The notes under the pieces were generated by a model. The model saw only the letters and a list, made by a program, of their open reading frames with translations. It made no database searches and had not been told where the DNA came from. Positions 1-64,000 of a stretch of DNA of 64,000 nt are shown piece after piece. Every line of letters starts with the position of its first letter. Position 1 is the first letter of the stretch. A program made the translations under genes and the position numbers. The DNA is from Corynebacterium canis (GTDB lineage: Bacteria; Actinomycetota; Actinomycetes; Mycobacteriales; Mycobacteriaceae), in the NCBI RefSeq assembly GCF_030408595.1, contig NZ_CP047080.1, positions 807,501-871,500 on the forward strand. The letters are read 5' to 3'.

Positions 1-555
<555 letters not shown>

Positions 556-616
556 ACAACCACCACGCGTCCACTACACAGTATCCACCACCAACACCAC
601 CCCAAAAACCAAAAAC

Positions 617-735
617 TTGTCGGTGGCAACAGCGGCGGGGAAACGCCCGGACCCATCCCGAACCCGGAAGCTAAGCCCACCAGCGCCAATGGTACTGCAC
701 ACGGCAGTGTGTGGGAGAGTAGGACACCGCCGACA
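617..735 (+). rRNA. 5S ribosomal RNA
   Basis: A 119-base 5S gene lies about 60 bases after the 23S end. The terminal helix pairs TTGTCGGTGG with CCGCCGACA. The GGAAACGCCCGGACCC and GAACCCGGAAGCTAAGCCC blocks and the GGGAGAGTAGG block are all present. Size and sequence fit actinobacterial 5S rRNA. A terminator hairpin follows directly. Confidence 0.97.
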
Positions 736-753
736 CCAAAACCAAACACACTA

Positions 754-784
754 ACGGCCCGGACACACCAACCGGGCCGTTTTT
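754..784 (+). terminator. rrn operon terminator
   Basis: The perfect 9-bp stem ACGGCCCGG/CCGGGCCGT (754-762 with 772-780) has a 9-base loop and runs into TTTT. It lies 19 bases after the 5S gene and is the evident intrinsic terminator of the rRNA operon. Confidence 0.9.
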
Positions 785-915
785 CACGTCTACACCCACC
801 AAGACAACACAAACACAAAAACACACAAAGAACAAACACGCGACAAGCAGGACACAAGCGGCCGCACCCACGCAAACCCGACACACCAACCACCGCGCCG
901 CGTCACATCCGCCCC

Positions 916-990
916 AGGCAGATCCGACACACCGCTTCCCAATCGGCAGCGTTTCCCCAGGTCGCGAAATCGCCCCTGTCAGATCTGCCT
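916..990. repeat. 75-bp terminal-inverted-repeat element, copy 1
   Basis: It starts AGGCAGATCCGACA and ends TGTCAGATCTGCCT, giving near-perfect 14-bp inverted ends. The interior carries GTTTCCCCAGG and AAATCGCC like the other copies. Its length is exactly 75 bp. One base after the right end another AGGCAGAT begins, forming an ATCTGCCT-C-AGGCAGAT palindrome. Confidence 0.8.
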
Positions 991-1081
991 CAGGCAGATT
1001 CGCACCCCACCCCGCAGACATTGTTTTCGCAGGTCGCTACAGCTTGTCGGCGGCCCGACCTCGCCTGCGCACATCTCGCCC

Positions 1082-1156
1082 AGGCAGATTCGACACACCG
1101 CATCTGCGGCAGCATCGTTTCCCCAAGTCACCAAATCGCCTATGTCAGATGTGCCT
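1082..1156. repeat. 75-bp terminal-inverted-repeat element, copy 2
   Basis: It runs from AGGCAGATTCGACA to TGTCAGATGTGCCT and is 75 bp long. The interior (GTTTCCCCAAGTCACCAAATC) is closest to copy 3. It has the same orientation as copy 1 and lies 91 bp after it. Confidence 0.8.
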
Positions 1157-1379
1157 CAGGCAGATCTGCACCCCCACCCCGGAGACATTGTTTCCGCAGG
1201 TCGCCGAGGCTTGTCGGCGTCTTGACCTCGCCTGCGCGCCCCAGAACAGTCGGTACCTACTGAACCATAACTCGTGCAGGCAGCCCCGATGCCGCAGCCG
1301 GGTATGAATCGCACACCATCTTTGGACCGGCCGTACACACCCCGACCAACAGTCCAACGGGCCACCAAAACCCTTGTCT

Positions 1380-1454
1380 AGGCAGATTCGACACACCGCT
1401 TCCGCAGCAGCATCGTTTCCCCAAGTCACCAAATCGGCCATGTCAGATGTGCCT
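1380..1454. repeat. 75-bp terminal-inverted-repeat element, copy 3
   Basis: It runs from AGGCAGATTCGACA to TGTCAGATGTGCCT and is 75 bp long. The interior is nearly identical to copy 2, so the two look like a recent duplication. It is again followed by C and another AGGCAGAT. Confidence 0.8.
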
Positions 1455-1547
1455 CAGGCAGATCCGCACCCCCAACCCGGAGACATTGTTTCCGCAGGTC
1501 GCCGAAGCTTATCGCCACCGCAATCTTGCCCACACGCACCCCGGCCC

Positions 1548-1622
1548 AGGCACATCCGACACACCGGCCACCGAACGGCAGCATTTCCCCAAGACCCCAG
1601 ATACTGCCCGTCACATCTGCCT
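1548..1622. repeat. 75-bp terminal-inverted-repeat element, copy 4 (diverged)
   Basis: It starts AGGCACATCCGACA and ends GTCACATCTGCCT, so both ends carry the same G-to-C change and still pair. That compensating pattern suggests the pairing itself is maintained. Its length is 75 bp. The interior keeps GGCAGCATTTCCCCAAG but is otherwise diverged. Confidence 0.65.
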
Positions 1623-2005
1623 GAGCAGACTCAACGATCACCCAAAAACTCGGCAACCATCCACAACTGCCCGAGACCAGCAACAAACCCGACGAAGAAG
1701 AGTCGCGCACAACCTACCGCAGAGTGACCAGCCCTAACCACCCACAACCTGAACCACCCACCTAACCCCACTCACCTTCATAATAAATTTTCCCTAAGAA
1801 TTTCCCCTCCAACCCCGCCACCCCCACCTCGCCGCCGCGCGCCTTTGTGTTCGATGTCGCAACGGGCCGCCGTTTCTTTACCGTTTCTTAATATTTCCTG
1901 TCAGATCCTGCGCGCAAGCCAGTATTCGATCGTATATTTGGTAACGATTTTGCACAGGTCAGACGATATGGGGGCACCCTACCGCCACCTTAAGTTACTC
2001 TTAGT

Positions 2006-2033
2006 TTGATAGTTCATTTGCGTCCTATACGAT
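2006..2033 (+). promoter_or_regulatory. Candidate promoter of the SdrD_B-like protein gene
   Basis: TTGATA (2006-2011), a 16-base spacer and TACGAT (2028-2033) form a plausible sigma-70-type promoter 67 bases before the chosen ATG. This is a pattern match only. Confidence 0.35.
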
Positions 2034-2099
2034 GGATTTTCATAGGAATTTGTGTTGAGCCATTGCGTTTTCTCATTCTCTGGAAAGGGGCTGCACTCC

Positions 2100-3551
2100 A
2101 TGTCCAACGCCTTTCGTAAGGCTGGGGTTTCTACCATTGCTGCGCTTACCGTGGTTTTGGCGCCCCACGCGATCACGGCGAACGCGCAGGAGCCAGCTCC
2201 TTGTTGTGGTACGTGGGCTGGCAAGTTGCAGCTGGATAATAACGGCGATGGGAAGTTCTCTAAGGACGTAGACGCGTACTTGGTGGGCTCCACCGTGGAG
2301 TTGGTGAGTGTTTCGTCTCCAGAGCGCGGTGTGGTGTCCACGAGCGGGGTGTCGGACTCTGGCACTTTTGAGTTCAAGGAAGTCCCCTTTGGCCGCTATG
2401 TGGCGCGCGTTCAGGTGCCGGAGGGTTTCGGTTTGTCGCCGTTGGCTTCGGGGTGGGCTGCGGAGGTGCCTGAGTTGGAGGTGGTTCGTGCCGCCGCTCC
2501 CGAGACTCCAGATAAGTCGTACGTGTATTCGGAAGCCGTGGAGGTGAGCGAGGGCGCAAACGCGGTCACGTTCCAAGATCCATTGTTCGTGCCCACCGTT
2601 GGTAAGGTCTCCGGCTCCATTTGGTTCGAAACTGATGGCGATGGCGTCCGGGAGGAGTCGGACGTTACCGGCGCCACCCCAGAAGTGGAGGTGCAGCTGA
2701 TGCGCCGTGCCACGCCGGATGGTTCGATGGAGCCGATCGAGGAGCCGTGGGCGCGCAAGACCAGTTCCGCCAAGGATGGAAAGTTCCTGTTTAAGCACCT
2801 TCCGGCGGGCGAGTATCAGCTGTTGTACCGTTATCCGCGGGGTTTGACGTTTTCCGCGGACGGCGTGGACAATAACGCCACCAGGCAGGTTTCTGAGGGC
2901 CGGGTGAGTGAACCGTTCCGCATTTCGGCGACGCAGAAGTCCGTGACGTTGAATGCGGCGTTGACGTATAGGTTTGCCGGTGACGTGTATTTTGACGCCA
3001 ACGGTGATGGTAAGCGCCAGGTAACGGAGCGGGGCGCGGCGAAGGTAAAGGTTGAGGTTCGTGACGGCGCGGACGTGGTTGCGTCGGTGGATACGGACGC
3101 GAACGGCCGTTACTATTTCACCGATATCGCGGATGGCCGTTATAGCGTGCGCGTGATCGCCCCGAAGCCGTGGCAGGCCGCTGTGAATACCGATAGGCTT
3201 AGCGACGCCGTGACTTTCGACGTCGCTGTCAACGGCAACGAGGTCGCGGGGTTGCGGGAGGTACGCTTGTTGCCGCCGGCGCATTCCACTTCGGGTTCGG
3301 CTCGGGAGACGTTGCCGTTTATCGAGCCTCCCAAGGACGAGGTTTCGGAGCAGCCCGATTTTGGTTACGGCCCGAATCACCCCGATAGGCCCACGAATAT
3401 CGCCACGCTGACCGCCTTGTGGAATGTGTTTGGCGGCGGCGGTGACGCGGAGACCTTGGCGTTTGCGCCGCAGGCGGGGCTGAAAAACACGTTGGAGTCG
3501 TGGTTCCGCCTGATGCTGTGCAAGCTGGGGATTACCAGCAATTGCCGCTAG
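2100..3551 (+). CDS. Secreted SdrD_B-like repeat protein
   Basis: The product is 483 aa and exported. Residues 1-29 form a signal peptide with a likely cut after ANA. Three SdrD_B/Cna_B-like beta-sandwich repeats follow. Each opens with an acidic, calcium-type loop: DNNGDG (46-51), ETDGDG (177-182) and DANGDG (299-304). Each ends with a GxYxVRV-like strand (FGRYVARV, AGEYQLLY, DGRYSVRV). No LPxTG sortase signal or C-terminal membrane anchor is visible, and the tail ends in a short Cys-containing segment, so the protein may be released or held non-covalently. I chose ATG at 2100 because GGAAAGGGG lies just upstream and the signal peptide starts there; a GTG at 2052 is in frame. The gene overlaps the convergent next gene by 4 bases. 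A role in surface structure or adhesion is inferred. Confidence 0.85.
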   Translation: MSNAFRKAGVSTIAALTVVLAPHAITANAQEPAPCCGTWAGKLQLDNNGDGKFSKDVDAYLVGSTVELVSVSSPERGVVSTSGVSDSGTFEFKEVPFGRYVARVQVPEGFGLSPLASGWAAEVPELEVVRAAAPETPDKSYVYSEAVEVSEGANAVTFQDPLFVPTVGKVSGSIWFETDGDGVREESDVTGATPEVEVQLMRRATPDGSMEPIEEPWARKTSSAKDGKFLFKHLPAGEYQLLYRYPRGLTFSADGVDNNATRQVSEGRVSEPFRISATQKSVTLNAALTYRFAGDVYFDANGDGKRQVTERGAAKVKVEVRDGADVVASVDTDANGRYYFTDIADGRYSVRVIAPKPWQAAVNTDRLSDAVTFDVAVNGNEVAGLREVRLLPPAHSTSGSARETLPFIEPPKDEVSEQPDFGYGPNHPDRPTNIATLTALWNVFGGGGDAETLAFAPQAGLKNTLESWFRLMLCKLGITSNCR

Positions 3552-4195
3552 GTGAGTTTCAGCAGGTTCAGCGGGGTTGCTAGCACCTCGTCGATGCGGC
3601 CGGCGTGTTTGCGCAGCTGTTCCCATTGTTGTTGGGGGATGGCGTTGCGGGCCTGTTTGATGGTTTCGGGGTTGGGGGTGCCCCAGGCGATGGGCATGGG
3701 GGAGATTTCGTCCCAGTAGCCGGTGTGTTTTAAGTTGCGACGCCCCGCCACCGCGACCGCCGGCACGCGCTCACCCTCTTGGCGGGAATGCCCGCTGAGG
3801 TTCGTGATGGTGCGGGCGGCCAGTGCGGGCGCGGGGTTGCCTTCGGTGCGGTCCACGCGGGCGTCGACAAGCGCGAGCAGCACCATGTCACGAGGGTTTA
3901 CTTTGGCAATCACGGCGGGCACGAGCTCGTAACTATCGTACATGTGCTGCGCGCTGCCCACCTTTTTGGGGATGATCACCACCATGCTAAAGCTCACCAG
4001 CGCGGACACCCCGAGGCCGGCGGCGAGCAGCCACGCCCACGCCGCCTGGTTGGTGTACCAGATAAATACTCCCGCCACGAGGACCTGCACCACCCCGAAC
4101 ACGATTGCGGATATTTGGAGGCGCCGCTGGTCTTTAAGGAACTCGTTGTGTTCCTTGGCGTGGGCGCTGTCAACGGTAAAGCTAAAGCCGGACAT
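3548..4195 (-). CDS. DUF3239-like membrane protein
   Basis: This 215-aa protein has two adjacent membrane segments near residues 28-45 and 52-75, a short cytosolic head rich in charged residues, and a soluble C-terminal domain of about 140 residues. It resembles the corynebacterial DUF3239 family, whose function is unknown. Its start overlaps the stop of the upstream helicase gene (TAATG), so the two are probably cotranscribed. The assignment rests on overall look and context, not a catalytic motif. Confidence 0.7.
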   Translation of the reverse strand: MSGFSFTVDSAHAKEHNEFLKDQRRLQISAIVFGVVQVLVAGVFIWYTNQAAWAWLLAAGLGVSALVSFSMVVIIPKKVGSAQHMYDSYELVPAVIAKVNPRDMVLLALVDARVDRTEGNPAPALAARTITNLSGHSRQEGERVPAVAVAGRRNLKHTGYWDEISPMPIAWGTPNPETIKQARNAIPQQQWEQLRKHAGRIDEVLATPLNLLKLT

Positions 4196-5862
4196 TAGTT
4201 GTCTTTCATGGGTCGGAGGAGGTCAATTGCGTCGAGGATGCGGTAGGCGTAGCCCTGTTCCGCAAGGAAGCGCTGGCGGTGCGCCGCATAGAGGGTGTCC
4301 TTGCTATCGCGGCTGACAATCGAATAGAAATGCGCCTCGCCGCCATCCGCCTTGGGGCGCAGGATCCGGCCCAAGCGTTGGGCCTCCTCCTGCCGCGATC
4401 CAAAGGTTCCGGATACCTGGATGGCCACCGCCGCCTCCGGAAGGTCGATGGAGAAATTGGCCACCTTGCTTACCACGAGGACGTGTATCTCCCCGCGGCG
4501 GAAGGCGTTAAAGAGCTTTTCTCGCAGCCGGGTCGGGGTCTTGCCCTCGATCACGGGCACCCCCAATTCGGTGCCGATGTGCTCCAATTGGTCCAGGTAG
4601 GCGCCGATGATCAGGGTGGGTTGGCCGGCGTGCAGCTCTAGGAGTTTGCGCACCACGGGCATTTTGGTGGCGGCGCAGGCGGCCAGCCGGTAATGCTCGC
4701 GCGGGTCCGCCACCGAGTAGGCGCGGCGTTCCGCGTCCGTCATGGTGGTGCGGACCTCCACGCAATCCGCGGTGGCGATAAAGCCCTGGTTTTCTATGTC
4801 CTTCCACGGGGCGTCGTAACGCTTCGGACCGATGAGCGAAAAGACATCGCCTTCGCGGCCGTCCTCCCGGATCAGGGTGGCGGTCAGGCCGAGGCGGCGG
4901 CGGGATTGCAGGTCGGAGGTCATGCGGAAGACGGGGGCGGGGAGCAGGTGCACTTCGTCGTAGATAATCAGGCCCCAGTCCCGCGCATCAAAAAGCTCGA
5001 GGGCGCGGTATTCCCCCTTGGTTTTGCGCACCATCACCTGATAGGTGGCGATGGTCACCGGTCGGATTTCCTTCTTTTCGCCAGAATATTCGCCGATCTC
5101 GTCGGCGGTAAGAGTGGTGCGGCGCAGCAGCTCCGCGCGCCATTGCCGGCCCGCAACCGTATTGGTCACCAGGATCAGGGTGGTGGTCTGGGCCTTGGCC
5201 ATCGCCGCCGCCCCGACCATGGTTTTGCCGGCGCCGCACGGCAGCACCACCACGCCGGACCCGCCCTGCCAAAAGGAATCCGCGGCCAATCGCTGGTAAT
5301 CCCGCAGCTCCCAGTCCTCGTGTTCCCGCGACAGTTCGATGGGGTGCGCCTCGCCATCCACATAGCCGGCGAGGTCCTCCGCGGGCCAGCCGATCTTTAG
5401 CAATTCCTGCTTGAGGCGGCCGCGTTCAGAGGCGTGGACCACGATGGTTTCCCGGTCGATCTGCTGGCCCAACATCGGCTGGATCTTTTTATGCATCTGG
5501 ATCTCGGTAAGGATGTCCGGTTCCGTGGATTCCAAGATCAGCCCGTGGGCGGGGTGTTTGTGCAGGCGCACGCGGCCATAGCGCGCCATGGTTTCCGCGA
5601 CGTCGATAAGCAATGGTTGGGGGACGGGGAAACGGGAGTAACGCTCGAGCACATCGACTATTTGTTCGGCATCGTGTCCGGCGGCGCGGGCGTTCCACAA
5701 TGCCAGCGGGGTAATCCGGTAGGTATGCACGTGTTCGGGCGCACGTTCGAGTTCGGCAAAGGGGGCTAGGCCCGCGCGTGCCTCTTCGCTACGCGGGTGA
5801 TTTACCTCTAACAACACGGTTTTATCGGATTGCACAATGAGCGGACCGTCACCAAAGGACAC
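4195..5862 (-). CDS. XPB/ERCC3-type superfamily II DNA helicase
   Basis: This 555-aa helicase closely matches the actinobacterial XPB proteins such as mycobacterial ErcC3. After an N-terminal domain come CGAGKT (Walker A, residues 209-214), DEVH (302-305), GLTAT (motif III, 325-329) and RLGRILRP (motif VI, near 500). A DNA-damage-recognition-like N-terminal region precedes the motor. Family members unwind DNA 3' to 5' using ATP and are linked to repair. The next gene upstream on the same strand is the helicase-associated partner found beside XPB in mycobacteria (Rv0861c/Rv0862c), and the gap is only 33 bp. This supports a functional pair. Confidence 0.95.
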   Translation of the reverse strand: MSFGDGPLIVQSDKTVLLEVNHPRSEEARAGLAPFAELERAPEHVHTYRITPLALWNARAAGHDAEQIVDVLERYSRFPVPQPLLIDVAETMARYGRVRLHKHPAHGLILESTEPDILTEIQMHKKIQPMLGQQIDRETIVVHASERGRLKQELLKIGWPAEDLAGYVDGEAHPIELSREHEDWELRDYQRLAADSFWQGGSGVVVLPCGAGKTMVGAAAMAKAQTTTLILVTNTVAGRQWRAELLRRTTLTADEIGEYSGEKKEIRPVTIATYQVMVRKTKGEYRALELFDARDWGLIIYDEVHLLPAPVFRMTSDLQSRRRLGLTATLIREDGREGDVFSLIGPKRYDAPWKDIENQGFIATADCVEVRTTMTDAERRAYSVADPREHYRLAACAATKMPVVRKLLELHAGQPTLIIGAYLDQLEHIGTELGVPVIEGKTPTRLREKLFNAFRRGEIHVLVVSKVANFSIDLPEAAVAIQVSGTFGSRQEEAQRLGRILRPKADGGEAHFYSIVSRDSKDTLYAAHRQRFLAEQGYAYRILDAIDLLRPMKDN

Positions 5863-5895
5863 CGTCTGCCTCCTGAACTGATGGGAATATAAAGC

Positions 5896-8145
5896 CTAAT
5901 TATCTACGACGACGGTGGTAATGCGGTGCAATTGGTACCGGTGAACCGCCCCCGAAGTTTCCTCGATGGCGTCCACTTGGCCGCCCGATACTGTGAGCGG
6001 TAGCACCACCCGCGCCGTCGCAATGCCGTGCTTATCCACAAAGCCCAGCGTTACCCTCGTACCCGAACGTACCGCAGCCTGCAGCACCGCCAAAATCTCC
6101 GCAGTGGAGCGGGTGGATTCGCCTTCCGTCACCGTTTTTAGCTCGTTTGCGCGAATCCGCTGAATAATCTTGCGGACGTCCGGCCGCTGCGGTTCCTCCG
6201 CTGGCTCCGGCGTCACATAGGTGGGCACGCGGCGCGGCGGGGGCCGCAGGTCTAGCGCAACTCCGTGCGAATCCTCCGCGAGCGGCTTGAACCCATTTCG
6301 GCGCAGGGTTTCGATCATAGATCCGAGCGGCAGCTTAGACACCGCAACCGTGGGAGCCAGCAGCCGCAACGCCGGAATCGCCTGCACCGCATGCTCCAGC
6401 AGCGCCTCATCGTCCGAGCGCAGGTAACACATGACGGGGCCGCCGCGCAGGCTTCCGTATTGCCGCGCCAGGTCCGTGAGCAGGTATGAAAGGGCCTGCG
6501 GCACCTCCCCGACGATGTGCTTTTCTAACAATTCCGTAATGTCGCCCGCGCCCATGCCCGCGTCCATCGCCCTGTGTAACGACGCCTCGGAAATACGGTA
6601 TACGCTCGCCAAACCCGCCGACTCCACCTCGGCTATCAGTTCTAATTGTTGGCGGAGCTGGGCGGTGAGCGGGCCGGGGGCAAGGATCGTCATATCGCCT
6701 TGAGCGATCAAATAATCGACCGCCTGCGGGGTCGCCTGTTTGGCCGCCGCGACCAGCTTTTCCGGCGCATCGATCAATGCCACCGCCAGGTTTGTGGGGC
6801 GGTGATCCGGGCTGAGGATCCCCAGCCAAATGGCCTCTTCGATGATGTGGTTGGCGGCGTGGATATGGTGGGCGTACAGCGGGCTTTCAAAGGCCGCCAT
6901 GGACAGGGCCTGATCGGGGGTGAGCTGCCCGCGGTGCGCGTATTGGCGCAGCAAGATTTTCTTGTCCGTGTGCAGGGAGTAGCGGTATGTGGATTCGGAA
7001 AGCAATTGGATCGGCTTTTTCACCAGCCACGGCATCCACCGGCTGGTCAGCCAATTGCGCGCCAGGTCCGCCCATTGCTCGTGCAAATCCAGCCGCAACC
7101 ATTGGGTGGCCAGGTTCGTGGGGCAGAGGTAATCGTTATAGGTGTTGTTTTCCGGCGGCGGTTCCGGGGCGCCGCGGGAGAGCATTTGGGTTTCCTCGCC
7201 GAGGCACACCAGGCGGCACACCGTCAATGTGTCCACTTGCAGGTGTTTGGCCATGCGCTGCACTACCCGCACGCCGAGGGTGCCCCGCTGCACGCAGCTC
7301 GCGGGGTTTTCGGTCAGGTATTCGATCAGCAGGCGGAAGTAGCGCACCACCTCGAGGCCGTTCGCGGCAGCCTGCTCGTCGGCCTGGGCCAGCTCGGCCT
7401 TGGACAAGGCGCGTTCGGGGTGCGTTGCGGTAAAGGGGATATGCAGCGGCCCGAGGTCCCACAGCACCCGTTTGGTCACCTGGGCGAGCCGGACGGTGTG
7501 GGAATCTTGGCGTCTCAGCAGGCCCGCGGCGAGGAGTTTGGGCACCGGGCGGTTGGGGTCCGCATCCGGATCCGCGTCCTTGGTCACGCCGCCCCCGCCG
7601 GATTCCAGCAGGGTGTCCAGGATCCGTTGGCAGCGCGTGCCCGAGTTCGCGATAAACTCCGCGGCCTCCTCGTAGGTGGGCATGGGCACGCCGGGCTCCG
7701 GCAGCAGCTGCCAATCCAGGGGCAGGCTGGACATCGCTTCCGGAACCACCATAAAGCTGTCCGCATCCCCGTACACCAATGCGTAGGCGCGTAACGTCCG
7801 AAACGCCTCTTGGATTGTTTCCGGTTCGGGGGAGCCGGAGGGGGAGTCTTGGGTGGCCGAGGTGATCCTTTTGATTACCTCCGCCAGCGAAACCGGAGTC
7901 AATTCCCCGCCGAGGCGCGCCGCCGCCTCCAGGGTGAGCAATGCTGGGGCGTCCACTTCCTTCAGCGCCGCCAGCACCCGCGTCGGAGTGCGCAAACGCC
8001 CAGCTAGCGTGGTAAATCCGGGCGCATCGGGGATCACAATGTCCGGACGATGAGTGATTATTTCCCCTAAGAGTTCATCGTCGATCGCCGTAAGCCATTC
8101 CCGGAACGTAGGAAAACGTCCGGCCCCATCCGCGTTCTTTTTCAT
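5896..8145 (-). CDS. Helicase-associated protein (Rv0862c-like)
   Basis: The product is about 749 aa, mostly helical, with no Walker motifs. It resembles actinobacterial helicase-associated proteins (Helicase_C_3/XPB-neighbour type) that sit upstream of the XPB helicase. The C-terminal third carries the conserved IEETSGAVHRYQLHRI end and a KLPLGSMIETLRRNGF segment. I chose ATG at 8145 (MKKNADG) because the family starts shortly before the FREWLTAIDDELL block. Earlier in-frame starts up to 8211 exist but would run into the divergent promoter region. Its role is inferred to be partner or regulator of the helicase. Confidence 0.85.
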   Translation of the reverse strand: MKKNADGAGRFPTFREWLTAIDDELLGEIITHRPDIVIPDAPGFTTLAGRLRTPTRVLAALKEVDAPALLTLEAAARLGGELTPVSLAEVIKRITSATQDSPSGSPEPETIQEAFRTLRAYALVYGDADSFMVVPEAMSSLPLDWQLLPEPGVPMPTYEEAAEFIANSGTRCQRILDTLLESGGGGVTKDADPDADPNRPVPKLLAAGLLRRQDSHTVRLAQVTKRVLWDLGPLHIPFTATHPERALSKAELAQADEQAAANGLEVVRYFRLLIEYLTENPASCVQRGTLGVRVVQRMAKHLQVDTLTVCRLVCLGEETQMLSRGAPEPPPENNTYNDYLCPTNLATQWLRLDLHEQWADLARNWLTSRWMPWLVKKPIQLLSESTYRYSLHTDKKILLRQYAHRGQLTPDQALSMAAFESPLYAHHIHAANHIIEEAIWLGILSPDHRPTNLAVALIDAPEKLVAAAKQATPQAVDYLIAQGDMTILAPGPLTAQLRQQLELIAEVESAGLASVYRISEASLHRAMDAGMGAGDITELLEKHIVGEVPQALSYLLTDLARQYGSLRGGPVMCYLRSDDEALLEHAVQAIPALRLLAPTVAVSKLPLGSMIETLRRNGFKPLAEDSHGVALDLRPPPRRVPTYVTPEPAEEPQRPDVRKIIQRIRANELKTVTEGESTRSTAEILAVLQAAVRSGTRVTLGFVDKHGIATARVVLPLTVSGGQVDAIEETSGAVHRYQLHRITTVVVDN

Positions 8146-8209
8146 GATGCCAACGAGTTTAGTGCGTGAAGAGGTGACTTTTCTGCCCCTCATTTGAAAG
8201 AATAGGCAC

Positions 8210-8404
8210 ATGGCTAATATGGAAAAGAAGGGCTACGTCGATCCGGGTTGGCCCGAGCACGCTCCCGGCGACGGCCACGTTGTCACCGAACTCATTTCTA
8301 AGGTTTCTGGAGCTTCCAGCCCTTATGGTGATGAGACCCCCTTCCCGCTCCCCGCGGAGAAGCTGGGCTACGTCCACCCGTACACTCGAACCAACAAGCC
8401 CTGA
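8210..8404 (+). CDS. Small conserved actinobacterial protein
   Basis: This 64-aa soluble protein is rich in Pro and Gly, with DPGWPEHAPGDGHVVTE and KLGYVHPYT blocks. It looks like a small conserved protein of unknown function encoded opposite the XPB operon in actinobacteria. ATG at 8210 is preceded by GAAAG. It is divergent from the helicase partner gene, and the two share an upstream region of about 65 bp. I have no functional evidence. Confidence 0.75.
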   Translation: MANMEKKGYVDPGWPEHAPGDGHVVTELISKVSGASSPYGDETPFPLPAEKLGYVHPYTRTNKP

Positions 8405-8489
8405 GGCTGATTGGTAGGCACATAGCGGTTGTGGGGCTCCCCGCACGTCCAAGCTCTTGCGGCGGCGGGGAGTTTTGTAGCCTTGCGGT

Positions 8490-9341
8490 ATGGGCACATT
8501 GAGCTATAGCAGCAGCATTGAAACTGTACCGTTGCGCAAACAAGGGGGCTTGGCGGCGTTTGATCCGGTGACATTGCGGCTCGCCGCCGAAACCTGCGCG
8601 GGCGAAGTGATGTCCGTGCGCGCGCCGAGCGGGCTCGAGGGGGCGTGCCCAGAGTCTTTACGAGCCTTGGCGCAGGTCACCGTCGAGCGCGACCCTCGAG
8701 GCTGGCCGAAAATCGTATGCACTATCGATACCGGCGATATGCCGTGGTCAGTGCGCCATCGCCCAATCGAATCCACGTTCACTACCTATGCGGGCGACCG
8801 TATCGCGGCCGTGGAGTTTGCCTCCCTGCGCGTCGCGGAGACCGAGGCCGGTGCCGTAACCAAGATTCCCATGCGGCTACCTGCGGGAACATTGGTCGAC
8901 GCGTGGTTTTTGGAGCTCGGCCAAGAGCTTAGCGAGGTCGATGGATTAGCGTTGCAGCGGCTAGCCTCCGGGGCGATGCGGGGGTTTTCGCTTATCGACG
9001 CCGCGTCCGAAACGTTCCTGGCCGAGGTCCACGTGCCACAGCTCGAGCTCGAATATAGGTGCGATATCAGCGGTGTGTTGCAATTCGATGCCCCATCCGA
9101 GGTGGAACAGCATTTTACCGCGGAACTCGATGTCCAGGGTGCGCGCGTGCGGGCCACCACCGTGGTGATGGTCGGTGCGGCGCTGCATCACAGCGCGCCC
9201 GTAGCTCCGCCGCCGGTGGTTCGTTTCGGGGAACACGGCCCAGTGCTGTGGTGGTTCGCCGAGCAACAAGCCGATCGGGCATCGCTGCCGTTTGCGCTTA
9301 TATATATGGAATCGCCCGTGTGGACCGCCGCTAGCCACTAG
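8490..9341 (+). CDS. Hypothetical protein, corynebacterial
   Basis: The 283-aa product has no signal peptide, no clear membrane segment and no motif I recognise. It is beta-rich by composition, with acidic patches, and has an FSLIDAASETF segment near residue 170. Codon use matches its neighbours, so it is probably a resident gene. It follows the small conserved gene by 85 bp and may be transcribed with it. The CTTATCGAC word at 8990 lies inside it. Confidence 0.75.
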   Translation: MGTLSYSSSIETVPLRKQGGLAAFDPVTLRLAAETCAGEVMSVRAPSGLEGACPESLRALAQVTVERDPRGWPKIVCTIDTGDMPWSVRHRPIESTFTTYAGDRIAAVEFASLRVAETEAGAVTKIPMRLPAGTLVDAWFLELGQELSEVDGLALQRLASGAMRGFSLIDAASETFLAEVHVPQLELEYRCDISGVLQFDAPSEVEQHFTAELDVQGARVRATTVVMVGAALHHSAPVAPPPVVRFGEHGPVLWWFAEQQADRASLPFALIYMESPVWTAASH

Positions 9342-9444
9342 CGCGGATCCTTTTTGTCCTAGGCCTTCTGTCAGCCCGCCCGCCGAATCTCCCTTGTAGA
9401 TTTTGAGCCTCTTCGAACCATCGGCCCCTCGTCGAATCTGCCTC

Positions 9445-9519
9445 AGGCAGATCTGACAGGGCGAGTTCGGCGTCCTGCGGAAACACCACCGCACGACGGC
9501 CGCCATGTCGAATCTGCCT
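9445..9519. repeat. 75-bp terminal-inverted-repeat element, copy 5 (opposite orientation)
   Basis: It starts AGGCAGATCTGACA and ends TGTCGAATCTGCCT, exactly 75 bp. Read on the minus strand its interior (GTGTTTCCGCAGG and ACTCGCCCTGTCAGATCTGCCT) aligns with copies 1-3. As in those copies an extra ATCTGCCT palindrome partner abuts the TGTCAGATCTGCCT end. It lies in the 9342-9930 gene-free gap. Confidence 0.8.
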
Positions 9520-9686
9520 GATCACGGGTTCGCGGGTCGGCGTCCGCGGTAAAAAGACCCCACGAATAAAGCTCAACCGCCGGAGTTTGGGCGCGCAGCC
9601 AGCGTGAAACCTTGGGCTTCCGCAACCTGAACCACCCAAGCAACGATCGAACTTTTTCGAACCACTGGCCCCGCTGAATCTGCCTC

Positions 9687-9761
9687 AGGCAGATCTAACA
9701 GGGCCGTTTTGCGTTCCTGCGGAAACGCCACCAGCTGACGGGTGGCATGTCGGATCTGCCT
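9687..9761. repeat. 75-bp terminal-inverted-repeat element, copy 6 (opposite orientation)
   Basis: It starts AGGCAGATCTAACA and ends TGTCGGATCTGCCT, again exactly 75 bp. Copies 5 and 6 also share flanking sequence (TTCGAACCA on one side and GGCGTCCGCGG/AGC on the other), so a unit larger than 75 bp was duplicated here. No coding gene is seen between 9342 and 9930. Confidence 0.8.
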
Positions 9762-9876
9762 GACCGAGGGGTTCGAGGGCCGGCGTCCGCAGCAAAACGA
9801 CAACGATGAAGCCCAACACATCCCCAGTGCGTCGTCGTACTGAACTGCGCAGGTTAGGGGCGCGGCGTCGATAAGC

Positions 9877-9906
9877 AAAAGGAAACCCCCTCAATGGATG
9901 AGGGGG
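9877..9906 (-). terminator. Terminator after the first acetate-type symporter
   Basis: CCCCCTC (9886-9892) pairs with GAGGGGG (9900-9906) across a 7-base loop. On the minus strand it is followed by TTTCCTTTT. It lies 25 bp beyond the stop of the symporter gene, in the right orientation. Confidence 0.7.
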
Positions 9907-9930
9907 GCGGGGTGAGCGAGCGGGGGAAAA

Positions 9931-11562
9931 TTAGTGCGAAACAGCCTTTTCCACACCGACGCCGGTCAGGGAGCGGACCTCCATCTCCGCTGCCTTGAGC
10001 GGGAAGTTGTCCGGCTTGCCGATCAGGGTGCCGATAATGCCGAGCAGGAAGCCGGCGGGGATGGCAATGATCGACGGGTTGGTGAGCGGGAACCACGCGA
10101 AGTCAGCGCTGGGGATCATGGCGGTTTCTGCGCCCGAGACGGCCGGGGAGAAGATGATCAGGATGATCGAGGTGAGCAGGCCGCCATAGATGGAGAACAG
10201 TGCGCCGGTGGTGTTAAAGCGCTTCCAGTAGAGGGAGAACAGGATGGTTGGCAGGTTTGCCGACGCCGCGATACCGAACGCCAGTGCAACGAGGAAGGCG
10301 ATGTTCTGGCCCATCGCTCCGATACCAAGGACGATCGCGAGGATGCCGATCACCACCACGGTGATGCGGGAGACGCGCACCTGCTCTTCTTCGGTGGCTT
10401 GCCCGTTGCGGAACACGGAGTTATAGAGGTCGTGGGCAACGGATGCGGAGGCGGTAATCGCCAGGCCGGCCACCACGGCGAGGATCGTAGCGAAAGCAAT
10501 TGCGGAAATGCAGGCCATGAAGATGGTGCCGCCGACGCGGGAGGACAGCAGGAGCACCGCGGAGTTCACGCCGCCCGGAGCTGCCTTGATCTGTTCGGGG
10601 CCAACCAGCGCTGCGGCGGCGTAGCCCATGACCACGGTGAGCAGGAAGAACAGCGCCACGATCGCGATGGTCCAGGTGACGGAGCGGCGCGCCTCGCGGG
10701 CGGTGGGCACGGTGTAGAAGCGCATCAGCACGTGCGGAAGACCGGAGGTGCCGAACACCAGTGCCATGCCGAGGGAGATGAAGTCGATCTTGGTGATGAT
10801 GTCTTTGCCGTACTTCTGGCCGGGGTTGAGGATGGCCTCGCCGCCGGGGTGGTTTGCAACCGCAGCTTCGAGGGTGGCGTTGAACCCGCCGCCGATTGCC
10901 CAGAAGGCGAGCAGCGAAATGATCAGGGAGCCGCCGACCAGGAGCACTGCCTTAATCATCTGCACATAGGTGGTGCCCTTCATGCCGCCGATCAGGACGT
11001 AGGCGATCATGAGCACGCCTACGATGGCGACGACGCCGGCTTGTGCGCCAGTGCCAGAGACGCCGAGGAGCAGGGCCACCAGGCCGCCAGCGCCGGCCAT
11101 TTGTGCGATGAGGTAGAACAGCGAGATCGTCAAGGTGGAGATCGCGGCGGCGGTGCGCACGGGGCGTTGCTTCAGGCGGAAGGACAACACGTCCGCCATG
11201 GTGAACTTACCGGTGTTACGCAGCGGTTCCGCGACGAGCACTAGGGCGACCAGCAGGGCGATCAGGAAGCCAACTGAGTACAGGAAGCCGTCGTAGCCGT
11301 AGAGCGCGATGGCGCCGGTGACGCCGAGGAAGGCCGCCGCAGAGAGGTAGTCGCCCGAGATAGCCAGGCCGTTTTGCCAACCGCTGAACGAGGCGCCGCC
11401 CGTGTAGAAGTCCGAACCTTTTTGCGAGGTTTGGCGGGTGGCGCGGATCACGATCGTCATCGTGGCGACGATAAACAGAACGAAGATCGCGATATTGAGG
11501 ATCGGGTTACCGGTTTCAACGGTGCCGCTTGCAGCGGCCAGCGTGGTGGTAGAGAGGTTCAT
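9931..11562 (-). CDS. Sodium:solute symporter, acetate/monocarboxylate type (MctC paralogue)
   Basis: This 543-aa SSS-family transporter has about 13 membrane helices. Family signatures include DFYTGGASFSG, GDYLSAAAFLG, GGMKGTTYVQM and SVAHDLYNSVF. Relatives (ActP, MctC) import acetate, propionate or pyruvate with a cation. The C-terminus ends EVRSLTGVGVEKAVSH as in corynebacterial MctC. It is clearly related to the gene at 38437, which looks like the true MctC orthologue; this copy differs in the ATRQTSQKGSDF segment and the 240-260 loop. Its start overlaps the DUF485 gene stop by 4 bases (ATGA), so the two are translationally coupled. Confidence 0.93.
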   Translation of the reverse strand: MNLSTTTLAAASGTVETGNPILNIAIFVLFIVATMTIVIRATRQTSQKGSDFYTGGASFSGWQNGLAISGDYLSAAAFLGVTGAIALYGYDGFLYSVGFLIALLVALVLVAEPLRNTGKFTMADVLSFRLKQRPVRTAAAISTLTISLFYLIAQMAGAGGLVALLLGVSGTGAQAGVVAIVGVLMIAYVLIGGMKGTTYVQMIKAVLLVGGSLIISLLAFWAIGGGFNATLEAAVANHPGGEAILNPGQKYGKDIITKIDFISLGMALVFGTSGLPHVLMRFYTVPTAREARRSVTWTIAIVALFFLLTVVMGYAAAALVGPEQIKAAPGGVNSAVLLLSSRVGGTIFMACISAIAFATILAVVAGLAITASASVAHDLYNSVFRNGQATEEEQVRVSRITVVVIGILAIVLGIGAMGQNIAFLVALAFGIAASANLPTILFSLYWKRFNTTGALFSIYGGLLTSIILIIFSPAVSGAETAMIPSADFAWFPLTNPSIIAIPAGFLLGIIGTLIGKPDNFPLKAAEMEVRSLTGVGVEKAVSH

Positions 11563-11900
11563 CGGGGGGACTCCATCTTGTCGCGGATCGCGGCGGTTGC
11601 AGGGTCGAGCTTGTTATCGGCGAATCGAACGTATGCCCAGGTAATAAGGCCAGCAGTTGCGAACTGGGCGAGGCCCAACACCATGCCAACATTGATCGCG
11701 CCCCAGACGCGCTGCTGGACAAAATCGGTCGCGAAGGTGGCGGTGATGATGTACCCGAGGTACCAGGCGAGGAACGCCACGCTCACAGGGAATGCGAAGT
11801 GGCGGAAAGTGCCGCGAAGCTCGGCGAACTCATCGCTGTTTGAGACTTCGAGGAATTCCTCTGGGGTGGGAACGTGCTTAGCACGTGTGGCGTCAGTCAT
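11559..11900 (-). CDS. DUF485 small membrane protein (MctB-like)
   Basis: This 113-aa protein has two membrane helices (about 45-68 and 80-103) and the DUF485 signature VWGAINVGMVLGLAQF. DUF485 proteins are usually encoded just before acetate symporters and are thought to help them; the mechanism is unknown. I chose ATG at 11900 (MTDATRAK) because GAGAGG sits 6 bases upstream on the minus strand; longer in-frame starts would read through the promoter region. It is coupled to the symporter by a 4-base overlap. Confidence 0.9.
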   Translation of the reverse strand: MTDATRAKHVPTPEEFLEVSNSDEFAELRGTFRHFAFPVSVAFLAWYLGYIITATFATDFVQQRVWGAINVGMVLGLAQFATAGLITWAYVRFADNKLDPATAAIRDKMESPR

Positions 11901-11988
11901 GTCTACCTCTCTCGGCAGGCTGATCGGGAGAGCTTGTCCTTTTTCATCGCTCTCGAGATTTGAAAGCTGCATCACGCTACGGTGACCT

Positions 11989-12004
11989 TGTGAGACATTA
12001 CACA
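11989..12004. promoter_or_regulatory. GlxR(CRP)-like site upstream of the first symporter operon
   Basis: TGTGAGACATTACACA matches the corynebacterial cAMP-receptor GlxR consensus TGTGA-N6-TCACA at 9 of 10 informative positions. It lies 89 bases before the DUF485 start. GlxR control of acetate genes is known in C. glutamicum; control here is inferred. Confidence 0.5.
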
Positions 12005-12022
12005 TAAACTTCGCGAACTTGT

Positions 12023-12096
12023 CACACTTTGCGCGTATCAGGCGAGAATCTCGGAGGAAAATCATTCGCAGGTTTGTGAAGTTCTTTGCAAAGTGG
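12023..12096. promoter_or_regulatory. RamB-like sites upstream of the first symporter operon
   Basis: ACACTTTGCGCG (12024-12035) and TTCTTTGCAAAGTGG (12082-12096) resemble the RamB core AACTTTGCAAA known from C. glutamicum acetate genes. The second contains the palindrome CTTTGCAAAG. The rest of the gap 11901-12234 holds only the two hairpins listed next. Confidence 0.35.
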
Positions 12097-12159
12097 CGTG
12101 GCTTCTGTGTGACTCGAGGTGGCGAAAAGGCAGCGTGGAGGTGGGGTAGACAATGCGAA

Positions 12160-12227
12160 AGTGCCGCCCTTTCCTGCGGAAAAAGCGGCACTGAAGTAGT
12201 TTTGCTCTTTACCCCCTAAAAGGGGGT
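12160..12227. terminator. Paired hairpins between rpf1 and the symporter operon
   Basis: AGTGCCGC (12160-12167) pairs with GCGGCACT (12185-12192), with an inner TTTCC/GGAAA stem. ACCCCCT (12211-12217) pairs with AGGGGGT (12221-12227), which is followed by TT on the plus strand. They lie just after the rpf1 stop and probably end its transcript, though neither has a long T-run on the minus strand. Confidence 0.5.
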
Positions 12228-12234
12228 TTGGGAA

Positions 12235-13040
<806 letters not shown>

Positions 13041-13331
13041 CCATAGACCGTAGCGGTTTATAACGAAATAGTCACGCAAAATGCCCAAAAAAGGTCTGTT
13101 GTCTGATTTTCCATCGGCAAAACCCCAGTTCACTCCTTGTTACATCGATTTTTGTGACATTGATTAATGTGTGTGCAAAACCATCTCGATGTCGTCGAAA
13201 TGTTGCTGCCGCACCTAGTGGGTACGGGGCGGGTATAGTTATTTGTCTGCCTTCCTAGTCGGTGGGAGGGCGGTTAACCAGGCGGTTTCAGGCCGCCATA
13301 CGATGTTGAAGTGGGAAGCGGTGAACCAAAC

Positions 13332-13721
13332 ATGCCGATCGGAAAAGTGAAGTGGTATGACGCCGAACGAGGCTTTGGCTTTGTTACAAACCCCGGTGAG
13401 GAAGACTGTTTTGTAGGAAAGCAGGTGCTGCCCAAAGGGGTGGAGGAATTGCATCCTGGCCAGCGAATCGAGTTCGATTTCGCGGCGGGGCGCAAAGGCC
13501 CGCAAGCGCTGCGGGTCAAAGTGTTAGATCAACCCCGGGTTTCCCGAAAGCCGCACCACAAATACAAGCCAGAACAATTGCACGGCATGATCCTCGATAT
13601 GGTGACCATCCTGGAGCAGAAGGTGCAGCCCGATCTTCGTGCGGGCCGCTACCCCGATAGGAAATCCGGACGCCAGGTTGCGGAGATCCTGCGTGCCGTG
13701 GCAAAGGAACTCGACGCTTAA
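13332..13721 (+). CDS. cspB: Cold-shock domain protein CspB
   Basis: The 129-aa product has an N-terminal cold-shock domain (1-65) with the RNA-binding strand motifs GKVKWYDAERGFGFV and DCFVGKQVL. A C-terminal helical extension of about 60 residues is typical of the longer actinobacterial CspB. It binds single-stranded nucleic acid. I chose ATG at 13332 because homologues begin MP(V/I)GxVKWYD; a GTG at 13311 is in frame. It is divergent from rpf1, which is a known corynebacterial arrangement. The region 13041-13331 between them holds promoters for both genes and nothing else I can identify. Confidence 0.93.
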   Translation: MPIGKVKWYDAERGFGFVTNPGEEDCFVGKQVLPKGVEELHPGQRIEFDFAAGRKGPQALRVKVLDQPRVSRKPHHKYKPEQLHGMILDMVTILEQKVQPDLRAGRYPDRKSGRQVAEILRAVAKELDA

Positions 13722-13743
13722 CCACAACACCACCACCACACTG

Positions 13744-13786
13744 ATGCGAAGGGCCGCCACAAAATAGGGCGGCCCTTCGCATGTTT
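13744..13786. terminator. Bidirectional terminator between cspB and the DUF2771 gene
   Basis: The perfect 15-bp stem ATGCGAAGGGCCGCC/GGCGGCCCTTCGCAT (13744-13758 with 13768-13782) has a 9-base loop. It sits between two convergent genes and can serve both. Confidence 0.9.
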
Positions 13787-13798
13787 GCACCAAGTTTC

Positions 13799-14296
13799 CT
13801 AGTGGTTGATTTTGAGCGACCACACCACCGCGTAGGGGGATTCCTCGCCCGCATCGTTGTGGCCGATCAATGCGGTGGACACCTCCACCACCGTGAGCTT
13901 CGCCCCGGCATCCGTCTGGGCGGCGATCTCCGCCTCGGTTTGCTCGTGGCCGGAGTGGAATTCCTCGTGGTTGGCCTCGGGATCATCGTAGATTTTTAGC
14001 AGCCGCCAGTCGTGGTCGTAAATATCTTTGGGCAGCGTGAGTTTCAGGGAATCCTGCACGGTGAGCTCCGGCACCGTTTCGCCCTCGCAAGTGGTGCCGA
14101 TCTCGCACACGCTAAACGGAGACACCTCAAGGGTTTCGCCGCCGCTGGAGGCGGTAATGGTGACATCCTTGGGTTCCTTCCCCGGGCGACTATTCCACCA
14201 TTGTTGGAATCCGATGGACGCCGCCACCACCAGCACGACCGCTGCGATGAGAATAAGGAATTGTCGTAAATTGGTGCGACTCCGTTTTGTGGCCAT
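13799..14296 (-). CDS. DUF2771-like membrane-anchored protein
   Basis: The 165-aa protein has an N-terminal membrane anchor (residues 11-32) and an extracytoplasmic beta-rich domain. Two Cys residues (SVCEIGTTCEG) could form a disulfide. It resembles DUF2771, a family of corynebacterial and mycobacterial surface proteins of unknown function. It follows the glutaminyl cyclase gene by 9 bp on the same strand, so the two are probably one operon. Confidence 0.75.
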   Translation of the reverse strand: MATKRSRTNLRQFLILIAAVVLVVAASIGFQQWWNSRPGKEPKDVTITASSGGETLEVSPFSVCEIGTTCEGETVPELTVQDSLKLTLPKDIYDHDWRLLKIYDDPEANHEEFHSGHEQTEAEIAAQTDAGAKLTVVEVSTALIGHNDAGEESPYAVVWSLKINH

Positions 14297-14305
14297 GTGC
14301 AGATC

Positions 14306-15094
14306 CTATCGTGCGGGGACGAATCGTACTTCGAATAATGTAGGCCAGCGTTTCCCGGTGATGTAAAACCGATCCGTGCCCGGGATATGTGCGATGCCAT
14401 TGAGCACATTATTGCGATCCGGCGCGGCCCCGCTATCCAACCCGGAGGCGTCGATGGTGCCGGTGACGTTGCCCGTCGCGACGTCGATACGCACGATCTC
14501 ATTGGTCATGAAACGGTTCGCATAGACGAGCCCATCGACGCACTCCAGTTCGTTCAGCTTGTCCACGGGCTCGCCGTCGCGCGTGACCTGGATGCGGTGC
14601 AGTTCGACAAAGTTTTCGGGGTCTATCTCGCGCAGCTGGGAGGTGCCGTCGGACATCACTAGGCGGTCGTCGAAGGAGCACAGGCCCCAGCCTTCGCCGG
14701 AGTAGGAGGCCCGCCCAACCTCCGAAAGCGTGTTCGGATCGCGCTTAAGGGCGGTGCCGTGGCGCCAGGTGAGCTGCCACACCGCATTACCGGAGTGCGT
14801 CACGCCCTCGCCGAAATAGTCCGCATCGAGCTCTTGTGCGTGCGATTCCTGGCCGCTCATGGCGCGATAATACACCCGCGAAGAGCCCTCCAAACCGGTG
14901 CTTACCAGCAGTTTATCGCCCACGAGCTCGAGGCCCTGGGTAAACGCGGTGGGGTCGAACTCATGGGTGGACACCACCTCAACGCGAAGCGCCTCCACCG
15001 GCGCAGAGGAAGACGTGGCGCAGCCGGTGAGCGGGCTGGCGAGGGCGACGATAACACAGGCGGATGACACGAAAATCCGGAACGACGAGCGCAT
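14306..15094 (-). CDS. Glutaminyl-peptide cyclotransferase lipoprotein
   Basis: The product is 262 aa. Residues 1-22 are a lipoprotein signal with lipobox LTGC. The rest is a five-bladed propeller-type glutamine cyclotransferase with FTQGLE, GEGWGLC, MSDGTSQLREID and NELECVDGLVYAN motifs. The family converts N-terminal glutamine to pyroglutamate; in bacteria the physiological substrate is mostly unknown. I chose ATG at 15094 so the lipoprotein signal begins at the start; longer in-frame starts would run into the divergent DUF3027 gene. Confidence 0.9.
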   Translation of the reverse strand: MRSSFRIFVSSACVIVALASPLTGCATSSSAPVEALRVEVVSTHEFDPTAFTQGLELVGDKLLVSTGLEGSSRVYYRAMSGQESHAQELDADYFGEGVTHSGNAVWQLTWRHGTALKRDPNTLSEVGRASYSGEGWGLCSFDDRLVMSDGTSQLREIDPENFVELHRIQVTRDGEPVDKLNELECVDGLVYANRFMTNEIVRIDVATGNVTGTIDASGLDSGAAPDRNNVLNGIAHIPGTDRFYITGKRWPTLFEVRFVPAR

Positions 15095-15131
15095 ATCACT
15101 ATCATGCCGCACGTAGGCGATAATAAACGAC

Positions 15132-15848
15132 GTGCCATCTCGTAGACGACGCAATCCTCTTCTTGAACCACCCGCCATTGCAATTGCGCGCACCGCTCTC
15201 GAAGAACTCGGGGAGGGCGAAATTGGCGAACACATTGGCGTAAGCAATATCGGCGCTAATTCGGCCACCCATCATTTTGTGGCCAATATGTCCGGCTATC
15301 GCGGCTGGGAATGGCACGTGGTTATCGCCTGCGCGTGCGGAAGCCGCAAGATCACGGTGAACGAATTGGCGTTGCTGCCGGGCGCCGAGGCCTTGCGCGC
15401 GCCGCAGTGGGTGCCCTACGCCGACCGCGTGCAGCCCGGGGACCTCGGCCCCAGCGACCAATTGCCCCCGCGTGCCGACGACCCGCGGCTTGCCGACGCC
15501 GCCGGACCCGACACCGTAACCGTTCCCGGCCATTGCTCCACGAAACAACTCACCAGCTATGGGTTGCATATCGCGCGCACCCGTTGGCAGCGCGGCGACT
15601 ATGGCCCGCATAGCGAATACGCCATGAAAGCGGCGTTGCAATGCGTCGATTGTGCGTTCTATCTGCCGGTCGGCGAGCCGGTGGGGCCATTATTCGGGGT
15701 GTGCGTAAACGAGTACTCCGCCGACGGGCACGTGGTGCATTCCAGCTATGGCTGCGGTGCACACACGGATACCCCGCCGGCGGAGATCCTCGGTCAGCCG
15801 ACCGCGGTGGCTTTTGATGACGAACAAACGATCGAAGTGTGGGGTTGA
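15132..15848 (+). CDS. DUF3027 family protein
   Basis: This 238-aa soluble protein of the actinobacterial DUF3027 family carries the typical EWHVVIACACG and ALQCVDCAFYLPV blocks with paired Cys residues that could bind metal. It starts with GTG at 15132, 37 bp from the divergent cyclotransferase start. Function is unknown. It ends one base before the convergent pabC stop. Confidence 0.85.
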   Translation: MPSRRRRNPLLEPPAIAIARTALEELGEGEIGEHIGVSNIGANSATHHFVANMSGYRGWEWHVVIACACGSRKITVNELALLPGAEALRAPQWVPYADRVQPGDLGPSDQLPPRADDPRLADAAGPDTVTVPGHCSTKQLTSYGLHIARTRWQRGDYGPHSEYAMKAALQCVDCAFYLPVGEPVGPLFGVCVNEYSADGHVVHSSYGCGAHTDTPPAEILGQPTAVAFDDEQTIEVWG

Positions 15849-15849
15849 C

Positions 15850-16524
15850 CTACACCTCTTCCGCCTGTTCCCACAGCCACGCATTGGCTTCCGCGATATC
15901 GGGGGCGGTGGGGCTGCTGGTCGCGGTTTCCAGCGCGCCGTATTCCATCCAGGCGGTCACCTTGCGGATCCCGGCGAAGGCGTTGACCAGCCAGAGTTCC
16001 CCGTCGCGCAGCTGATGCATGGCAAAACCGCTCACCGGACGCAGGGTGAAACCGTGCGCCTGGAGCAGGGGTAAAAGCTGGCCATTGGTGGTGGAGGGCA
16101 GAGCCCGCGGGTGCGTGCTCCACAGCACCGTATTGCCGTGGAACACCACCGGGGAGGTGAACACACCTTCGACGATGCTGCCGGCGTGGCGGAGCAGCCC
16201 CTCGTCGCAGCCGCGGCGTCGAGAAATATCCCGGCGGGTGGCCAGCCACCCTAAGTCCGGCCCTTTCACGGTGGGGAGTAGGCGTTGGTCTTTGTGGGCG
16301 TGAGCGTCGAGAACGATGTGGGGTTTGAAGGGTCGATCCGGCCGAATCACCACCTCAACCGAGGAGCCAGCCGCACGCACGATCGGATAGTGCGCACCGG
16401 GCCCGGCGGCGCGAAGTTCGGCACGGACACGGGCGAGTTGCTTTCCGTCGAGGCGCAGGCGCTGAAAGTGGCCGTTGAGGTTACGGACGCGGCCGTCGAC
16501 AAGCCGGAAGCTGGTGGTTCTCAT
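15850..16524 (-). CDS. pabC: Aminodeoxychorismate lyase-like class IV aminotransferase
   Basis: The 224-aa protein has the PLP fold-type IV pattern. The likely Schiff-base Lys is K87 (TVKGPDLG), followed by GCDEGLL, a VEGVFTSPVVF strand and LPSTTNGQLL. PabC releases p-aminobenzoate and pyruvate from aminodeoxychorismate. The assignment rests on its 4-base ATGA overlap with the aminodeoxychorismate synthase gene. On its own the short, somewhat diverged sequence could be another class IV aminotransferase. Confidence 0.8.
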   Translation of the reverse strand: MRTTSFRLVDGRVRNLNGHFQRLRLDGKQLARVRAELRAAGPGAHYPIVRAAGSSVEVVIRPDRPFKPHIVLDAHAHKDQRLLPTVKGPDLGWLATRRDISRRRGCDEGLLRHAGSIVEGVFTSPVVFHGNTVLWSTHPRALPSTTNGQLLPLLQAHGFTLRPVSGFAMHQLRDGELWLVNAFAGIRKVTAWMEYGALETATSSPTAPDIAEANAWLWEQAEEV

Positions 16525-18341
16525 TTTTCCTCTCCGAGCAACAACCGTAGCGGTAGCATCTTTACTAGCACCTCGTTGTACTCTTCTTCAGGGTCACTGA
16601 GCAGCGTAACTGCCCCACCAGCACCATAGGTTAATTTGCCGTCGATGTGTACCGCTGTGCGGATCAGAATACTAAAATCACAATCCCCGTTCGCCGACAC
16701 GTACCCCATCGAGCCGGAGTAGTAGCCGCGTGGCTGGCCTTCGATGTCCGCCAAAATGTCCATCGAACGTTGTTTCGGGGCGCCGGTCATGGAGCCGCCG
16801 GGGAACGCCGCCATTGCCGCCCGCACCCCGGGTACGCCGGGCGGTAGCACGCCGGTAATCGTGGACACCAGCTGATGCACCCACGCGAACGAATGTACGA
16901 CGCAGAGCTCGGGGACGTCGAGGGACCCCGGTACGCACGTGCGTGCGAGATCGTTGCGGAGCAGGTCCACGATCATCATGTTCTCCGCGCGGTCCTTTAG
17001 GCTGCCCGCCAGTTCCTCCGCATTCCGCACGTCCTGCGAGTCGTTCGCGCCGCGCGGCCGCGTGCCCTTGATTGGCGACGCCGTGACCACCCCGCCTTTC
17101 ACGGACAGGAACCGTTCCGGGGACGCGGAGAGGACCGCGACGTCGGGATGCAATACCAGGCCGGACATCGGCGCGGGGCAGGTGCTACGCAGGCGCAAAT
17201 ACAGGTCCAGCGGCGGTACGGTCACATGTGTGGTCGCGGAGGTGGTTAAGCAAAGCTCGTAGCTTTCGCCGCGTCGAATAAACTCTTGACAGCGGCGCAC
17301 CTTGTCGATGTACTCGTGCTTGGTATCCGTAAGCACCACCGGGCTATGCGACGGCGCGGGAGGCACCCGGTATTCCGGGGTCAGCGCGGGCAATTCGTAC
17401 GGATCATCGACCCTGGTAATGAGGTAGGTGCCCTGCTGGTCACGCTGCACCACAACGTCGGGGAGGATAAACCGCTCATTGTCCGCGATCTGGTCAATGC
17501 TGGCGCCATCCCAGCCGCCCGTGGCCTCATAGGTGATCGCGCCGAGCGCGCCGGGAATGAAATCCACCTTGGCGGGGCAACTATCGCTGCTGAGCCGGCC
17601 GGGCGGGATCTGCGCGAGGTGGACCGTCTGGGAACCCGCCGCCATCAGCGTGAACTCGCTGTCCAGCCACACCAGGTGGGGGAATTCCTTGGACCAGTGC
17701 CGGGCTAGGGCGGGGAAGTCCAGCGGCTCGATCAGCCGGCGGTGCCAGGTCTGTATGCCGCTTAGGCAACCGGTTGCCTCGATCAGGTTGCGCATGAGCC
17801 GCAGCCCATGGAACGTACCTATGGATTCCGGATGGAATTGCACCCCCCATTGGGGTGCATCCGTGCGGCGCAGGGCCATAATAGTGCCATCGTCCGCGCG
17901 GGCGAGGACTTCAAGTTGCGGCGTGGGTAAAGAAACATCCAAGGAGTGATATCGGACTACCTCCATTGGGGACGGTATATCCGCGAAAATCCCGGTTCCA
18001 TTGTGTACAACCTGGCTGGTGAGTCCGTGCATCGGTTTGTGCGCGCGCGCCACATTTGCCCCCGCGGCGAGCGCGATCGCCTGGTGGCCTAAACACACCC
18101 CAATCACCGGAGTTTCCGTCTGCGCGATTGCCAGCGCGGAACCGCCCAAATCCTCCGAAACCGCTGGGTGGCCGGGGCCCGGGGACACGATAACAAGGTC
18201 CGCGTGGGCGATTGCGGCCGCATCAAGTTCCGGCGAATTATTTGCCAGAATGCGCGGCCGAATTCCCACCGCGCGCCACACCAGATCCCCTAGAAGGTGG
18301 GTAAACGAATCGTGATTATCAATTAACAGGATGGAAGTCAC
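16521..18341 (-). CDS. pabAB: Aminodeoxychorismate synthase, PabA-PabB fusion
   Basis: In this 606-aa fusion, residues 1-190 are a class I glutamine amidotransferase with Cys83 (GVCLGHQ), His170 and Glu172 (FHPES). Residues 230-606 are the chorismate-binding domain with PIKGTRPRG, GGSMTGAPK and YYSGSMGY. The PIKGT form points to PabB rather than TrpE, which has PIAGT. Together they make aminodeoxychorismate for folate. The gene overlaps pabC by 4 bases. Such fusions are normal in corynebacteria. Confidence 0.95.
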   Translation of the reverse strand: MTSILLIDNHDSFTHLLGDLVWRAVGIRPRILANNSPELDAAAIAHADLVIVSPGPGHPAVSEDLGGSALAIAQTETPVIGVCLGHQAIALAAGANVARAHKPMHGLTSQVVHNGTGIFADIPSPMEVVRYHSLDVSLPTPQLEVLARADDGTIMALRRTDAPQWGVQFHPESIGTFHGLRLMRNLIEATGCLSGIQTWHRRLIEPLDFPALARHWSKEFPHLVWLDSEFTLMAAGSQTVHLAQIPPGRLSSDSCPAKVDFIPGALGAITYEATGGWDGASIDQIADNERFILPDVVVQRDQQGTYLITRVDDPYELPALTPEYRVPPAPSHSPVVLTDTKHEYIDKVRRCQEFIRRGESYELCLTTSATTHVTVPPLDLYLRLRSTCPAPMSGLVLHPDVAVLSASPERFLSVKGGVVTASPIKGTRPRGANDSQDVRNAEELAGSLKDRAENMMIVDLLRNDLARTCVPGSLDVPELCVVHSFAWVHQLVSTITGVLPPGVPGVRAAMAAFPGGSMTGAPKQRSMDILADIEGQPRGYYSGSMGYVSANGDCDFSILIRTAVHIDGKLTYGAGGAVTLLSDPEEEYNEVLVKMLPLRLLLGEEK

Positions 18342-18460
18342 AGCGTCTCCGATGCTGGAGAATAATGGAAAAAGAAGGCATTATTTGCCGTAAGCCTCCT
18401 ATGAGTGCCATTGTAACCGTGGCCCCTCATTGTTTACCGAGCCGTACGGAGAACTACATC

Positions 18461-19924
18461 ATGACTGCGAGCACAAACGCAGCACCAACATCGGGATTAA
18501 TCGATCGTTTTTTCCATGTTTCAGCGCGCGGGTCCACCGTGGGCACAGAAATTCGTGCGGGCGTGGTGACCTTCTTCGCCATGGCCTACATCATTATCCT
18601 GAACCCCCTGATCATTGGCACCGTCGAAGACCACACGGGCACCGCGCTGGGCGTGCCGCAAGTCGCCGCCGTAACCGCGCTGGCCGCCGGCGTGATGACC
18701 ATCGGGTTTGGCCTGCTCGCCCGCTACCCCTTCGGCATTGCCACCGGCCTCGGCATTAATACGCTCGTGGCCGTCACCTTTGTCACGGTGGAGGGTTTGA
18801 CCTGGCCGGAGGCCATGGGCCTGGTGGTTCTCGACGGTGTGATCATCGTCCTACTCGCCGTGTCCGGCTTCCGCGTCGCCGTGTTTAACGCCATCCCCGG
18901 CGAGCTAAAGGCCGCCATGGGTGTGGGCATTGGCCTCTTTATCGCCTTTATCGGCTTTGTGGACGCCGGCTTTGTCCGCCGCATTCCCGATGCCGCGGGC
19001 ACCACCGTCCCCGTCAGCTTAGGCATGAACGGCTCCATTGCCTCTTGGCCCACACTGGTGTTCGTTATCGGCTTGATTATCTGCGGCGTGCTTGTCGCCC
19101 GCAATGTGCGCGGCGGCCTGTTTATCGGGATCGTGGTCACCACCGTTATCGCGATGATCGTCGAGGCCGCCACCGGCGCCGGCCCCTCCTTTGTTGATGG
19201 CAAACCTGTTCCCACCGGTTGGTCGCTCGCCGTGCCTACCTTGCCGGATTCCATCGGCGGCCTGCCGGACCTGTCCCTGGTGGGTCAGGTCGATTTGATA
19301 GGTGCGTTCGGACGCGTCGGCGCGCTCGCGGCGTCGCTTCTCCTGTTCACCCTGGTATTAGCAAACTTTTTCGACGCCATGGGCACTATGACGGCGTTGG
19401 GCAAGCAGGCCGGGCTTACCGACGCCGACGGCAACCTGCCCAATATGAAAAACGCCCTGATCGTGGAGGGTGCCGGCGCCATCGTCGGCGGTGGCGTGTC
19501 CGCCTCCTCGAACACCGTGTATATCGACTCCGCGGCCGGCATTGCCGACGGCGCGCGCACCGGCCTTGCGAACATGGTTACGGGTGTGCTGTTTATCGCC
19601 GCTATGTTCCTCACACCCCTCTATGCGGTGGTGCCCATCGAGGCCGCAGCCCCCGTGCTGGTCGTGGTGGGCGCGCTGATGATGGGCCAGATCAGGGATA
19701 TTGACTTCACCAAATTCCACGTGGCGCTGCCCGCGTTCCTGATGATCGTGGTCATGCCGTTCACCTATTCAATCGCAAATGGTATCGGTGTCGGTTTTGT
19801 CGCATATGTGCTCATGCAGGCCGCCGCGGGTAAGGCCAAGCAGGTGCACTGGCTGCTGTGGCTGATTTCCGCGCTCTTCCTGGTGTATTTCGCGGTGGAT
19901 CCGCTGCTCAGCGTCGTGGAGTAG
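18461..19924 (+). CDS. NCS2 family purine permease (PbuG/PbuO type)
   Basis: The 487-aa product has about 12-13 membrane helices. AzgA-like NCS2 signatures are present: GTEIRAGVVTFFAMAYII, NANxL-equivalent GLGINTLVAV, FFDAMGTMTALGKQAGL and SASSNTVYIDSAAGI. The subfamily takes up guanine, hypoxanthine or adenine with protons; substrate cannot be read from sequence. I chose ATG at 18461 (MTASTNAA) because ACGGAGAA lies 8 bases upstream; an in-frame ATG at 18365 would add 32 non-conserved residues. It is divergent from pabAB. Confidence 0.92.
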   Translation: MTASTNAAPTSGLIDRFFHVSARGSTVGTEIRAGVVTFFAMAYIIILNPLIIGTVEDHTGTALGVPQVAAVTALAAGVMTIGFGLLARYPFGIATGLGINTLVAVTFVTVEGLTWPEAMGLVVLDGVIIVLLAVSGFRVAVFNAIPGELKAAMGVGIGLFIAFIGFVDAGFVRRIPDAAGTTVPVSLGMNGSIASWPTLVFVIGLIICGVLVARNVRGGLFIGIVVTTVIAMIVEAATGAGPSFVDGKPVPTGWSLAVPTLPDSIGGLPDLSLVGQVDLIGAFGRVGALAASLLLFTLVLANFFDAMGTMTALGKQAGLTDADGNLPNMKNALIVEGAGAIVGGGVSASSNTVYIDSAAGIADGARTGLANMVTGVLFIAAMFLTPLYAVVPIEAAAPVLVVVGALMMGQIRDIDFTKFHVALPAFLMIVVMPFTYSIANGIGVGFVAYVLMQAAAGKAKQVHWLLWLISALFLVYFAVDPLLSVVE

Positions 19925-19951
19925 CCCCGCGTGGACTAAGCTCCATGGTTT

Positions 19952-20824
19952 GTGCAGCCGACCTTTATCGCAGACCCGCAGGATCCCCGCCTTGATGACA
20001 TCCGGGCCCTCAACCACTCCGACCGCCGCCCCGACCTCCCAGGGGGCAAAGGCCTGGTGGTGGCGGAGGGCCCGCTCGTAATTCCTCGCTTGCTCGCCTC
20101 TCGCTTTCCCGTTCGAATGATCGTGGGTTTCGGCGCGAAGCTGGCGGCCTTCCTCGATGCGCACGGCGACCCGGGCGTACCCGTGTTCGAGGTCACGCGC
20201 GAGGTGTTGGCGGCCGTCGCGGGCTTTGATATGCACCGCGGTCTCGTGGCCACCGCCGATCGCGCGCCCGCCCTTACGATTGAACAAGCTATCGAAGGAG
20301 CCCGGACCGTGGCGATCCTCGAGGGCGTCGGCGATCACGAAAACATTGGCGCACTGTTCCGCAACGCCGCAGGCATGGGTGTCGACGCCATCCTTTTCGG
20401 CGCAGGCTGTGCCGACCCCCTCTATCGCCGCGTCGTCCGCGTCTCCATGGGCCACGTGCTCCGCCTCCCATTCGCCCATTTTGACGGCACCCCCACCACT
20501 TGGCAACGCCAGCTTGACCTGCTTAAACAGCGCGATTTCGCCACAGTGTCCCTCACCCCCGACTCAGCCGCCCTCCCGCTTTTCGACGCCCTGCCTCCCG
20601 TAGCGCACCGCCCTTTGGCACTGCTCGTAGGGGCTGAAGGTCCCGGCTTGACGGAGCACGCCATGCGCGCCACGGATATTCGCGCACGCATTCCAATGGC
20701 AGCCGGTACCGATTCCTTGAATCTCGCCACTGCGGCCGCAATTGCGTTCTATGAGCGGGCGCGCACACGCGCACATTCACCCAGCGAAGTCACCGGGAAT
20801 ACTGCCGCCCAAATAACCGAATGA
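19952..20824 (+). CDS. TrmH/SpoU family RNA methyltransferase
   Basis: The 290-aa product has an N-terminal substrate-binding region (1-105) and a SPOUT methyltransferase domain with all three motifs: HENIGALFRNAAG, LLVGAEGPGL and AAGTDSLNLATAAAIAFYE. The family 2'-O-methylates tRNA or rRNA using AdoMet; the target is unknown. It starts with GTG 28 bp after the permease gene, so the two may be cotranscribed. Its last 48 bases overlap the convergent response-regulator gene. Confidence 0.92.
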   Translation: MQPTFIADPQDPRLDDIRALNHSDRRPDLPGGKGLVVAEGPLVIPRLLASRFPVRMIVGFGAKLAAFLDAHGDPGVPVFEVTREVLAAVAGFDMHRGLVATADRAPALTIEQAIEGARTVAILEGVGDHENIGALFRNAAGMGVDAILFGAGCADPLYRRVVRVSMGHVLRLPFAHFDGTPTTWQRQLDLLKQRDFATVSLTPDSAALPLFDALPPVAHRPLALLVGAEGPGLTEHAMRATDIRARIPMAAGTDSLNLATAAAIAFYERARTRAHSPSEVTGNTAAQITE

Positions 20825-21439
20825 CTTTGCTAATTTAAGGGCGAGCACGGTGCGATCCGCCGCATCGAGTTTGCGCAACAGGTGTGATACGTGGTTCTTT
20901 ACGGTGCCTTCTGCAAGGAAAAGCTGGGCGGCGATCTGCTTGTTATTGGCCCCTTGCGCTACCAATTCGGCAACATTGCGTTCCGCCCTGGTCAGCGTCA
21001 TAATCCCGCGCTTTTCGGCGCCAGCCCGCCGACCGTGCACAATCCGTGCGATTCGCGGATCCAATACCATGCCCCCATCGGCGGCCGCATGGATCGCCTC
21101 GGATAAATGTTCGGCCGAAATGTCTTTCAGCAAATATCCGGCAGCCCCGGCGTCGATAAGCGAGCGCACTAGGGAAGCGTCGTCGAAGGTGGTGAGCACG
21201 AGCACTGGGATATCGGGATGCTGGCGCGCGCATGCCGTGACCACCGCGAGGCCGTCGAAGTCGGGCATCACCGCGTCGGTGACCACGACATCCGGCCTGT
21301 GTTCGCGTATCAGTTCGGAGACTTGGCGGCCGTCCGTGGTGGTGGCGACAACATCGCATCCGTCAATAGTTTCGAAAATCAGGGAGAGGCCGCGGAGCAG
21401 CAGCGCGTGGTCGTCGATCAGGATGATTCGCTTGCTCAC
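20777..21439 (-). CDS. NarL/LuxR family response regulator
   Basis: The 220-aa product has a receiver domain at 1-120 with phosphoacceptor Asp55 (VTDAVMPD) and switch residues LTTF and LLKD. A LuxR-type helix-turn-helix at about 145-210 (TRAERNVAELVAQGANNKQIA) completes it. It is coupled to the sensor kinase by a 4-base overlap. The C-terminal tail after AKSFGYLGG is encoded in the 48 bp shared with the methyltransferase gene. The target is probably the neighbouring CPBP protease gene or the operon itself; this is inferred. Confidence 0.93.
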   Translation of the reverse strand: MSKRIILIDDHALLLRGLSLIFETIDGCDVVATTTDGRQVSELIREHRPDVVVTDAVMPDFDGLAVVTACARQHPDIPVLVLTTFDDASLVRSLIDAGAAGYLLKDISAEHLSEAIHAAADGGMVLDPRIARIVHGRRAGAEKRGIMTLTRAERNVAELVAQGANNKQIAAQLFLAEGTVKNHVSHLLRKLDAADRTVLALKLAKSFGYLGGSIPGDFAG

Positions 21440-22623
21440 GCCGCGGCCCCTACCGGAACCGAGACCCTAAGCAGGAAGCCTTGGTCAATACCGCCATGGT
21501 CCGATAGCTCCATCGAACCGCCAATACTTTCGGCACGTTCACGCAGTGAGCGGAGCCCGAAACCGAGGTCAGAAGCGGAATTTCCGGAGCCATTATCGGC
21601 GATCAGGAGGGTGCCATTTGAGGTGAGCACAATGTCCACGCGATCCGCGCCGGAATGGCGCACCGCATTGGTCAACGCCTCCTGCGTCGCCGCCAAGAGC
21701 ACGCGTTCTGCGCTGTGATCGATGTCTAGTTCGGACGGGGTGCGCACCTGCACATCCAATCCGGTGGATGCGAAAGAATCTCCAACGCTCTGCAAAGCTT
21801 CCACAAAGCTATTCGATTCCACTCGGACCGGATTGAGTGCTCGCACGACCGTTCGCATCTCATCGAGGGCGTCCACTACGCTTTCCTGCGCGTGGCTCAC
21901 TTCCTCCAATGCGCGCTCCGGTGCGGAATTCCAGGCCCGCTGGGCGAATACAAGCGACATATTGATGGAGGTCAGCCGGTGGCCCAGGGCGTCGTGAAGC
22001 GCGGCGGCGATGCGGCTACGTTCCTGTGCCAGCGTAAGATCACGCAGCTGCTCATTCGCGAGCTTGAGCTGTTCCATGGTGTGCTGCCGCTCCGCCGCAG
22101 TTTCTGCATAGCGCCGCAGGAAAGAACCGAGCGCCACACTGGTGCCGATCGCGGTGATTGCGAACGCGGTTTCGATAAGGATCTGATACAGGTCAGATCC
22201 TTTGATCGCATGTGCGACACTGACAAATACCACCGGCAACGCGGCGCACAGCACAATATACGTTCGATTCGACAGCAAAAAATAGAGGACGGCCGCGGCC
22301 ACCCAAATAAAGAGAATCCCGGCCACGCCATTGCTCAGGGCGGAATTCACAAACAACACAACCACGAGGAGCGCCGAACGGTGACGCAACCTCACGCCGG
22401 TGGAGACAGCTTTAGACCACAACCACCAAGCGAACAAAGCTGCGATTATAAGTGTGCATTGCACAGCGGCAAACGCCGGGACGTCCCATATGATGAGCAA
22501 GCCGCTAAAGAAAAGTGCGGCCAGCAAAAAGAAACGCAAGAATGGGATGGCCTCATGAATGACCACAACGGTAGAAGTCGTGGGAATGCCATCGATACCT
22601 GTGGCGGTAGGGGAGGTGCTCAC
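21436..22623 (-). CDS. NarL-family sensor histidine kinase
   Basis: The 395-aa product has about five or six membrane helices in residues 28-165 and no large extracytoplasmic sensor domain. A linker coiled coil and a HisKA_3 dimerisation domain follow, with phosphoacceptor His210 (AAALHDALGH). The HATPase domain carries ATQEALTNAVRHS, IADNGSG and GFGLRSLRERA. The intramembrane-sensing layout is typical of kinases that respond to membrane-active compounds. It forms an operon with the response regulator and is divergent from the CPBP gene. Confidence 0.93.
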   Translation of the reverse strand: MSTSPTATGIDGIPTTSTVVVIHEAIPFLRFFLLAALFFSGLLIIWDVPAFAAVQCTLIIAALFAWWLWSKAVSTGVRLRHRSALLVVVLFVNSALSNGVAGILFIWVAAAVLYFLLSNRTYIVLCAALPVVFVSVAHAIKGSDLYQILIETAFAITAIGTSVALGSFLRRYAETAAERQHTMEQLKLANEQLRDLTLAQERSRIAAALHDALGHRLTSINMSLVFAQRAWNSAPERALEEVSHAQESVVDALDEMRTVVRALNPVRVESNSFVEALQSVGDSFASTGLDVQVRTPSELDIDHSAERVLLAATQEALTNAVRHSGADRVDIVLTSNGTLLIADNGSGNSASDLGFGLRSLRERAESIGGSMELSDHGGIDQGFLLRVSVPVGAAA

Positions 22624-22732
22624 AGTCTGAATTATAGTGGCGGCAAACCATGACTCGGGTCATGATTTTGCGGCGAAAACACATGGCGGCGGGCACTATC
22701 GAAGCCGCATATCCCTTAGATACAGTGACGAT

Positions 22733-23617
22733 ATGGACACGAAACAAGATCGCAAAATCGCAGCTCAGCCGCGTATTCCGCTGAATTGGTGGGGATTGAC
22801 CGTACGTGCAATCGTCGCGCTATTTATACTCCTTGTCGCCAACATTGTGCGAGTTCCGTTTCTATTCATTCCCTGGGTACAAAGCGAACCAAATCGCGCA
22901 ACACTCATTAGTGCGATCCTCCCATTTCTCACAATGGGTGTGTGCTTTGCATGCGTCGCCTTGTGGATGAAACACGTGGAACGAAGGCCATTCGCTAGCG
23001 CCGGTTTCAGCAACCTGCGGGAAATGCTGCCCGGATTGCTGGTCGGGATCGGGATCGTCGCCATACCGTGCTTGGCCAGCGCCTATGTTCTGCGTGCGTT
23101 CGTTGATAGCGGCGCCGAAGTAGAAAGCTTTGCCGGATTTGGGACAACCGAAATTCTGCTAGGAGTCTTGGCGCTAATCACAAAAGCGTTCGTATTGCAG
23201 GGCATTCCGGAGGAATTGCTCTATCGCGGGTGGCTGTTTTCCCTCACCCGATCGCGGCCGATCTTTACTGTGGCTTGGACGACCGTGGCGTTTGCCATTA
23301 TCCACCTAGTTTCCGAAGGCGGTCAGCAAAACTTTTGGGAGCGAATCGAATACTTAACGCTACCATTCGCCATGGGTTTGCTTGCCGGTGCGCTGGTGCT
23401 TCTGACCGGAAACCCTTGGTGCGCTGCCGGAACCCATGGCGGGATGCATTTGATCAACGGGCTATTGCCGCTGGTGATTGCATTCGAACAAAACGGCCCG
23501 GTGTCGTGGTTTGTTCCAGCGATCATGCAGGGCGTGACGGCGATCGTATTGCTTGCAATCTGGTGGAAACGCCGCGGGCGCGAATCCGGACAAGCTGGTG
23601 TTGCGCAATATACCTAA
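22733..23617 (+). CDS. CPBP family intramembrane metalloprotease
   Basis: This 294-aa polytopic protein has the CPBP (Abi/CAAX) catalytic set in order: Glu160-Glu161 with Arg165 (EELLYRG), His191 (FAIIHL) and His239 with Asn242 (HGGMHLINGL). Bacterial members process peptides or confer self-immunity to bacteriocins, and others are uncharacterised. I chose ATG at 22733 because the first helix begins soon after; the longer in-frame extension to 22637 would enter the divergent kinase promoter. It sits opposite the two-component operon with 109 bp between starts, which suggests joint control. Confidence 0.88.
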   Translation: MDTKQDRKIAAQPRIPLNWWGLTVRAIVALFILLVANIVRVPFLFIPWVQSEPNRATLISAILPFLTMGVCFACVALWMKHVERRPFASAGFSNLREMLPGLLVGIGIVAIPCLASAYVLRAFVDSGAEVESFAGFGTTEILLGVLALITKAFVLQGIPEELLYRGWLFSLTRSRPIFTVAWTTVAFAIIHLVSEGGQQNFWERIEYLTLPFAMGLLAGALVLLTGNPWCAAGTHGGMHLINGLLPLVIAFEQNGPVSWFVPAIMQGVTAIVLLAIWWKRRGRESGQAGVAQYT

Positions 23618-23710
23618 GATGCGATCACGGCGGGAACCCCTCGGCGCATGCTCGGCGCATTCTAGCCCTCGGCACATTCCAGGCTGAGGGCTCGAAGTAT
23701 GCCCGCTGGC

Positions 23711-24000
23711 GGTTGGTTTGCAATAGGTTGCGTGCTGCGCATGAAGTTTTTTACACACGAAACGTGGATTCTGTGTAATTTTCATCGTTCGGGGTCGCCC
23801 TGGGTCGCCGATGCGATACTTTTTACACAGATTTCTGGATTTTGATGTAAAAAATATCGGTAGACACCGTTCAACTCCGAGCGTGCCAATAAGTTGTGTG
23901 CGCCCTACCATATCAAAATGGGGCGTTTTGGGAAACTTGGCCATAGTTGGTTAAGGGTAGCGGACTTCAACGCCTTATAGGGGCTGCTACGGCGTTTGTT
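23711..24000 (+). repeat. 280-bp ACACA-hairpin repeat, copy A
   Basis: The left end is GCGCATGAAGTTTTTTACACAC. The first imperfect hairpin is TTACACAC...CTGTGTAA (about 23750-23779). The second is TTTTTACACAGATTTC...GATGTAAAAAAT (about 23819-23852). Then come CGGTAGACACCGTTCAACTC, ACCATATCAAAATG and a right end GGGGCTGCTACGGCG. The same order is found in the three other copies. Boundaries are approximate. Confidence 0.75.
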
Positions 24001-24289
24001 TTCAATTGGTCAAAATATATGGTTTCATATGTGCTACTGGGCTGAAAACGATGCGCTCAGAATTGGAGTTGGTGGGTGCCAGTCTGACGGAGACTTGGTG
24101 GAGCCTCTAGTGTCGCCAAACTTGCGGTGCTGACTTTGGTGTCATCTGCTATGAATTCATAGCCTTTTTCGAAGCCTGCCGCGCACTGTGGCGCAGGTAG
24201 GGCGAAAGCGCGAGTTGGATCGAGTCGGGTTGATGCATGGCGGCGGACCATCGGTGGTGACGGCACAATCTAGGCGTTTGGTGGACTGT

Positions 24290-24583
24290 AGGCTGGCTAT
24301 TGGAATGGGTTGTGTGCTACGCATGAAATTTTTTACACACAAATCCCAGATTCTGTGTAATTTTCATCATCCGAGGCTGGCTGGGGCCGCCGGCGCGATA
24401 TTTTTTACACAGATTTCTGGATTTTGATGTAAAATATATCGGTAGACAACGTTCAACTCTGGGCATGATGAAAGGTTGGAGACAACTTATTGGGGAGGGT
24501 TTTCGTCACAGTGACGTTATTCGCCCTTGACCTAATATGGGTGGCGAATTTTAAGGCTGTAGCGGGGCTGCTATGGTGTTTGT
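24290..24583 (+). repeat. 280-bp ACACA-hairpin repeat, copy B (most diverged)
   Basis: It has the same orientation as copy A about 290 bp downstream, with matching left flank (GGGTTGTGTGCTACGCATGAA). Both ACACA hairpins and CGGTAGACAACGTTCAACTC are kept. The ACCATATCAAAATG block is degraded, while the right end GGGGCTGCTATGG is recognisable. Confidence 0.7.
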
Positions 24584-24689
24584 GAAAATCGGAGCAATAA
24601 AACCGCAAACCGGCGCCAAAAATATGAGGCACATCATAGTTTGGAGTCCAGCTCCCTGCAGAACCAACCCCCGTCCCCCAACCCGAAAG

Positions 24690-25547
24690 CTACTCGGATC
24701 TATCGATGTGCCGGATCCGGTAGCGCAGTTCTTCGCCTTTGATTCGCATCCTTGTGCGGAGCGCTTTGGCCTGTCGGGAAGCGAAGTCGCTGGCTATGGC
24801 TAGCCAGCGGCTGAGGTCGTTGGGGGTGTCGGTTTCTGGGAGTTCGTAGTCGTCGTAATCTGGGTCGGTGGCGGAGAAGCCGAGTTTTGTGGATCCGCGC
24901 GTGACCAGGGTTTCTACATCCACGGCGTGGGGCTTCGGCCGGGGCACCATGCGGGGTTCGGCCCGCCCGTCGATGGCGTAGGCGACGATATTGATGTCGG
25001 GGCCTTCGTCGGTGATGCCGAGCCAGGCGCGCTGTGCGGCTTTCACCAAATCGTGCGGATGGAACGGCAGTTCGATTCCATGGCCTTCGCCTCCCCAGAG
25101 CGGCGCTTCGAAGGGTTCGGGCACGCCGATGTCTTCGTAGACGCGGGTGCGCCGCGCGCAGAGCGATCGTTTGAGTTGACCTGCGTGCCAGTGGGCCACG
25201 CCGCCGAGTCCGGTGTGTTCGTTGACGGCGAAGGCGTAGATGTCTACGGCGGGCAGCGAGCGCAGCAGGTGCGGATCCAATTCGGAGAGTTCGTGCGCTT
25301 GATCGAGTACGGTTTGGACTACGGCGAGCCCTGGGTATCCGCCGATGTAGTATTCGCCGCGCGAGGTTTTGGCGGAGCGATTCAGCGGGAATTGCCCGAA
25401 TACTGTGATGGGCCATCGGGGGTTGAGTTGGGCGAGGTATTTGCGTCCGAATCCCCGGTCGGCTTTTGGTTCGGCAGCGAGGATGCGCGCAGGGTTGGCG
25501 GCGGTGACGAACCATAGTGTGACTACGGCTTGGTGCGGGGCAGGCAT
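24690..25547 (-). CDS. DUF6928-like protein
   Basis: This 285-aa soluble protein begins MPAPHQAVVTLWFVTAANPARIL, which recalls actinobacterial DUF6928 proteins. It has WPITVFGQFPL and LPFHPHDLVKAAQRAWLGI blocks and a charged C-terminal helix. There is no signal peptide, membrane segment or catalytic signature that I recognise. It ends an apparent operon with sepH, 6 bp downstream of it. Family assignment is tentative and function unknown. Confidence 0.7.
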   Translation of the reverse strand: MPAPHQAVVTLWFVTAANPARILAAEPKADRGFGRKYLAQLNPRWPITVFGQFPLNRSAKTSRGEYYIGGYPGLAVVQTVLDQAHELSELDPHLLRSLPAVDIYAFAVNEHTGLGGVAHWHAGQLKRSLCARRTRVYEDIGVPEPFEAPLWGGEGHGIELPFHPHDLVKAAQRAWLGITDEGPDINIVAYAIDGRAEPRMVPRPKPHAVDVETLVTRGSTKLGFSATDPDYDDYELPETDTPNDLSRWLAIASDFASRQAKALRTRMRIKGEELRYRIRHIDRSE

Positions 25548-25553
25548 GCTCGG

Positions 25554-26486
25554 CTAGCTCCTCGGGCGCTTGGTGTTTGTGCGCACCCCGAGGAGTACGT
25601 CTTCCCAATGTGGCGTGACTGCTTTTCGACGCCGCTTAGGCTCCGGCGTTTTCACATTCCTCGGCGTGACTTGTTCCTCGTTCTCCAAGAAGCCATCGCC
25701 TTCCGTTGAGCGTTCGTCGGAGACTACTGGGATTGGGGCGGTTTGTTCGTTTGGGGTGGGGACGTCGAAGTGGGGGAGGCTGCGGACTGGTCGGGAGAAT
25801 TGGGGGTCGATTAGGTCGGCGGCGCTGGCGTTGCGGGCTACCACGGTGGGGGAGGCGCTGGTGCCTTTAGGGTGATAGGACCATTCGGCCGAGTTTTCGG
25901 ATATGCCGGATTGCCAGGTGACTTTGACTACCCATTGCCCGGAGGGGTCGCGATATGAGTCCCATTTGGATGTGGTGAGATCAATGTCCCGCGCTGCGAA
26001 CGCGGTGGCTAGGATTTCCCACAGGGTGAGGGAGGCGGGGCCGTCGTCACGCACGGGGAGGGCGCGTTTAGCTAACTCTGCCATGCGGGAGCGCTCGAGG
26101 AGGATGGGATGGGCAAAAGGTTCGATGCGGGATTCGCGCACACCAATGGCTTCCGCGATCTCGGCGATGGAAGCGCCGCCTCGAATACGTTCTTGAATCT
26201 CGCGGGGGCGCATGGTGAGCGGGCCGGAGGGTCGGGAATCCTGTTCGGGGGTGTGCTCCTCGGCGGCGGGGGCCAGCGTGGGCACCGGATCGGCGGGTGG
26301 AGGTTCCGGCGTCGCGGGTGGGGGAGTTGCGTCTTGTCGGGCCTCGGTTGGCGCGGCGTCTGGGGAGGTGAGGATCTCTAGCAGAGAATCGTCCACGGCG
26401 AGGAAGAATTGCTCGTCGGAGTCCTCAGCGCACAACACCAAAGACGTGGCATTTGACTCGTGTGCGACAAGGTGCAGCTCGCGCAT
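25554..26486 (-). CDS. sepH: Septation protein SepH (DUF3071)
   Basis: The 310-aa product has an N-terminal DUF3071 domain (MRELHLVAHESNATSLVL), a helix-turn-helix-like segment at about 95-140 (RPREIQERIRGGASIAEIAEAIGV), a conserved central block and a disordered basic C-terminus. SepH in Streptomyces and mycobacteria binds FtsZ and stimulates its assembly during septation. A proline-rich stretch splits the N-terminal part. I chose ATG at 26486 because GAGGAG precedes it by 6 bases. Confidence 0.88.
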   Translation of the reverse strand: MRELHLVAHESNATSLVLCAEDSDEQFFLAVDDSLLEILTSPDAAPTEARQDATPPPATPEPPPADPVPTLAPAAEEHTPEQDSRPSGPLTMRPREIQERIRGGASIAEIAEAIGVRESRIEPFAHPILLERSRMAELAKRALPVRDDGPASLTLWEILATAFAARDIDLTTSKWDSYRDPSGQWVVKVTWQSGISENSAEWSYHPKGTSASPTVVARNASAADLIDPQFSRPVRSLPHFDVPTPNEQTAPIPVVSDERSTEGDGFLENEEQVTPRNVKTPEPKRRRKAVTPHWEDVLLGVRTNTKRPRS

Positions 26487-26517
26487 GATTCTCCTCAAAG
26501 GCTCGTGAACGAAACGA

Positions 26518-26555
26518 CAAAGTGGATACACCCACTTGGGGTAGATGTATCCACC
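26518..26555 (-). terminator. serC terminator
   Basis: GTGGATACA (26522-26530) pairs with TGTATCCAC (26546-26554), with an inner CCC/GGG. On the minus strand it is followed by TTTGTCGTTT. It lies 18 bp after the serC stop and 32 bp before the sepH start. Confidence 0.75.
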
Positions 26556-26572
26556 ATAACGCGAACTTCGTG

Positions 26573-27700
26573 CTACTTGGCGGCGAAACCGCCGTCGAGG
26601 ATGTAATCGATTGCCTTTGTCAGGGTGACAATGTCAGCAGAATCGATAGCAGGGAACATGCCGATGCGGAGCTGATTTCGCCCAAGTTTGCGGTACGGCT
26701 CAACATCAACGATGCCGTTCGCGCGCAGAATCTTGGCGATTTGGGCGGCGTCGATCGAATCCGCGAAATCGATGGTGCCGACCACCAGGGAGCGCTTCGC
26801 GGGGTCCGCCACATAACAGGAGGCCTCCTCGCGCGTGTCGGCCCATTGATATAGCGCGGTTGCGGACGCGGTGGTGCGTTCGACCATACCTGCGAGACCG
26901 CCGTTGGCGTTCATCCACTGGACCTGGTTATCCAGCAGCAAAAGCGTGCCCACGGCGGGGGTATTGTAGGTCTGGTTCTTGCGGGAATTATCCACCGCGG
27001 TTTGCAGATTCAAAAACGCCGGGATAAAACGCCCGGAGGCGTTAATCTTTTCGATTCGCTCGATGGCGGCGGGGCTCATTACCGCAAGCCACAGGCCGCC
27101 GTCCGAGGCGAAGCACTTTTGCGGGGAGAAGTAGTACACGTCGGTTTCGGCGACGTTGACGGGCAGGCCGCCGGCGCCGGACGTGGCGTCGATAGCAATC
27201 AGCGCGTCGGTATTGGCGGGGCGGGAAACCTCGGCCATGGCGCCGGTGGAAGTCTCGTTGTGCGCCCATCCGAGCAGGTCACAGCCCTCCATCGCCTGCG
27301 GGGCGGGGGCGTCACCGGGCTCCGCCTTCACCACGGTGGGCTCCTCCAACCACGGTGCCTTGGCCGCGGCGGTGGCGAATTTGCCGGAGAATTCACCGAA
27401 GGACAGATGACCAGATTTCTTTTCGATCAGCCCGAAGGTTGCGGAATCCCAGAACGCGGTGGCGCCGCCGAGGGACAGCACGATCTCGTAGCCTTCGGGA
27501 AGCTGGAACAGCTCGCCCAGGCCCTCGCGGATGGAACCGACAACATTTTTGACTGCCGCTTGGCGGTGGGAAGTTCCCATGATGCCTGGCTGGCCGTCTG
27601 CAATAGCCTGGATTTGGGGAGTGCGGACCTTCGACGGGCCACACCCGAAGCGGCCATCAACGGGGTGCAGTTCTGCTGGGAGTGTAGGGAACTCGGTCAT
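26573..27700 (-). CDS. serC: Phosphoserine aminotransferase
   Basis: The 375-aa enzyme belongs to the actinobacterial SerC type, which makes phosphoserine from 3-phosphohydroxypyruvate with glutamate as amino donor in serine and pyridoxal phosphate synthesis. GCGPSKVR near the start, GTSHRQ, IDATSGAGG and the PLP-Lys motif YYFSPQKCF are present. I chose ATG at 27700 (MTEFPTLPAEL). As in C. glutamicum it lies close to gltA. Confidence 0.95.
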   Translation of the reverse strand: MTEFPTLPAELHPVDGRFGCGPSKVRTPQIQAIADGQPGIMGTSHRQAAVKNVVGSIREGLGELFQLPEGYEIVLSLGGATAFWDSATFGLIEKKSGHLSFGEFSGKFATAAAKAPWLEEPTVVKAEPGDAPAPQAMEGCDLLGWAHNETSTGAMAEVSRPANTDALIAIDATSGAGGLPVNVAETDVYYFSPQKCFASDGGLWLAVMSPAAIERIEKINASGRFIPAFLNLQTAVDNSRKNQTYNTPAVGTLLLLDNQVQWMNANGGLAGMVERTTASATALYQWADTREEASCYVADPAKRSLVVGTIDFADSIDAAQIAKILRANGIVDVEPYRKLGRNQLRIGMFPAIDSADIVTLTKAIDYILDGGFAAK

Positions 27701-27786
27701 GGCGAAGCGAAGACACTTTCTGTGAGCTTGCAAAGGGTGCTTCCTACTCTAGTCCTCAGCTTGGAGTTTCGGCGTACCCTGGGGTT

Positions 27787-28689
27787 ATGACTGCCGACAT
27801 TGCGCTAAAAAGTGGGAGATATCATGCTTGGCTTACCACTCGTGGAGGTGGAATTCGAGGACTAACTTGGGGCGGGAAGAACCTGACCGATACGTACGCT
27901 GCGGGGGCAGCCGTGCCGCTTTCGTGCGGGGTTATGCTGGGGCCGTGGCCGAACCGGACCGCCGATGGGATTTTTTCCCACCGGGGCCATATATATCGGC
28001 TGCCAATCACCGAGCCGGAACGGAATAACTCCATCCATGGCTTTATCGCCGATGTGGATTGGGAGGTCATTTCCGCCACGCCGGAGGAGGCCGTGCTGCA
28101 ATACCTTTTGGAGCCGCGCCCGGGCTGGCCGTGGCGCATGCGCTTTACCAATAGCTATGTGTTGAACGATGACGGGCTGACATGCACCTCGACGGTGACG
28201 AACCTGTCGCGGCATCGCATTCCGCTCGGCTTTGGCGTGCACACCTATATCAATGCCCAGGACGCGCCGCTGGATGAGTGCGTGTTGCGGGTGCCGGCGG
28301 CGAGCAGGTTGCCGTTGGACCCGGACCGGAACCTGCCGTGCGGCCCGCTGATGCCGGTGGCGGGGACGCAATTTGATATCCGGGAGCGGACGCTGGTGGG
28401 TACCTGGCTGGATGATGCGTTTACGGTGGATAAGCACGCCGCGGGCGAATGCTTCGTGTTGGACGCTCGCGGGGCGGGCGCTAAACTCTGGTTCGACCCC
28501 GCATTTGGGTGGGTACAGGTGTTCACCGCCGCCGATTTCCCTGGGCGTGGGCGTGCGATTGCTATTGAGCCGATGACCTGCCCGCCGGACGGGTTGCGGT
28601 CGGGTGTTGACCTGATTTATCTTGAGCCGGGCGAATCCTGGGAGGCTTCCTGGGGCGTAGCGGGGGTAGAGGGAGAGGGTAAAAAGTAA
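27787..28689 (+). CDS. Aldose 1-epimerase family protein
   Basis: This 300-aa galactose-mutarotase-fold protein has family positions NSIHGF (substrate His), FGVHTYIN (catalytic His) and AIEPMTCPPDG (catalytic Glu). It converts alpha and beta anomers of an aldose; it could also be a glucose-6-phosphate epimerase-like member. It is divergent from serC (86 bp between starts). A short hairpin with a T7 run follows. Confidence 0.88.
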   Translation: MTADIALKSGRYHAWLTTRGGGIRGLTWGGKNLTDTYAAGAAVPLSCGVMLGPWPNRTADGIFSHRGHIYRLPITEPERNNSIHGFIADVDWEVISATPEEAVLQYLLEPRPGWPWRMRFTNSYVLNDDGLTCTSTVTNLSRHRIPLGFGVHTYINAQDAPLDECVLRVPAASRLPLDPDRNLPCGPLMPVAGTQFDIRERTLVGTWLDDAFTVDKHAAGECFVLDARGAGAKLWFDPAFGWVQVFTAADFPGRGRAIAIEPMTCPPDGLRSGVDLIYLEPGESWEASWGVAGVEGEGKK

Positions 28690-28718
28690 ATCTTGTGAAG
28701 ATTTATCGTTCTTTTTTT
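28687..28718 (+). terminator. Weak terminator after the epimerase gene
   Basis: TAAATCTT-GTG-AAGATTTA (28687-28705) is followed 6 bases later by TTTTTTT. The stem is AT-rich and only 8 bp, but position and T-run fit. Confidence 0.6.
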
Positions 28719-29141
28719 GAATTGTTTGCAGTTGTGGTGTCACGGCCACTGAGGGGGTAATGTATTCCGTGTCACATTGTGGCTTTCACGATGTGGCACT
28801 CTCTTTTATTTGGGGCTGTGAGGTGCGCTATCGTGCCAAAACCTCGCAATGTCAACTTAATTCCTGCGAAATATACCCAGAAGTAGGGGTGGCTTTTTGG
28901 TTGCGATGCTGGCGGCGAATTGCCGCAAATCGGCGCCGCATCGCATTGAAAAACTTCGCTAATAGGGCACAACCGTGTGGCTAAAACGGTAATCGCGGTA
29001 TAGGTTGTAGGCATGCCCGCCAGGCGTCGATTGCGTGTGTCCTTAGTGAAACCTTACGGGGAGCTAGCCCAGAGGTAGTGGTGCCGCAGCTGACTTCAGC
29101 TCTGGGTAAGGGCCTTGAAACCGACGTTCGAAAGGTAAACA
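28719..29141 (+). promoter_or_regulatory. gltA upstream regulatory region
   Basis: No gene is seen in these 423 bases. TCACATTGTGGC (28772-28783) and TCACGATGTGGC (28786-28797) form a direct repeat with 14-base period. Each repeat is a CAC-N3-GTG palindrome, which makes them candidate operators. AAAACTTCGCTAA (28950-28962) is weakly RamB-like. A hairpin AGCTGA/TCAGCT lies in the likely 5' leader near 29091-29103. In C. glutamicum gltA is controlled by RamA, RamB and GlxR, but no convincing GlxR site is present here. Confidence 0.45.
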
Positions 29142-30437
29142 GTGGCTACTGATAACAAGGATAAGGCTGTACTTCACTACCCCGGTGGCGAGTTTGAGAT
29201 GGACATCCTCAAAGCCTCCGAGGGTAATGACGGTATCGCCCTTGGCAAGATGCTCAGCGAAACCGGATTGGTCACCTACGATCCTGGCTATGTGAGCACC
29301 GGTTCCACCGAATCCAAGATCACCTACATCGATGGTGATAAGGGCATTCTCCGCTACCGCGGCTACGCCATTGAAGATCTCGCCGAGCACGCCACCTTCA
29401 ACGAGGTTTCCTACCTCCTTATTAAGGGTGAGCTTCCCACCCAAGAGCAGCTTCTCAAGTTTAACGATGAAGTGCGCCACCACACCCTGCTGGATGAGGA
29501 CTTCAAGGCCCAGTTCAGCGTCTTCCCCCGGAACGCTCACCCGATGGCAGTGCTCGCCTCGTCCTTGAACATCCTGTCCACCTACTATCAGGATTCCCTG
29601 AACCCGCTGAATCCGGAGCACCTGGAGAAGGCAACCGTCCGCCTGATGGCCAAGGTTCCGATGCTGGCCGCATACGCGCACCGCGCCCGCAACGGCGAGC
29701 CCTACATGTACCCGGACAACTCGCTGAACGCGCGCGAGAACTTCCTGCGCATGATGTTCGGCTTCCCCACCGAGCCCTACAGCGTCGACCCGCTGCTGGT
29801 CAAGGCTCTGGATCAGCTGCTGATCCTGCACGCGGACCACGAGCAGAACTGTTCCACCTCCACCGTGCGCATGGTGGCTTCCTCCCAGGCCAATATGTTT
29901 GTTGCCGTTGCCGCCGGCATCAACGCCCTTTCCGGCCCGCTGCACGGCGGCGCGAACCAGGCCGTGTTGGAGATGCTGGATGAGATCAAGGCGAACGGCG
30001 GCGATGCCACCGACTTTATGAACCGCGTGAAGAACAAGGAGCCGGGCGTTCGCCTCATGGGCTTCGGCCACCGCGTGTACAAGAACTACGATCCGCGCGC
30101 CGCGATCATTAAGAAGACCGCGCACGAGGTGATCGAGAAGATGGGTGGCGATGACACCCTGCAGTTGGCCATGAACCTGGAAGAAATCGCACTGGCAGAC
30201 GATTACTTCATCAGCCGCCGCCTGTACCCGAACGTGGACTTCTACACCGGCCTGATCTACCGCGCGATGGGCTTCCCCACGGACTTCTTTACCGTGCTGT
30301 TTGCCATGGGCCGCCTCCCGGGCTGGATCGCCCAGTACCGCGAGCTGATCGAGGATCCGACCTCCAAGATCTATCGCCCGCGCCAGATTTACACCGGTGA
30401 GACCTTGCGCGAGTTTGTCCCGCGCGACCAGCGCTAA
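29142..30437 (+). CDS. gltA: Citrate synthase
   Basis: This 431-aa type II citrate synthase condenses acetyl-CoA with oxaloacetate to enter the TCA cycle. The catalytic triad is visible as His268 (PLHGGANQ), His310 (GFGHRVYKNYDPRA) and Asp366 (NVDFYTG). It starts with GTG, preceded by GAAAGG. Length and C-terminus (YRPRQIYTGE) are standard. It precedes fkpA and accDA as in other corynebacteria. Confidence 0.98.
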   Translation: MATDNKDKAVLHYPGGEFEMDILKASEGNDGIALGKMLSETGLVTYDPGYVSTGSTESKITYIDGDKGILRYRGYAIEDLAEHATFNEVSYLLIKGELPTQEQLLKFNDEVRHHTLLDEDFKAQFSVFPRNAHPMAVLASSLNILSTYYQDSLNPLNPEHLEKATVRLMAKVPMLAAYAHRARNGEPYMYPDNSLNARENFLRMMFGFPTEPYSVDPLLVKALDQLLILHADHEQNCSTSTVRMVASSQANMFVAVAAGINALSGPLHGGANQAVLEMLDEIKANGGDATDFMNRVKNKEPGVRLMGFGHRVYKNYDPRAAIIKKTAHEVIEKMGGDDTLQLAMNLEEIALADDYFISRRLYPNVDFYTGLIYRAMGFPTDFFTVLFAMGRLPGWIAQYRELIEDPTSKIYRPRQIYTGETLREFVPRDQR

Positions 30438-30455
30438 GGTGCGCTAATTCCGCCG

Positions 30456-30519
30456 TTACGGCTGGAGTCGATTACGCCCCACGTATAATCGTGTGAACAA
30501 TGTGATCGATTCCAGCCGT
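30456..30519. promoter_or_regulatory. Inverted repeat enclosing the fkpA -10 box
   Basis: ACGGCTGGAGTCGAT (30456-30470) is nearly the exact reverse complement of ATCGATTCCAGCCGT (30505-30519), with one G.T pair. The 34-base interval holds a perfect TATAAT (30484-30489). It could be an operator over the fkpA promoter or an extended hairpin ending gltA transcripts. Confidence 0.55.
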
Positions 30520-30584
30520 TTGGCTGTGTCGGGAACATTGCCCGAGAGCATGACCGTGTACACACAACGAAGGAGTAATCCCTC

Positions 30585-30944
30585 ATGGAAAAACCCCAGA
30601 TTGAGGTCCAGGCAGGCCCCGCACCGGAAGACCTTGTTATCCAAGACATCGTCGTAGGTGATGGCCCCGAAGCTCAGCCGGGTGGCATGGTGGAGGTCCA
30701 CTACGTTGGCGTGGACTTTGAAACCGGCGAAGAGTTCGATTCCTCCTGGGATCGCGGCCAGACCATTGAGTTTCCGCTGAATGGCCTGATCGCGGGCTGG
30801 CAGGAAGGCATCCCGGGCATGAAGGTCGGCGGGCGTCGCCAATTGACCATTCCCCCGGAGGCCGCTTATGGCCCAGCCGGCGGCGGGCACCCGTTGTCGG
30901 GCCGCACGCTGGTCTTTGTGATTGACCTGGTCAACGTAGGTTAA
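30585..30944 (+). CDS. fkpA: FKBP-type peptidyl-prolyl isomerase
   Basis: The 119-aa protein is a single cytosolic FKBP domain with no signal peptide. The active-site set is EVHYVGVDFETGEEFDSS, FPLNGLIAGWQEGIPGMKVGGRR and IPPEAAYG. It catalyses cis-trans isomerisation of X-Pro bonds. ATG at 30585 is preceded by AAGGAG with 9-base spacing. The gene lies between gltA and accDA, as in C. glutamicum. Confidence 0.95.
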   Translation: MEKPQIEVQAGPAPEDLVIQDIVVGDGPEAQPGGMVEVHYVGVDFETGEEFDSSWDRGQTIEFPLNGLIAGWQEGIPGMKVGGRRQLTIPPEAAYGPAGGGHPLSGRTLVFVIDLVNVG

Positions 30945-31071
30945 TCCGAAACAGTTCAGCACTGCGGCGATTTCGATGCTTATCGACGCCGCGTGCTGGC
31001 GCGCGGCGGGCGCGGGGGAACGGGGGCTCCGGGCGGGTACCCCCATTTCGGCTCGGAGCCTACACAATCTG

Positions 31072-32235
31072 TTAGTGGATCTTTGCGGCAGCGCGGACGG
31101 CGTTGCTGACGGCGGGGGCTACGCGCGGGTCGAGGGGGGAGGGCACGACATGCTCGGCGTCGAGATCCTTCGCCGCGATTTCCGCGATGGCGCGGGAGGC
31201 GGCCAGTTTCATCGCGGTGGTGATGTGGCTGGCCCCCGCGGCCAATGCCCCGTGGAAGATCCCGGGGAAGGCGAGGACGTTGTTGATCTGGTTGGGCAGG
31301 TCGCTGCGGCCCGTGGCAACGACGGCACCGTATTTGGCGGCCAGCGCGGGATCGATTTCTGGGTCGGGGTTTGCCAGGGAGAACAGGATCGGGTCGGCGG
31401 CCATCCGCTGCAATTCGGCTTCGCGCACGTGGCCGCGGGACAGGCCGATAAACGTGTCCGCGCCCTCCAAGGCTTCGGTCACGCCGCCGATCAGGCCGCG
31501 CGGGTTGGTCACCTCCGCCAGTTCCCGTTTGATGCGGTTGAGCGGGGTGCGGCCGCGGTGGATAATGCCCCGCGAATCTAACACAGTGATATCGCGCACA
31601 CCGGCGCCGATAAGGATCTTTGTGCATGCAATGCCGGCCGCGCCGGCGCCGGAAATTACCACCTTCAGGTCGTTCAGATCGCGTTCCAGAAGCGCGCAGG
31701 CGTTGCGCAGCGCCGCCAGGATCACGATGGCGGTGCCGTGCTGATCGTCGTGCATGACGGGGATGTCCAGGGCCTCGTCTAGGCGGCGTTCGATCTCAAA
31801 GCATCGGGGTGCGGAAATGTCTTCCAGGTTGATCCCGCCGAAGCTCGGGGCGATGGCGGTGACGGCGGTGACGATCTCATCGACGTCGGTGGTGTCCAGG
31901 ACGATCGGCACGGCGTTTAGCCCGGCGAAGCGGCCAAAGAGCTGGGCTTTTCCTTCCATGACTGGCAGTGCGGCTTTGGGCCCGATATTGCCCAGGCCGA
32001 GCACGGCGGAGCCGTCGGAAACGATGGCGACGGTTTTGCCGGTCCACGTGTATTCGCGAACAAGTGATGCATCGTCGGCGATGGCTTCGCACACGCGTGC
32101 AACGCCTGGCGTGTAGGCCAGGGAGAGGTCGCGCACGGTTTCCAACGTCCGGACGGAGGAGGTGGTCAGTTTGCCGCCCGCGTGGGCGTCAAAGATCTCA
32201 GCATCTGTGAGAGCACCATAATCGTGGTCGTTCAT
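31072..32235 (-). CDS. Malic enzyme (oxaloacetate-decarboxylating malate dehydrogenase)
   Basis: The 387-aa short bacterial malic enzyme oxidatively decarboxylates malate to pyruvate, producing NAD(P)H. Motifs are SLAYTPGVA, GSAVLGLGNIGP with the catalytic Lys in PKAALPVMEGK, INLEDISAP, MHDDQHGTAIV and the Rossmann GAGAAG. Cofactor preference cannot be settled by eye. It is 10 bp downstream of accDA on the same strand, so the two are probably cotranscribed. Confidence 0.93.
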   Translation of the reverse strand: MNDHDYGALTDAEIFDAHAGGKLTTSSVRTLETVRDLSLAYTPGVARVCEAIADDASLVREYTWTGKTVAIVSDGSAVLGLGNIGPKAALPVMEGKAQLFGRFAGLNAVPIVLDTTDVDEIVTAVTAIAPSFGGINLEDISAPRCFEIERRLDEALDIPVMHDDQHGTAIVILAALRNACALLERDLNDLKVVISGAGAAGIACTKILIGAGVRDITVLDSRGIIHRGRTPLNRIKRELAEVTNPRGLIGGVTEALEGADTFIGLSRGHVREAELQRMAADPILFSLANPDPEIDPALAAKYGAVVATGRSDLPNQINNVLAFPGIFHGALAAGASHITTAMKLAASRAIAEIAAKDLDAEHVVPSPLDPRVAPAVSNAVRAAAKIH

Positions 32236-32245
32236 GCCTTAAACC

Positions 32246-33754
32246 CTAGAGCAGGCGCACGGGAAGTGCCTCATAGTGACGGAAGCGCTGCTCCCGTCCG
32301 ACCCGCCGGGGGTTGTTTTCCAGCTCCCACAATGTGTGATTGATATGCGCGATCACATTGCAGATAAATTCATCCGGGTGTTCGGAAGCGTCGCCGCGTT
32401 CGGAAATAAGTCCGTCCACGATCCCGGCCTGCATAAGCGCCGGGGCGGCCACGCCTTGCTCCTCCATCATTTGCGCCGCATGCTCGGTATCCCGGTAGAT
32501 GATCGCGGAGGCGCCCTCGGGCGGCAGCGGCGACAGCCACGCGTTTTCCGCGGCGAGCACCCGGTCGGAGGGCAACATGGCCAGCGCTGCGCCGCCACAG
32601 CCTTGGCCGAGGATCACGGAGACGGTGGGGACATCGACGTCGACAAGCTCGCCGAGGGTGCGTGCAATGGAGCCGGCCATGCCGTTTTCCTCGGCGGCCT
32701 GGGAAAGTTCCGCGCCGGGGGTATCGATGATGCTAACGAGCGGAAGTTGGAGTTCGTGCGCGAGTTGAATTCCGCGGCGGGCGAAACGCAGCGCGGCGGG
32801 CCCCAATTCGGTGGTGGCATGCGGCGGTTGCTGGTGCCTGTCCTGCCCGATCAGCACTACCGGGCGCGTCCCGATGCGCGTCAATGCCACGCTGACGGCG
32901 GGGGAGCGTCGCCCTTCACCCGTGCCGGACAATTCGATCCAATGTTTGGCCAGCGCCGCTTTGAGGTTTCGCACACCTGGGCGGTTGAGGTTGCGGGTGC
33001 GCTCGATCGCCTCCCACGTCCCGCCGTCGCGTTTCAGCGCCCCGTCCAACGTCGCCGGTGCCGCGGGCTCGCCGTCCGCATCGCTCGGCAGCAGCACATC
33101 GATGATCTTCAGGACGGCTTCGCGGAGTTGGCTGGGGGAGATCACGCCATCGATAACCCCATGTCGCGCCAGGTTTTCGCCGGTTTGCACTCCGTCCGGC
33201 ATGGGGACGCCGGTGGTCAGCTCGACCACCCGCGGGCCTAGGAACCCCAGCAGCGCGTCCGGCTCCGCAAAGGTGAAGTGCCCCGCCGAACCCCAGGATG
33301 CCATCACGCCGCCGGTGGTGGGGTTGCGCAGATATACAAGGAATGGCAGGTGCGCATCTTTGTGCCGATACACCGCCGTTGTAATAGAGACCATCAGTGC
33401 GAATGCGGGGGTGCCTTCCTGCATGCGGGTACCGCCGGAGGAGGGGGAAATCAGCAGGGGTAGCCCCGCCTCCGTTGCGCGGTGGATGCCGGCGATGATC
33501 CGCCGTGCCGTGGCAGCCCCGATGGATCCCCCCAAAAACGAGAATTCGCTGAGCACAAACGCCACCCGGGTGCCCCCAACCGTGCCTTCGCCGGTGATTA
33601 CGGCCTCATCCACCCCGCTCTTTTCCCGGGCCCGGGCGAGGGCGTCGCGGTACGCTGCGGAAATGTCCCCGTACTCCGGTGGGGTGTCCCAACTCACAAA
33701 GGAATTCGGGTCTAGAACCTGCTGAATAAGATCGTGTGCGCTCGTGCGTGTCAT
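32246..33754 (-). CDS. accDA: Acetyl-CoA carboxylase carboxyltransferase, fused beta-alpha subunit
   Basis: The 502-aa product has both crotonase-fold halves of a biotin carboxyltransferase. The N-terminal AccD-like half has SGGTRMQEG and AFALMVSITTAVYRH, and the C-terminal AccA-like half has IDTPGAELSQAAEENG and GQGCGGAALA. It transfers carboxyl from carboxybiotin to an acyl-CoA for lipid synthesis. No N-terminal Cys4 zinc ribbon is present, unlike E. coli AccD. I chose ATG at 33754 over TTG at 33760. It lies in the gltA-fkpA-accDA-mctBC neighbourhood as in C. glutamicum. Confidence 0.92.
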   Translation of the reverse strand: MTRTSAHDLIQQVLDPNSFVSWDTPPEYGDISAAYRDALARAREKSGVDEAVITGEGTVGGTRVAFVLSEFSFLGGSIGAATARRIIAGIHRATEAGLPLLISPSSGGTRMQEGTPAFALMVSITTAVYRHKDAHLPFLVYLRNPTTGGVMASWGSAGHFTFAEPDALLGFLGPRVVELTTGVPMPDGVQTGENLARHGVIDGVISPSQLREAVLKIIDVLLPSDADGEPAAPATLDGALKRDGGTWEAIERTRNLNRPGVRNLKAALAKHWIELSGTGEGRRSPAVSVALTRIGTRPVVLIGQDRHQQPPHATTELGPAALRFARRGIQLAHELQLPLVSIIDTPGAELSQAAEENGMAGSIARTLGELVDVDVPTVSVILGQGCGGAALAMLPSDRVLAAENAWLSPLPPEGASAIIYRDTEHAAQMMEEQGVAAPALMQAGIVDGLISERGDASEHPDEFICNVIAHINHTLWELENNPRRVGREQRFRHYEALPVRLL

Positions 33755-33832
33755 ATTCAAAATCTAACGTGTCCTAGATTGTGACACAGCGAGTTATCGC
33801 TCGGCGGGGGTGATGCGTGTTTAATGGGGGGC

Positions 33833-34660
33833 ATGATTATTCCGTCAATCACACTCAACGATGGCACGCAAATGCCGCAATTGGGTTTTGGAACTTGGAA
33901 GTTAGAGCAGGATCAGGCGTACACGTCGGTGCGGCGCGCCATCGAGGTGGGTTATCGGCATATCGATACCGCCGCGATTTACGGCAACGAGGTGGAGGTG
34001 GGGAAGGCGGTGCGCGACGCGGTTGCGGCGGGCGATGTGACTCGCGATGAGTTGTTTATCACCACCAAGCTGTGGAATAACCAGCAGCATGAGCCGGGCG
34101 TGGCCTTTCAGCAATCGTTGCAGCGCCTGGGCCTCGATTATATTGACCTTTATTTGGTGCATTGGCCGTGCCCGAAACAGGATCAATTTGTGAGCGCGTT
34201 TGAGGGCATTGCCCGTATTCAAGGTTTAGGTACGGTGCAATCTATCGGCGTTTGCAATTTCTATGCGGAGGTGTTGCGCCGCATTATTGCCGAGACCGGC
34301 GTGGTGCCTGCGGTAAACCAGATTGAATTGCACCCGGGGTTTCCCCAGTTGGAGCTGCAGAATTTGCACCGCGAGTTGGGCGTGGTCACGCAGTCCTGGT
34401 CCCCGCTCGGGCAGGGTTCGCTTATCGACGACCCGGTGGTCGCCGGTATTGCGGCAGCCCACCGCCGTACTCCGGCGCAGGTGATCTTGCGGTGGCATGT
34501 GCAACAGGATTTGGTGCCGTTGCCGAAGTCCGGCAATGATGCCCGGATTGCGGAGAATTTCAATATTTTTGATTTCCATTTGACCCAAGAGGATATGGTC
34601 GCGTTGACCGCCCTCGATTCCGGCCGTGTTGGCCCTGACCCTTTGGAGTTTCCCGCATGA
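33833..34660 (+). CDS. Aldo/keto reductase (2,5-diketogluconate reductase type)
   Basis: The 275-aa TIM-barrel reductase has GYRHIDTAAIYGNE (catalytic Asp and Tyr), TTKLWN (Lys) and LVHWP (His), plus the NADPH site IPLPKSG-like VPLPKSGN. It reduces small carbonyl compounds. I chose ATG at 33833 because the close Corynebacterium DkgA starts MTVPSIVLNDG, which aligns with MIIPSITLNDG; an ATG at 33824 is also in frame. It is divergent from accDA and coupled to the next gene by an ATGA overlap. Confidence 0.92.
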   Translation: MIIPSITLNDGTQMPQLGFGTWKLEQDQAYTSVRRAIEVGYRHIDTAAIYGNEVEVGKAVRDAVAAGDVTRDELFITTKLWNNQQHEPGVAFQQSLQRLGLDYIDLYLVHWPCPKQDQFVSAFEGIARIQGLGTVQSIGVCNFYAEVLRRIIAETGVVPAVNQIELHPGFPQLELQNLHRELGVVTQSWSPLGQGSLIDDPVVAGIAAAHRRTPAQVILRWHVQQDLVPLPKSGNDARIAENFNIFDFHLTQEDMVALTALDSGRVGPDPLEFPA

Positions 34661-35388
34661 TCGTGTTGGAGCGCGACGGCCACGTCCTGAGCATTACTTT
34701 TGACCGTGACCCGCATCGCAATTCGCTGACCACCAAGGTGTGCACCGAGGTTGCCGCCGCCATCGAGGCGGTGGAATTCCCGGATATCCGGGTGGTTTTG
34801 ATTCGCGGCCGGGGCACCGCCTTTTGCGCGGGCGCGGATCTCAAGGGCGGGGTGTATGGGGACGATTTCCACGGTGCCCTGCAACGCATGTTGCGGAGTA
34901 TTTTGGAGTGCCCGGTGCCCGTGATCGCGGATGTGCAGGGTCCCGCCGTAGGCGCCGGCACCCAGCTCGCACTGGCTTGCGATCTTAGGGTGGTGGGTGA
35001 TGATGGCTGGTTCCGCGTCCCGCCGGCCGAGCTGGGATTCGCCTTGGATAACTGGACCATCCGGCGCGCCGTATCCATGCTCGGCGGCTCGGTCGCGCGT
35101 TCGGTGCTATTGGCAGCCGAGACCGTGGATGCCGATCGCGCGGCGGCCGTCGGCTTTGCCAATGAACGCGGCGATGCCGATGCCGCGATGCGTTATGCCC
35201 AACGCATCGCGGGCTATGCGCCGCTGGCATTGCGCCAGCTCAAGGGCGTTCTTAACGATGAAGGCTTCGGTTTCGCGCTGCGCCCGATCCAGCAGGAGCT
35301 GTACGATCTGTGCTGGTCCAGCGATGATGCCGCCGAGGCCCGCTCCGCTAGGGCGGAAAAACGCGTTCCGGTATTTAAGGGCCAATAG
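34657..35388 (+). CDS. Enoyl-CoA hydratase/isomerase family protein
   Basis: This 243-aa crotonase-fold protein has the oxyanion-hole motif FCAGADLKG and the second GPAVGAGTQLALACDLRV block. At the usual second catalytic Glu site it has PPAELGFALDN, so Glu is retained in one position only. It resembles actinobacterial EchA6-type proteins. The reaction cannot be named from sequence. It starts inside the end of the aldo/keto reductase gene. Confidence 0.85.
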   Translation: MIVLERDGHVLSITFDRDPHRNSLTTKVCTEVAAAIEAVEFPDIRVVLIRGRGTAFCAGADLKGGVYGDDFHGALQRMLRSILECPVPVIADVQGPAVGAGTQLALACDLRVVGDDGWFRVPPAELGFALDNWTIRRAVSMLGGSVARSVLLAAETVDADRAAAVGFANERGDADAAMRYAQRIAGYAPLALRQLKGVLNDEGFGFALRPIQQELYDLCWSSDDAAEARSARAEKRVPVFKGQ

Positions 35389-35438
35389 CGCAAAGTGGGT
35401 TCCTGCGGGCGGGGCATGTCTCGCTAAAATCGACGGGT

Positions 35439-37718
35439 ATGACATACACCTCACCTTCGGGCTTGACCCGCGAAGAAGTTGCCGAGCGGGTCGCGGCGGG
35501 GTTGGTGAATCGACAATCCCGTCGAACCGGCCGAAGCGTGGGAACCATTATCCGAACGAACGTTTTTACAAGGATCAATGCGATCCTTGGGGTGCTGCTT
35601 GCTATTGTGCTTTCCCTCGGCTCTTGGATCAATAGCGCGTTCGGTACGCTGATCATCGCAAACTCCGCCATTGGCATTATCCAGGAGCTGCGGGCCAAGC
35701 GCACGCTGGATCGATTGACCATCCTGGGGGAGTCGCTGCCCACGGTGATCCGCGATGGGCAGCCGCAACAGATCGTCCGAGACGAACTGGTGTTGGACGA
35801 TCTTATTGAGCTCGGGGTGGGGGACCAGCTGGTGGTGGATGGGGTGGTTCGCTCCGCCGAAGGCCTGATGGTGGATGAGTCCATGCTGACCGGCGAATCC
35901 GAACCCGTATTAAAAAATGTGGGCGATACCGTCTGGTCCGGTTCGTTCGTTTCCGCCGGCACCGCCACCTATCAGGCCACCGCTATTAGTGAAGACGCCT
36001 ACGCTGCGAAACTTATTGCGGAAGCCGGAAAGTTCCAGCTCACCGATTCGCAATTACAGGCGGGCATCAATTCGATCCTGCGGCTGATCACGTGGCTGCT
36101 GATCCCCACCGGTTTGCTTACCGTCTGGACGCAGCTGACCCGCACGGGCGAACCCTTGCGGGAGTCGATCCTTGCCATGGTGGCCGCGCTCGTTCCCATG
36201 CTGCCGGAGGGCCTGGTGTTGATGACCTCCATTGCCTTTGGCGTCGGCGTGGTGCGGTTGGGGCGTCGAAACGCGCTGGTCAATGAGCTGCCCGCGATCG
36301 AGGGGCTGGCGCGCGTCGACGTGGTGTGCGTGGATAAAACCGGCACGCTAACGGAAAACCGCATGGAATTGGCGGAGGTTCGCAAGCTGGGTCAGGCCCC
36401 GGTGGAGCGCATTTTGGCGTCGTTCGTGGTGGTGGAGAATCGGCCGAACGATACGCTGCAGGCGATCGCCACGCTGGGCGCCGAACCGTTCGAAGTGATC
36501 AGCTTTGAAGCCTTTAATTCCGCCAAGAAGTTCGCCTCCGTAAACCTCGGCGAGCGGGGCAAATGGTTCCTCGGCGCCCCGGATGTGCTGGTCAGCAAGG
36601 CGGATGGTCTGCAGGCCGAACAATTGGCCGCGGAAGGGCTGCGCGTATTGGTATTGTGCGATGCCGAGCGCACCCCCGCGGCGCTCGTGGTTTTGCGGCA
36701 GAAGATTCGCGATGACGCATTGGAAACCCTGGAATTCTTTCGTGCCGAACACGTCGAACTGAAGGTCATTTCGGGGGATAACGCGGCGTCGGTAGGCGCG
36801 GTCGCACGGGAGCTCGGCTTGGAGGGGTCCGTGATCGATGCGCGCGACCTGCCCACGGAGCCCGATGCCTTCCGCAGGGCGATCGAGGAGCATACTGTGT
36901 TCGGCCGCGTCACCCCCGAACAAAAGCGCGATATGGTGAAGGCGCTGCAACAAAACGGCCACACGGTGGCGATGACCGGCGACGGCGTGAACGATGTATT
37001 GGCGCTCAAAGATGCGAATATCGGGGTGTCTATGGGCAGCGGTTCCCCCGCGACGCGATCGGTGGCGCAGGTGGTGGTGCTGGATAATCGCTTCGCCACA
37101 TTGCCGCACGTGGTCGCGGAAGGCCGGCGGGTGATCGGAAACATTGAGCGCGTAGCAAACCTATTCCTCACTAAAACAGTGTATTCGGTGGTGATGGCGC
37201 TCATCTTTGCCATAGTGGGAATTAAATTCCCATTTCAAGCGATTCATGTGACCGTGACCGCTTGGTTTACCATCGGCATTCCCGCCTTTATCCTGTCGCT
37301 GGCGCCGAATTACGAGCGCGCGCGGCCGAATTTTGTGCTGCGGGTGCTGCGTTTTGCCATCCCTTCCGGGTTGACCATCGGGCTGAGCGCGGCGGGCATG
37401 TGGCTGTGGTATTACCCCGGTGCGGCGGCCCCGCCGGAGCTAAAAGCGCAGGCAGGAACCGCCGTATTGCTTGCGCTTCTGGTGATGGCGCTGTGGGTGC
37501 TCGGTATCGTGGCGCGGCCCTACACCTGGTGGAAGGTGCTGCTGCTGGCGGTGTCGGTCGGGTTCTACGTGGTGTTGTTCACGTCGCCGTGGTTGGCGCA
37601 CTTTTTCTTGTTGGATCCGCGGAATCATGCGCTGCTGCTGAGGGGACTCTGTTTGGGAATATGCGGGGCCGCTGTGATTGAGTTGTGGTGGCATGTAGGG
37701 AATGCGAAGCGGCGCTAA
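35439..37718 (+). CDS. ctpE: P-type cation ATPase, CtpE-like
   Basis: This 759-aa P-type ATPase pumps cations using ATP. Motifs are TGES in the actuator domain (about 151-154), the helix-4 motif PMLPEGLVL, the phosphorylation site DKTGT (Asp299), KFASVNLGERGKWFLGAPD in the nucleotide domain and TGDGVNDVLALKDANIGVSMG. Ten membrane helices are likely, with no N-terminal metal-binding domain. It resembles mycobacterial CtpE, which is described as a calcium transporter. It lies 50 bp after the crotonase gene. Confidence 0.93.
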   Translation: MTYTSPSGLTREEVAERVAAGLVNRQSRRTGRSVGTIIRTNVFTRINAILGVLLAIVLSLGSWINSAFGTLIIANSAIGIIQELRAKRTLDRLTILGESLPTVIRDGQPQQIVRDELVLDDLIELGVGDQLVVDGVVRSAEGLMVDESMLTGESEPVLKNVGDTVWSGSFVSAGTATYQATAISEDAYAAKLIAEAGKFQLTDSQLQAGINSILRLITWLLIPTGLLTVWTQLTRTGEPLRESILAMVAALVPMLPEGLVLMTSIAFGVGVVRLGRRNALVNELPAIEGLARVDVVCVDKTGTLTENRMELAEVRKLGQAPVERILASFVVVENRPNDTLQAIATLGAEPFEVISFEAFNSAKKFASVNLGERGKWFLGAPDVLVSKADGLQAEQLAAEGLRVLVLCDAERTPAALVVLRQKIRDDALETLEFFRAEHVELKVISGDNAASVGAVARELGLEGSVIDARDLPTEPDAFRRAIEEHTVFGRVTPEQKRDMVKALQQNGHTVAMTGDGVNDVLALKDANIGVSMGSGSPATRSVAQVVVLDNRFATLPHVVAEGRRVIGNIERVANLFLTKTVYSVVMALIFAIVGIKFPFQAIHVTVTAWFTIGIPAFILSLAPNYERARPNFVLRVLRFAIPSGLTIGLSAAGMWLWYYPGAAAPPELKAQAGTAVLLALLVMALWVLGIVARPYTWWKVLLLAVSVGFYVVLFTSPWLAHFFLLDPRNHALLLRGLCLGICGAAVIELWWHVGNAKRR

Positions 37719-38088
37719 GGTGAGGCTGTGTTTGGCACATGCGAACGAGTGATTGCACCCTTCAGATCTTATTGAGCACCACTAATAACCGGGTGAACTG
37801 TGCCACACTTAGCTTCGCAAACTTTGCAGCTGCGAAGATTGTGTGCTTGCGGGGGTGAATAAGCTAATTCTTTACATGCTGGTAATTGGCATTTCGGGGG
37901 TAATGCAACGATGTGAATTGGTCGGACGTTCACGTTTCACTTCCATATTGCAATGTGAGCTGGGTAACTTGGCCTTCATCAACGAATGCAGTGACGAATC
38001 CACGGCGCGCTCGGTGCGCGCGGCGGCTTCGGTGTGAGCATTCACCCCTGTTGTTTGACTACCATCCAGAAAGCGAGGCGATTCACCA
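37719..38088 (+). promoter_or_regulatory. Upstream region of the mctBC operon
   Basis: No gene is seen in these 370 bases, which are AT-rich and well suited to a promoter. GGTGAACTGTGCCACA (37792-37807) matches the GlxR pattern at 8 of 10 key positions. AAACTTTGCAGC (37819-37830) is RamB-like and sits between the arms of CTTCGCA-N11-TGCGAAG (37813-37837). The 37860-38080 part shows no further clear signal. Confidence 0.5.
37813..37837. promoter_or_regulatory. Palindromic operator candidate upstream of mctBC
   Basis: CTTCGCA (37813-37819) and TGCGAAG (37831-37837) are perfect inverted arms 11 bases apart, flanking a RamB-like AACTTTGCAGC. The 25-base span fits a dimeric repressor site. It lies about 250 bases before the mctB start, so a promoter upstream of a long leader is implied. 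Confidence 0.5.
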
Positions 38089-38433
38089 GTGAGCGCCAAC
38101 CCTCAGGCACACGCCGGGCGCCGTGAACCTACCGCGGCCGAATTCCGTGCCATGCAGGAGGCTCCCGAATTCATCGATCTGAAAAAGACATTCCGTTCTT
38201 TTACCTTCCCGATGAGCGCGGCCTTCTTCGTGTGGTACATCGCATACGTGCTGATGGCAACATACATGTCCGACATGATGGGCAAGGTGGTTTTCGGATC
38301 TATCAACGTTGGAATCCTCCTCGGCCTCGCACAATTCGTGACCACCTTTATTATCACCTGGTGGTACATCAAGTTCGCTAACAAGCAAATCGAACCCCGC
38401 GCCGCAGCCATCCGCGCTGAGATGGAAGGTTAG
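38089..38433 (+). CDS. mctB: DUF485 membrane protein MctB
   Basis: This 114-aa protein has two membrane helices (about 40-62 and 70-95) and the DUF485 signature VFGSINVGILLGLAQF. It is the small partner encoded before the monocarboxylate symporter. It starts with GTG preceded by GCGAGG and lies 3 bp before mctC. It is a paralogue of the product of 11559-11900. The role in transport is known only by association. Confidence 0.92.
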   Translation: MSANPQAHAGRREPTAAEFRAMQEAPEFIDLKKTFRSFTFPMSAAFFVWYIAYVLMATYMSDMMGKVVFGSINVGILLGLAQFVTTFIITWWYIKFANKQIEPRAAAIRAEMEG

Positions 38434-38436
38434 TCA

Positions 38437-40083
38437 ATGTCCAACGTTGCTGTTCTCGCCCAAGAATCCACCGCAGGTAACCCGATCCTGAACATTGCGG
38501 TGTTCGTCGCCTTTATTGTGGTCACGATGGCGATCGTGATGCGCGTGGGCAAATCCACCTCCGAAGCCTCCGACTTTTACACCGGTGGCGCCTCCTTCTC
38601 CGGCACCCAAAATGGCCTGGCCATCGCGGGTGACTACCTTTCCGCCGCATCCTTCCTGGGTATCGTCGGTGCCGTCGCGCTGACCGGTTACGATGGCTTC
38701 CTATATTCCATCGGATTCTTCGTCGCCTGGCTGGTGGCATTGTTGCTGGTGGCTGAGCCGCTGCGCAATACCGGCCGGTTTACCATGGCGGATGTGCTGT
38801 CCTTCCGGCTCAAGCAAAAGCCGGTTCGCCTCGCGGCGGCCTTTGGCACCCTCGCCGTGTCGCTGTTCTACCTGATCGCGCAAATGGCCGGTGCGGGTTC
38901 GCTGGTGTCCGTGTTGTTGGATATCCACGATAAGAGCTCGCAGGCGATCGTCGTCGCCGTGGTGGGCGTCATTATGATCCTGTACGTGCTGCTCGGCGGC
39001 ATGAAGGGCACCACCTATGTGCAGATGATCAAGGCCGTGCTGCTCGTGGGCGGCGTGGGCGTGATGACCATTATGATCCTGTGGTTTGTCAAGGGCAGCT
39101 TCTCCGAGCTGTTGGAGCAGGCCGTGAACATGCACGCCAGCTCGAACTACATGGCGGAGCTGGGTAAGGATGCCCGCGAGATCCTAGAACCGGGCCTGAA
39201 GTACGGCAAGACGGAAACCACCAAGCTGGACTTCCTTTCCTTGGGCCTCGCCCTGGTGCTGGGCACCGCCGGTTTGCCGCACGTGCTGATGCGCTTCTAC
39301 ACCGTGCCCACCGCTAAGGAAGCGCGCAAGTCCGTGACCTGGGCGATCATCCTGATCGGCGCGTTCTACCTGATGACCCTGGTGCTCGGCTACGCCGCCG
39401 CCGCATTCGTCGGACCGGACCGCATCCAAGCCGCACCGGGTGGCGCCAATGCCGCGGCCCCGCTGCTGGCGCTGGAGCTGGGTGGCTCGATCTTTATGGC
39501 GATCATCTCCGCCGTGGCGTTCGCCACCGTGCTTGCGGTGGTCGCGGGCCTGGCCATTACGGCATCCGCCTCCGTGGCGCACGATATCTACCACTCCATT
39601 ATCCGCGGCGGTAAGTCCACGGAAGAGGAGCAGGTGCGGGTGTCCCGCATCACCGTGGTGGTCATCGGCGTGCTGTCCATTATCTTGGGCATCGGCGCGA
39701 TGGGCCAGAACGTGGCCTTCCTGGTGGCGCTGGCCTTCGCAATCGCCGCCTCCGCCAACCTGCCCACCATCCTGTACTCGCTGTACTGGAAGCGGTTCAA
39801 TACCACTGGTGCGGTCGCGGCTATGTACACCGGCCTGATCTTGGCCCTGCTGCTGATTATTTTCTCCCCGGCGGTTTCCGGTGCAAAGACCGCAATGTTC
39901 CCGAACCTGGACTTCGCGTTCTTCCCGCTGCAGAACCCCGGCATCGTGTCCATCCCGGCGGCCTTTATCGCCGGCATCATTGGCACCTTCCTGGGCAAGC
40001 CGGACAATTTGGATGACCTCCAAGCCGAGATGGAAGTCCGCTCGCTGACCGGCGTCGGCGTCGAAGCGCCAGTCGATCACTAG
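38437..40083 (+). CDS. mctC: Monocarboxylate/acetate symporter MctC
   Basis: This 548-aa sodium:solute symporter family member is the closer match to C. glutamicum MctC, which takes up acetate, propionate and pyruvate. Shared blocks include KSTSEASDFYTGGAS, GTQNGLAIAGDYLSAAS, SLVSVLLDIH and the end EVRSLTGVGVEAPVDH. About 13 membrane helices are expected. With mctB it forms a tight operon (3-bp gap). The paralogue at 9931 differs most in the loops near residues 160-180 and 230-260. Confidence 0.95.
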   Translation: MSNVAVLAQESTAGNPILNIAVFVAFIVVTMAIVMRVGKSTSEASDFYTGGASFSGTQNGLAIAGDYLSAASFLGIVGAVALTGYDGFLYSIGFFVAWLVALLLVAEPLRNTGRFTMADVLSFRLKQKPVRLAAAFGTLAVSLFYLIAQMAGAGSLVSVLLDIHDKSSQAIVVAVVGVIMILYVLLGGMKGTTYVQMIKAVLLVGGVGVMTIMILWFVKGSFSELLEQAVNMHASSNYMAELGKDAREILEPGLKYGKTETTKLDFLSLGLALVLGTAGLPHVLMRFYTVPTAKEARKSVTWAIILIGAFYLMTLVLGYAAAAFVGPDRIQAAPGGANAAAPLLALELGGSIFMAIISAVAFATVLAVVAGLAITASASVAHDIYHSIIRGGKSTEEEQVRVSRITVVVIGVLSIILGIGAMGQNVAFLVALAFAIAASANLPTILYSLYWKRFNTTGAVAAMYTGLILALLLIIFSPAVSGAKTAMFPNLDFAFFPLQNPGIVSIPAAFIAGIIGTFLGKPDNLDDLQAEMEVRSLTGVGVEAPVDH

Positions 40084-40164
40084 GGCGAATAGCCTGGCAC
40101 CTATTTGTAGCAGCTCCACCCCTTTGCTGCACCAGCGGCGGGGGCTGGGGCTATTATTTTTTTC

Positions 40165-40944
40165 ATGAATTCTCGAGCTGTGATGGCGGCCCCGGTGGTC
40201 GTCGCCTTGGTGGCATTCGTGTCTATGCCGATCGCCGCCATGTATGGAGGGGGGCAGCAGTCCCTGGAGGAAGCGGAACTCAGTGGTGCCGGTTTTTCAC
40301 AGGGCGAGCAAGGATCCTTTATGTCCGCGGACACCGATACCTTTGTGGAGAACCAAACCGGCTCCCAGGTGACCATCCTGCGGCTTGACAATGGTTTTCA
40401 TACCGGCACGGCCACCGAGCGTTTTGCCCGCCCCGCGCTGAGCCTAATTAAGTTGTACATCGCCGAATATGTGTTGGAACACGGGGAATTAAAGGATCGC
40501 GCAGATGCTCTGGAAATGATCCGCAGTTCAAATGACGAGATTGCTGAAGAAATGTTCGAAAAGTATCCTGAGTGCATAGATATTGTCGCCAAGGAATACG
40601 GGCTGGCTTCTACCCGTTCCCGGGATACTTGGGGGTATAGTGTCACTTCCACCTATGATGTGGTGTCTTTCGTCTCCCAGAAATTGCGCAAAAACCGCAA
40701 CGATCCCATTCTGCGGGCCATGAAGGAATCCGACAAGATCGCCGCAGACGGGTATGAGCAAAACTTTGGCACGTCCACGCTGCCCGGCGTGATCGGCACA
40801 AAGTGGGGCTGGTCCAACGACCTCACCCTGCACTCGTCCGTCTCATATGGCGAGAACTTCGTGGTCGCGGTAGCCGTATCGGGCACGGCGGAGGACCTCA
40901 CGGACTTGGTGGAGCTACAGGTCGCAGGTCTCATGGAGGAATAA
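40165..40944 (+). CDS. Exported serine-hydrolase (beta-lactamase-fold)-like protein
   Basis: The 259-aa product has an N-terminal signal or anchor (5-27). The rest follows the order of class A beta-lactamase-like enzymes: SLIK (SxxK; ARPALSLIKLY), SSND (SxN-like) and TKWG (KTG-like, GVIGTKWGWSND). This points to a penicillin-recognising fold, but the KTG motif is altered and true beta-lactamase residues such as an omega-loop ExxLN are not visible. It could be a non-catalytic wall-binding protein. It is directly followed, without a gap, by the antiporter gene. Confidence 0.75.
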   Translation: MNSRAVMAAPVVVALVAFVSMPIAAMYGGGQQSLEEAELSGAGFSQGEQGSFMSADTDTFVENQTGSQVTILRLDNGFHTGTATERFARPALSLIKLYIAEYVLEHGELKDRADALEMIRSSNDEIAEEMFEKYPECIDIVAKEYGLASTRSRDTWGYSVTSTYDVVSFVSQKLRKNRNDPILRAMKESDKIAADGYEQNFGTSTLPGVIGTKWGWSNDLTLHSSVSYGENFVVAVAVSGTAEDLTDLVELQVAGLMEE

Positions 40945-42312
40945 ATGCCCGAACCGCTGGTTCTCGCTGCTGGTGCCTCGGTTACGCCCGATGCCATCAT
41001 TTCGATGATGTGGATATCAATAGCAGCGTTAACCTCACCACTGCTGAGCTATCTGGTGCGAAAAAAGATCCCAGCGGTGGTGTTTTTGCTGTTTCTGGGG
41101 GTGGTTATCGGTCCGCACGTGCTGAACCTCGCGCATGCGGACGAAAGCAATGCTATGCTGCGCGAACTCGGCCTGGGCATGTTGTTTTTGCTGGCCGGGT
41201 GGGAGATCGAACCGGAAGCTATGCGCGGACGCCAGGGGAAATGGGCGTCGACAACCTGGGTGTTTAGCGCGGTGCTGGCCTTCGGTGCGGCGCTATTGAT
41301 GTTCGCGGGCGATACGCTGGCGGCGGTGGTGATCGCGGTGGCCGTGACTTCGACGGCGATGGGCACCCTGCTGCCCGTGATCAAGACGGCGGGCGTTTCC
41401 CAGGCTGTCCGCCGCGGCGTGCTCGTACACGGCGCTGTCGGGGAACTGGGGCCAATTTTTACCATGGCCCTGCTGCTTTCCACACGGAGCACTTGGCTTA
41501 CGCTTGTGGTCCTCTTGGTGTTTATGGGCGGCGCGCTGATCATCGCGTTCGTGCCGCGCACTGTGGCGGCCATTGCGCCGTGGATTGGGCCGGCGGTGCG
41601 CGACGGGGCGAGCCATACCGCGCAGACCGTGATGCGTGCGGTGATTGTATTGCTCACCGTGCTTATGGCTATGGCCGCGGTGTTCGAATTGGACGTGGTG
41701 TTGGGCGCGTTCGCCGCCGGGCTGATCTTGCGCGCCCTGGTGCCGGCGCGGTCCCGCAAAACCGTGGAGGCGCGTCTGGACGTCATGGGATATGGCCTGC
41801 TCATCCCCGTATTTTTTGTTACCTCCGGGATGGCCATCGAGGTTGCGGAGGTGGTGCGCGCGCCCATGATTGTGCTGTTTTGCGCCGCGGTGATTTTGGT
41901 GGCGCGGGGACTGCCGATCTTCCTTACCGAGCGTTTTTGGCACACCGGTTCCGGCATTTCGGACGTGCGCGAGCAGGCACAATTGGCGTTGTACGCTGCG
42001 ACTGGCCTGCCGATTATTGTTGCCGTCACCGAGATTGCGCTGAGTAGGGAGCTTATCGACGCCGCGCTTGCGTCCATCCTCGTGGCTGCCGGGGCGCTCA
42101 CCGTCCTGGTGTTTCCGATCGTGGCCCAAGCAATTCCCTCCCCCCGCTCCGCACCGGTCGAATCGAATGAGTGTTTGGAGGCTGTGGCGCGGGCCGAGGA
42201 TCAGGAATTCCGGGCGGCAAGCGCGGAACAGGCGCAGCGGCAGGCCACGGGCAAGAAACACAACCCGCCTCGCAGCAGCACGCTGGAGGCGGGGGATATC
42301 ACCTTAGATTAG
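40945..42312 (+). CDS. CPA2-type cation/proton antiporter
   Basis: The 455-aa product has about 12 membrane helices in residues 15-395 and a charged cytosolic tail. It resembles Na+/H+ or K+/H+ exchangers of the CPA2 family: FLLFLGVVIGPHVLN, a GMLFLLAGWEIEP segment, VHGAVGELGPIF and a FVTSGMAIEV block. Ion specificity is not readable. Its ATG follows the preceding stop immediately, and it overlaps the convergent DUF1906 gene by 4 bases. The GCTTATCGACGCCGCG word is inside it at 42051. Confidence 0.9.
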   Translation: MPEPLVLAAGASVTPDAIISMMWISIAALTSPLLSYLVRKKIPAVVFLLFLGVVIGPHVLNLAHADESNAMLRELGLGMLFLLAGWEIEPEAMRGRQGKWASTTWVFSAVLAFGAALLMFAGDTLAAVVIAVAVTSTAMGTLLPVIKTAGVSQAVRRGVLVHGAVGELGPIFTMALLLSTRSTWLTLVVLLVFMGGALIIAFVPRTVAAIAPWIGPAVRDGASHTAQTVMRAVIVLLTVLMAMAAVFELDVVLGAFAAGLILRALVPARSRKTVEARLDVMGYGLLIPVFFVTSGMAIEVAEVVRAPMIVLFCAAVILVARGLPIFLTERFWHTGSGISDVREQAQLALYAATGLPIIVAVTEIALSRELIDAALASILVAAGALTVLVFPIVAQAIPSPRSAPVESNECLEAVARAEDQEFRAASAEQAQRQATGKKHNPPRSSTLEAGDITLD

Positions 42313-43136
42313 GAGGAAAGGGTTCCTAAGGCCCTTATTATTTCTGAGGTGGCGTCGGTGCTCGCATTGTTGTTGGTGTTCGGGGCGTCGTCAGTATTCG
42401 GCGGAATGGCGGCATTGCCCGGGGACCACTGGCCCCAGTCCGCCGCGTACACGTTATTCACGTCCACCTCGATGCCATCGATATGCGCCCGGTAGCCGGC
42501 CTTCTGGTGCAGATGCGCGCGCGGGTGCAACTTGCCTTGCGAACCCCAATCGTGCTGCCAATAAAACTCCCCGAGCCCGTCCGCCAGCGCCCATTCGATG
42601 GTGCCATAATTGGCGTAAATCCCCAGCTGGAGGCTTACCGCCGCGAGGGCAATCTTGAAGCCCTCCAGGTAGGGGCGGATCTGATTGACGTATTCGTCGC
42701 GGGTCGGGTTATCGTCGATGGCCACATAGATCGGGCGCTGCGTCGGGCCGCCGGCCGCCAAGTGCAGGCTGATGGCCTTCGGCGCGTGCTCGAGGGCGCC
42801 CGCGGCGCCGGCCTTCCAATCGGCGGTTTCGGCGCGACCGAACTGGTATACGCTCGCCGTTTGGAGGTCCAGCGAGGCCATTTCGCGGGTTTCCTTCAAG
42901 GTCACGGGCTTGCCCAGCATCCACTCCGCGCCAGGGCGACGTTCGGACACATATCGGATCGCGCCGAGATGGCCCGCGGCCTTAATCGCCGCTGCGCTAG
43001 GCACCCCGGCCGAAAAATCGATGATGGTCCCCACGAGCGGCGCGGCATTGGCCGTCGACGTTGTTACCGCCGTGCTCGCGGCACCTACGGCCAGCGAACA
43101 TGCCGTCGCCTTTAAAAAAGTGCGGCGAGAAATCAT
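42309..43136 (-). CDS. Tat-exported DUF1906 glycoside-hydrolase-like protein
   Basis: The 275-aa product starts with a twin-arginine signal (SRRTFLK) and a hydrophobic stretch ending ANAAP. The mature part is a DUF1906, GH25-like TIM barrel (IIDFSAGVPSAAAIKAAG, PIYVAIDD, LQLGIYANYGTIEWA, QHDWGS, IDGIEVDVN) like mycobacterial Rv2525c, which affects the cell wall. The final 45 residues are low-complexity and Asn/Thr-rich. Hydrolase activity is not proven for the family. Confidence 0.9.
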   Translation of the reverse strand: MISRRTFLKATACSLAVGAASTAVTTSTANAAPLVGTIIDFSAGVPSAAAIKAAGHLGAIRYVSERRPGAEWMLGKPVTLKETREMASLDLQTASVYQFGRAETADWKAGAAGALEHAPKAISLHLAAGGPTQRPIYVAIDDNPTRDEYVNQIRPYLEGFKIALAAVSLQLGIYANYGTIEWALADGLGEFYWQHDWGSQGKLHPRAHLHQKAGYRAHIDGIEVDVNNVYAADWGQWSPGNAAIPPNTDDAPNTNNNASTDATSEIIRALGTLSS

Positions 43137-43161
43137 AGTGCTCCTGAATGTCCAGTCCTGC

Positions 43162-43238
43162 GGCTGCCTCGTGTGCGCGTGCGGTGCGCGTGCCTCGTGC
43201 GCGTTGTGCGGGTGCCTCGTGCGCGTTGTGCGGGTGCG
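43162..43238. repeat. 22-bp tandem repeat upstream of the DUF1906 gene
   Basis: Two identical 22-bp units starting GTGCCTCGTGCGCG occupy 43190-43211 and 43212-43233. A diverged third unit precedes them at about 43162-43185. The tract lies 25-100 bp before the Tat-protein start and could vary in copy number between strains. Confidence 0.7.
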
Positions 43239-43382
43239 CTATCGAATAGACGATCGCACACGAACCACATGGGCAACTCTAATTGACAATTAACCCATTG
43301 GCAACACCCTGCGGTTTGGGAGAGCCCACCTCTTGAGCTACTATTTCTAACGGTGGCACACGCGCTGCGTTACCGCCCAAAA

Positions 43383-43455
43383 GCCCTAGTAGCTCAGTGG
43401 ATAGAGCACGGCTCTCCTAAAGCCGGTGTCGGAGGTTCGATTCCTCTCTGGGGCG
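43383..43455 (+). tRNA. tRNA-Arg (anticodon CCU)
   Basis: The 73-base cloverleaf has acceptor GCCCTAG/CTGGGGC, D-arm GCTC...GAGC, anticodon stem CGGCT/AGCCG with loop CTCCTAA, and T-arm GGAGG-TTCGATT-CCTCT. Anticodon CCT reads the AGG codon. The discriminator is G and no CCA is encoded. Accessory-looking sequence follows it. Confidence 0.95.
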
Positions 43456-43590
43456 CTCAATTCCGCCTTCGATCCCCGCATGGCGTCGGTCCTGCGCCGG
43501 GTCTTGCCGGGGCGCGCAGGTTGGGGCCGTTGCCGGGGCACGCAGGGCAGGGCAGTTGCCGGGGCCGTTGCTGTGTCGCCGGATGTACGG

Positions 43591-43606
43591 TGTGACCTAA
43601 GTCATT
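43591..43606. promoter_or_regulatory. GlxR-like site upstream of the PD-(D/E)XK-like gene
   Basis: TGTGACCTAAGTCATT matches TGTGA-N6-TCACA at 8 of 10 informative positions and has the TA centre common in GlxR sites. It lies 36 bases before the ATG at 43642. This is a pattern match only. Confidence 0.3.
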
Positions 43607-43641
43607 CTGCCACCGGGCGTCACACGTGATACATTCATAGT

Positions 43642-44562
43642 ATGTCGCGGGGGAATCTTGAAATTGCAAACCGCCTGATCGTCATGCGCGAATGCGACCA
43701 AAAAATCAGGCAGCGGGTATATCGCGCCTACTGCCGCGAAAAGAACTTGCGGCTTGCCCAAGGCGTCTATATTGACTCGAATTACTACCACGACCTGCCG
43801 TTTTGGGATCAACATCGGCTCCGCGCCTTGGCATGCGGCGCCTCGCGGGTTCGCATCGTTGCCGGCATTTCCGCCGCCATGCTGTGGGAAATGTGGGTGA
43901 TCGCTAACCCCGCAACCCCCGTCGAATACTACCTAGCGCGCGGCCGCAAAGAACAAGAAACACCAGGTCGGCGGCTTTCCGGCGCGCTCCCAGAAGACGA
44001 CTACCTCGCCGGAGCCCGAGTCTGTGTAACCACCCGCGCCCGCACCATCTTCGACCTAGCAAACATACACGGCTATCAAACCTGCTTCGTAGCGGCATCC
44101 TCCGTATTGGCACAGAACCCCGAAAACATGGAAGAGCTCGCCGCGTTCGCCGACCGTTCGGAAACGCTCGCGCGTGTGCTTCGGGACGTCGATACGCGCG
44201 TAGAATCGCCCGCCGAAGCCGCCTTTTTAGCGCAGGTGTGCGAGGAGGGGATTTTTCGGGTAATCCCGCAGGTTTCCATCATCGACGGCCAAGGCACGAT
44301 GCGCCGCGCGGACTTCCAAATCCACAAAACCAACGTCCTAGTCGAAGTGTCAGGGCTTGGAAAATACGGAACCACCGAAGCCGACCAGCGCTACCGCGTG
44401 GATCGTGCCGCGGGGAGATTGGACGCGCTCGCTACCGCCGGGTATCGGATCTGGGCCTATTCCGCCCAGCAGGTGTTTTCCGGCGAAGCGTATCGCGATG
44501 CGCGGCGGCGGTATCTTGCGGCCCGCGAAGCTGGCTATCCGTTGTATCCCAGGTTGGAGTGA
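43642..44562 (+). CDS. PD-(D/E)XK/DUF559-like protein, AbiEi-type layout
   Basis: The 306-aa product has an N-terminal region rich in Arg (RVYRAYCREKNLRLAQGVYIDS), reminiscent of the winged-helix AbiEi-antitoxin-like proteins of actinobacteria. The C-terminal part has a nuclease-like core: PAEAAF, then RRADFQIHKTNVLVEVSG and YRVDRAAGRLDAL. In DUF559/VSR-like proteins the Asp and Glu of such a core bind metal, but the usual ExK lysine reads EVS here, so activity is doubtful. It sits just after tRNA-Arg and before two repeat copies. No toxin partner is adjacent. Function is not known. Confidence 0.7.
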   Translation: MSRGNLEIANRLIVMRECDQKIRQRVYRAYCREKNLRLAQGVYIDSNYYHDLPFWDQHRLRALACGASRVRIVAGISAAMLWEMWVIANPATPVEYYLARGRKEQETPGRRLSGALPEDDYLAGARVCVTTRARTIFDLANIHGYQTCFVAASSVLAQNPENMEELAAFADRSETLARVLRDVDTRVESPAEAAFLAQVCEEGIFRVIPQVSIIDGQGTMRRADFQIHKTNVLVEVSGLGKYGTTEADQRYRVDRAAGRLDALATAGYRIWAYSAQQVFSGEAYRDARRRYLAAREAGYPLYPRLE

Positions 44563-44684
44563 TGTTAGGTGGGGTTGGAGGGGGTTTTGGGGTTGGAAGG
44601 TCTTTTGGGGCTTCGGTGCGTGTTAATTGAGCGCTTGGTACTGGGTGGGTATGCGCCGCGAGATGTTTTGCTGGTTAAAGCTTT

Positions 44685-44980
44685 TGAGGGAAGGCGCCGC
44701 AGCAGCCTCTCTGGGGCCTTGAAACTGTCTACCCTTGTTGGGATATGGCCAAGTTCCGCTAAATGCGTCATTTTGATATGGTAGATTGTTGACGACCTAT
44801 TCGCATGCATGGAGTTGAACGGTGTCTACCGATATTTTTTACACACAAATCCCGAAATCTGTGTAAAAAATATCGCGACAGCTGCCCTGGGCGGCCCCAG
44901 ATGATGAAAATTACACAGAATCATCGATTTGTGTGTAAAAAACTTCATGTGAAGTGCGCGACCTATCGCCACGGCCGGCC
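44685..44980 (-). repeat. 280-bp ACACA-hairpin repeat, copy C
   Basis: It is the reverse orientation of copies A and B. It contains CATTTTGATATGGTAG, GAGTTGAACGGTGTCTACCG, TTTTTTACACACAAATCCCG...CTGTGTAAAAAATATCGC and GAAAATTACACAGAAT...TGTGTGTAAAAAACTTCATG. It is the closest relative of copy D. Confidence 0.8.
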
Positions 44981-45144
44981 AACGGCCCGATGACTGGCCG
45001 ATCTATGCGCTCGTCACCTATGGTCTGCCGCCTCGCGCCTCAAAGCGACAGGAACGTGATGGGCTCGGGTGTGCCAACCCTAATTCTGGGAGTATGGATT
45101 CTAGGCACCAATTACATATGGGATCATATCTATTGCCCGTCTGA

Positions 45145-45430
45145 AAGTCGTCGCCGCAGGAGCCCATCTGGGCCTCTAAAATTTGCTGACCCTGGTCAGC
45201 TATGGTCGCATTCGGTTAATTGCGTCATTTTGATATGGTAGGCTGTGGACAATCTATTTACACGTTCGGAGTTGAACGGTGTCTACCGATATTTTTTACA
45301 CACAAATCCCGAAATCTGTGTAAAAAATATCGCATTGGCAGCCCTGGGCGGCCCCAGATGATGAAAATTACACAGAATCCTCGATTTGTGTGTAAAAAAC
45401 TTCATGTAACGTGCCCAACCAATCCTTGAG
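45145..45430 (-). repeat. 280-bp ACACA-hairpin repeat, copy D
   Basis: It has the same orientation and nearly the same core sequence as copy C, about 460 bp downstream. The core from GAGTTGAACGG to CTTCATGT differs by only a few bases, suggesting recent duplication or gene conversion between C and D. Confidence 0.8.
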
Positions 45431-45712
45431 GCCGCCGACATAGGTAAGTTGCCGACATAGGCTAGTTATGACCGTTCAGCCAAGCTATGACCTATGTGCA
45501 AGCGATGGCTGCTAAACCAAGCCGCATGGGGAAGCCCATTCCGACACCCGCACGCACATCCAATCGTGTTCCAAGCCACCCCCGTTTGGTAGTTGCTCAA
45601 GGGTTCGTACAGGGTTTTGCCTTCTGCACCACCCTAAAATGGGTATTCTTGCCCGTGACGTGTGGGTGAACACATACACTTGGGTGACATTGTTTATCTC
45701 CGGAGGTACCAA

Positions 45713-45991
45713 ATGACAGAATTGAAGCCCACGTTTACGGATGTTGATAGCCGCAAGATCATCACCAAGCTGGTTGATCTCAATGGCTTTGAGTACCTTT
45801 CTGTCGAGGAGATCACGGACGACGGCGCCTCGACGAAATTGCTGCTCCGCCTGAATATGTACGATGCGAAGCGACTTTCTCAAGCTTGTGAGATGTTTAT
45901 GCAGCGCAGCATCGCACGCAACTTTGCGGATCTGTCCGGCCACCTGACCCCGACGGACCGCGTGGATATTTTCGGCGAAGACGAAGACTAG
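45713..45991 (+). CDS. Small conserved hypothetical protein
   Basis: The 92-aa soluble acidic protein has a pattern of two short helices around a beta segment (DLNGFEYLSVEEITDDG, LLRLNMYDAKRLSQACEMF). I recognise no family. ATG at 45713 has a strong CGGAGG 6 bases upstream; the earlier in-frame GTG at 45662 lacks one. A clear terminator follows, so it is probably a single-gene transcript. Confidence 0.75.
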   Translation: MTELKPTFTDVDSRKIITKLVDLNGFEYLSVEEITDDGASTKLLLRLNMYDAKRLSQACEMFMQRSIARNFADLSGHLTPTDRVDIFGEDED

Positions 45992-46014
45992 TAGTTTTCG
46001 GCGATACAATAAGG

Positions 46015-46042
46015 GCCTGCCCGCTACAGGGTGGGCTTTTTT
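46015..46042 (+). terminator. Terminator after the small hypothetical gene
   Basis: GCCTGCCC (46015-46022) pairs with GGGTGGGC (46029-46036) with two G.T pairs and a 6-base loop, then runs into TTTTTT. The cobF start follows 17 bases later. Confidence 0.88.
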
Positions 46043-46059
46043 CATGGAAGGACCGCGCG

Positions 46060-46848
46060 ATGCGCACGTTGTTTGTGATCGGGATTGGGGCAGGCAGCCC
46101 GCAGCACTTGACGTTGGAGGCCGTCGCGGCTTTGCAGCAGGTAGATGCGGTCCTGGCTTTTGATAAAGGCGATGTCAAGGAGGATTTATTAGCGCTGCGC
46201 CGGACGATTCTTGCCGCGCACGCTCCTGACGTGCCGTTGATTACTATGGCGGATCCGCCGCGGGATCGCCGGCCGAAGGAGTATGTGGGGGAGGTGAAGC
46301 GCTGGCTGACAGAGCGTTCGGAGCTCCTAGAGCGAACGATCGTGGCAAATATCCCGGAAGATGGCGCCGCCGCGATCCTCGTGTGGGGGGATCCGTCGCT
46401 GTATGATTCCACGCTCCGCATCCTCGCGGCCATGCGAACTGAAGTGCGAATAAAGGTGATCCCAGGCATTACGGCCATCCAAGCGTTGACGGCCGCTCAC
46501 GCCATCCCTCTCAATCGCATCGGCAGCGAAATCACAATTACTACCGCACGTCAGTTCCCCGATACCTACAATAAGGACAATTGCGTGGTCATGCTCGACG
46601 GCGGCGCGGCGTGGCTTACCTGCACGGATCCGAATGCGTATATCTGGTGGGGTGCCTACCTCGGCATGCCGTACCAGGAGATCCGTGCCGGGTTTATCAA
46701 GGACATCGGCCACGAGCTGTCTGCCCTGAAGCAGGAGTTGCGCGCCCGGCACGGTTGGATCATGGATATTTACCTGGTGCGAATTCAGGAGGATGCGAGT
46801 TCTTCCAGCTTGCGCCGCACTTCGGAGGCCGGCGGGTTCGTCGCGTAG
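46060..46848 (+). CDS. cobF: Precorrin-6A synthase (deacetylating)
   Basis: The 262-aa tetrapyrrole methylase uses AdoMet to methylate at C-1 and removes the acetyl group in aerobic cobalamin synthesis. Family marks are VIGIGAGSPQHLTLEAV at the start, AFDKGDVKEDLLALR, LVWGDPSLYDSTLRIL and VIPGITAIQALTAAH. ATG at 46060 is preceded by GGAAGGA. No other cob gene is in the window, so it stands alone here. Its last 64 bases overlap the convergent mycoredoxin gene. Confidence 0.9.
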   Translation: MRTLFVIGIGAGSPQHLTLEAVAALQQVDAVLAFDKGDVKEDLLALRRTILAAHAPDVPLITMADPPRDRRPKEYVGEVKRWLTERSELLERTIVANIPEDGAAAILVWGDPSLYDSTLRILAAMRTEVRIKVIPGITAIQALTAAHAIPLNRIGSEITITTARQFPDTYNKDNCVVMLDGGAAWLTCTDPNAYIWWGAYLGMPYQEIRAGFIKDIGHELSALKQELRARHGWIMDIYLVRIQEDASSSSLRRTSEAGGFVA

Positions 46849-47042
46849 GTGCCGTCGGAGTATTTGACGGTGGGCACGACCCGGTTGCCGTCGTTGACGG
46901 ATTTCACCCATTCGGCCGCCGCCTCGTCCTGTTCGACGTCGATCCGCGCGTAGGGGGTTTCGGTACGGTCGAGGGCTTTGACCAGGCGTTGGCAGAAGGG
47001 GCACCAGTCGGTCGTGTATAGCGTTACGTGTTCGTTACTCAT
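46785..47042 (-). CDS. mrx1: Mycoredoxin-1 (glutaredoxin-like)
   Basis: The 85-aa thioredoxin-fold protein has the active site WCPFC at residues 13-17 and a VVPTVKYSDG cis-Pro loop. In corynebacteria mycoredoxin reduces mycothiol mixed disulfides. It follows folA by 7 bp and ends the thyA-folA-mrx1 operon. The 3' 64 bases are shared with cobF on the other strand. The last residues (VRRKLEEL) are conserved in the family, so the overlap is real. Confidence 0.92.
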   Translation of the reverse strand: MSNEHVTLYTTDWCPFCQRLVKALDRTETPYARIDVEQDEAAAEWVKSVNDGNRVVPTVKYSDGTYATNPPASEVRRKLEELASS

Positions 47043-47049
47043 GATTGTT

Positions 47050-47538
47050 CTAACGTCCCGCGCCCGAAAATGATTCCGGACGTTTCCAGGTTTGGAAGCG
47101 GTACCGTACCCCCGTTTGCGATTCCAACCAGCCGGATTCGGCGACGCATTCGAAGTCCTCCGGGAGGTTCGGGGCGTGGACTGTGCGCGCTCCGGCGGGT
47201 GTCGCGACGTCGATAAGCGTCCGCTCAATCGAATGTACTAGCGGTAGTGTCGCGGCGTATACCTCACCCCCGCCGATAATCCAACCGTGCTCCGGACATT
47301 GCGTTACGACGGTCGCGCCCGCCGACCAAGTGCCTGGGCTGCGGGTGGACAGCACGATGTTGTCGCGGCCGGGCAGGGGCCTTTTGGGGAGCGATTCCCA
47401 CGTGCGTCGACCCATAATGACCGGAAACCCCGAGGTCAGGCGCTTAAAGTGGGCCAAGTCTTCGGGGACGTGCCAGAACATGCGTGTCCCGTCGCCGATG
47501 ACGCCGTCGAGGTTTTCGGCCCAGATTGCGCGGAGCAT
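47050..47538 (-). CDS. folA: Dihydrofolate reductase
   Basis: The 162-aa enzyme reduces dihydrofolate with NADPH. The proton-donor Asp27 lies in WHVPEDLAHFK, and VIMGRRTWESLP and IIGGGEVYAATLP form the NADPH and substrate site. Its ATG overlaps the thyA stop by one base (TAATG). Together with thyA it closes the folate cycle for dTMP synthesis. Confidence 0.97.
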   Translation of the reverse strand: MLRAIWAENLDGVIGDGTRMFWHVPEDLAHFKRLTSGFPVIMGRRTWESLPKRPLPGRDNIVLSTRSPGTWSAGATVVTQCPEHGWIIGGGEVYAATLPLVHSIERTLIDVATPAGARTVHAPNLPEDFECVAESGWLESQTGVRYRFQTWKRPESFSGAGR

Positions 47539-48338
47539 TACACGGCCACCTCGCCTCGGATGGTTGGGTGGGGGTGGTAGTAGATAACTTCGATGTCCTC
47601 GAATGTGTAGTCGAATATCGAGCTTGCCTTGCGGAGCTTGAGCTGGGGGTAGGGGCGGGGTTCGCGGGACAGCTGAAGCTCCACTTGGTCGCGGTGATTG
47701 TCGTAGATGTGGCAGTCCCCGCCGGTCCAGATGAATTCGCCAACCTGTACGCCTGCCTGTTGGGCGAACATATGAGTGAGCAGCGCGTAGGAGGCGATAT
47801 TAAACGGCACGCCTAGGAACATGTCGGCGCTGCGTTGGTAGAGCTGGCAGGACAGGCGACCGTCCGCGACATAGAGCTGGAACAGCAGGTGGCAGGGCGG
47901 CAGGGCCATGTTGTGCAGCTCGCCTACGTTCCAGGCGGAGACGATATTGCGGCGGGAGTCCGGGTCGGTGCGCAGCAGGGCGAGCGCTTCGGAAATTTGA
48001 TCGATATGCTTCCCGTTGGGGGTGGGCCAGCTGCGCCATTGCACCCCGTAGATGGGGCCTAGCTCGCCACGCTCGTCGGCCCATTCGTTCCAAATTCGGA
48101 TGCCGTGTTCGCGCAAGAATTCGATATTGGAATCGCCGCGTAGGAACCACAGCAGCTCGCCCACCACGGCGTGAAAATGCACCTTTTTGGTGGTGATCAG
48201 CGGGAAGAAATCTTGCAGCGGAAAGCGCATTTGTTGCGCAAAGAGGCTCGTGGTGCCCGTGCCGGTGCGGTCGGCTTTGTGGCTGCCCTCGGCGAGGATT
48301 TTGCGAAGCAGGTCTTCGTACGGAGTCGGGGAGCTCAT
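47538..48338 (-). CDS. thyA: Thymidylate synthase
   Basis: The 266-aa enzyme makes dTMP from dUMP using methylene-tetrahydrofolate. The catalytic Cys149 is in [11 protein letters not shown], the dUMP phosphate Arg in KADRTGTGT, and [18 protein letters not shown] is intact. I chose ATG at 48338; a longer in-frame start would read through non-conserved sequence. It leads the thyA-folA-mrx1 operon. Confidence 0.97.
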
Positions 48339-48730
48339 GGCACGTAGTTTACGTGGTGGGTGTTGTGAGGACGTGGCGAAGCCCCGCGGCGCGCCATTCC
48401 CGCATGGGAAACGGTGTGCGATCTGGGCGTTTGGGTGGGGGAGTTCCCCCTGGGTGGTTGCCCGGAGTATCGCGCGTTGCCGATCAGGGTATAAGCTCGT
48501 AGCCACGCCACCAATCACCGCGTGGATTTGAATAATGTGTTCGTAATACCGCGGGTCGCGTAATTGGGTGGAATGGGATCTGAATACTTTTCAAAAGGGG
48601 TTCATTCGACGTAAATGGTGATACCTTGAAAGTGAAGGTATTTAAAAATCAATTTACCCTTCAAAGAACTTAACAACTCGCCCAAAAATCCCTTAGAACG
48701 TATTTTCTCTATGGTGTTTTCGGGTTTTAA

Positions 48731-48845
48731 TCTGGCAGGTGAACATGCGTTTCAGTGATAAAAATCTGAAAGTGCCTGCTTGGGTATGAGCATCCTTACG
48801 GCTGCCTTCCCGTAGAATTTTAGGCAAGAGATCTTCACATGAAGT
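48731..48845 (-). pseudogene. Decayed second thyA fragment (N-terminal part)
   Basis: Read on the minus strand it gives CEDLLPKILREGSRKDA, then GTFRFLSLKRMF. These align without a frameshift with [17 protein letters not shown] and [12 protein letters not shown] of the ThyA N-terminus. The RTGTGT phosphate motif is destroyed and nothing of the rest of the enzyme follows. It lies about 400 bp upstream of the intact thyA in the same direction and in AT-rich sequence unlike it. The remaining part of the gap 48339-48855 shows no gene. Confidence 0.7.
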
Positions 48846-48855
48846 GGAAACGGTA

Positions 48856-49185
48856 ATGGAAAATAGTTTACGCACTGTATTTTTTGTTCATAGGGATGAA
48901 GGCGCAGACGAACGTCAGAGTGATGGAGTTCATCTGTGCGTCATCCCCTCCCGTGAAGACGGCAAGGTCTGCTTCTACTGCAACGAGTACATGTTGATCT
49001 GGGACTCGTTGGAGGACGTCGGGGAACTTGAAGATGCAATCCCGATCGACGGGGAAACCAAGATCCGGCCCGCCACATTGGTAGAGGTTTGCGAAGCCGG
49101 CCTCGCGGATCTGGTGGACCTAGTAGTGCAACACGAACGCGGCGAGGATGGACAGATCCACGCCACCTTTATGCAATTACCGTAG
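48856..49185 (+). CDS. Hypothetical acidic protein
   Basis: The 109-aa soluble acidic protein has two Cys residues close together (VCFYCNEYM) and a C-terminal DLVDLVVQHERGEDG helix. I recognise no family. ATG at 48856 is chosen; a GTG at 48844 is in frame. The first codons lie in the AT-rich segment beside the thyA relic, whereas the rest matches local GC, so the 5' end may be a recombination joint. Confidence 0.65.
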   Translation: MENSLRTVFFVHRDEGADERQSDGVHLCVIPSREDGKVCFYCNEYMLIWDSLEDVGELEDAIPIDGETKIRPATLVEVCEAGLADLVDLVVQHERGEDGQIHATFMQLP

Positions 49186-49336
49186 CTTTTGCGCAGAGAA
49201 TTGAAGTCACCCGATGGGGGTGGCTCGCTTCGGCATGCCGTCGGGGGAACGCGCAGGCCGAGCGCCTCACGCGCAGGCCGCCAACCAATCCGCGCCCTCG
49301 CCGACCCTAGGCCCGCCTCTCGACCCCGAGCCAGGC

Positions 49337-49666
49337 TCACGCTTTTCCGTCGGCGAGGAAACGCTGGTACTCGCTGCCCCAATCGAACATTGAATCGAGC
49401 ACGGGGCTGAGCCGGTGGCCCAACTCCGTCAATTCATATTCCACCCGCGGGGGCACCTCCGCATAGACAGTGCGGGTGAGCAGCCCGGATTCCTCCATGG
49501 CCCGCAGGTTGCTGGTAAGCACCTTTTGCGAGATGTTTCCTACCGACCGTTTCAGCTCGCTAAACCGCTTCGGCCCGTCCAAGAGGTCGCGGATAATCAG
49601 GATCCGCCACCGGTTGGCCAAAAAACACAACGTTACTTCGACGGGGCAATCGGGCAGGTCAGACAC
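49337..49666 (-). CDS. HxlR family transcriptional regulator
   Basis: This 109-aa winged-helix protein has the HxlR layout: Cys near the N-terminus (PDCPVEVTLCFLANRWRILIIRDLL), recognition region ISQKVLTSNLRAMEESGLL and wing VPPRVEYELTELG. Members often sense electrophiles or oxidants through the Cys residue. I chose GTG at 49666 with GAGGAG 6 bases upstream. It is divergent from the SDR-like gene, which it probably controls. Confidence 0.9.
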   Translation of the reverse strand: MSDLPDCPVEVTLCFLANRWRILIIRDLLDGPKRFSELKRSVGNISQKVLTSNLRAMEESGLLTRTVYAEVPPRVEYELTELGHRLSPVLDSMFDWGSEYQRFLADGKA

Positions 49667-49702
49667 GGCAGCTCCTCTACTAGTATCCGCATGGTGCCTA
49701 CA

Positions 49703-49730
49703 GCACTTCAAAGTGCCTTCTTTTCAAAAG
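49703..49730. promoter_or_regulatory. Candidate HxlR operator
   Basis: GCACTT-CA-AAGTGC (49703-49716) and CTTTT-CA-AAAG (49720-49730) are adjacent palindromes in the 89-bp gap between the HxlR and SDR-like genes. Either could bind the dimeric regulator and control both promoters. Confidence 0.45.
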
Positions 49731-49755
49731 ATACCAACCAGCTTACGGTAAAGCC

Positions 49756-50391
49756 ATGAATATCGCAGTGATTGGAGCGAACGGCGCAGTCGGTTCGCTC
49801 GTACTACAGGAAGCAATCGCCCGCGGGCACGAGGTCACGGCCATTACCCGGTCACCGATCGACCGCGACGGCGCCCGCAATATCGTCCGAGATGTGTTCG
49901 AATTGCAGGCGGAAGACCTCACCGGAATCGACGTTATCGTCGATGCGTTCGGCGCCTACGATACGGAACGGCTGCCGCAACACAAGTCCCACCTCGTCCA
50001 CCTTGAAGATGTGCTCAGCCCCTCGCAACGCCTGATCGTGGTGGGCAGCGCAGGCGGGCTGTTCGCGGACGAATCCCGCACCACCCGCGTGCTGGAAACC
50101 CCAGAAATGCCGCAGCAATTCAAGCCCCTTGCCCTGGCCATGCTTGATGCGTTCCGGTATTTGCGCGATCAGTCCGCCATCAATTGGACCTATGTGTCCC
50201 CGCCGCTCGATTTCCGCCCCGATGGCCCCCGCACCGGCACCTACCAGCTCGGTGACGACGTCCTGCGGCTCAGCGCGAACGGCGAAAGCACCGTGAGCTA
50301 TGCGGACTACGCCATCGCGATCCTCGACGAAGCGGAGCTCCCCGCCGATCAGCAGCACCGCAGGCAACGGGTCGGCGTCGTCGATGTCTAA
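49756..50391 (+). CDS. NAD(P)-binding SDR family oxidoreductase
   Basis: The 211-aa product has an atypical extended SDR fold. The Rossmann motif GANGAVGSLV is at residues 7-16, followed by VVGSAGGLF. No complete YxxxK is visible, which is usual for the NmrA/YwnB-like subgroup. It probably acts on or senses NAD(P)H-linked substrates such as quinones. It is divergent from the HxlR gene, a common pairing for inducible detoxification. It overlaps alkD by 4 bases. Confidence 0.85.
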   Translation: MNIAVIGANGAVGSLVLQEAIARGHEVTAITRSPIDRDGARNIVRDVFELQAEDLTGIDVIVDAFGAYDTERLPQHKSHLVHLEDVLSPSQRLIVVGSAGGLFADESRTTRVLETPEMPQQFKPLALAMLDAFRYLRDQSAINWTYVSPPLDFRPDGPRTGTYQLGDDVLRLSANGESTVSYADYAIAILDEAELPADQQHRRQRVGVVDV

Positions 50392-51089
50392 AGGTGTTTG
50401 AGCGCCTCTCGGCGGGATAGCGGCTGCATATCGGGGTGTGCAGCCACGAACTCCCGCACCCATTCCGGGTCGGTGCGGGCGTAGTCGCGCAGCGCCCACC
50501 CGATCGCCTTAGCCACGAAGAATTCTGGGTCCGTGATATTCGCCTCCACCACCTGGGACAGGAGTTCGATGTCGGTATCGGCCTTAGCCTGCAGCTGGCA
50601 CAAAATTGCGAATCTCCGGATCCACCGATCTGGATCCCGCGCCCACTCGGTCATTCGTTCGAATTCCGCGGCAAACCCAGCATCGCCGCGCCGCCCCCGA
50701 ATGTAGTTGTGAACGTGCACGCATTCATCCACCAAGTCCCACCACGCCCCCGTTCGAACAAAATGCTCAACTAGGCCCATGGCGGAGGCATCCAGCCGCG
50801 CGGCGTGTTTCGGGATAAGCAGCAGCATGATCGCCGCGCGCCGAAACTCGCGGTGGGTTGCGTGGTCCCAGAGTTCCCGCGCGGTGTCGATAAGCATTGG
50901 AAGCGCCAGGCCGTCGGCGGCATGATTGCGGGCGGCCTGGCGTACCAGCGTGCGCAATTGCGGTATTTGCAGCCCGAGCAATGGCTCGTGGGTTTTTAGG
51001 TACCGTTGTTGTTGCGCAGCGCGTTCGGGGTCGGCATGCACCGGCAAACTGGCTCGCAGTTCGCTTACCAGTTCGTAGTGCACGCCCAT
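50388..51089 (-). CDS. DNA alkylation repair protein, AlkD-like
   Basis: The 233-aa all-helical HEAT-repeat protein has the AlkD signatures QIPQLRTLVRQ, WWDLVDECVH, WIRRFAILCQL and EFFVAKAIGWALRDYARTDP. AlkD enzymes remove bulky or positively charged alkylated bases without base flipping. It lies 19 bp downstream of cysQ on the same strand. Confidence 0.92.
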   Translation of the reverse strand: MGVHYELVSELRASLPVHADPERAAQQQRYLKTHEPLLGLQIPQLRTLVRQAARNHAADGLALPMLIDTARELWDHATHREFRRAAIMLLLIPKHAARLDASAMGLVEHFVRTGAWWDLVDECVHVHNYIRGRRGDAGFAAEFERMTEWARDPDRWIRRFAILCQLQAKADTDIELLSQVVEANITDPEFFVAKAIGWALRDYARTDPEWVREFVAAHPDMQPLSRREALKHL

Positions 51090-51108
51090 CGCAACACGCC
51101 CGTCGGAA

Positions 51109-51867
51109 TCAGTACCCGCCGTTGGCCTCGCGGAAGTTCGCGGCCAGCGTGAGCATTTCCTCCGCCAGCTCGGGGCGGCAGATCAAAATGTCCGGCAGGT
51201 AGGTGTCTTCGTTGTTGTATTCGAGCTCGCTACCGTCGAGGCGTGAGCAGTGCAACCCGGCCGCGCGGCACACCCCAACGGGGGCGGCGGAGTCCCATTC
51301 GTATTGGCCGCCGGCGTGGACATATGCGTCCGCGTCGCCGAGCAAAACGTGCATGGCTTTCGCGCCCGCGGACCCCATGGACACCATGGTGTAGCCGAGT
51401 TTTTCGGCGATGTGGCCGGCGACCTTCGGCGGACGGTTGTGCGAAACCATGAGCTTCTTCGACAGCGGACCCATCACGGCTTTGGCGTCGGAGGAATGGA
51501 ACACAACGCCGAGGTCCGGCAAGCCCACGGCGGCGTGGATTGGTTGCCGGTTTTCAATCAGCGCAATGTGCACGGCCCAGTCCTGCCGTCCCGTGGCGAA
51601 TTCTTTCGTGCCGTCGAGGGGATCGATAATCCATACGCGGTCTTTGGCTAGCCGCGCCGGGTTGTCTGCTGCTTCTTCGGAGAGGAATCCATCGTCGGGG
51701 CGGTGTTGTGCGAGCACCCGGGCGATCCAGTTTTGGGCGAGGTCATCGCCTGCATCACCGAGGTTGGTTCCGCGGAGCAAACCGACGTTGCGAACACCTT
51801 TAAGAATTTCACCGGTTCCTTGCGCGAGGCGGCGGGTGAGAATGGCATCATCGAAGTGTGCAGTCAT
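51109..51867 (-). CDS. cysQ: CysQ-like 3'(2'),5'-bisphosphate nucleotidase
   Basis: This 252-aa inositol-monophosphatase-fold enzyme has metal-binding blocks FLSEEAAD and IDPLDGTKEF, with the second site QYEWDSAAPVGV. It probably hydrolyses 3'-phosphoadenosine 5'-phosphate in sulfate assimilation, though inositol phosphatase activity is also possible. It forms an operon with alkD and is divergent from lhr, an arrangement I recall from C. glutamicum. Confidence 0.9.
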   Translation of the reverse strand: MTAHFDDAILTRRLAQGTGEILKGVRNVGLLRGTNLGDAGDDLAQNWIARVLAQHRPDDGFLSEEAADNPARLAKDRVWIIDPLDGTKEFATGRQDWAVHIALIENRQPIHAAVGLPDLGVVFHSSDAKAVMGPLSKKLMVSHNRPPKVAGHIAEKLGYTMVSMGSAGAKAMHVLLGDADAYVHAGGQYEWDSAAPVGVCRAAGLHCSRLDGSELEYNNEDTYLPDILICRPELAEEMLTLAANFREANGGY

Positions 51868-51901
51868 GGCACAAGTCTAGCCTTCTGGTTGGATGGTAGG
51901 C

Positions 51902-54900
51902 ATGTCTGAATCTGTGTTGGGGCGGTTCCGTCCGCAGGTGGCGGCGTGGTTCCGCGATGTCTTTTCCGCGCCCACCGCCGTCCAAACGCAGGCATGGGAA
52001 CGCATCAGCGATGGTGATAACGCGCTGGTGGTGGCCCCGACGGGTTCCGGCAAGACGTTGGCGGCGTTTTTGTGGGCATTGAATTCGCTCGCCGCTCCAC
52101 CCGAGCAGAGCGCGCTTTTCGACGCCCCGATGCCCCCGCGACGTCGTCACGTAAAGGTGCTCTATATCTCACCGTTGAAGGCGCTGGGGGTGGATGTGGA
52201 GCAGAATCTGCGGGCGCCGCTGACGGGCATTTCGGTGACGGCGCGGCGGCTGGGTTTGCCGGTGCCGGAGATTCGGGTCGGGGTGCGGTCCGGCGATACC
52301 CCGGCGGCGGAGCGGGCGCGGCTGCAACGGAACCCACCGGACATTTTGATCACCACGCCGGAGTCGCTGTATCTGATGCTTACTTCGAAAGCAGCTGCGA
52401 CGCTGAGCGAAGTGCATACGGTGATCGTGGATGAGATCCACGCGTTGGCCGGAACGAAGCGCGGCTCTCACCTTGCATTGAGCCTCGAACGTTTATCCAT
52501 GATGACGGAATTTCAGCGCATCGGCCTGTCCGCCACCGTGCGGCCCCTGGAACGCGTGGCGGAATTCCTGGGTCCGGGTACGGTGATCGTGGCGCCGCCC
52601 GCGGAAAAACGCTGGGATTTGCATGTTCACGTGGGGGAAGAGGATATGTCGGACCTTTCCAATAGGGAGCAGGGGTCCACGATCGGGGAATTGGTCTTGG
52701 ATTCGGAGTTGCCCGAGTTTGCCAGCGAATCTGCCTTGCCGGTGGCCAATTCCATGTGGCCTTCCATCGAACGTGATGTCTATCAGCAGGTCATGTCGGC
52801 GCGTTCGACTTTGCTGTTTGTAAATTCGCGGCGGACCGCGGAGCGGCTAACCTCCCGGCTGAACGAGCTGTGGGCATTAGAACACGATCCCGAATCTTTG
52901 GCGTATCAGGGGCGGCGGGATCCGGCCCAGATCATGTCTTCCGGGGACATCGCGGGGCGGGCGCCGCAGGTGATCGCGCGGGCGCATCACGGCTCGGTAA
53001 GCAAGGAGGATCGGGCGCGTACCGAGCGCATGCTCAAGGCGGGGGAATTGCGCTGTGTGGTGGCCACCTCATCGCTCGAACTGGGGATCGATATGGGTGC
53101 CGTGGAGCTGGTGATCCAGGTGGAATCCCCGCCGAGCGTGGCGGCCGGGTTGCAGCGCGTGGGCCGCGCAGGGCACGCCGTGGGCGCGACGTCGATAGGT
53201 AGGTTGTATCCGTTGCACCGCGCTGACCTGGTGCAAACTGCCGTGGTGGTGGATCGGATGCGCGCCGGGATGATCGAGGAGCTTTCGGTGCCCAAAAACC
53301 CGCTCGACGTGCTGGCGCAGCAAACCGTGGCGGCGGTGGCGATGGCCGACCTGGATATCGACGATTGGTTCGAAACCGTGCGGCGCGCGTATCCGTACCG
53401 CGACCTGCCCCGCGAGGCATTCGACGCTGTGATCGATTTGGTGAGCGGCAGCTATCCCAGCACCGAATTCGCAGAGCTCAGACCCCGCGTGGATTTCGAT
53501 CGAATCTCTGGTCAATTAACGGCTCGGCCGGGGGCGCAGCGCCTGGCGGTGACCAATGGCGGCACCATCCCGGATCGCGGCATGTTCGGGGTGTTCCTCG
53601 TCGGCGGCGAGGAGGGGGCGCGCAGGGTCGGGGAGCTCGATGAGGAAATGGTGCACGAGACCCGCGTCGCCGATGTGTTTACCCTTGGCGCATCGAGTTG
53701 GAGGGTGGAGGAAATCACCCGCGACCAGGTATTAGTCACGCCTGCGCCGGGGCATACGGGCAGGTTGCCGTTCTGGAAAGGCGACCAGACCGGTCGCCCC
53801 GCGGAGCTTGGGAAGGCGGTGGGTGCGTTTCGCCGCGACCCCCGATTGAGCGATGATCTCGATGCCAACGCCGCCAATAATATCCGCAAATTCTTGGCGG
53901 ATCAGCTGGAAGCCACGGGCATTATTCCCGATGAAAAGACCCTAGTAATCGAACGTTTCCGCGACGAGCTTGGGGATTGGCGGGTGATCCTGCATTCCCC
54001 CTATGGGCGCGGCGTCAATGCGGCGTGGGCGCTTGCGGTAGGCGCTCAGTTCGATTTCGACGCGCAGGTCGTGGCGGGCGATGATGGCATGATCCTGCGC
54101 ATCCCGGATTGCGATATTGAGCCGGGGGCGGAACTCTTTCAGATCGATCCCGCCGAGATCGAAGATATTGTCGCCCGTGAGGTCGGTGGCTCCGCATTGT
54201 TCGCGGCCCGGTTCCGGGAATGCGCCGCCCGCGCCTTATTGATGCCGCTGCAACGCCCCGGCCAGCGGGCGCCATTGTGGCAACAGCGGCAGCGCGCTTC
54301 CCAATTGCTGGAGGTGGCCCGCAAATACCCGAGCTTCCCCGTGATATTAGAAACCGTGCGCGAATGCATGCAGGATGTGTACGACCTGCCCGCGCTGGTG
54401 CAATTGCTTTCGGATATCGCCGCCCGCCGGGTCCGCATCACGGAAGTCACCGTGGATCAGCCGAGCCCGTTCGCGGCCTCCTTATTGTTCCATTACGCGG
54501 GCGCATTTATGTACGAAGGCGACGCTCCCTCGGCGGAAAAGCGGGCCGCCGCATTGGCCCTGGACCCAGCGCTGATGGCGAAGCTGCTGGGCAAAGTGGA
54601 GCTCCGGGAGCTCCTAGATGCCGATGTGGTGGTGGCCGTGGAGCGCGATATTCGCCGCTACGGGCGCGCCCGCAACCCAATAGAACTCGAGGATTCCCTG
54701 CGTATCCTCGGGCCGATACCCATCGCGGACCTGGATTGGTATTGCACGTATCCGGAACCGGAAGGCAGCCTGACGCATCGCATGATGTCGGTGCGCATCG
54801 CGGGCATTGAACACATCGCCTTATCCCAAGACGCCCCGCTATTGCGCGATGGTTTGGGGGTGCCCGTGCCGGTTGGGGTGGCTGCGTCTCCGGAGGTGGT

Positions 54901-56389
54901 CACCGATGCATTAGAACAATTGCTCGGGCGTTGGGCGCGCACGCATCTGCCGTTTACCGTCGCGGAGATCGCCGCCGCATTCGGATTGCCCATCGGCACC
55001 GCGCACAGCGCCTTGCGGGGCTTGGATCTGCTGGCTGGCCACTACACTTCATCGGATGAACAGCTGTGCGATTCGCGGGTATTGCGGATATTGCGCAGCC
55101 GAAGCCTTGCCGCCGCTCGCGCGGCCGTTTCGCCGGTATCCCCGGAGGCCTTTGCGCGTTTCTTTCTGGATTGGCATCGGGTCGCACCTGTGGGCAAAAG
55201 GCCCGAATTGCACGGGATCGATGGCGTGTATTCGGTCATCGAACAGCTTTCCGGGGTGCGGCTTCCCGCCAGCGCCTGGGAGTCCATCGTTTTGCCCTCC
55301 CGCGTGGCCGATTACAACCCGGCTTGGCTGGATGAATTGACCACCCACGGGGAAGTCATCCTGCGCGGCGCGGGCAAGGCCGGCTCGCGCGATCCGTGGG
55401 TGGTGTTGCTGCCTGCGGAAGACGCGGCGCAGATAACCGCCGTGTCGCAGCCGGAGCCCACGCTTGGCATGGTCGACCAACAAGTGTTCGATTATCTAAG
55501 CCAGGGAGGCGGTTACCTATTTAGCGATATTCGAGCGCACGTTCGTGCAACGCCCAACGAGGTGCGGGACGCGATGTGGAACCTCGTCGAGGCGGGACTT
55601 ATCGCGCCCGATGGTTTTCAGCCCGTGCGCGCGCATCTTGGCTCCGGCGGACGCGTGGCTCACCGCGCTTCTCGGCGGCCGTCGCGGACCCGCGCGCCGA
55701 TCCCGCCGGACGCGGTGGGGCGATGGTCAGCGACCGAGGTGCCAGCGGCGAATGCGACGGAGCGCGGCAAAGCCTATGGCGATATTTGGCTGAATCGCTA
55801 CGGCGTGGTCACCCGCGGAAGCATCGTCAGCGAGGACGTTATTGGCGGGTTTGCCTTGGCATATAAGGTATTGAGCGGTTTCGAGGAACGCGGCAAGGCG
55901 CTGCGCGGATACCTGATCGATGGGCTCGGCGCCTCCCAATTTTCCACCCCCGCGGTGGTCGATCGGCTGCGCAGTTTTGAGGATAATGCGCCCGCCGAGC
56001 CGAAGTTGTATGTGCTCGCGGCCGCCGATCCGGCCAATCCGTACGGTGCGGCTTTGCCGTGGCCGGTGCCGAATCTGAGCCGTGCTGCGGGTGCGCGGGT
56101 GATCTTGGTCGACGGTCGGCTTGTGGGCTACCTCACTCGGGGCGGCAAAAACCTGACGCTGATCGCCGAAACCGAGCTCGCACATATTGCCGAAGCCTTA
56201 AGCCATACCGGGGATACCGTAGCCAAGATTAATAGCGAAAACGTTCTAACCTCGCCGTACCTGCCGGAGTTTCAGGCCTTGGGGGCGCGGATCAGTCCGC
56301 AGGGCATGCGCATGCCTGCCCGCAATATACGCCCTGCGGAACGTAAAACCCGCGGCCGACGGCTGTCCGATATCCGCTTCGACGATTGA
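51902..56389 (+). CDS. lhr: ATP-dependent DNA helicase Lhr
   Basis: This 1495-aa superfamily II helicase is of the Lhr type. Walker A APTGSGKT is near residue 45, VDEIHALAG near 180, LSATVRPL near 205 and LQRVGRAGH in the C-terminal RecA domain near 415. A winged-helix and Lhr core domain follow, then a long C-terminal region that in mycobacteria makes a tetramer. It unwinds DNA-RNA or DNA 3' to 5' in repair. I chose ATG at 51902; an in-frame ATG at 51893 is almost as good. Nei2 follows by 16 bp. Confidence 0.96.
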   Translation: MSESVLGRFRPQVAAWFRDVFSAPTAVQTQAWERISDGDNALVVAPTGSGKTLAAFLWALNSLAAPPEQSALFDAPMPPRRRHVKVLYISPLKALGVDVEQNLRAPLTGISVTARRLGLPVPEIRVGVRSGDTPAAERARLQRNPPDILITTPESLYLMLTSKAAATLSEVHTVIVDEIHALAGTKRGSHLALSLERLSMMTEFQRIGLSATVRPLERVAEFLGPGTVIVAPPAEKRWDLHVHVGEEDMSDLSNREQGSTIGELVLDSELPEFASESALPVANSMWPSIERDVYQQVMSARSTLLFVNSRRTAERLTSRLNELWALEHDPESLAYQGRRDPAQIMSSGDIAGRAPQVIARAHHGSVSKEDRARTERMLKAGELRCVVATSSLELGIDMGAVELVIQVESPPSVAAGLQRVGRAGHAVGATSIGRLYPLHRADLVQTAVVVDRMRAGMIEELSVPKNPLDVLAQQTVAAVAMADLDIDDWFETVRRAYPYRDLPREAFDAVIDLVSGSYPSTEFAELRPRVDFDRISGQLTARPGAQRLAVTNGGTIPDRGMFGVFLVGGEEGARRVGELDEEMVHETRVADVFTLGASSWRVEEITRDQVLVTPAPGHTGRLPFWKGDQTGRPAELGKAVGAFRRDPRLSDDLDANAANNIRKFLADQLEATGIIPDEKTLVIERFRDELGDWRVILHSPYGRGVNAAWALAVGAQFDFDAQVVAGDDGMILRIPDCDIEPGAELFQIDPAEIEDIVAREVGGSALFAARFRECAARALLMPLQRPGQRAPLWQQRQRASQLLEVARKYPSFPVILETVRECMQDVYDLPALVQLLSDIAARRVRITEVTVDQPSPFAASLLFHYAGAFMYEGDAPSAEKRAAALALDPALMAKLLGKVELRELLDADVVVAVERDIRRYGRARNPIELEDSLRILGPIPIADLDWYCTYPEPEGSLTHRMMSVRIAGIEHIALSQDAPLLRDGLGVPVPVGVAASPEVVTDALEQLLGRWARTHLPFTVAEIAAAFGLPIGTAHSALRGLDLLAGHYTSSDEQLCDSRVLRILRSRSLAAARAAVSPVSPEAFARFFLDWHRVAPVGKRPELHGIDGVYSVIEQLSGVRLPASAWESIVLPSRVADYNPAWLDELTTHGEVILRGAGKAGSRDPWVVLLPAEDAAQITAVSQPEPTLGMVDQQVFDYLSQGGGYLFSDIRAHVRATPNEVRDAMWNLVEAGLIAPDGFQPVRAHLGSGGRVAHRASRRPSRTRAPIPPDAVGRWSATEVPAANATERGKAYGDIWLNRYGVVTRGSIVSEDVIGGFALAYKVLSGFEERGKALRGYLIDGLGASQFSTPAVVDRLRSFEDNAPAEPKLYVLAAADPANPYGAALPWPVPNLSRAAGARVILVDGRLVGYLTRGGKNLTLIAETELAHIAEALSHTGDTVAKINSENVLTSPYLPEFQALGARISPQGMRMPARNIRPAERKTRGRRLSDIRFDD

Positions 56390-56405
56390 CCCCTACAATA
56401 AGGCC

Positions 56406-57206
56406 ATGCCCGAAGGCGACTCTGTGTTCCAACTTTCCGAACGCCTGCAACCGCTCACCGGCAGGCTGGTCACCCGCACACAGTTGCGGGTTCCGCGATA
56501 CGCTACAGTGCGTTTCGACGGCGCGGAGCTCACCCGCCTCTGGCCCTACGGCAAACACCTGTTCATGTGCTTCGATCACCAAATTCTGCATACCCACCTG
56601 AAGATGGAGGGCACCTGGTCTGTGCATCGTAAAGGGGTGCGGTGGCGCAAGCCCGGACATAAGGCGCGGGTGGTCTTGCAATTCGAAGACGGTATCGAGC
56701 TCGTGGGCTTCGAACTCGGGTTTGTTCGGGTGTTCGATGCCGGGGAATATTCCGAGCGGATCGCCCACCTAGGGCCCGATGTATTGGCGGAAGAATGGGA
56801 TATTGCGGAGGCGCGGCGGCGCATCTTGGCGCGTCCGGAACGTCCGATTGGCACCGCGCTTTTGGATCAGCGCAACCTTGCGGGCGTGGGCAATGAGTAT
56901 CGAATGGAGATTTGCTTTCTTGCGGGTGTGCACCCCGCCACGCCGGTGGCAAAGGTGGACATTGATAAAGTTTTGCGGATCACGCGGCGGCTGATGTGGG
57001 CGAATCGTCGCTCGCCGATACGGGTGACCACGGGGGTGCGGCGCGCCGGGGAGAATTCCTATGTGTTTGGCCGGAACCATCGCCCGTGCCGCCGCTGCGG
57101 AACCCTGATTGTTAAGGGCGTGCTCGGCGGCCCCGATCAGGGCGGCGATCCCGATGAACTCGAACGCATTATCTGGTGGTGCCCGCATTGCCAACCGGCG
57201 CGATAA
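56406..57206 (+). CDS. nei2: Fpg/Nei family DNA glycosylase (Nei2)
   Basis: The 266-aa product starts MPEGD with Pro2-Glu3, the catalytic pair of Fpg/Nei enzymes, and has the conserved Lys in YGKHLF, LDQRNLAGVGNEYR for the helix-two-turn-helix, and a C-terminal Cys4 zinc finger (CRRCGT...WWCPHC). It excises oxidised bases and cleaves abasic sites. It lies next to lhr, and such repair genes are often linked in actinobacteria. Confidence 0.94.
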   Translation: MPEGDSVFQLSERLQPLTGRLVTRTQLRVPRYATVRFDGAELTRLWPYGKHLFMCFDHQILHTHLKMEGTWSVHRKGVRWRKPGHKARVVLQFEDGIELVGFELGFVRVFDAGEYSERIAHLGPDVLAEEWDIAEARRRILARPERPIGTALLDQRNLAGVGNEYRMEICFLAGVHPATPVAKVDIDKVLRITRRLMWANRRSPIRVTTGVRRAGENSYVFGRNHRPCRRCGTLIVKGVLGGPDQGGDPDELERIIWWCPHCQPAR

Positions 57207-57480
57207 CCCCGATAGGAGGGTGATCCCGCCGCATTGCGCGCGGGGCGTCGCCGGGCCAAGGGGGTAACTTTAGCGAGCGTTTAACCGGCCCCATTGCGGG
57301 CGTGGTGGCTGCAGGTAAGGGAGGAAAAACGCTGGTCAGAAGGGGCGTCGATAAGCGACGGCCACGGCGCGCGGGGGCATCACAAAGGCGTGGCCGCGGG
57401 AGCTGCGGGTGGGGCCGGATCCCGCTCAAGGAGGTGTCTAGGAGGCAGGCCACACATTGACTATCGTCTACGCTTGTGAC

Positions 57481-57999
57481 ATGGCTTACGTCATCCTAGG
57501 ACTGTTGCTGATCCGCTCAATGAGTCTCTACGACCTAGTTCGTGCGTTCGAAGCCGGACCGTCGTTGTTTTACAGCGCAAGCTCCGGAAGTATCAAACGT
57601 GCGATCGATGGGCTGCTGCGCGATGGGAAGATTGAAGTGGAGCACATTGATGCCGGTGCGCGGGGTCGGAAAACCTATCGCATTACGGAAACTGGCAATG
57701 CCGAGTTTCACACATGGATGCGATCCAAAATCCCGTTGGGGAACGCGGAACCGGCCATGCTTGCGCGGCTGTTTTTCCTTGGCTTCGTGCCCGCCGACCA
57801 GCGCGGCGTGATCCTGGACAATATCGAGCACGGGCTGTTGCAGAGCTTGGTGCGGCTGCGGAAGCTTGAGGGGCAGGTGGCGCAGGCGGAGGTTCCGAAA
57901 CATTTATCGGATGTGGCGATGTACCAGCGGGCGGTGCTCGCGTACGGCTTAGCGACCCACCAATTCAGCCTCGACTGGTTTCGCCACAATTTGCGATAG
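57481..57999 (+). CDS. PadR family transcriptional regulator
   Basis: The 172-aa product has the PadR winged helix at the N-terminus (MAYVILGLLLIRSMSLYDLVRAFE, SASSGSIKRAIDGLLRDGKIE) and a C-terminal helical dimerisation domain. I chose ATG at 57481 because homologues start MAYVILGLL. A TTG at 57457 has a better-placed GGAGG and would add 8 residues, so the start is uncertain. The last 51 bases overlap the convergent MFS gene, which it may control. The 275-bp gap upstream holds no gene. Confidence 0.88.
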   Translation: MAYVILGLLLIRSMSLYDLVRAFEAGPSLFYSASSGSIKRAIDGLLRDGKIEVEHIDAGARGRKTYRITETGNAEFHTWMRSKIPLGNAEPAMLARLFFLGFVPADQRGVILDNIEHGLLQSLVRLRKLEGQVAQAEVPKHLSDVAMYQRAVLAYGLATHQFSLDWFRHNLR

Positions 58000-59193
58000 C
58001 TGGTCTTCTACATGCACATTGCGCGTGCAGAACCAGCTCCCCGCAATCATGCAGAGCAGCGCGATCGAGGTGAAAATCGTGGGCGGCATCCAGCTGTCGG
58101 TGTAGTCGTACAAGAGTCCGAATCCAAGGGGGCCGACGCACGCCATTGTGTAGCCGGCGCCTTGCCCGAACGCGGACAATGCGGTCGCGCCGTCGACAGT
58201 CCGGGCGCGGAAATTGATGAGCGTCAGCGCCATGGGGAAGCTGCAGGGGCCCACCGCGGAGAGCGTGATCCAAACCCATGGGGCGGACATCGCATCCCAC
58301 GCCATGCCCACATTGCCCACAATAAACAGTGCGCCAAAACCGGCGACGATGGGGAACGGGTCGTCGAAACGCGCGACGAACCACGGTCCGATAAACGCTA
58401 ACAATAACCCCAGCGCGGACCACCAGGCCAGCATCAATGCGCCGAATTGCACGGGGGCGCCGGCGTCGACATAAATGCGTGGAATGAAAATCATGAGCGA
58501 ATACGTGGTAAGGCTGGTGCAACCGAACATCACGGCCATGCCCACGCCGGCGGAAGTTCGCCACACCGCTAATCGACGCCGCGACGAACCCGCAGCAGGA
58601 ACCGGCGACGCGGCCGGGCGACGGCGCCACAACGGAACCCACGCCAGCGCAGCAACCATCCCAAGGGCCGCCCACGACGCCAGCGAAATTTGCCAATTTG
58701 TGCGAACCGCAAGCGGCTCGGCGAACAGGGGAGCGACGGACATGCCGATCTGCATCGCCACCATATACGTGGTGGACAACGCCGGAACCCGGTTTGGGAA
58801 ATGTGTGCGAACCACGATGGGCATCAGGGCGTTGGTGGCACCCACGGCGAATAATGCGAGGATCGAACCTACGACCAACAGTGCGAACGACGGGCCGAGC
58901 ACACGGAGCACTTGGCCGGCGGCGGTGAGGAGCATCGCTAGGATCAGCGCGCTGTGGAGCGTCAATCGGCGCAGCATCAATGGCGTGCTAAACGCGCTGA
59001 GCGCAAACATCGCGGTGGGGATCATGCCGAGCACGCCGATCAAAGTGCCGCCGACGCCGAGGGATTCCTGAATGCGGGGCACCAGCGGCGGCAAAGCGGT
59101 AACCGCGGCGCGGAGGTTAAGAGCAGTCAAAAATATTGCAATGAGTGCGATAAACCTGTGATCGCGTGGGGCTGAAACTCGCTGTTGAGGCAC
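57949..59193 (-). CDS. MFS transporter, CynX/NimT-like
   Basis: This 414-aa protein has 12 membrane helices. It has the CynX/NimT-like pattern: FLTALNLRAAVTALPPLVP in helix 1, FALSAFSTPLMLRRL and NALMPIVVRTHFPNRV. Members export or import small anions and drugs; substrate is not readable. It starts with GTG at 59193. Its 3' end overlaps the PadR gene by 51 bases. Confidence 0.9.
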   Translation of the reverse strand: MPQQRVSAPRDHRFIALIAIFLTALNLRAAVTALPPLVPRIQESLGVGGTLIGVLGMIPTAMFALSAFSTPLMLRRLTLHSALILAMLLTAAGQVLRVLGPSFALLVVGSILALFAVGATNALMPIVVRTHFPNRVPALSTTYMVAMQIGMSVAPLFAEPLAVRTNWQISLASWAALGMVAALAWVPLWRRRPAASPVPAAGSSRRRLAVWRTSAGVGMAVMFGCTSLTTYSLMIFIPRIYVDAGAPVQFGALMLAWWSALGLLLAFIGPWFVARFDDPFPIVAGFGALFIVGNVGMAWDAMSAPWVWITLSAVGPCSFPMALTLINFRARTVDGATALSAFGQGAGYTMACVGPLGFGLLYDYTDSWMPPTIFTSIALLCMIAGSWFCTRNVHVEDQLSQIVAKPVEAELVGR

Positions 59194-59291
59194 TCGTATA
59201 ACTATAGCCTTCGTTGCAAAGGCGCTAGCTAGGGGCAGGCAACCTGAGTAACGTGGGGCTGGAGAGGCGAACCATCAGGAGGTTTACAACC

Positions 59292-59831
59292 ATGAAGAAA
59301 ACCGCGATGATCTCAATGATGCTCATCGTCGCGTTCGGAATGGCAGCATGTAATGACGGTGAATCAGAACTCGGGAAAGCCCAATCGGGGGTAGAATCCG
59401 CTTCCGCTCTGTCCAGCGAAACCAGCACCGCCGCAATCGGAGATACCTCAACAAAAACCTCGCCGCCGGCCGTGATGAGCGAAGCCGGGCCCGGGGAAGT
59501 CAGCGTGGAAGTGGACGGCAATGTCCTCGACGAACAATTCACGCCGGTGGTGTGCACCCCAGACGGCCCCAGCCTGAAACTGGAGGGCGGCGTAGAAAAC
59601 AGCGCCGAAATCGACGTGACAATTGACAATCCCGATGCCGGGCCGGCGTTGGGCGAACTACAAATAAAAACCCACACATTAAACGTGAAAATCGACGATC
59701 GCACGCGGGCCGAAGCGACCGTGACCAACGACGGAACCGCCTGGGTGATCGAAGGCAATGGCAGGCACGAAGGTCACGAAAACACCGAGCTGCCAGCCAC
59801 CGTGAAAACACGTATTGTGTGCCCAGCGTGA
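59292..59831 (+). CDS. LpqH-like lipoprotein
   Basis: This 179-aa lipoprotein has lipobox FGMAAC at residues 15-20. A Ser/Thr-rich linker is followed by a domain resembling the mycobacterial 19-kDa antigen LpqH (VSVEVDGNVLDEQFTPVVC, AEATVTNDGTAWVIEG, TRIVC) with a conserved Cys pair. LpqH is a surface antigen and adhesin in mycobacteria. I chose ATG at 59292 with AGGAGG 9 bases upstream. It is probably cotranscribed with the YccF gene 15 bp downstream. Confidence 0.87.
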   Translation: MKKTAMISMMLIVAFGMAACNDGESELGKAQSGVESASALSSETSTAAIGDTSTKTSPPAVMSEAGPGEVSVEVDGNVLDEQFTPVVCTPDGPSLKLEGGVENSAEIDVTIDNPDAGPALGELQIKTHTLNVKIDDRTRAEATVTNDGTAWVIEGNGRHEGHENTELPATVKTRIVCPA

Positions 59832-59846
59832 TGTGAGGAAACATCG

Positions 59847-60233
59847 ATGAAACTCATTTTGAATATCATATGGCTGATCACCGGCGGCCTGTGGCTGGCC
59901 ATCGGCTACCTGTTCTTTGGGGTGCTGGCCTGCCTGTTCGTGGTGACCATCCCAGCCGGTGTGGCTTCCTTCCGCATGGCAAACTACGCCCTCTGGCCGT
60001 TCGGAAGGGAAGTGGTGGACGCCCCCGGTGTGGCGCCATTGGCAGGACTGTCGAACCTGATCTGGTTCTTGGTGGCCGGGTTGTGGCTCGCCATCGGGCA
60101 CATTATGACCGCGGCAGCGCAGGCGATCACGATCATTGGAATACCGTTGGCGATTGCGAACGTGAAAATGATCCCGGTGACCTGCTTCCCGTTTGGCAAG
60201 CAAATCGTGGCTTCGGAGCGCGGGTTGTTTTAG
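59847..60233 (+). CDS. YccF domain membrane protein
   Basis: The 128-aa product has two YccF units (MKLILNIIWLITGGLWLAI and LSNLIWFLVAGLWLAIGH), each followed by a short hydrophobic segment and an IPxGxA or FPFG motif (ALWPFGREV, CFPFGKQIV). It is a small inner-membrane protein of unknown function. A strong terminator follows. Confidence 0.92.
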   Translation: MKLILNIIWLITGGLWLAIGYLFFGVLACLFVVTIPAGVASFRMANYALWPFGREVVDAPGVAPLAGLSNLIWFLVAGLWLAIGHIMTAAAQAITIIGIPLAIANVKMIPVTCFPFGKQIVASERGLF

Positions 60234-60331
60234 CGGGGTTAGCCCGCGGGCGTGAAGCCTTACATGCCGCGGATTAATTTTCTACAATCGCTCTTGGATG
60301 TTCCTTTTTCCGTCCGGGTAGAACGGGATGT

Positions 60332-60368
60332 GGGGCTGGCTGCATCGCATGCAGCCAGCCCCAATTTT
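60332..60368 (+). terminator. Terminator after the YccF gene
   Basis: The perfect 14-bp stem GGGGCTGGCTGCAT/ATGCAGCCAGCCCC (60332-60345 with 60349-60362) has a 3-base loop CGC and is followed by AATTTT. It lies between convergent genes and may serve both. Confidence 0.88.
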
Positions 60369-60443
60369 GGTGTTCGGCGGGTTTGGTGTGTTCGGCGAGG
60401 GCACGGTGGGTGGTCTGGTGGGTGCGCGGTGCGGGCGCTCGTG

Positions 60444-61955
60444 TCAGGAAATCAGCGGGCGCATCGTCGTTTCCTTATCGGCGATATGATCCTGCAATTG
60501 CTTCTTGATCGTAAGGACTTCCTGCAGGAATTTGCGCGGAATCGTGCTCAGCAGCACCGGGCGGTCGGGCCGCCACGGCAATGTAATGCACGACGTGTAC
60601 GGGGTCATGGTGCCACGCAAGATCTGATTGGCGGCATGCGCGTAGCGTGTGCTTTCCAGAATGCCAAGGCCGATGGGGATCACCAGCGTGAAGCACATCT
60701 GCATGAGCATGAGGCCGACCGGTGGCTGCACGTTGTATTCCGTTGCTAGTACCTCGGACATGGCCAAGATCGGAACGATGAAAATGAACATCGCAGCGAT
60801 AAAGAACAGCACCAGCAGCGGACGGTTATTCAGCAGGTAGCGTTCTCGAAGTTGCAGCGGGAAGCGCAAACGCTTCATGCAATTCACCATGATGGGGGTG
60901 GCGATCAGCGACGTGATAATGGTGAGCGTGAACACATCCGAAATCGGTTCGCTCAGGAGCCTTTCCGCAAAAACCATATTAAGCAGACCGGTAAAGAACG
61001 CGGCAAGGCCGTACACGAGAATAAAGCGCAGGAAACTCAACGAGATGGCAGGCGGAAGCTTCTCGCACTCCGGATTGGAAATCTGCACAACCTTGCGCTG
61101 TTCCTGATCCTCCGTGGGGATCTTGGCCCATTGCAATAACGCAGAATACTTGGAATCGTTCTCGATGGTACGCAGCAGTTTTTGCACATCATCGTCGTAG
61201 CCAAAGAAATCCATGCTCAGAATAATGTGGATAATTCCGGCGACCAGAATGCAGGTGAGCGCAAATGCGATTGATTCGAAACGGCTGGTGGGGGAGAGCC
61301 ACGCAAATACCGCCCAAATTGCGGAAAGTACCGTAAGCGCGTAGATCAGCGTGTGTTGCAGGAAGCGCAGCGTGGAATCAACTTTGCTAAAGGTAACCAC
61401 ATATTGGGCTGCATTTTTCACATAGTGTTCGGGTCGCTCGGTGCGTTCCGGCGGCGAGCCGGAGGGGCGGAGTTTACCCAGGGTAGATTTAATCTTTGTT
61501 TCCGCCCGCGAAGCGGTGGATTTCAGGTACGCGGAAATGCCCACAAATAGCGCCATAATTGTAATCGTGATGGCGAATGGAGGGTTGGGCTCAGGGCCGC
61601 CAAAGAAGGTGCCGAATTGATTGAAATTCGACGAAAAAATAAAGAAGGTACCCAAAAATAGAATGATCTGAACGACTACGGTTCCGCGCTGTTTACCTTG
61701 CTCCGCTTGGTAAAACGAAGCCATTGTTTGGAATGCGGTCGTAGATTCCATTGCCGGCTGTTGCGGCGTTGCCGTCACATGATGCACGGCCTGCGCTGAA
61801 CTGCCGTTTGTGACGGCCGTTGCGTAGCCGGAAGGGCTGACCGCCAGCGCGGAGGACGTGTCATTACCCGCCGAATTTTCGGGGAGTTCGATCACAGTTG
61901 CGCTGTCCGGTTTGCTTGTGAGCTTCTGCGTAGTTTGGAATTTAGAATCGGACAT
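60444..61955 (-). CDS. Polytopic membrane protein of unknown function
   Basis: The 503-aa product has about 85 disordered Ser/Thr/Ala-rich residues at the N-terminus and then roughly nine or ten membrane helices in paired clusters (95-145, 210-260, 310-360, 385-440). An intervening soluble part at 145-205 carries a basic KIKSTLGKLRPSG segment. I recognise no family. Its 5' region (61956-62449) has no gene I trust. Confidence 0.8.
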   Translation of the reverse strand: MSDSKFQTTQKLTSKPDSATVIELPENSAGNDTSSALAVSPSGYATAVTNGSSAQAVHHVTATPQQPAMESTTAFQTMASFYQAEQGKQRGTVVVQIILFLGTFFIFSSNFNQFGTFFGGPEPNPPFAITITIMALFVGISAYLKSTASRAETKIKSTLGKLRPSGSPPERTERPEHYVKNAAQYVVTFSKVDSTLRFLQHTLIYALTVLSAIWAVFAWLSPTSRFESIAFALTCILVAGIIHIILSMDFFGYDDDVQKLLRTIENDSKYSALLQWAKIPTEDQEQRKVVQISNPECEKLPPAISLSFLRFILVYGLAAFFTGLLNMVFAERLLSEPISDVFTLTIITSLIATPIMVNCMKRLRFPLQLRERYLLNNRPLLVLFFIAAMFIFIVPILAMSEVLATEYNVQPPVGLMLMQMCFTLVIPIGLGILESTRYAHAANQILRGTMTPYTSCITLPWRPDRPVLLSTIPRKFLQEVLTIKKQLQDHIADKETTMRPLIS

Positions 61956-62390
61956 TTCAGGATTGCCTCAATTATCACATAGGCCGTCTTTGGGTTTCCT
62001 AATTCTAGCATGTGTGTTTTATCGAACGGCATGTGTAGCACTCGAAATGTGGCACTGTGGGAACCCGTGAATTGATACTTCCAGAACTGTCAAAATATGT
62101 AGTTATGAAGCGCGTAAACAAATTGCGAACGCCCGAATATCCTTATTTGGCGCGGTTGTTCTATTTAATCCCGCGAGAACTCGGAAAGATATATGCCATG
62201 CTATTGAATTGGGCCATGGGAAAGTCGCGAGTTGGCCGCGTGCAGCCCCCGAGATTTGCGCAGTACAGCCAAACGCAGGCCACTAACGAATGTATGGTCG
62301 AAACTACACCGAAAATGGGGGTACGTCGGCGGCTGCTCTATCACTGCCCGCTCCCGTGGCCCACACCCGCACCCAGCCCAACGTCCTCAC
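61956..62390. other. Intergenic region between a membrane protein gene and pgi
   Basis: This AT-rich stretch has TGTGGCACTGTGG near 62049-62061, recalling the TGTGGC repeat before gltA. One frame from about 62105 gives MKRVNKLRTPEYPYLARLF and a plausible first 45 residues, but the tail is low-complexity proline sequence running into the pgi terminator, so I do not call it a gene. Confidence 0.4.
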
Positions 62391-62423
62391 CAAAAACTCC
62401 CCGCCGCATCCGCAACGGGGAGT
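62391..62423 (-). terminator. pgi terminator
   Basis: ACTCCCCG (62396-62403) pairs with CGGGGAGT (62416-62423). On the minus strand it runs into TTTTTGG. It lies 27 bases after the pgi stop. Confidence 0.9.
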
Positions 62424-62449
62424 CCTCTTAGCGGCCGAAACCGCGTTCG

Positions 62450-64000
62450 TTATTTCTTGGAGCGGTACCACAAGATCAGGCCGTCGGAGGAGCTATCGCC
62501 AGAATCCGGCTGCTCCTCGCCCGTGACGGCTGGCAGCAGATCGCCGGCTTGCTTCTTGCCCAGCTCAACGCCCCATTGATCGAAGGAATTGATGTCCCAT
62601 ACGACACCTTGTACGAACGTAATGTGCTCGTACAGCGCGATAAGCGCGCCCAATACGGCGGGCGTTAATTCTTCCGCCAAGATGGTGGTGGAGGGCCGGT
62701 TCCCCGGCATCATCTTGTGGGTCACCAGTTCGACGGGGACGCCTTCGTCGGAGATTTCCGCGGCGGTCTTGCCAAACGCCAAGACTTTCGTTTGTGCGAA
62801 GAAGTTGCTCATGAGCAGGTCATGCATGCTGCCCGTGCCGTCCGCGGTGGGCAAATCTTGCTTCGGCCGCGCGAATCCGATGAAGTCGGCGGGGACCATT
62901 CGAGTGCCTTGGTGCATGAGTTGGAAGAACGCGTGCTGGCCGTTCGTGCCGGGCTCGCCCCAGTACACTTCGCCGGTATCGCAATTCACCGACGTGCCAT
63001 CGTGTCGAACAGACTTTCCGTTGGACTCCATGGTGAGCTGCTGCAGGTAGGCGGGGAAGCGCGCCAGATCCTGCGCATATGGCAGCACGGCGTGGGTGGC
63101 GGCACCGTAAAAATCGCCGTACCAGACGCCCAGCAGACCCATCAGTGCGGGAACGTTTTCGGCCAGCGGAGCGGTGCGGAAGTGCTCATCCATGGCGTGG
63201 AAGCCGGCGAGGAATCGCATGAAGTCCATGGGACCGATCACCGCCATCAGCGACAGCCCGATCGCGGAATCCACGGAGTAGCGGCCGCCGACCCAGTCCC
63301 AGAATCCGAACATATTATTGGTGTCGATGCCAAACTCAGCGACCTTTTCCGCGTTCGTGGACACCGCAACGAAGTGCTTTGCGACGGCCGCTTCATCGCC
63401 GTCGAAGGCATCCAACAGCCAGCGCTTCGCGGCGTGGGCATTGGCGAGAGTTTCTTGCGTGGTAAAGGTCTTGGAGGCAACAACAAAGAGCGTGGAGGCG
63501 GGATCCAGGTCTTCGAGCGTGGCTACCAGGTCGGCGGGGTCAACATTGGACACGAAACGGGCGGAAATCCCAGCGGTGGCATAATGCCGTAGCGCGCGCG
63601 TCGCCATGGCGGGGCCCAAGTCGGAACCGCCGATCCCAATATTCACGATCGTTTTAATCGTACGACCGGTGTGGCCCAACCATTCGCCGGAGCGCAAAGC
63701 GTGTGCAAAGTCACGCATGCGGCCAAGGACCTCGTGCACATCCGCCGCAACATCTTGCCCGTCGACCTTCAAGTCGCGTTCCACCGGCAGGCGCAGCGCG
63801 GTGTGTAGGACCGCGCGATCTTCGGTGTTATTGATGTGCTCGCCATTGAACATAGCTTCGGTATGTTCCTTGAGCTTTGCCGCTTCAGCGAGGTCTAAAA
63901 GAAGCTCAACGGTTTTATCGTTGATGAGGTTCTTTGACAGGTCTACGTGCAGGCCAGCGGCGTCGAAAGTCAGTTTGCTTGCGCGCTCGGGGTCCGCAGC
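62450..64000 (-). CDS. pgi: Glucose-6-phosphate isomerase (5' end outside the window)
   Basis: The visible C-terminal 516 residues run to the right window edge. The frame continues past the internal Met at 63853 into [17 protein letters not shown], which is typical for Pgi. Active-site motifs [41 protein letters not shown] and [11 protein letters not shown] are present, including the catalytic Glu and His. It interconverts glucose-6-phosphate and fructose-6-phosphate. A terminator follows. Only the first residues are missing. Confidence 0.97.

Follow-up and report, generated by a model that had tools for sequence, protein, structure and literature searches.

MITEs such as Correia, RUP and Nezha have short inverted ends, carry no gene and are intergenic, and BIME, RIME and BOX are mosaic intergenic repeats with modular palindromes in composites. 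In the REPIN-RAYT system, REP doublets are found together with a REP-associated tyrosine transposase, according to the parts of the two papers used here (PMC3116915, PMC8266576). Repeats of the REP type occur widely, and their described partner is the HUH-type RAYT; one REP superfamily apparently has no dedicated transposase, according to the part used of another paper (PMC3733652).

In Corynebacterium canis and three related species, namely Corynebacterium sp. S30M_Sa_49 (G225), Corynebacterium sp. S17M_Sa_7 (G115) and C. freiburgense (G170), we found a dispersed and mostly intergenic family of palindromic elements with strict geometry, together with a gene that is linked to arrays of their arms. 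Such a large palindromic family tied to a multi-copy nuclease-like gene suggests a selfish element that spreads with a nuclease and not with a known transposase. The elements share short inverted ends, the lack of a gene and the intergenic location with Correia, RUP and Nezha, but they have a third arm and a conserved core, and neither a target duplication nor, in the search for PF01797 and at the one IS examined, a matching transposase was found. Like BIME, RIME and BOX, they are modular palindromes in composites; unlike these, they are tied to a multi-copy protein gene and their arms are strictly spaced. The likeness to the REPIN-RAYT system, as far as the parts used describe it, lies in a short palindromic word that forms many dispersed, intergenic inverted doublets, in genome-specific variants, in clusters, and in a linked gene that is flanked by repeats, here on the 3′ side of the nuclease-like gene. 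However, the linked protein is weakly REase/Vsr-like and not of the Y1 fold, its gene is present at 18 C. canis loci, and the elements, 75 or 86 bp long, contain a core and in many cases have a third arm as well. The Y1 (RAYT-type) transposase domain PF01797 had no match in C. canis, G225, G115 (88% complete) or C. freiburgense (controls positive in 5 of 14), and the Corynebacterium system was therefore not classed as REPIN-RAYT. In addition, the elements resemble the CGTC-tagged REPs, in the part used of that paper, as high-copy palindromic repeats; the mover of the CGTC-tagged REPs is not known, whereas a candidate partner gene exists here, and no fixed CGTC or GTAG tag was seen by eye in the alignments (PMC3733652). 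The present finding offers one kind of answer to the transposase-less REPs, for a different repeat. Judged from search listings, the literature held nothing on a nuclease-linked Corynebacterium repeat system.

The window, that is, the whole stretch of 64,000 nucleotides of C. canis DNA analysed here, had been annotated with six copies of an element of exactly 75 bp, and reading of the sequence bore out both their places and their length (Table 1). Copies 5 and 6 are inverted as had been described; the orientation is told by the core, where CCTGCGGAAA stands in place of TTTCCCCARG. The left-arm word, with at most 2 mismatches, has 13 matches in the window against 1.12 expected, and 0 of 100 shuffles were as high. 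The arm consensus of the initial annotation holds approximately, but its exact form fails in copies 2-6. For instance, the right end of copies 2 and 3 is TGTCAGATGTGCCT, copy 4 has the ends AGGCACATCCGACA...CGTCACATCTGCCT, copy 5 terminates with TGTCGAATCTGCCT, and copy 6 begins with AGGCAGATCTAACA. The supposedly compensated arm changes of copy 4 proved to be no such thing: at position 6 of its left arm G is replaced by C, the base that should pair with it in the right outer arm (ATCTGCCT) is unchanged, and the right-hand change pairs with a different base than left-arm position 6. Meanwhile, the flanking palindrome noted there does exist and is reinterpreted as a third arm beyond the 3′ arm; in copies 2 and 3 it differs by one base, and it is absent from copy 4.

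Table 1. Repeat features of the window (positions counted from its first nucleotide)
Feature	Position	Strand	Remarks
Copy 1, 75-bp element	916..990	+	core TTTCCCCAGG at 952-961
Copy 1, third arm	992..999	+	palindrome ATCTGCCTCAGGCAGAT at 983-999
Copy 2, 75-bp element	1082..1156	+	core TTTCCCCAAG at 1118-1127
Copy 2, third arm	1158..1165	+	
Copy 3, 75-bp element	1380..1454	+	core TTTCCCCAAG at 1416-1425
Copy 3, third arm	1456..1463	+	
Copy 4, 75-bp element, diverged, without intact third arm	1548..1622	+	core TTTCCCCAAG at 1584-1593
Copy 5, 75-bp element	9445..9519	-	core at 9474-9483, minus strand
Copy 5, third arm	9436..9443	-	palindrome at 9436-9452
Copy 6, 75-bp element	9687..9761	-	core at 9716-9725, minus strand
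Copy 6, third arm	9678..9685	-	palindrome at 9678-9694
66-bp inter-element module	1005..1070	+	repeated at 1172-1237 and 1470-1535

Two of the 66-bp modules (1172-1237 and 1470-1535) contain an additional TTTCCGCAGG, at 1191-1200 and 1489-1498. Copies 1-4 sit after an rRNA operon. An element array was also seen after the 5S gene of a second rRNA operon (locus L099, 3050-4030), and it is related to the array at 736-1640 of the window, with about 77-83% identity in the longer pieces. The nearest copy of the nuclease-like gene is at least about 48 kb away from the elements of the window. The best reading is that the window contains only non-autonomous repeats and not the nuclease-encoding unit.

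In the C. canis genome (3,045,310 bp, one contig), there were 132 matches to an arm-N47-arm pattern with at most 3 mismatches, and the reversed-pattern control gave 0. The initial annotation had reasoned that an absence of copies outside the window would mean a local duplication only; since there are 132 matches genome-wide, the family is more than a local duplication. The elements occur in both orientations, single or clustered, and their places were read systematically below 2.05 Mb. Alignment of 48 copies (44 of the 132 from C. canis and 4 of 5 from G115, L033 being omitted for its unclear core) showed two conserved parts: the 8-bp arms AGGCAGAT/ATCTGCCT, and the core TTTCCSCARG, which lies off-centre. 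These copies align without gaps over 95 columns, which is partly built in by the fixed-length pick. A length-tolerant pattern gave 64 matches in the first loci; 62 of them were 75 bp, and lengths of 76 bp and 90 bp were found once each. Furthermore, among facing arm pairs at most 130 bp apart (arms with at most 1 mismatch), only the offsets of 67 bp (102 cases) and 6 bp (16 cases) reached 6 cases, the former corresponding to the 75-bp element. The third arm usually follows the 3′ arm and gives the palindrome ATCTGCCT-G/C-AGGCAGAT. Terminal inverted repeats are present, with 8 bp in the arms and 14 bp when mismatches are counted.

Besides the dispersed copies, there are tandem arrays with 242-bp and 93-94-bp periods. 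Many C. canis elements are embedded in another composite (the GTTGACCTGCGATCG module), which is absent from the two gene units that were inspected at length. A CRISPR or integron array, which would have unique spacers or gene cassettes, was rejected, because the inter-element sequences are themselves repeated. We also noticed abundant composite repeats beside many C. canis elements (e.g., L001-L030), namely GTTGACCTGCGATCGTCCGGAATTTCTTC...CAACGAAGAATAAAAAGACGA and GGTTGCGCACAACC-like palindromes. At L104 2089-3048 in Corynebacterium sp. S30M_Sa_49, the elements follow one another head to tail every 93-94 bp, in the manner of a small satellite.

The location of the elements was counted in stretches chosen for elements, with genes predicted by a simple ORF scorer. 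In 521,551 bp of such stretches, 443 occurrences of the exact arm 8-mer AGGCAGAT/ATCTGCCT lie outside predicted genes and 6 within them. Likewise, 95 of 101 pattern matches are outside the predicted genes and typically follow a gene: 45 between convergent genes, 28 + 15 (43) between co-directional genes and 7 after rRNA operons. The remaining 6 overlap a predicted ORF, and 5 of the 6 ORFs concerned score 3 or less. A place between a divergent pair was seen for none of the 95 and for one of the 6.

The neighbourhoods of the elements were compared with G115, and by this way a gene was first noticed whose 307-aa product has homologues in multiple copies beside C. canis elements. A whole-genome DNA search found 17 full copies and 1 interrupted copy of this gene, for a protein of about 330 aa, in C. 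canis. In all 18 copies, the 1.5 kb that follow the gene contain at least 5 exact arms (14 of the 18 loci had been fetched for their elements, and the 4 chosen otherwise agree), whereas any arms 5′ of the gene were found in only 3/18. When linkage is defined as 3 or more exact arms in the 1.5 kb 3′ of the gene, it holds for 24/24 copies in four species, including 4/4 in G225, 1/1 in G115 and 1/1 in C. freiburgense. The array starts with an R module, in which the core CCTGGGGAAA is at 0 and the arms are at -76, -46, -27, +24, +33 and +59/60; the search pattern itself confined the +24 arm to about +22 to +27. The full arm spacing is present in 15/18 C. canis copies, one copy is off by 1 bp, and 2 copies are without the upstream arms. 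The comparison of R modules has 23 rows, of which L123 and G225_C2_135010 are one G225 copy; another G225 copy (L208) gave no match and still has arms. The spacing of -46, +24 and +33 around the core is common to C. canis and C. freiburgense; G115 and both G225 copies that were measured agree with it to within 1 bp. In addition, 75-bp elements lie within 1.5 kb after the gene in 16/18 C. canis loci.

The interrupted copy (C. canis 2590790-2594372) carries a 2,665-bp insertion, whose long ORF looks IS3-like to us, and is situated at a conserved mshD-side locus. Gene and array adjoin a common GNAT-like gene, which we take to be mshD-like, in G115, C. freiburgense and one of the G225 copies, and the C. 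canis counterpart is the interrupted copy. We take the place beside the GNAT-like gene to be an ancestral locus of gene plus array. As a separate observation, TTATCCACA (at most 1 mismatch) is present upstream of the nuclease-like gene in 7/7 copies (L122-L126, L208 and L210), about 75-170 bp before the compared coding part, and also in a 48%-identical homologue of G023. It is accompanied by a facing TGTGGATAA in 3 of the 7 and resembles the DnaA box.

The initial annotation had proposed a search for the element in this genome and in other Corynebacterium genomes. The element turned out to be dispersed in C. canis and, with an exact pattern, present in 4 of 242 genomes: C. canis (76), G225 (8), G115 (2) and C. 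freiburgense (2). A fixed-length pattern with mismatches matched in 2 of 151 genomes. A contig scan over 84,980 species, among which C. canis is possibly absent, found elements only in the Corynebacterium MAGs S30M_Sa_49 and S17M_Sa_7. A search in plasmids gave no match; two viral contigs (L110 and L111) match the arm pattern with a length of 80 bp. The left-arm word (at most 1 mismatch, both strands; reversed control in brackets) was counted 358 (2) times in C. canis, 60 (2) in G225, 21 (1) in G115 and 97 (1) in C. freiburgense, and 8 (0), 2 (3), 4 (4), 1 (1) and 2 (3) times in five other genomes. The four element-bearing species are each other's nearest relatives (helicase 92%, next 84%). 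They form one clade, and thus the co-occurrence of gene and arms counts as one origin and not as four cases.

Homologues of the protein were found in 90 of 242 Corynebacterium genomes. Among the matches listed, homologues of at least 58% identity are confined to C. canis, G225, G115 and C. freiburgense, and arms after the gene were found only for this subfamily. For the distant homologues, 0/26 loci (L126-L151) have at least 3 arms; in G128, G147, G003, G030 and G023, where 30 of 44 matches were taken, 0/30 loci have 3 arms and one has a single arm, the sets of 26 and 30 overlapping. The flanks of the distant homologues in these five genomes gave few short cross-matches, of 119 bp at most. G128, G147, G003 and G030 have 8 to 14 diverged protein homologues per genome, and the repeats are absent from the loci fetched.

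C. freiburgense has a dispersed family of its own. With the length-tolerant pattern in 18 stretches, 10/10 matched copies were 86 bp, and 9 of these have an extra arm 31-32 bp before; one 75-bp copy is also present in this species. The core is 36 bp from the left arm in both types; the distance from core to right arm is longer in C. freiburgense (42 bp) than in C. canis (31 bp), by about one helical turn. The gene array of C. freiburgense is the simplest, with arm -46, core, arm +24 and arm +33.

The C-terminal part of the linked protein weakly matches the family MTES_1575 (PF18741), described as Vsr-REase in the part used of the source (PMC3710099). Over 15 members, the best E value was 0.00048, and 12/15 relatives match at 0.1 or better; scores of 13-19 bits stand against a curated cut-off of 38.2, and the C. 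canis and G115 proteins are far below this cut-off. DUF559 was matched in 4/15. The protein has the conserved pattern SPPET...D.GW...YDG.HH, which in our judgement fits a REase-like site. A 29%-identical homologue has matches to PF09407 and PF18741, as well as AbiEi matches. PADLOC gave no match for the C. canis protein, and in the PDB search its sole match was 3hrl (E 0.096). From these comparisons, we regard the linked protein as putatively nuclease-like, with a weak match to the Vsr/REase fold. In this weak domain match it is like the MTES_1575/DUF559/Vsr-like REase proteins with AbiEi-like regions, as covered by the part used of that paper (PMC3710099); unlike the others, only the subfamily of at least 58% identity was found with arms after the gene.

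The gene copies are under purifying selection. No stop was found in the 305 codons compared among the 17 full copies; over their 136 pairs, the mean dS was 0.228 and the mean dN/dS 0.055 (maximum 0.106). Nucleotide identity among them is 92-99%, and protein identity is 96% or more. The low dN/dS suggests that the gene must work to be copied, and redundant host genes would be unlikely to be so constrained.

The unit of gene plus array (about 2-2.5 kb) has a common left end near GGACGGCATTATACCC, which differs from the arms carried in its 3′ array. Beyond this end, most of the 17 flanks are unrelated, and in two pairs of units the shared sequence extends further left. The two units most alike share 97% identity along 2.5 kb and have divergent flanks at both ends, where neither a terminal inverted repeat nor a convincing target duplication was found. 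Homologous sites with and without the element had been suggested for comparison. One C. canis segment is syntenic with G225 at about 80% nucleotide identity; four of its intergenic stretches, which contain elements and are 1060, 859, 839 and 1233 bp long, correspond to 82, 62, 109 and 33 bp in G225, as lengths between BLAST ends at sites A-D of seven. At site E, G225 has about 6 kb of other DNA, and sites F and G have no element in the stretch inspected. One gene unit lies in a 4.0-kb C. canis stretch with a further ORF, against 74 bp in G225, and two gene units are common to both genomes. Thus, elements are missing from several G225 sites, but the junctions are not placeable, as the G225 sites are too diverged. 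The filled and short sites were compared between these two genomes, and the difference may also be due to loss in G225.

We give a little better than an even chance to the reading that the 75-bp elements belong to a mobile family as its non-autonomous, REPIN-like members, with the nuclease gene plus arm array as the autonomous one. The linked protein would recognise the AGGCAGAT/ATCTGCCT arms, perhaps via its N-terminal part (this part of a distant homologue has a match to AbiEi antitoxins), and would nick or cut there. Repair of the break might then copy the unit of gene plus array into other intergenic sites downstream of genes, and the short elements might be copied in trans by repair of the same breaks. 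Movement of the elements by the nuclease is what we infer here. The miniature inverted-repeat or REP-like family proposed by the initial annotation is retained in this reading insofar as the elements are dispersed, intergenic and missing at G225 sites; the pairing of arms is unsupported, and the link with a gene had not been seen. More tentatively, and with somewhat less than an even chance, the system may represent a new class of mobile element, in which a single AbiEi-like/Vsr-REase nuclease gene copies itself and REPIN-like elements without a transposase, with species-specific versions around one 8-bp arm and core. Should a REase-fold nuclease indeed take the part of the RAYT, populations of miniature palindromic elements could be maintained by enzymes of more than one class, and a role would be found for some members of a protein family about which little is known.

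Several points stand against the nuclease reading. The domain match is weak (PF18741 E 0.098 for the C. canis protein, below Pfam's cut-off), and the C. canis paralogues are copies and not independent cases, in four species of one clade. C. freiburgense has dozens of dispersed arm words and a single gene copy. Furthermore, the most similar unit pair is without a terminal inverted repeat or common target duplication, two unit pairs share sequence beyond the common left end, and loss in G225 is possible, with two units common to both genomes. In addition, at least about 48 kb separate the elements of the window from any gene copy, and one G225 gene copy with arms does not match the R-module pattern.

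It is unlikely, in our opinion, that only the gene unit is mobile and that the short elements are passive, being remnants of decayed units or products of tandem slippage and not moved in trans. Arrays beyond the first module, or nearby 75-bp elements, are present at 17/18 C. canis gene loci, so gene loss would leave arrays, and the two tandem periods show local duplication. However, most elements have no gene copy nearby (18 gene loci against 132 matches), many are embedded in the GTTGACCTGCGATCG composite that the inspected units lack, and C. freiburgense has one gene copy and 10/10 matched copies of one 86-bp type. Rather unlikely as well, the arms could be binding sites of a chromosome-organising or regulatory protein, where the linked protein binds without moving and recombination spreads the arms. 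The fixed spacing, with 31 and 42 bp between core and right arm, suggests helical phasing, and the outer arms are nearly invariant without covariation; but 17 dispersed copies under purifying selection would be more typical of a self-propagating element, and whole blocks of 0.8-1.2 kb are gained or lost between sites. Improbable, although short inverted ends, high copy number and intergenic location would fit, are ordinary MITEs moved by an unrelated DDE-type transposase, as the arms also occur in threes and, with other spacing, in R modules. The initial annotation had looked to transposase genes with matching ends; the one IS examined near the C. canis arrays is 1638 bp long. Its ends (TGTCATCTCTCAGG / TGTAGAATCTCGCG) are unlike the arms, so that it was rejected as mover of the elements, and it uses the composite repeats as insertion sites of its own.

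An RNA element at gene 3′ ends, such as a terminator, attenuator or mRNA stabiliser, is very improbable. The convergent, co-directional and post-rRNA locations, with no divergent pair among the matches outside ORFs, would suit it, and REPs elsewhere are likewise mostly downstream of genes, in the part used of the source (PMC3733652). On the other side, elements in both orientations lie between convergent genes, and stem pair 15/71 is unpaired in 39/48 copies. RNAalifold retained 5 nearly invariant pairs in the 48 copies with no covariation, and 14 pairs of the 14-bp stem in these copies gave 0 double changes, so that the hairpin kept by paired changes, a REPIN-RAYT feature, was not seen in a test of low power, in which the outer 8 bp are nearly invariant and invariance is partly built in by picking copies by their arms. 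The covariation term was only -0.18 in the R modules. The earlier hint that arm pairing matters thus found no support. Rfam matched only rRNA in window 1-12000 and in L099. A coding origin of the 75 bp (25 codons, one frame reading RQIRH...FPQ..DLPEAD) was rejected, since no frame exceeds column shuffles (synonymous fraction z -0.6, BLOSUM score z 1.0); the candidate frame has a stop in 7/44 C. canis copies.

The 1638-bp IS encodes a 457-aa protein, which we take to be its transposase. In 6/6 C. canis copies compared (L051, L056, L058, L093, L094 and L102), it occupies the same site inside a composite intergenic repeat, so it is a site-specific parasite of the repeats. Its target is duplicated over 14 bp in these copies, in one case with a mismatch. 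Copies of the IS share the first 50 residues of the protein.
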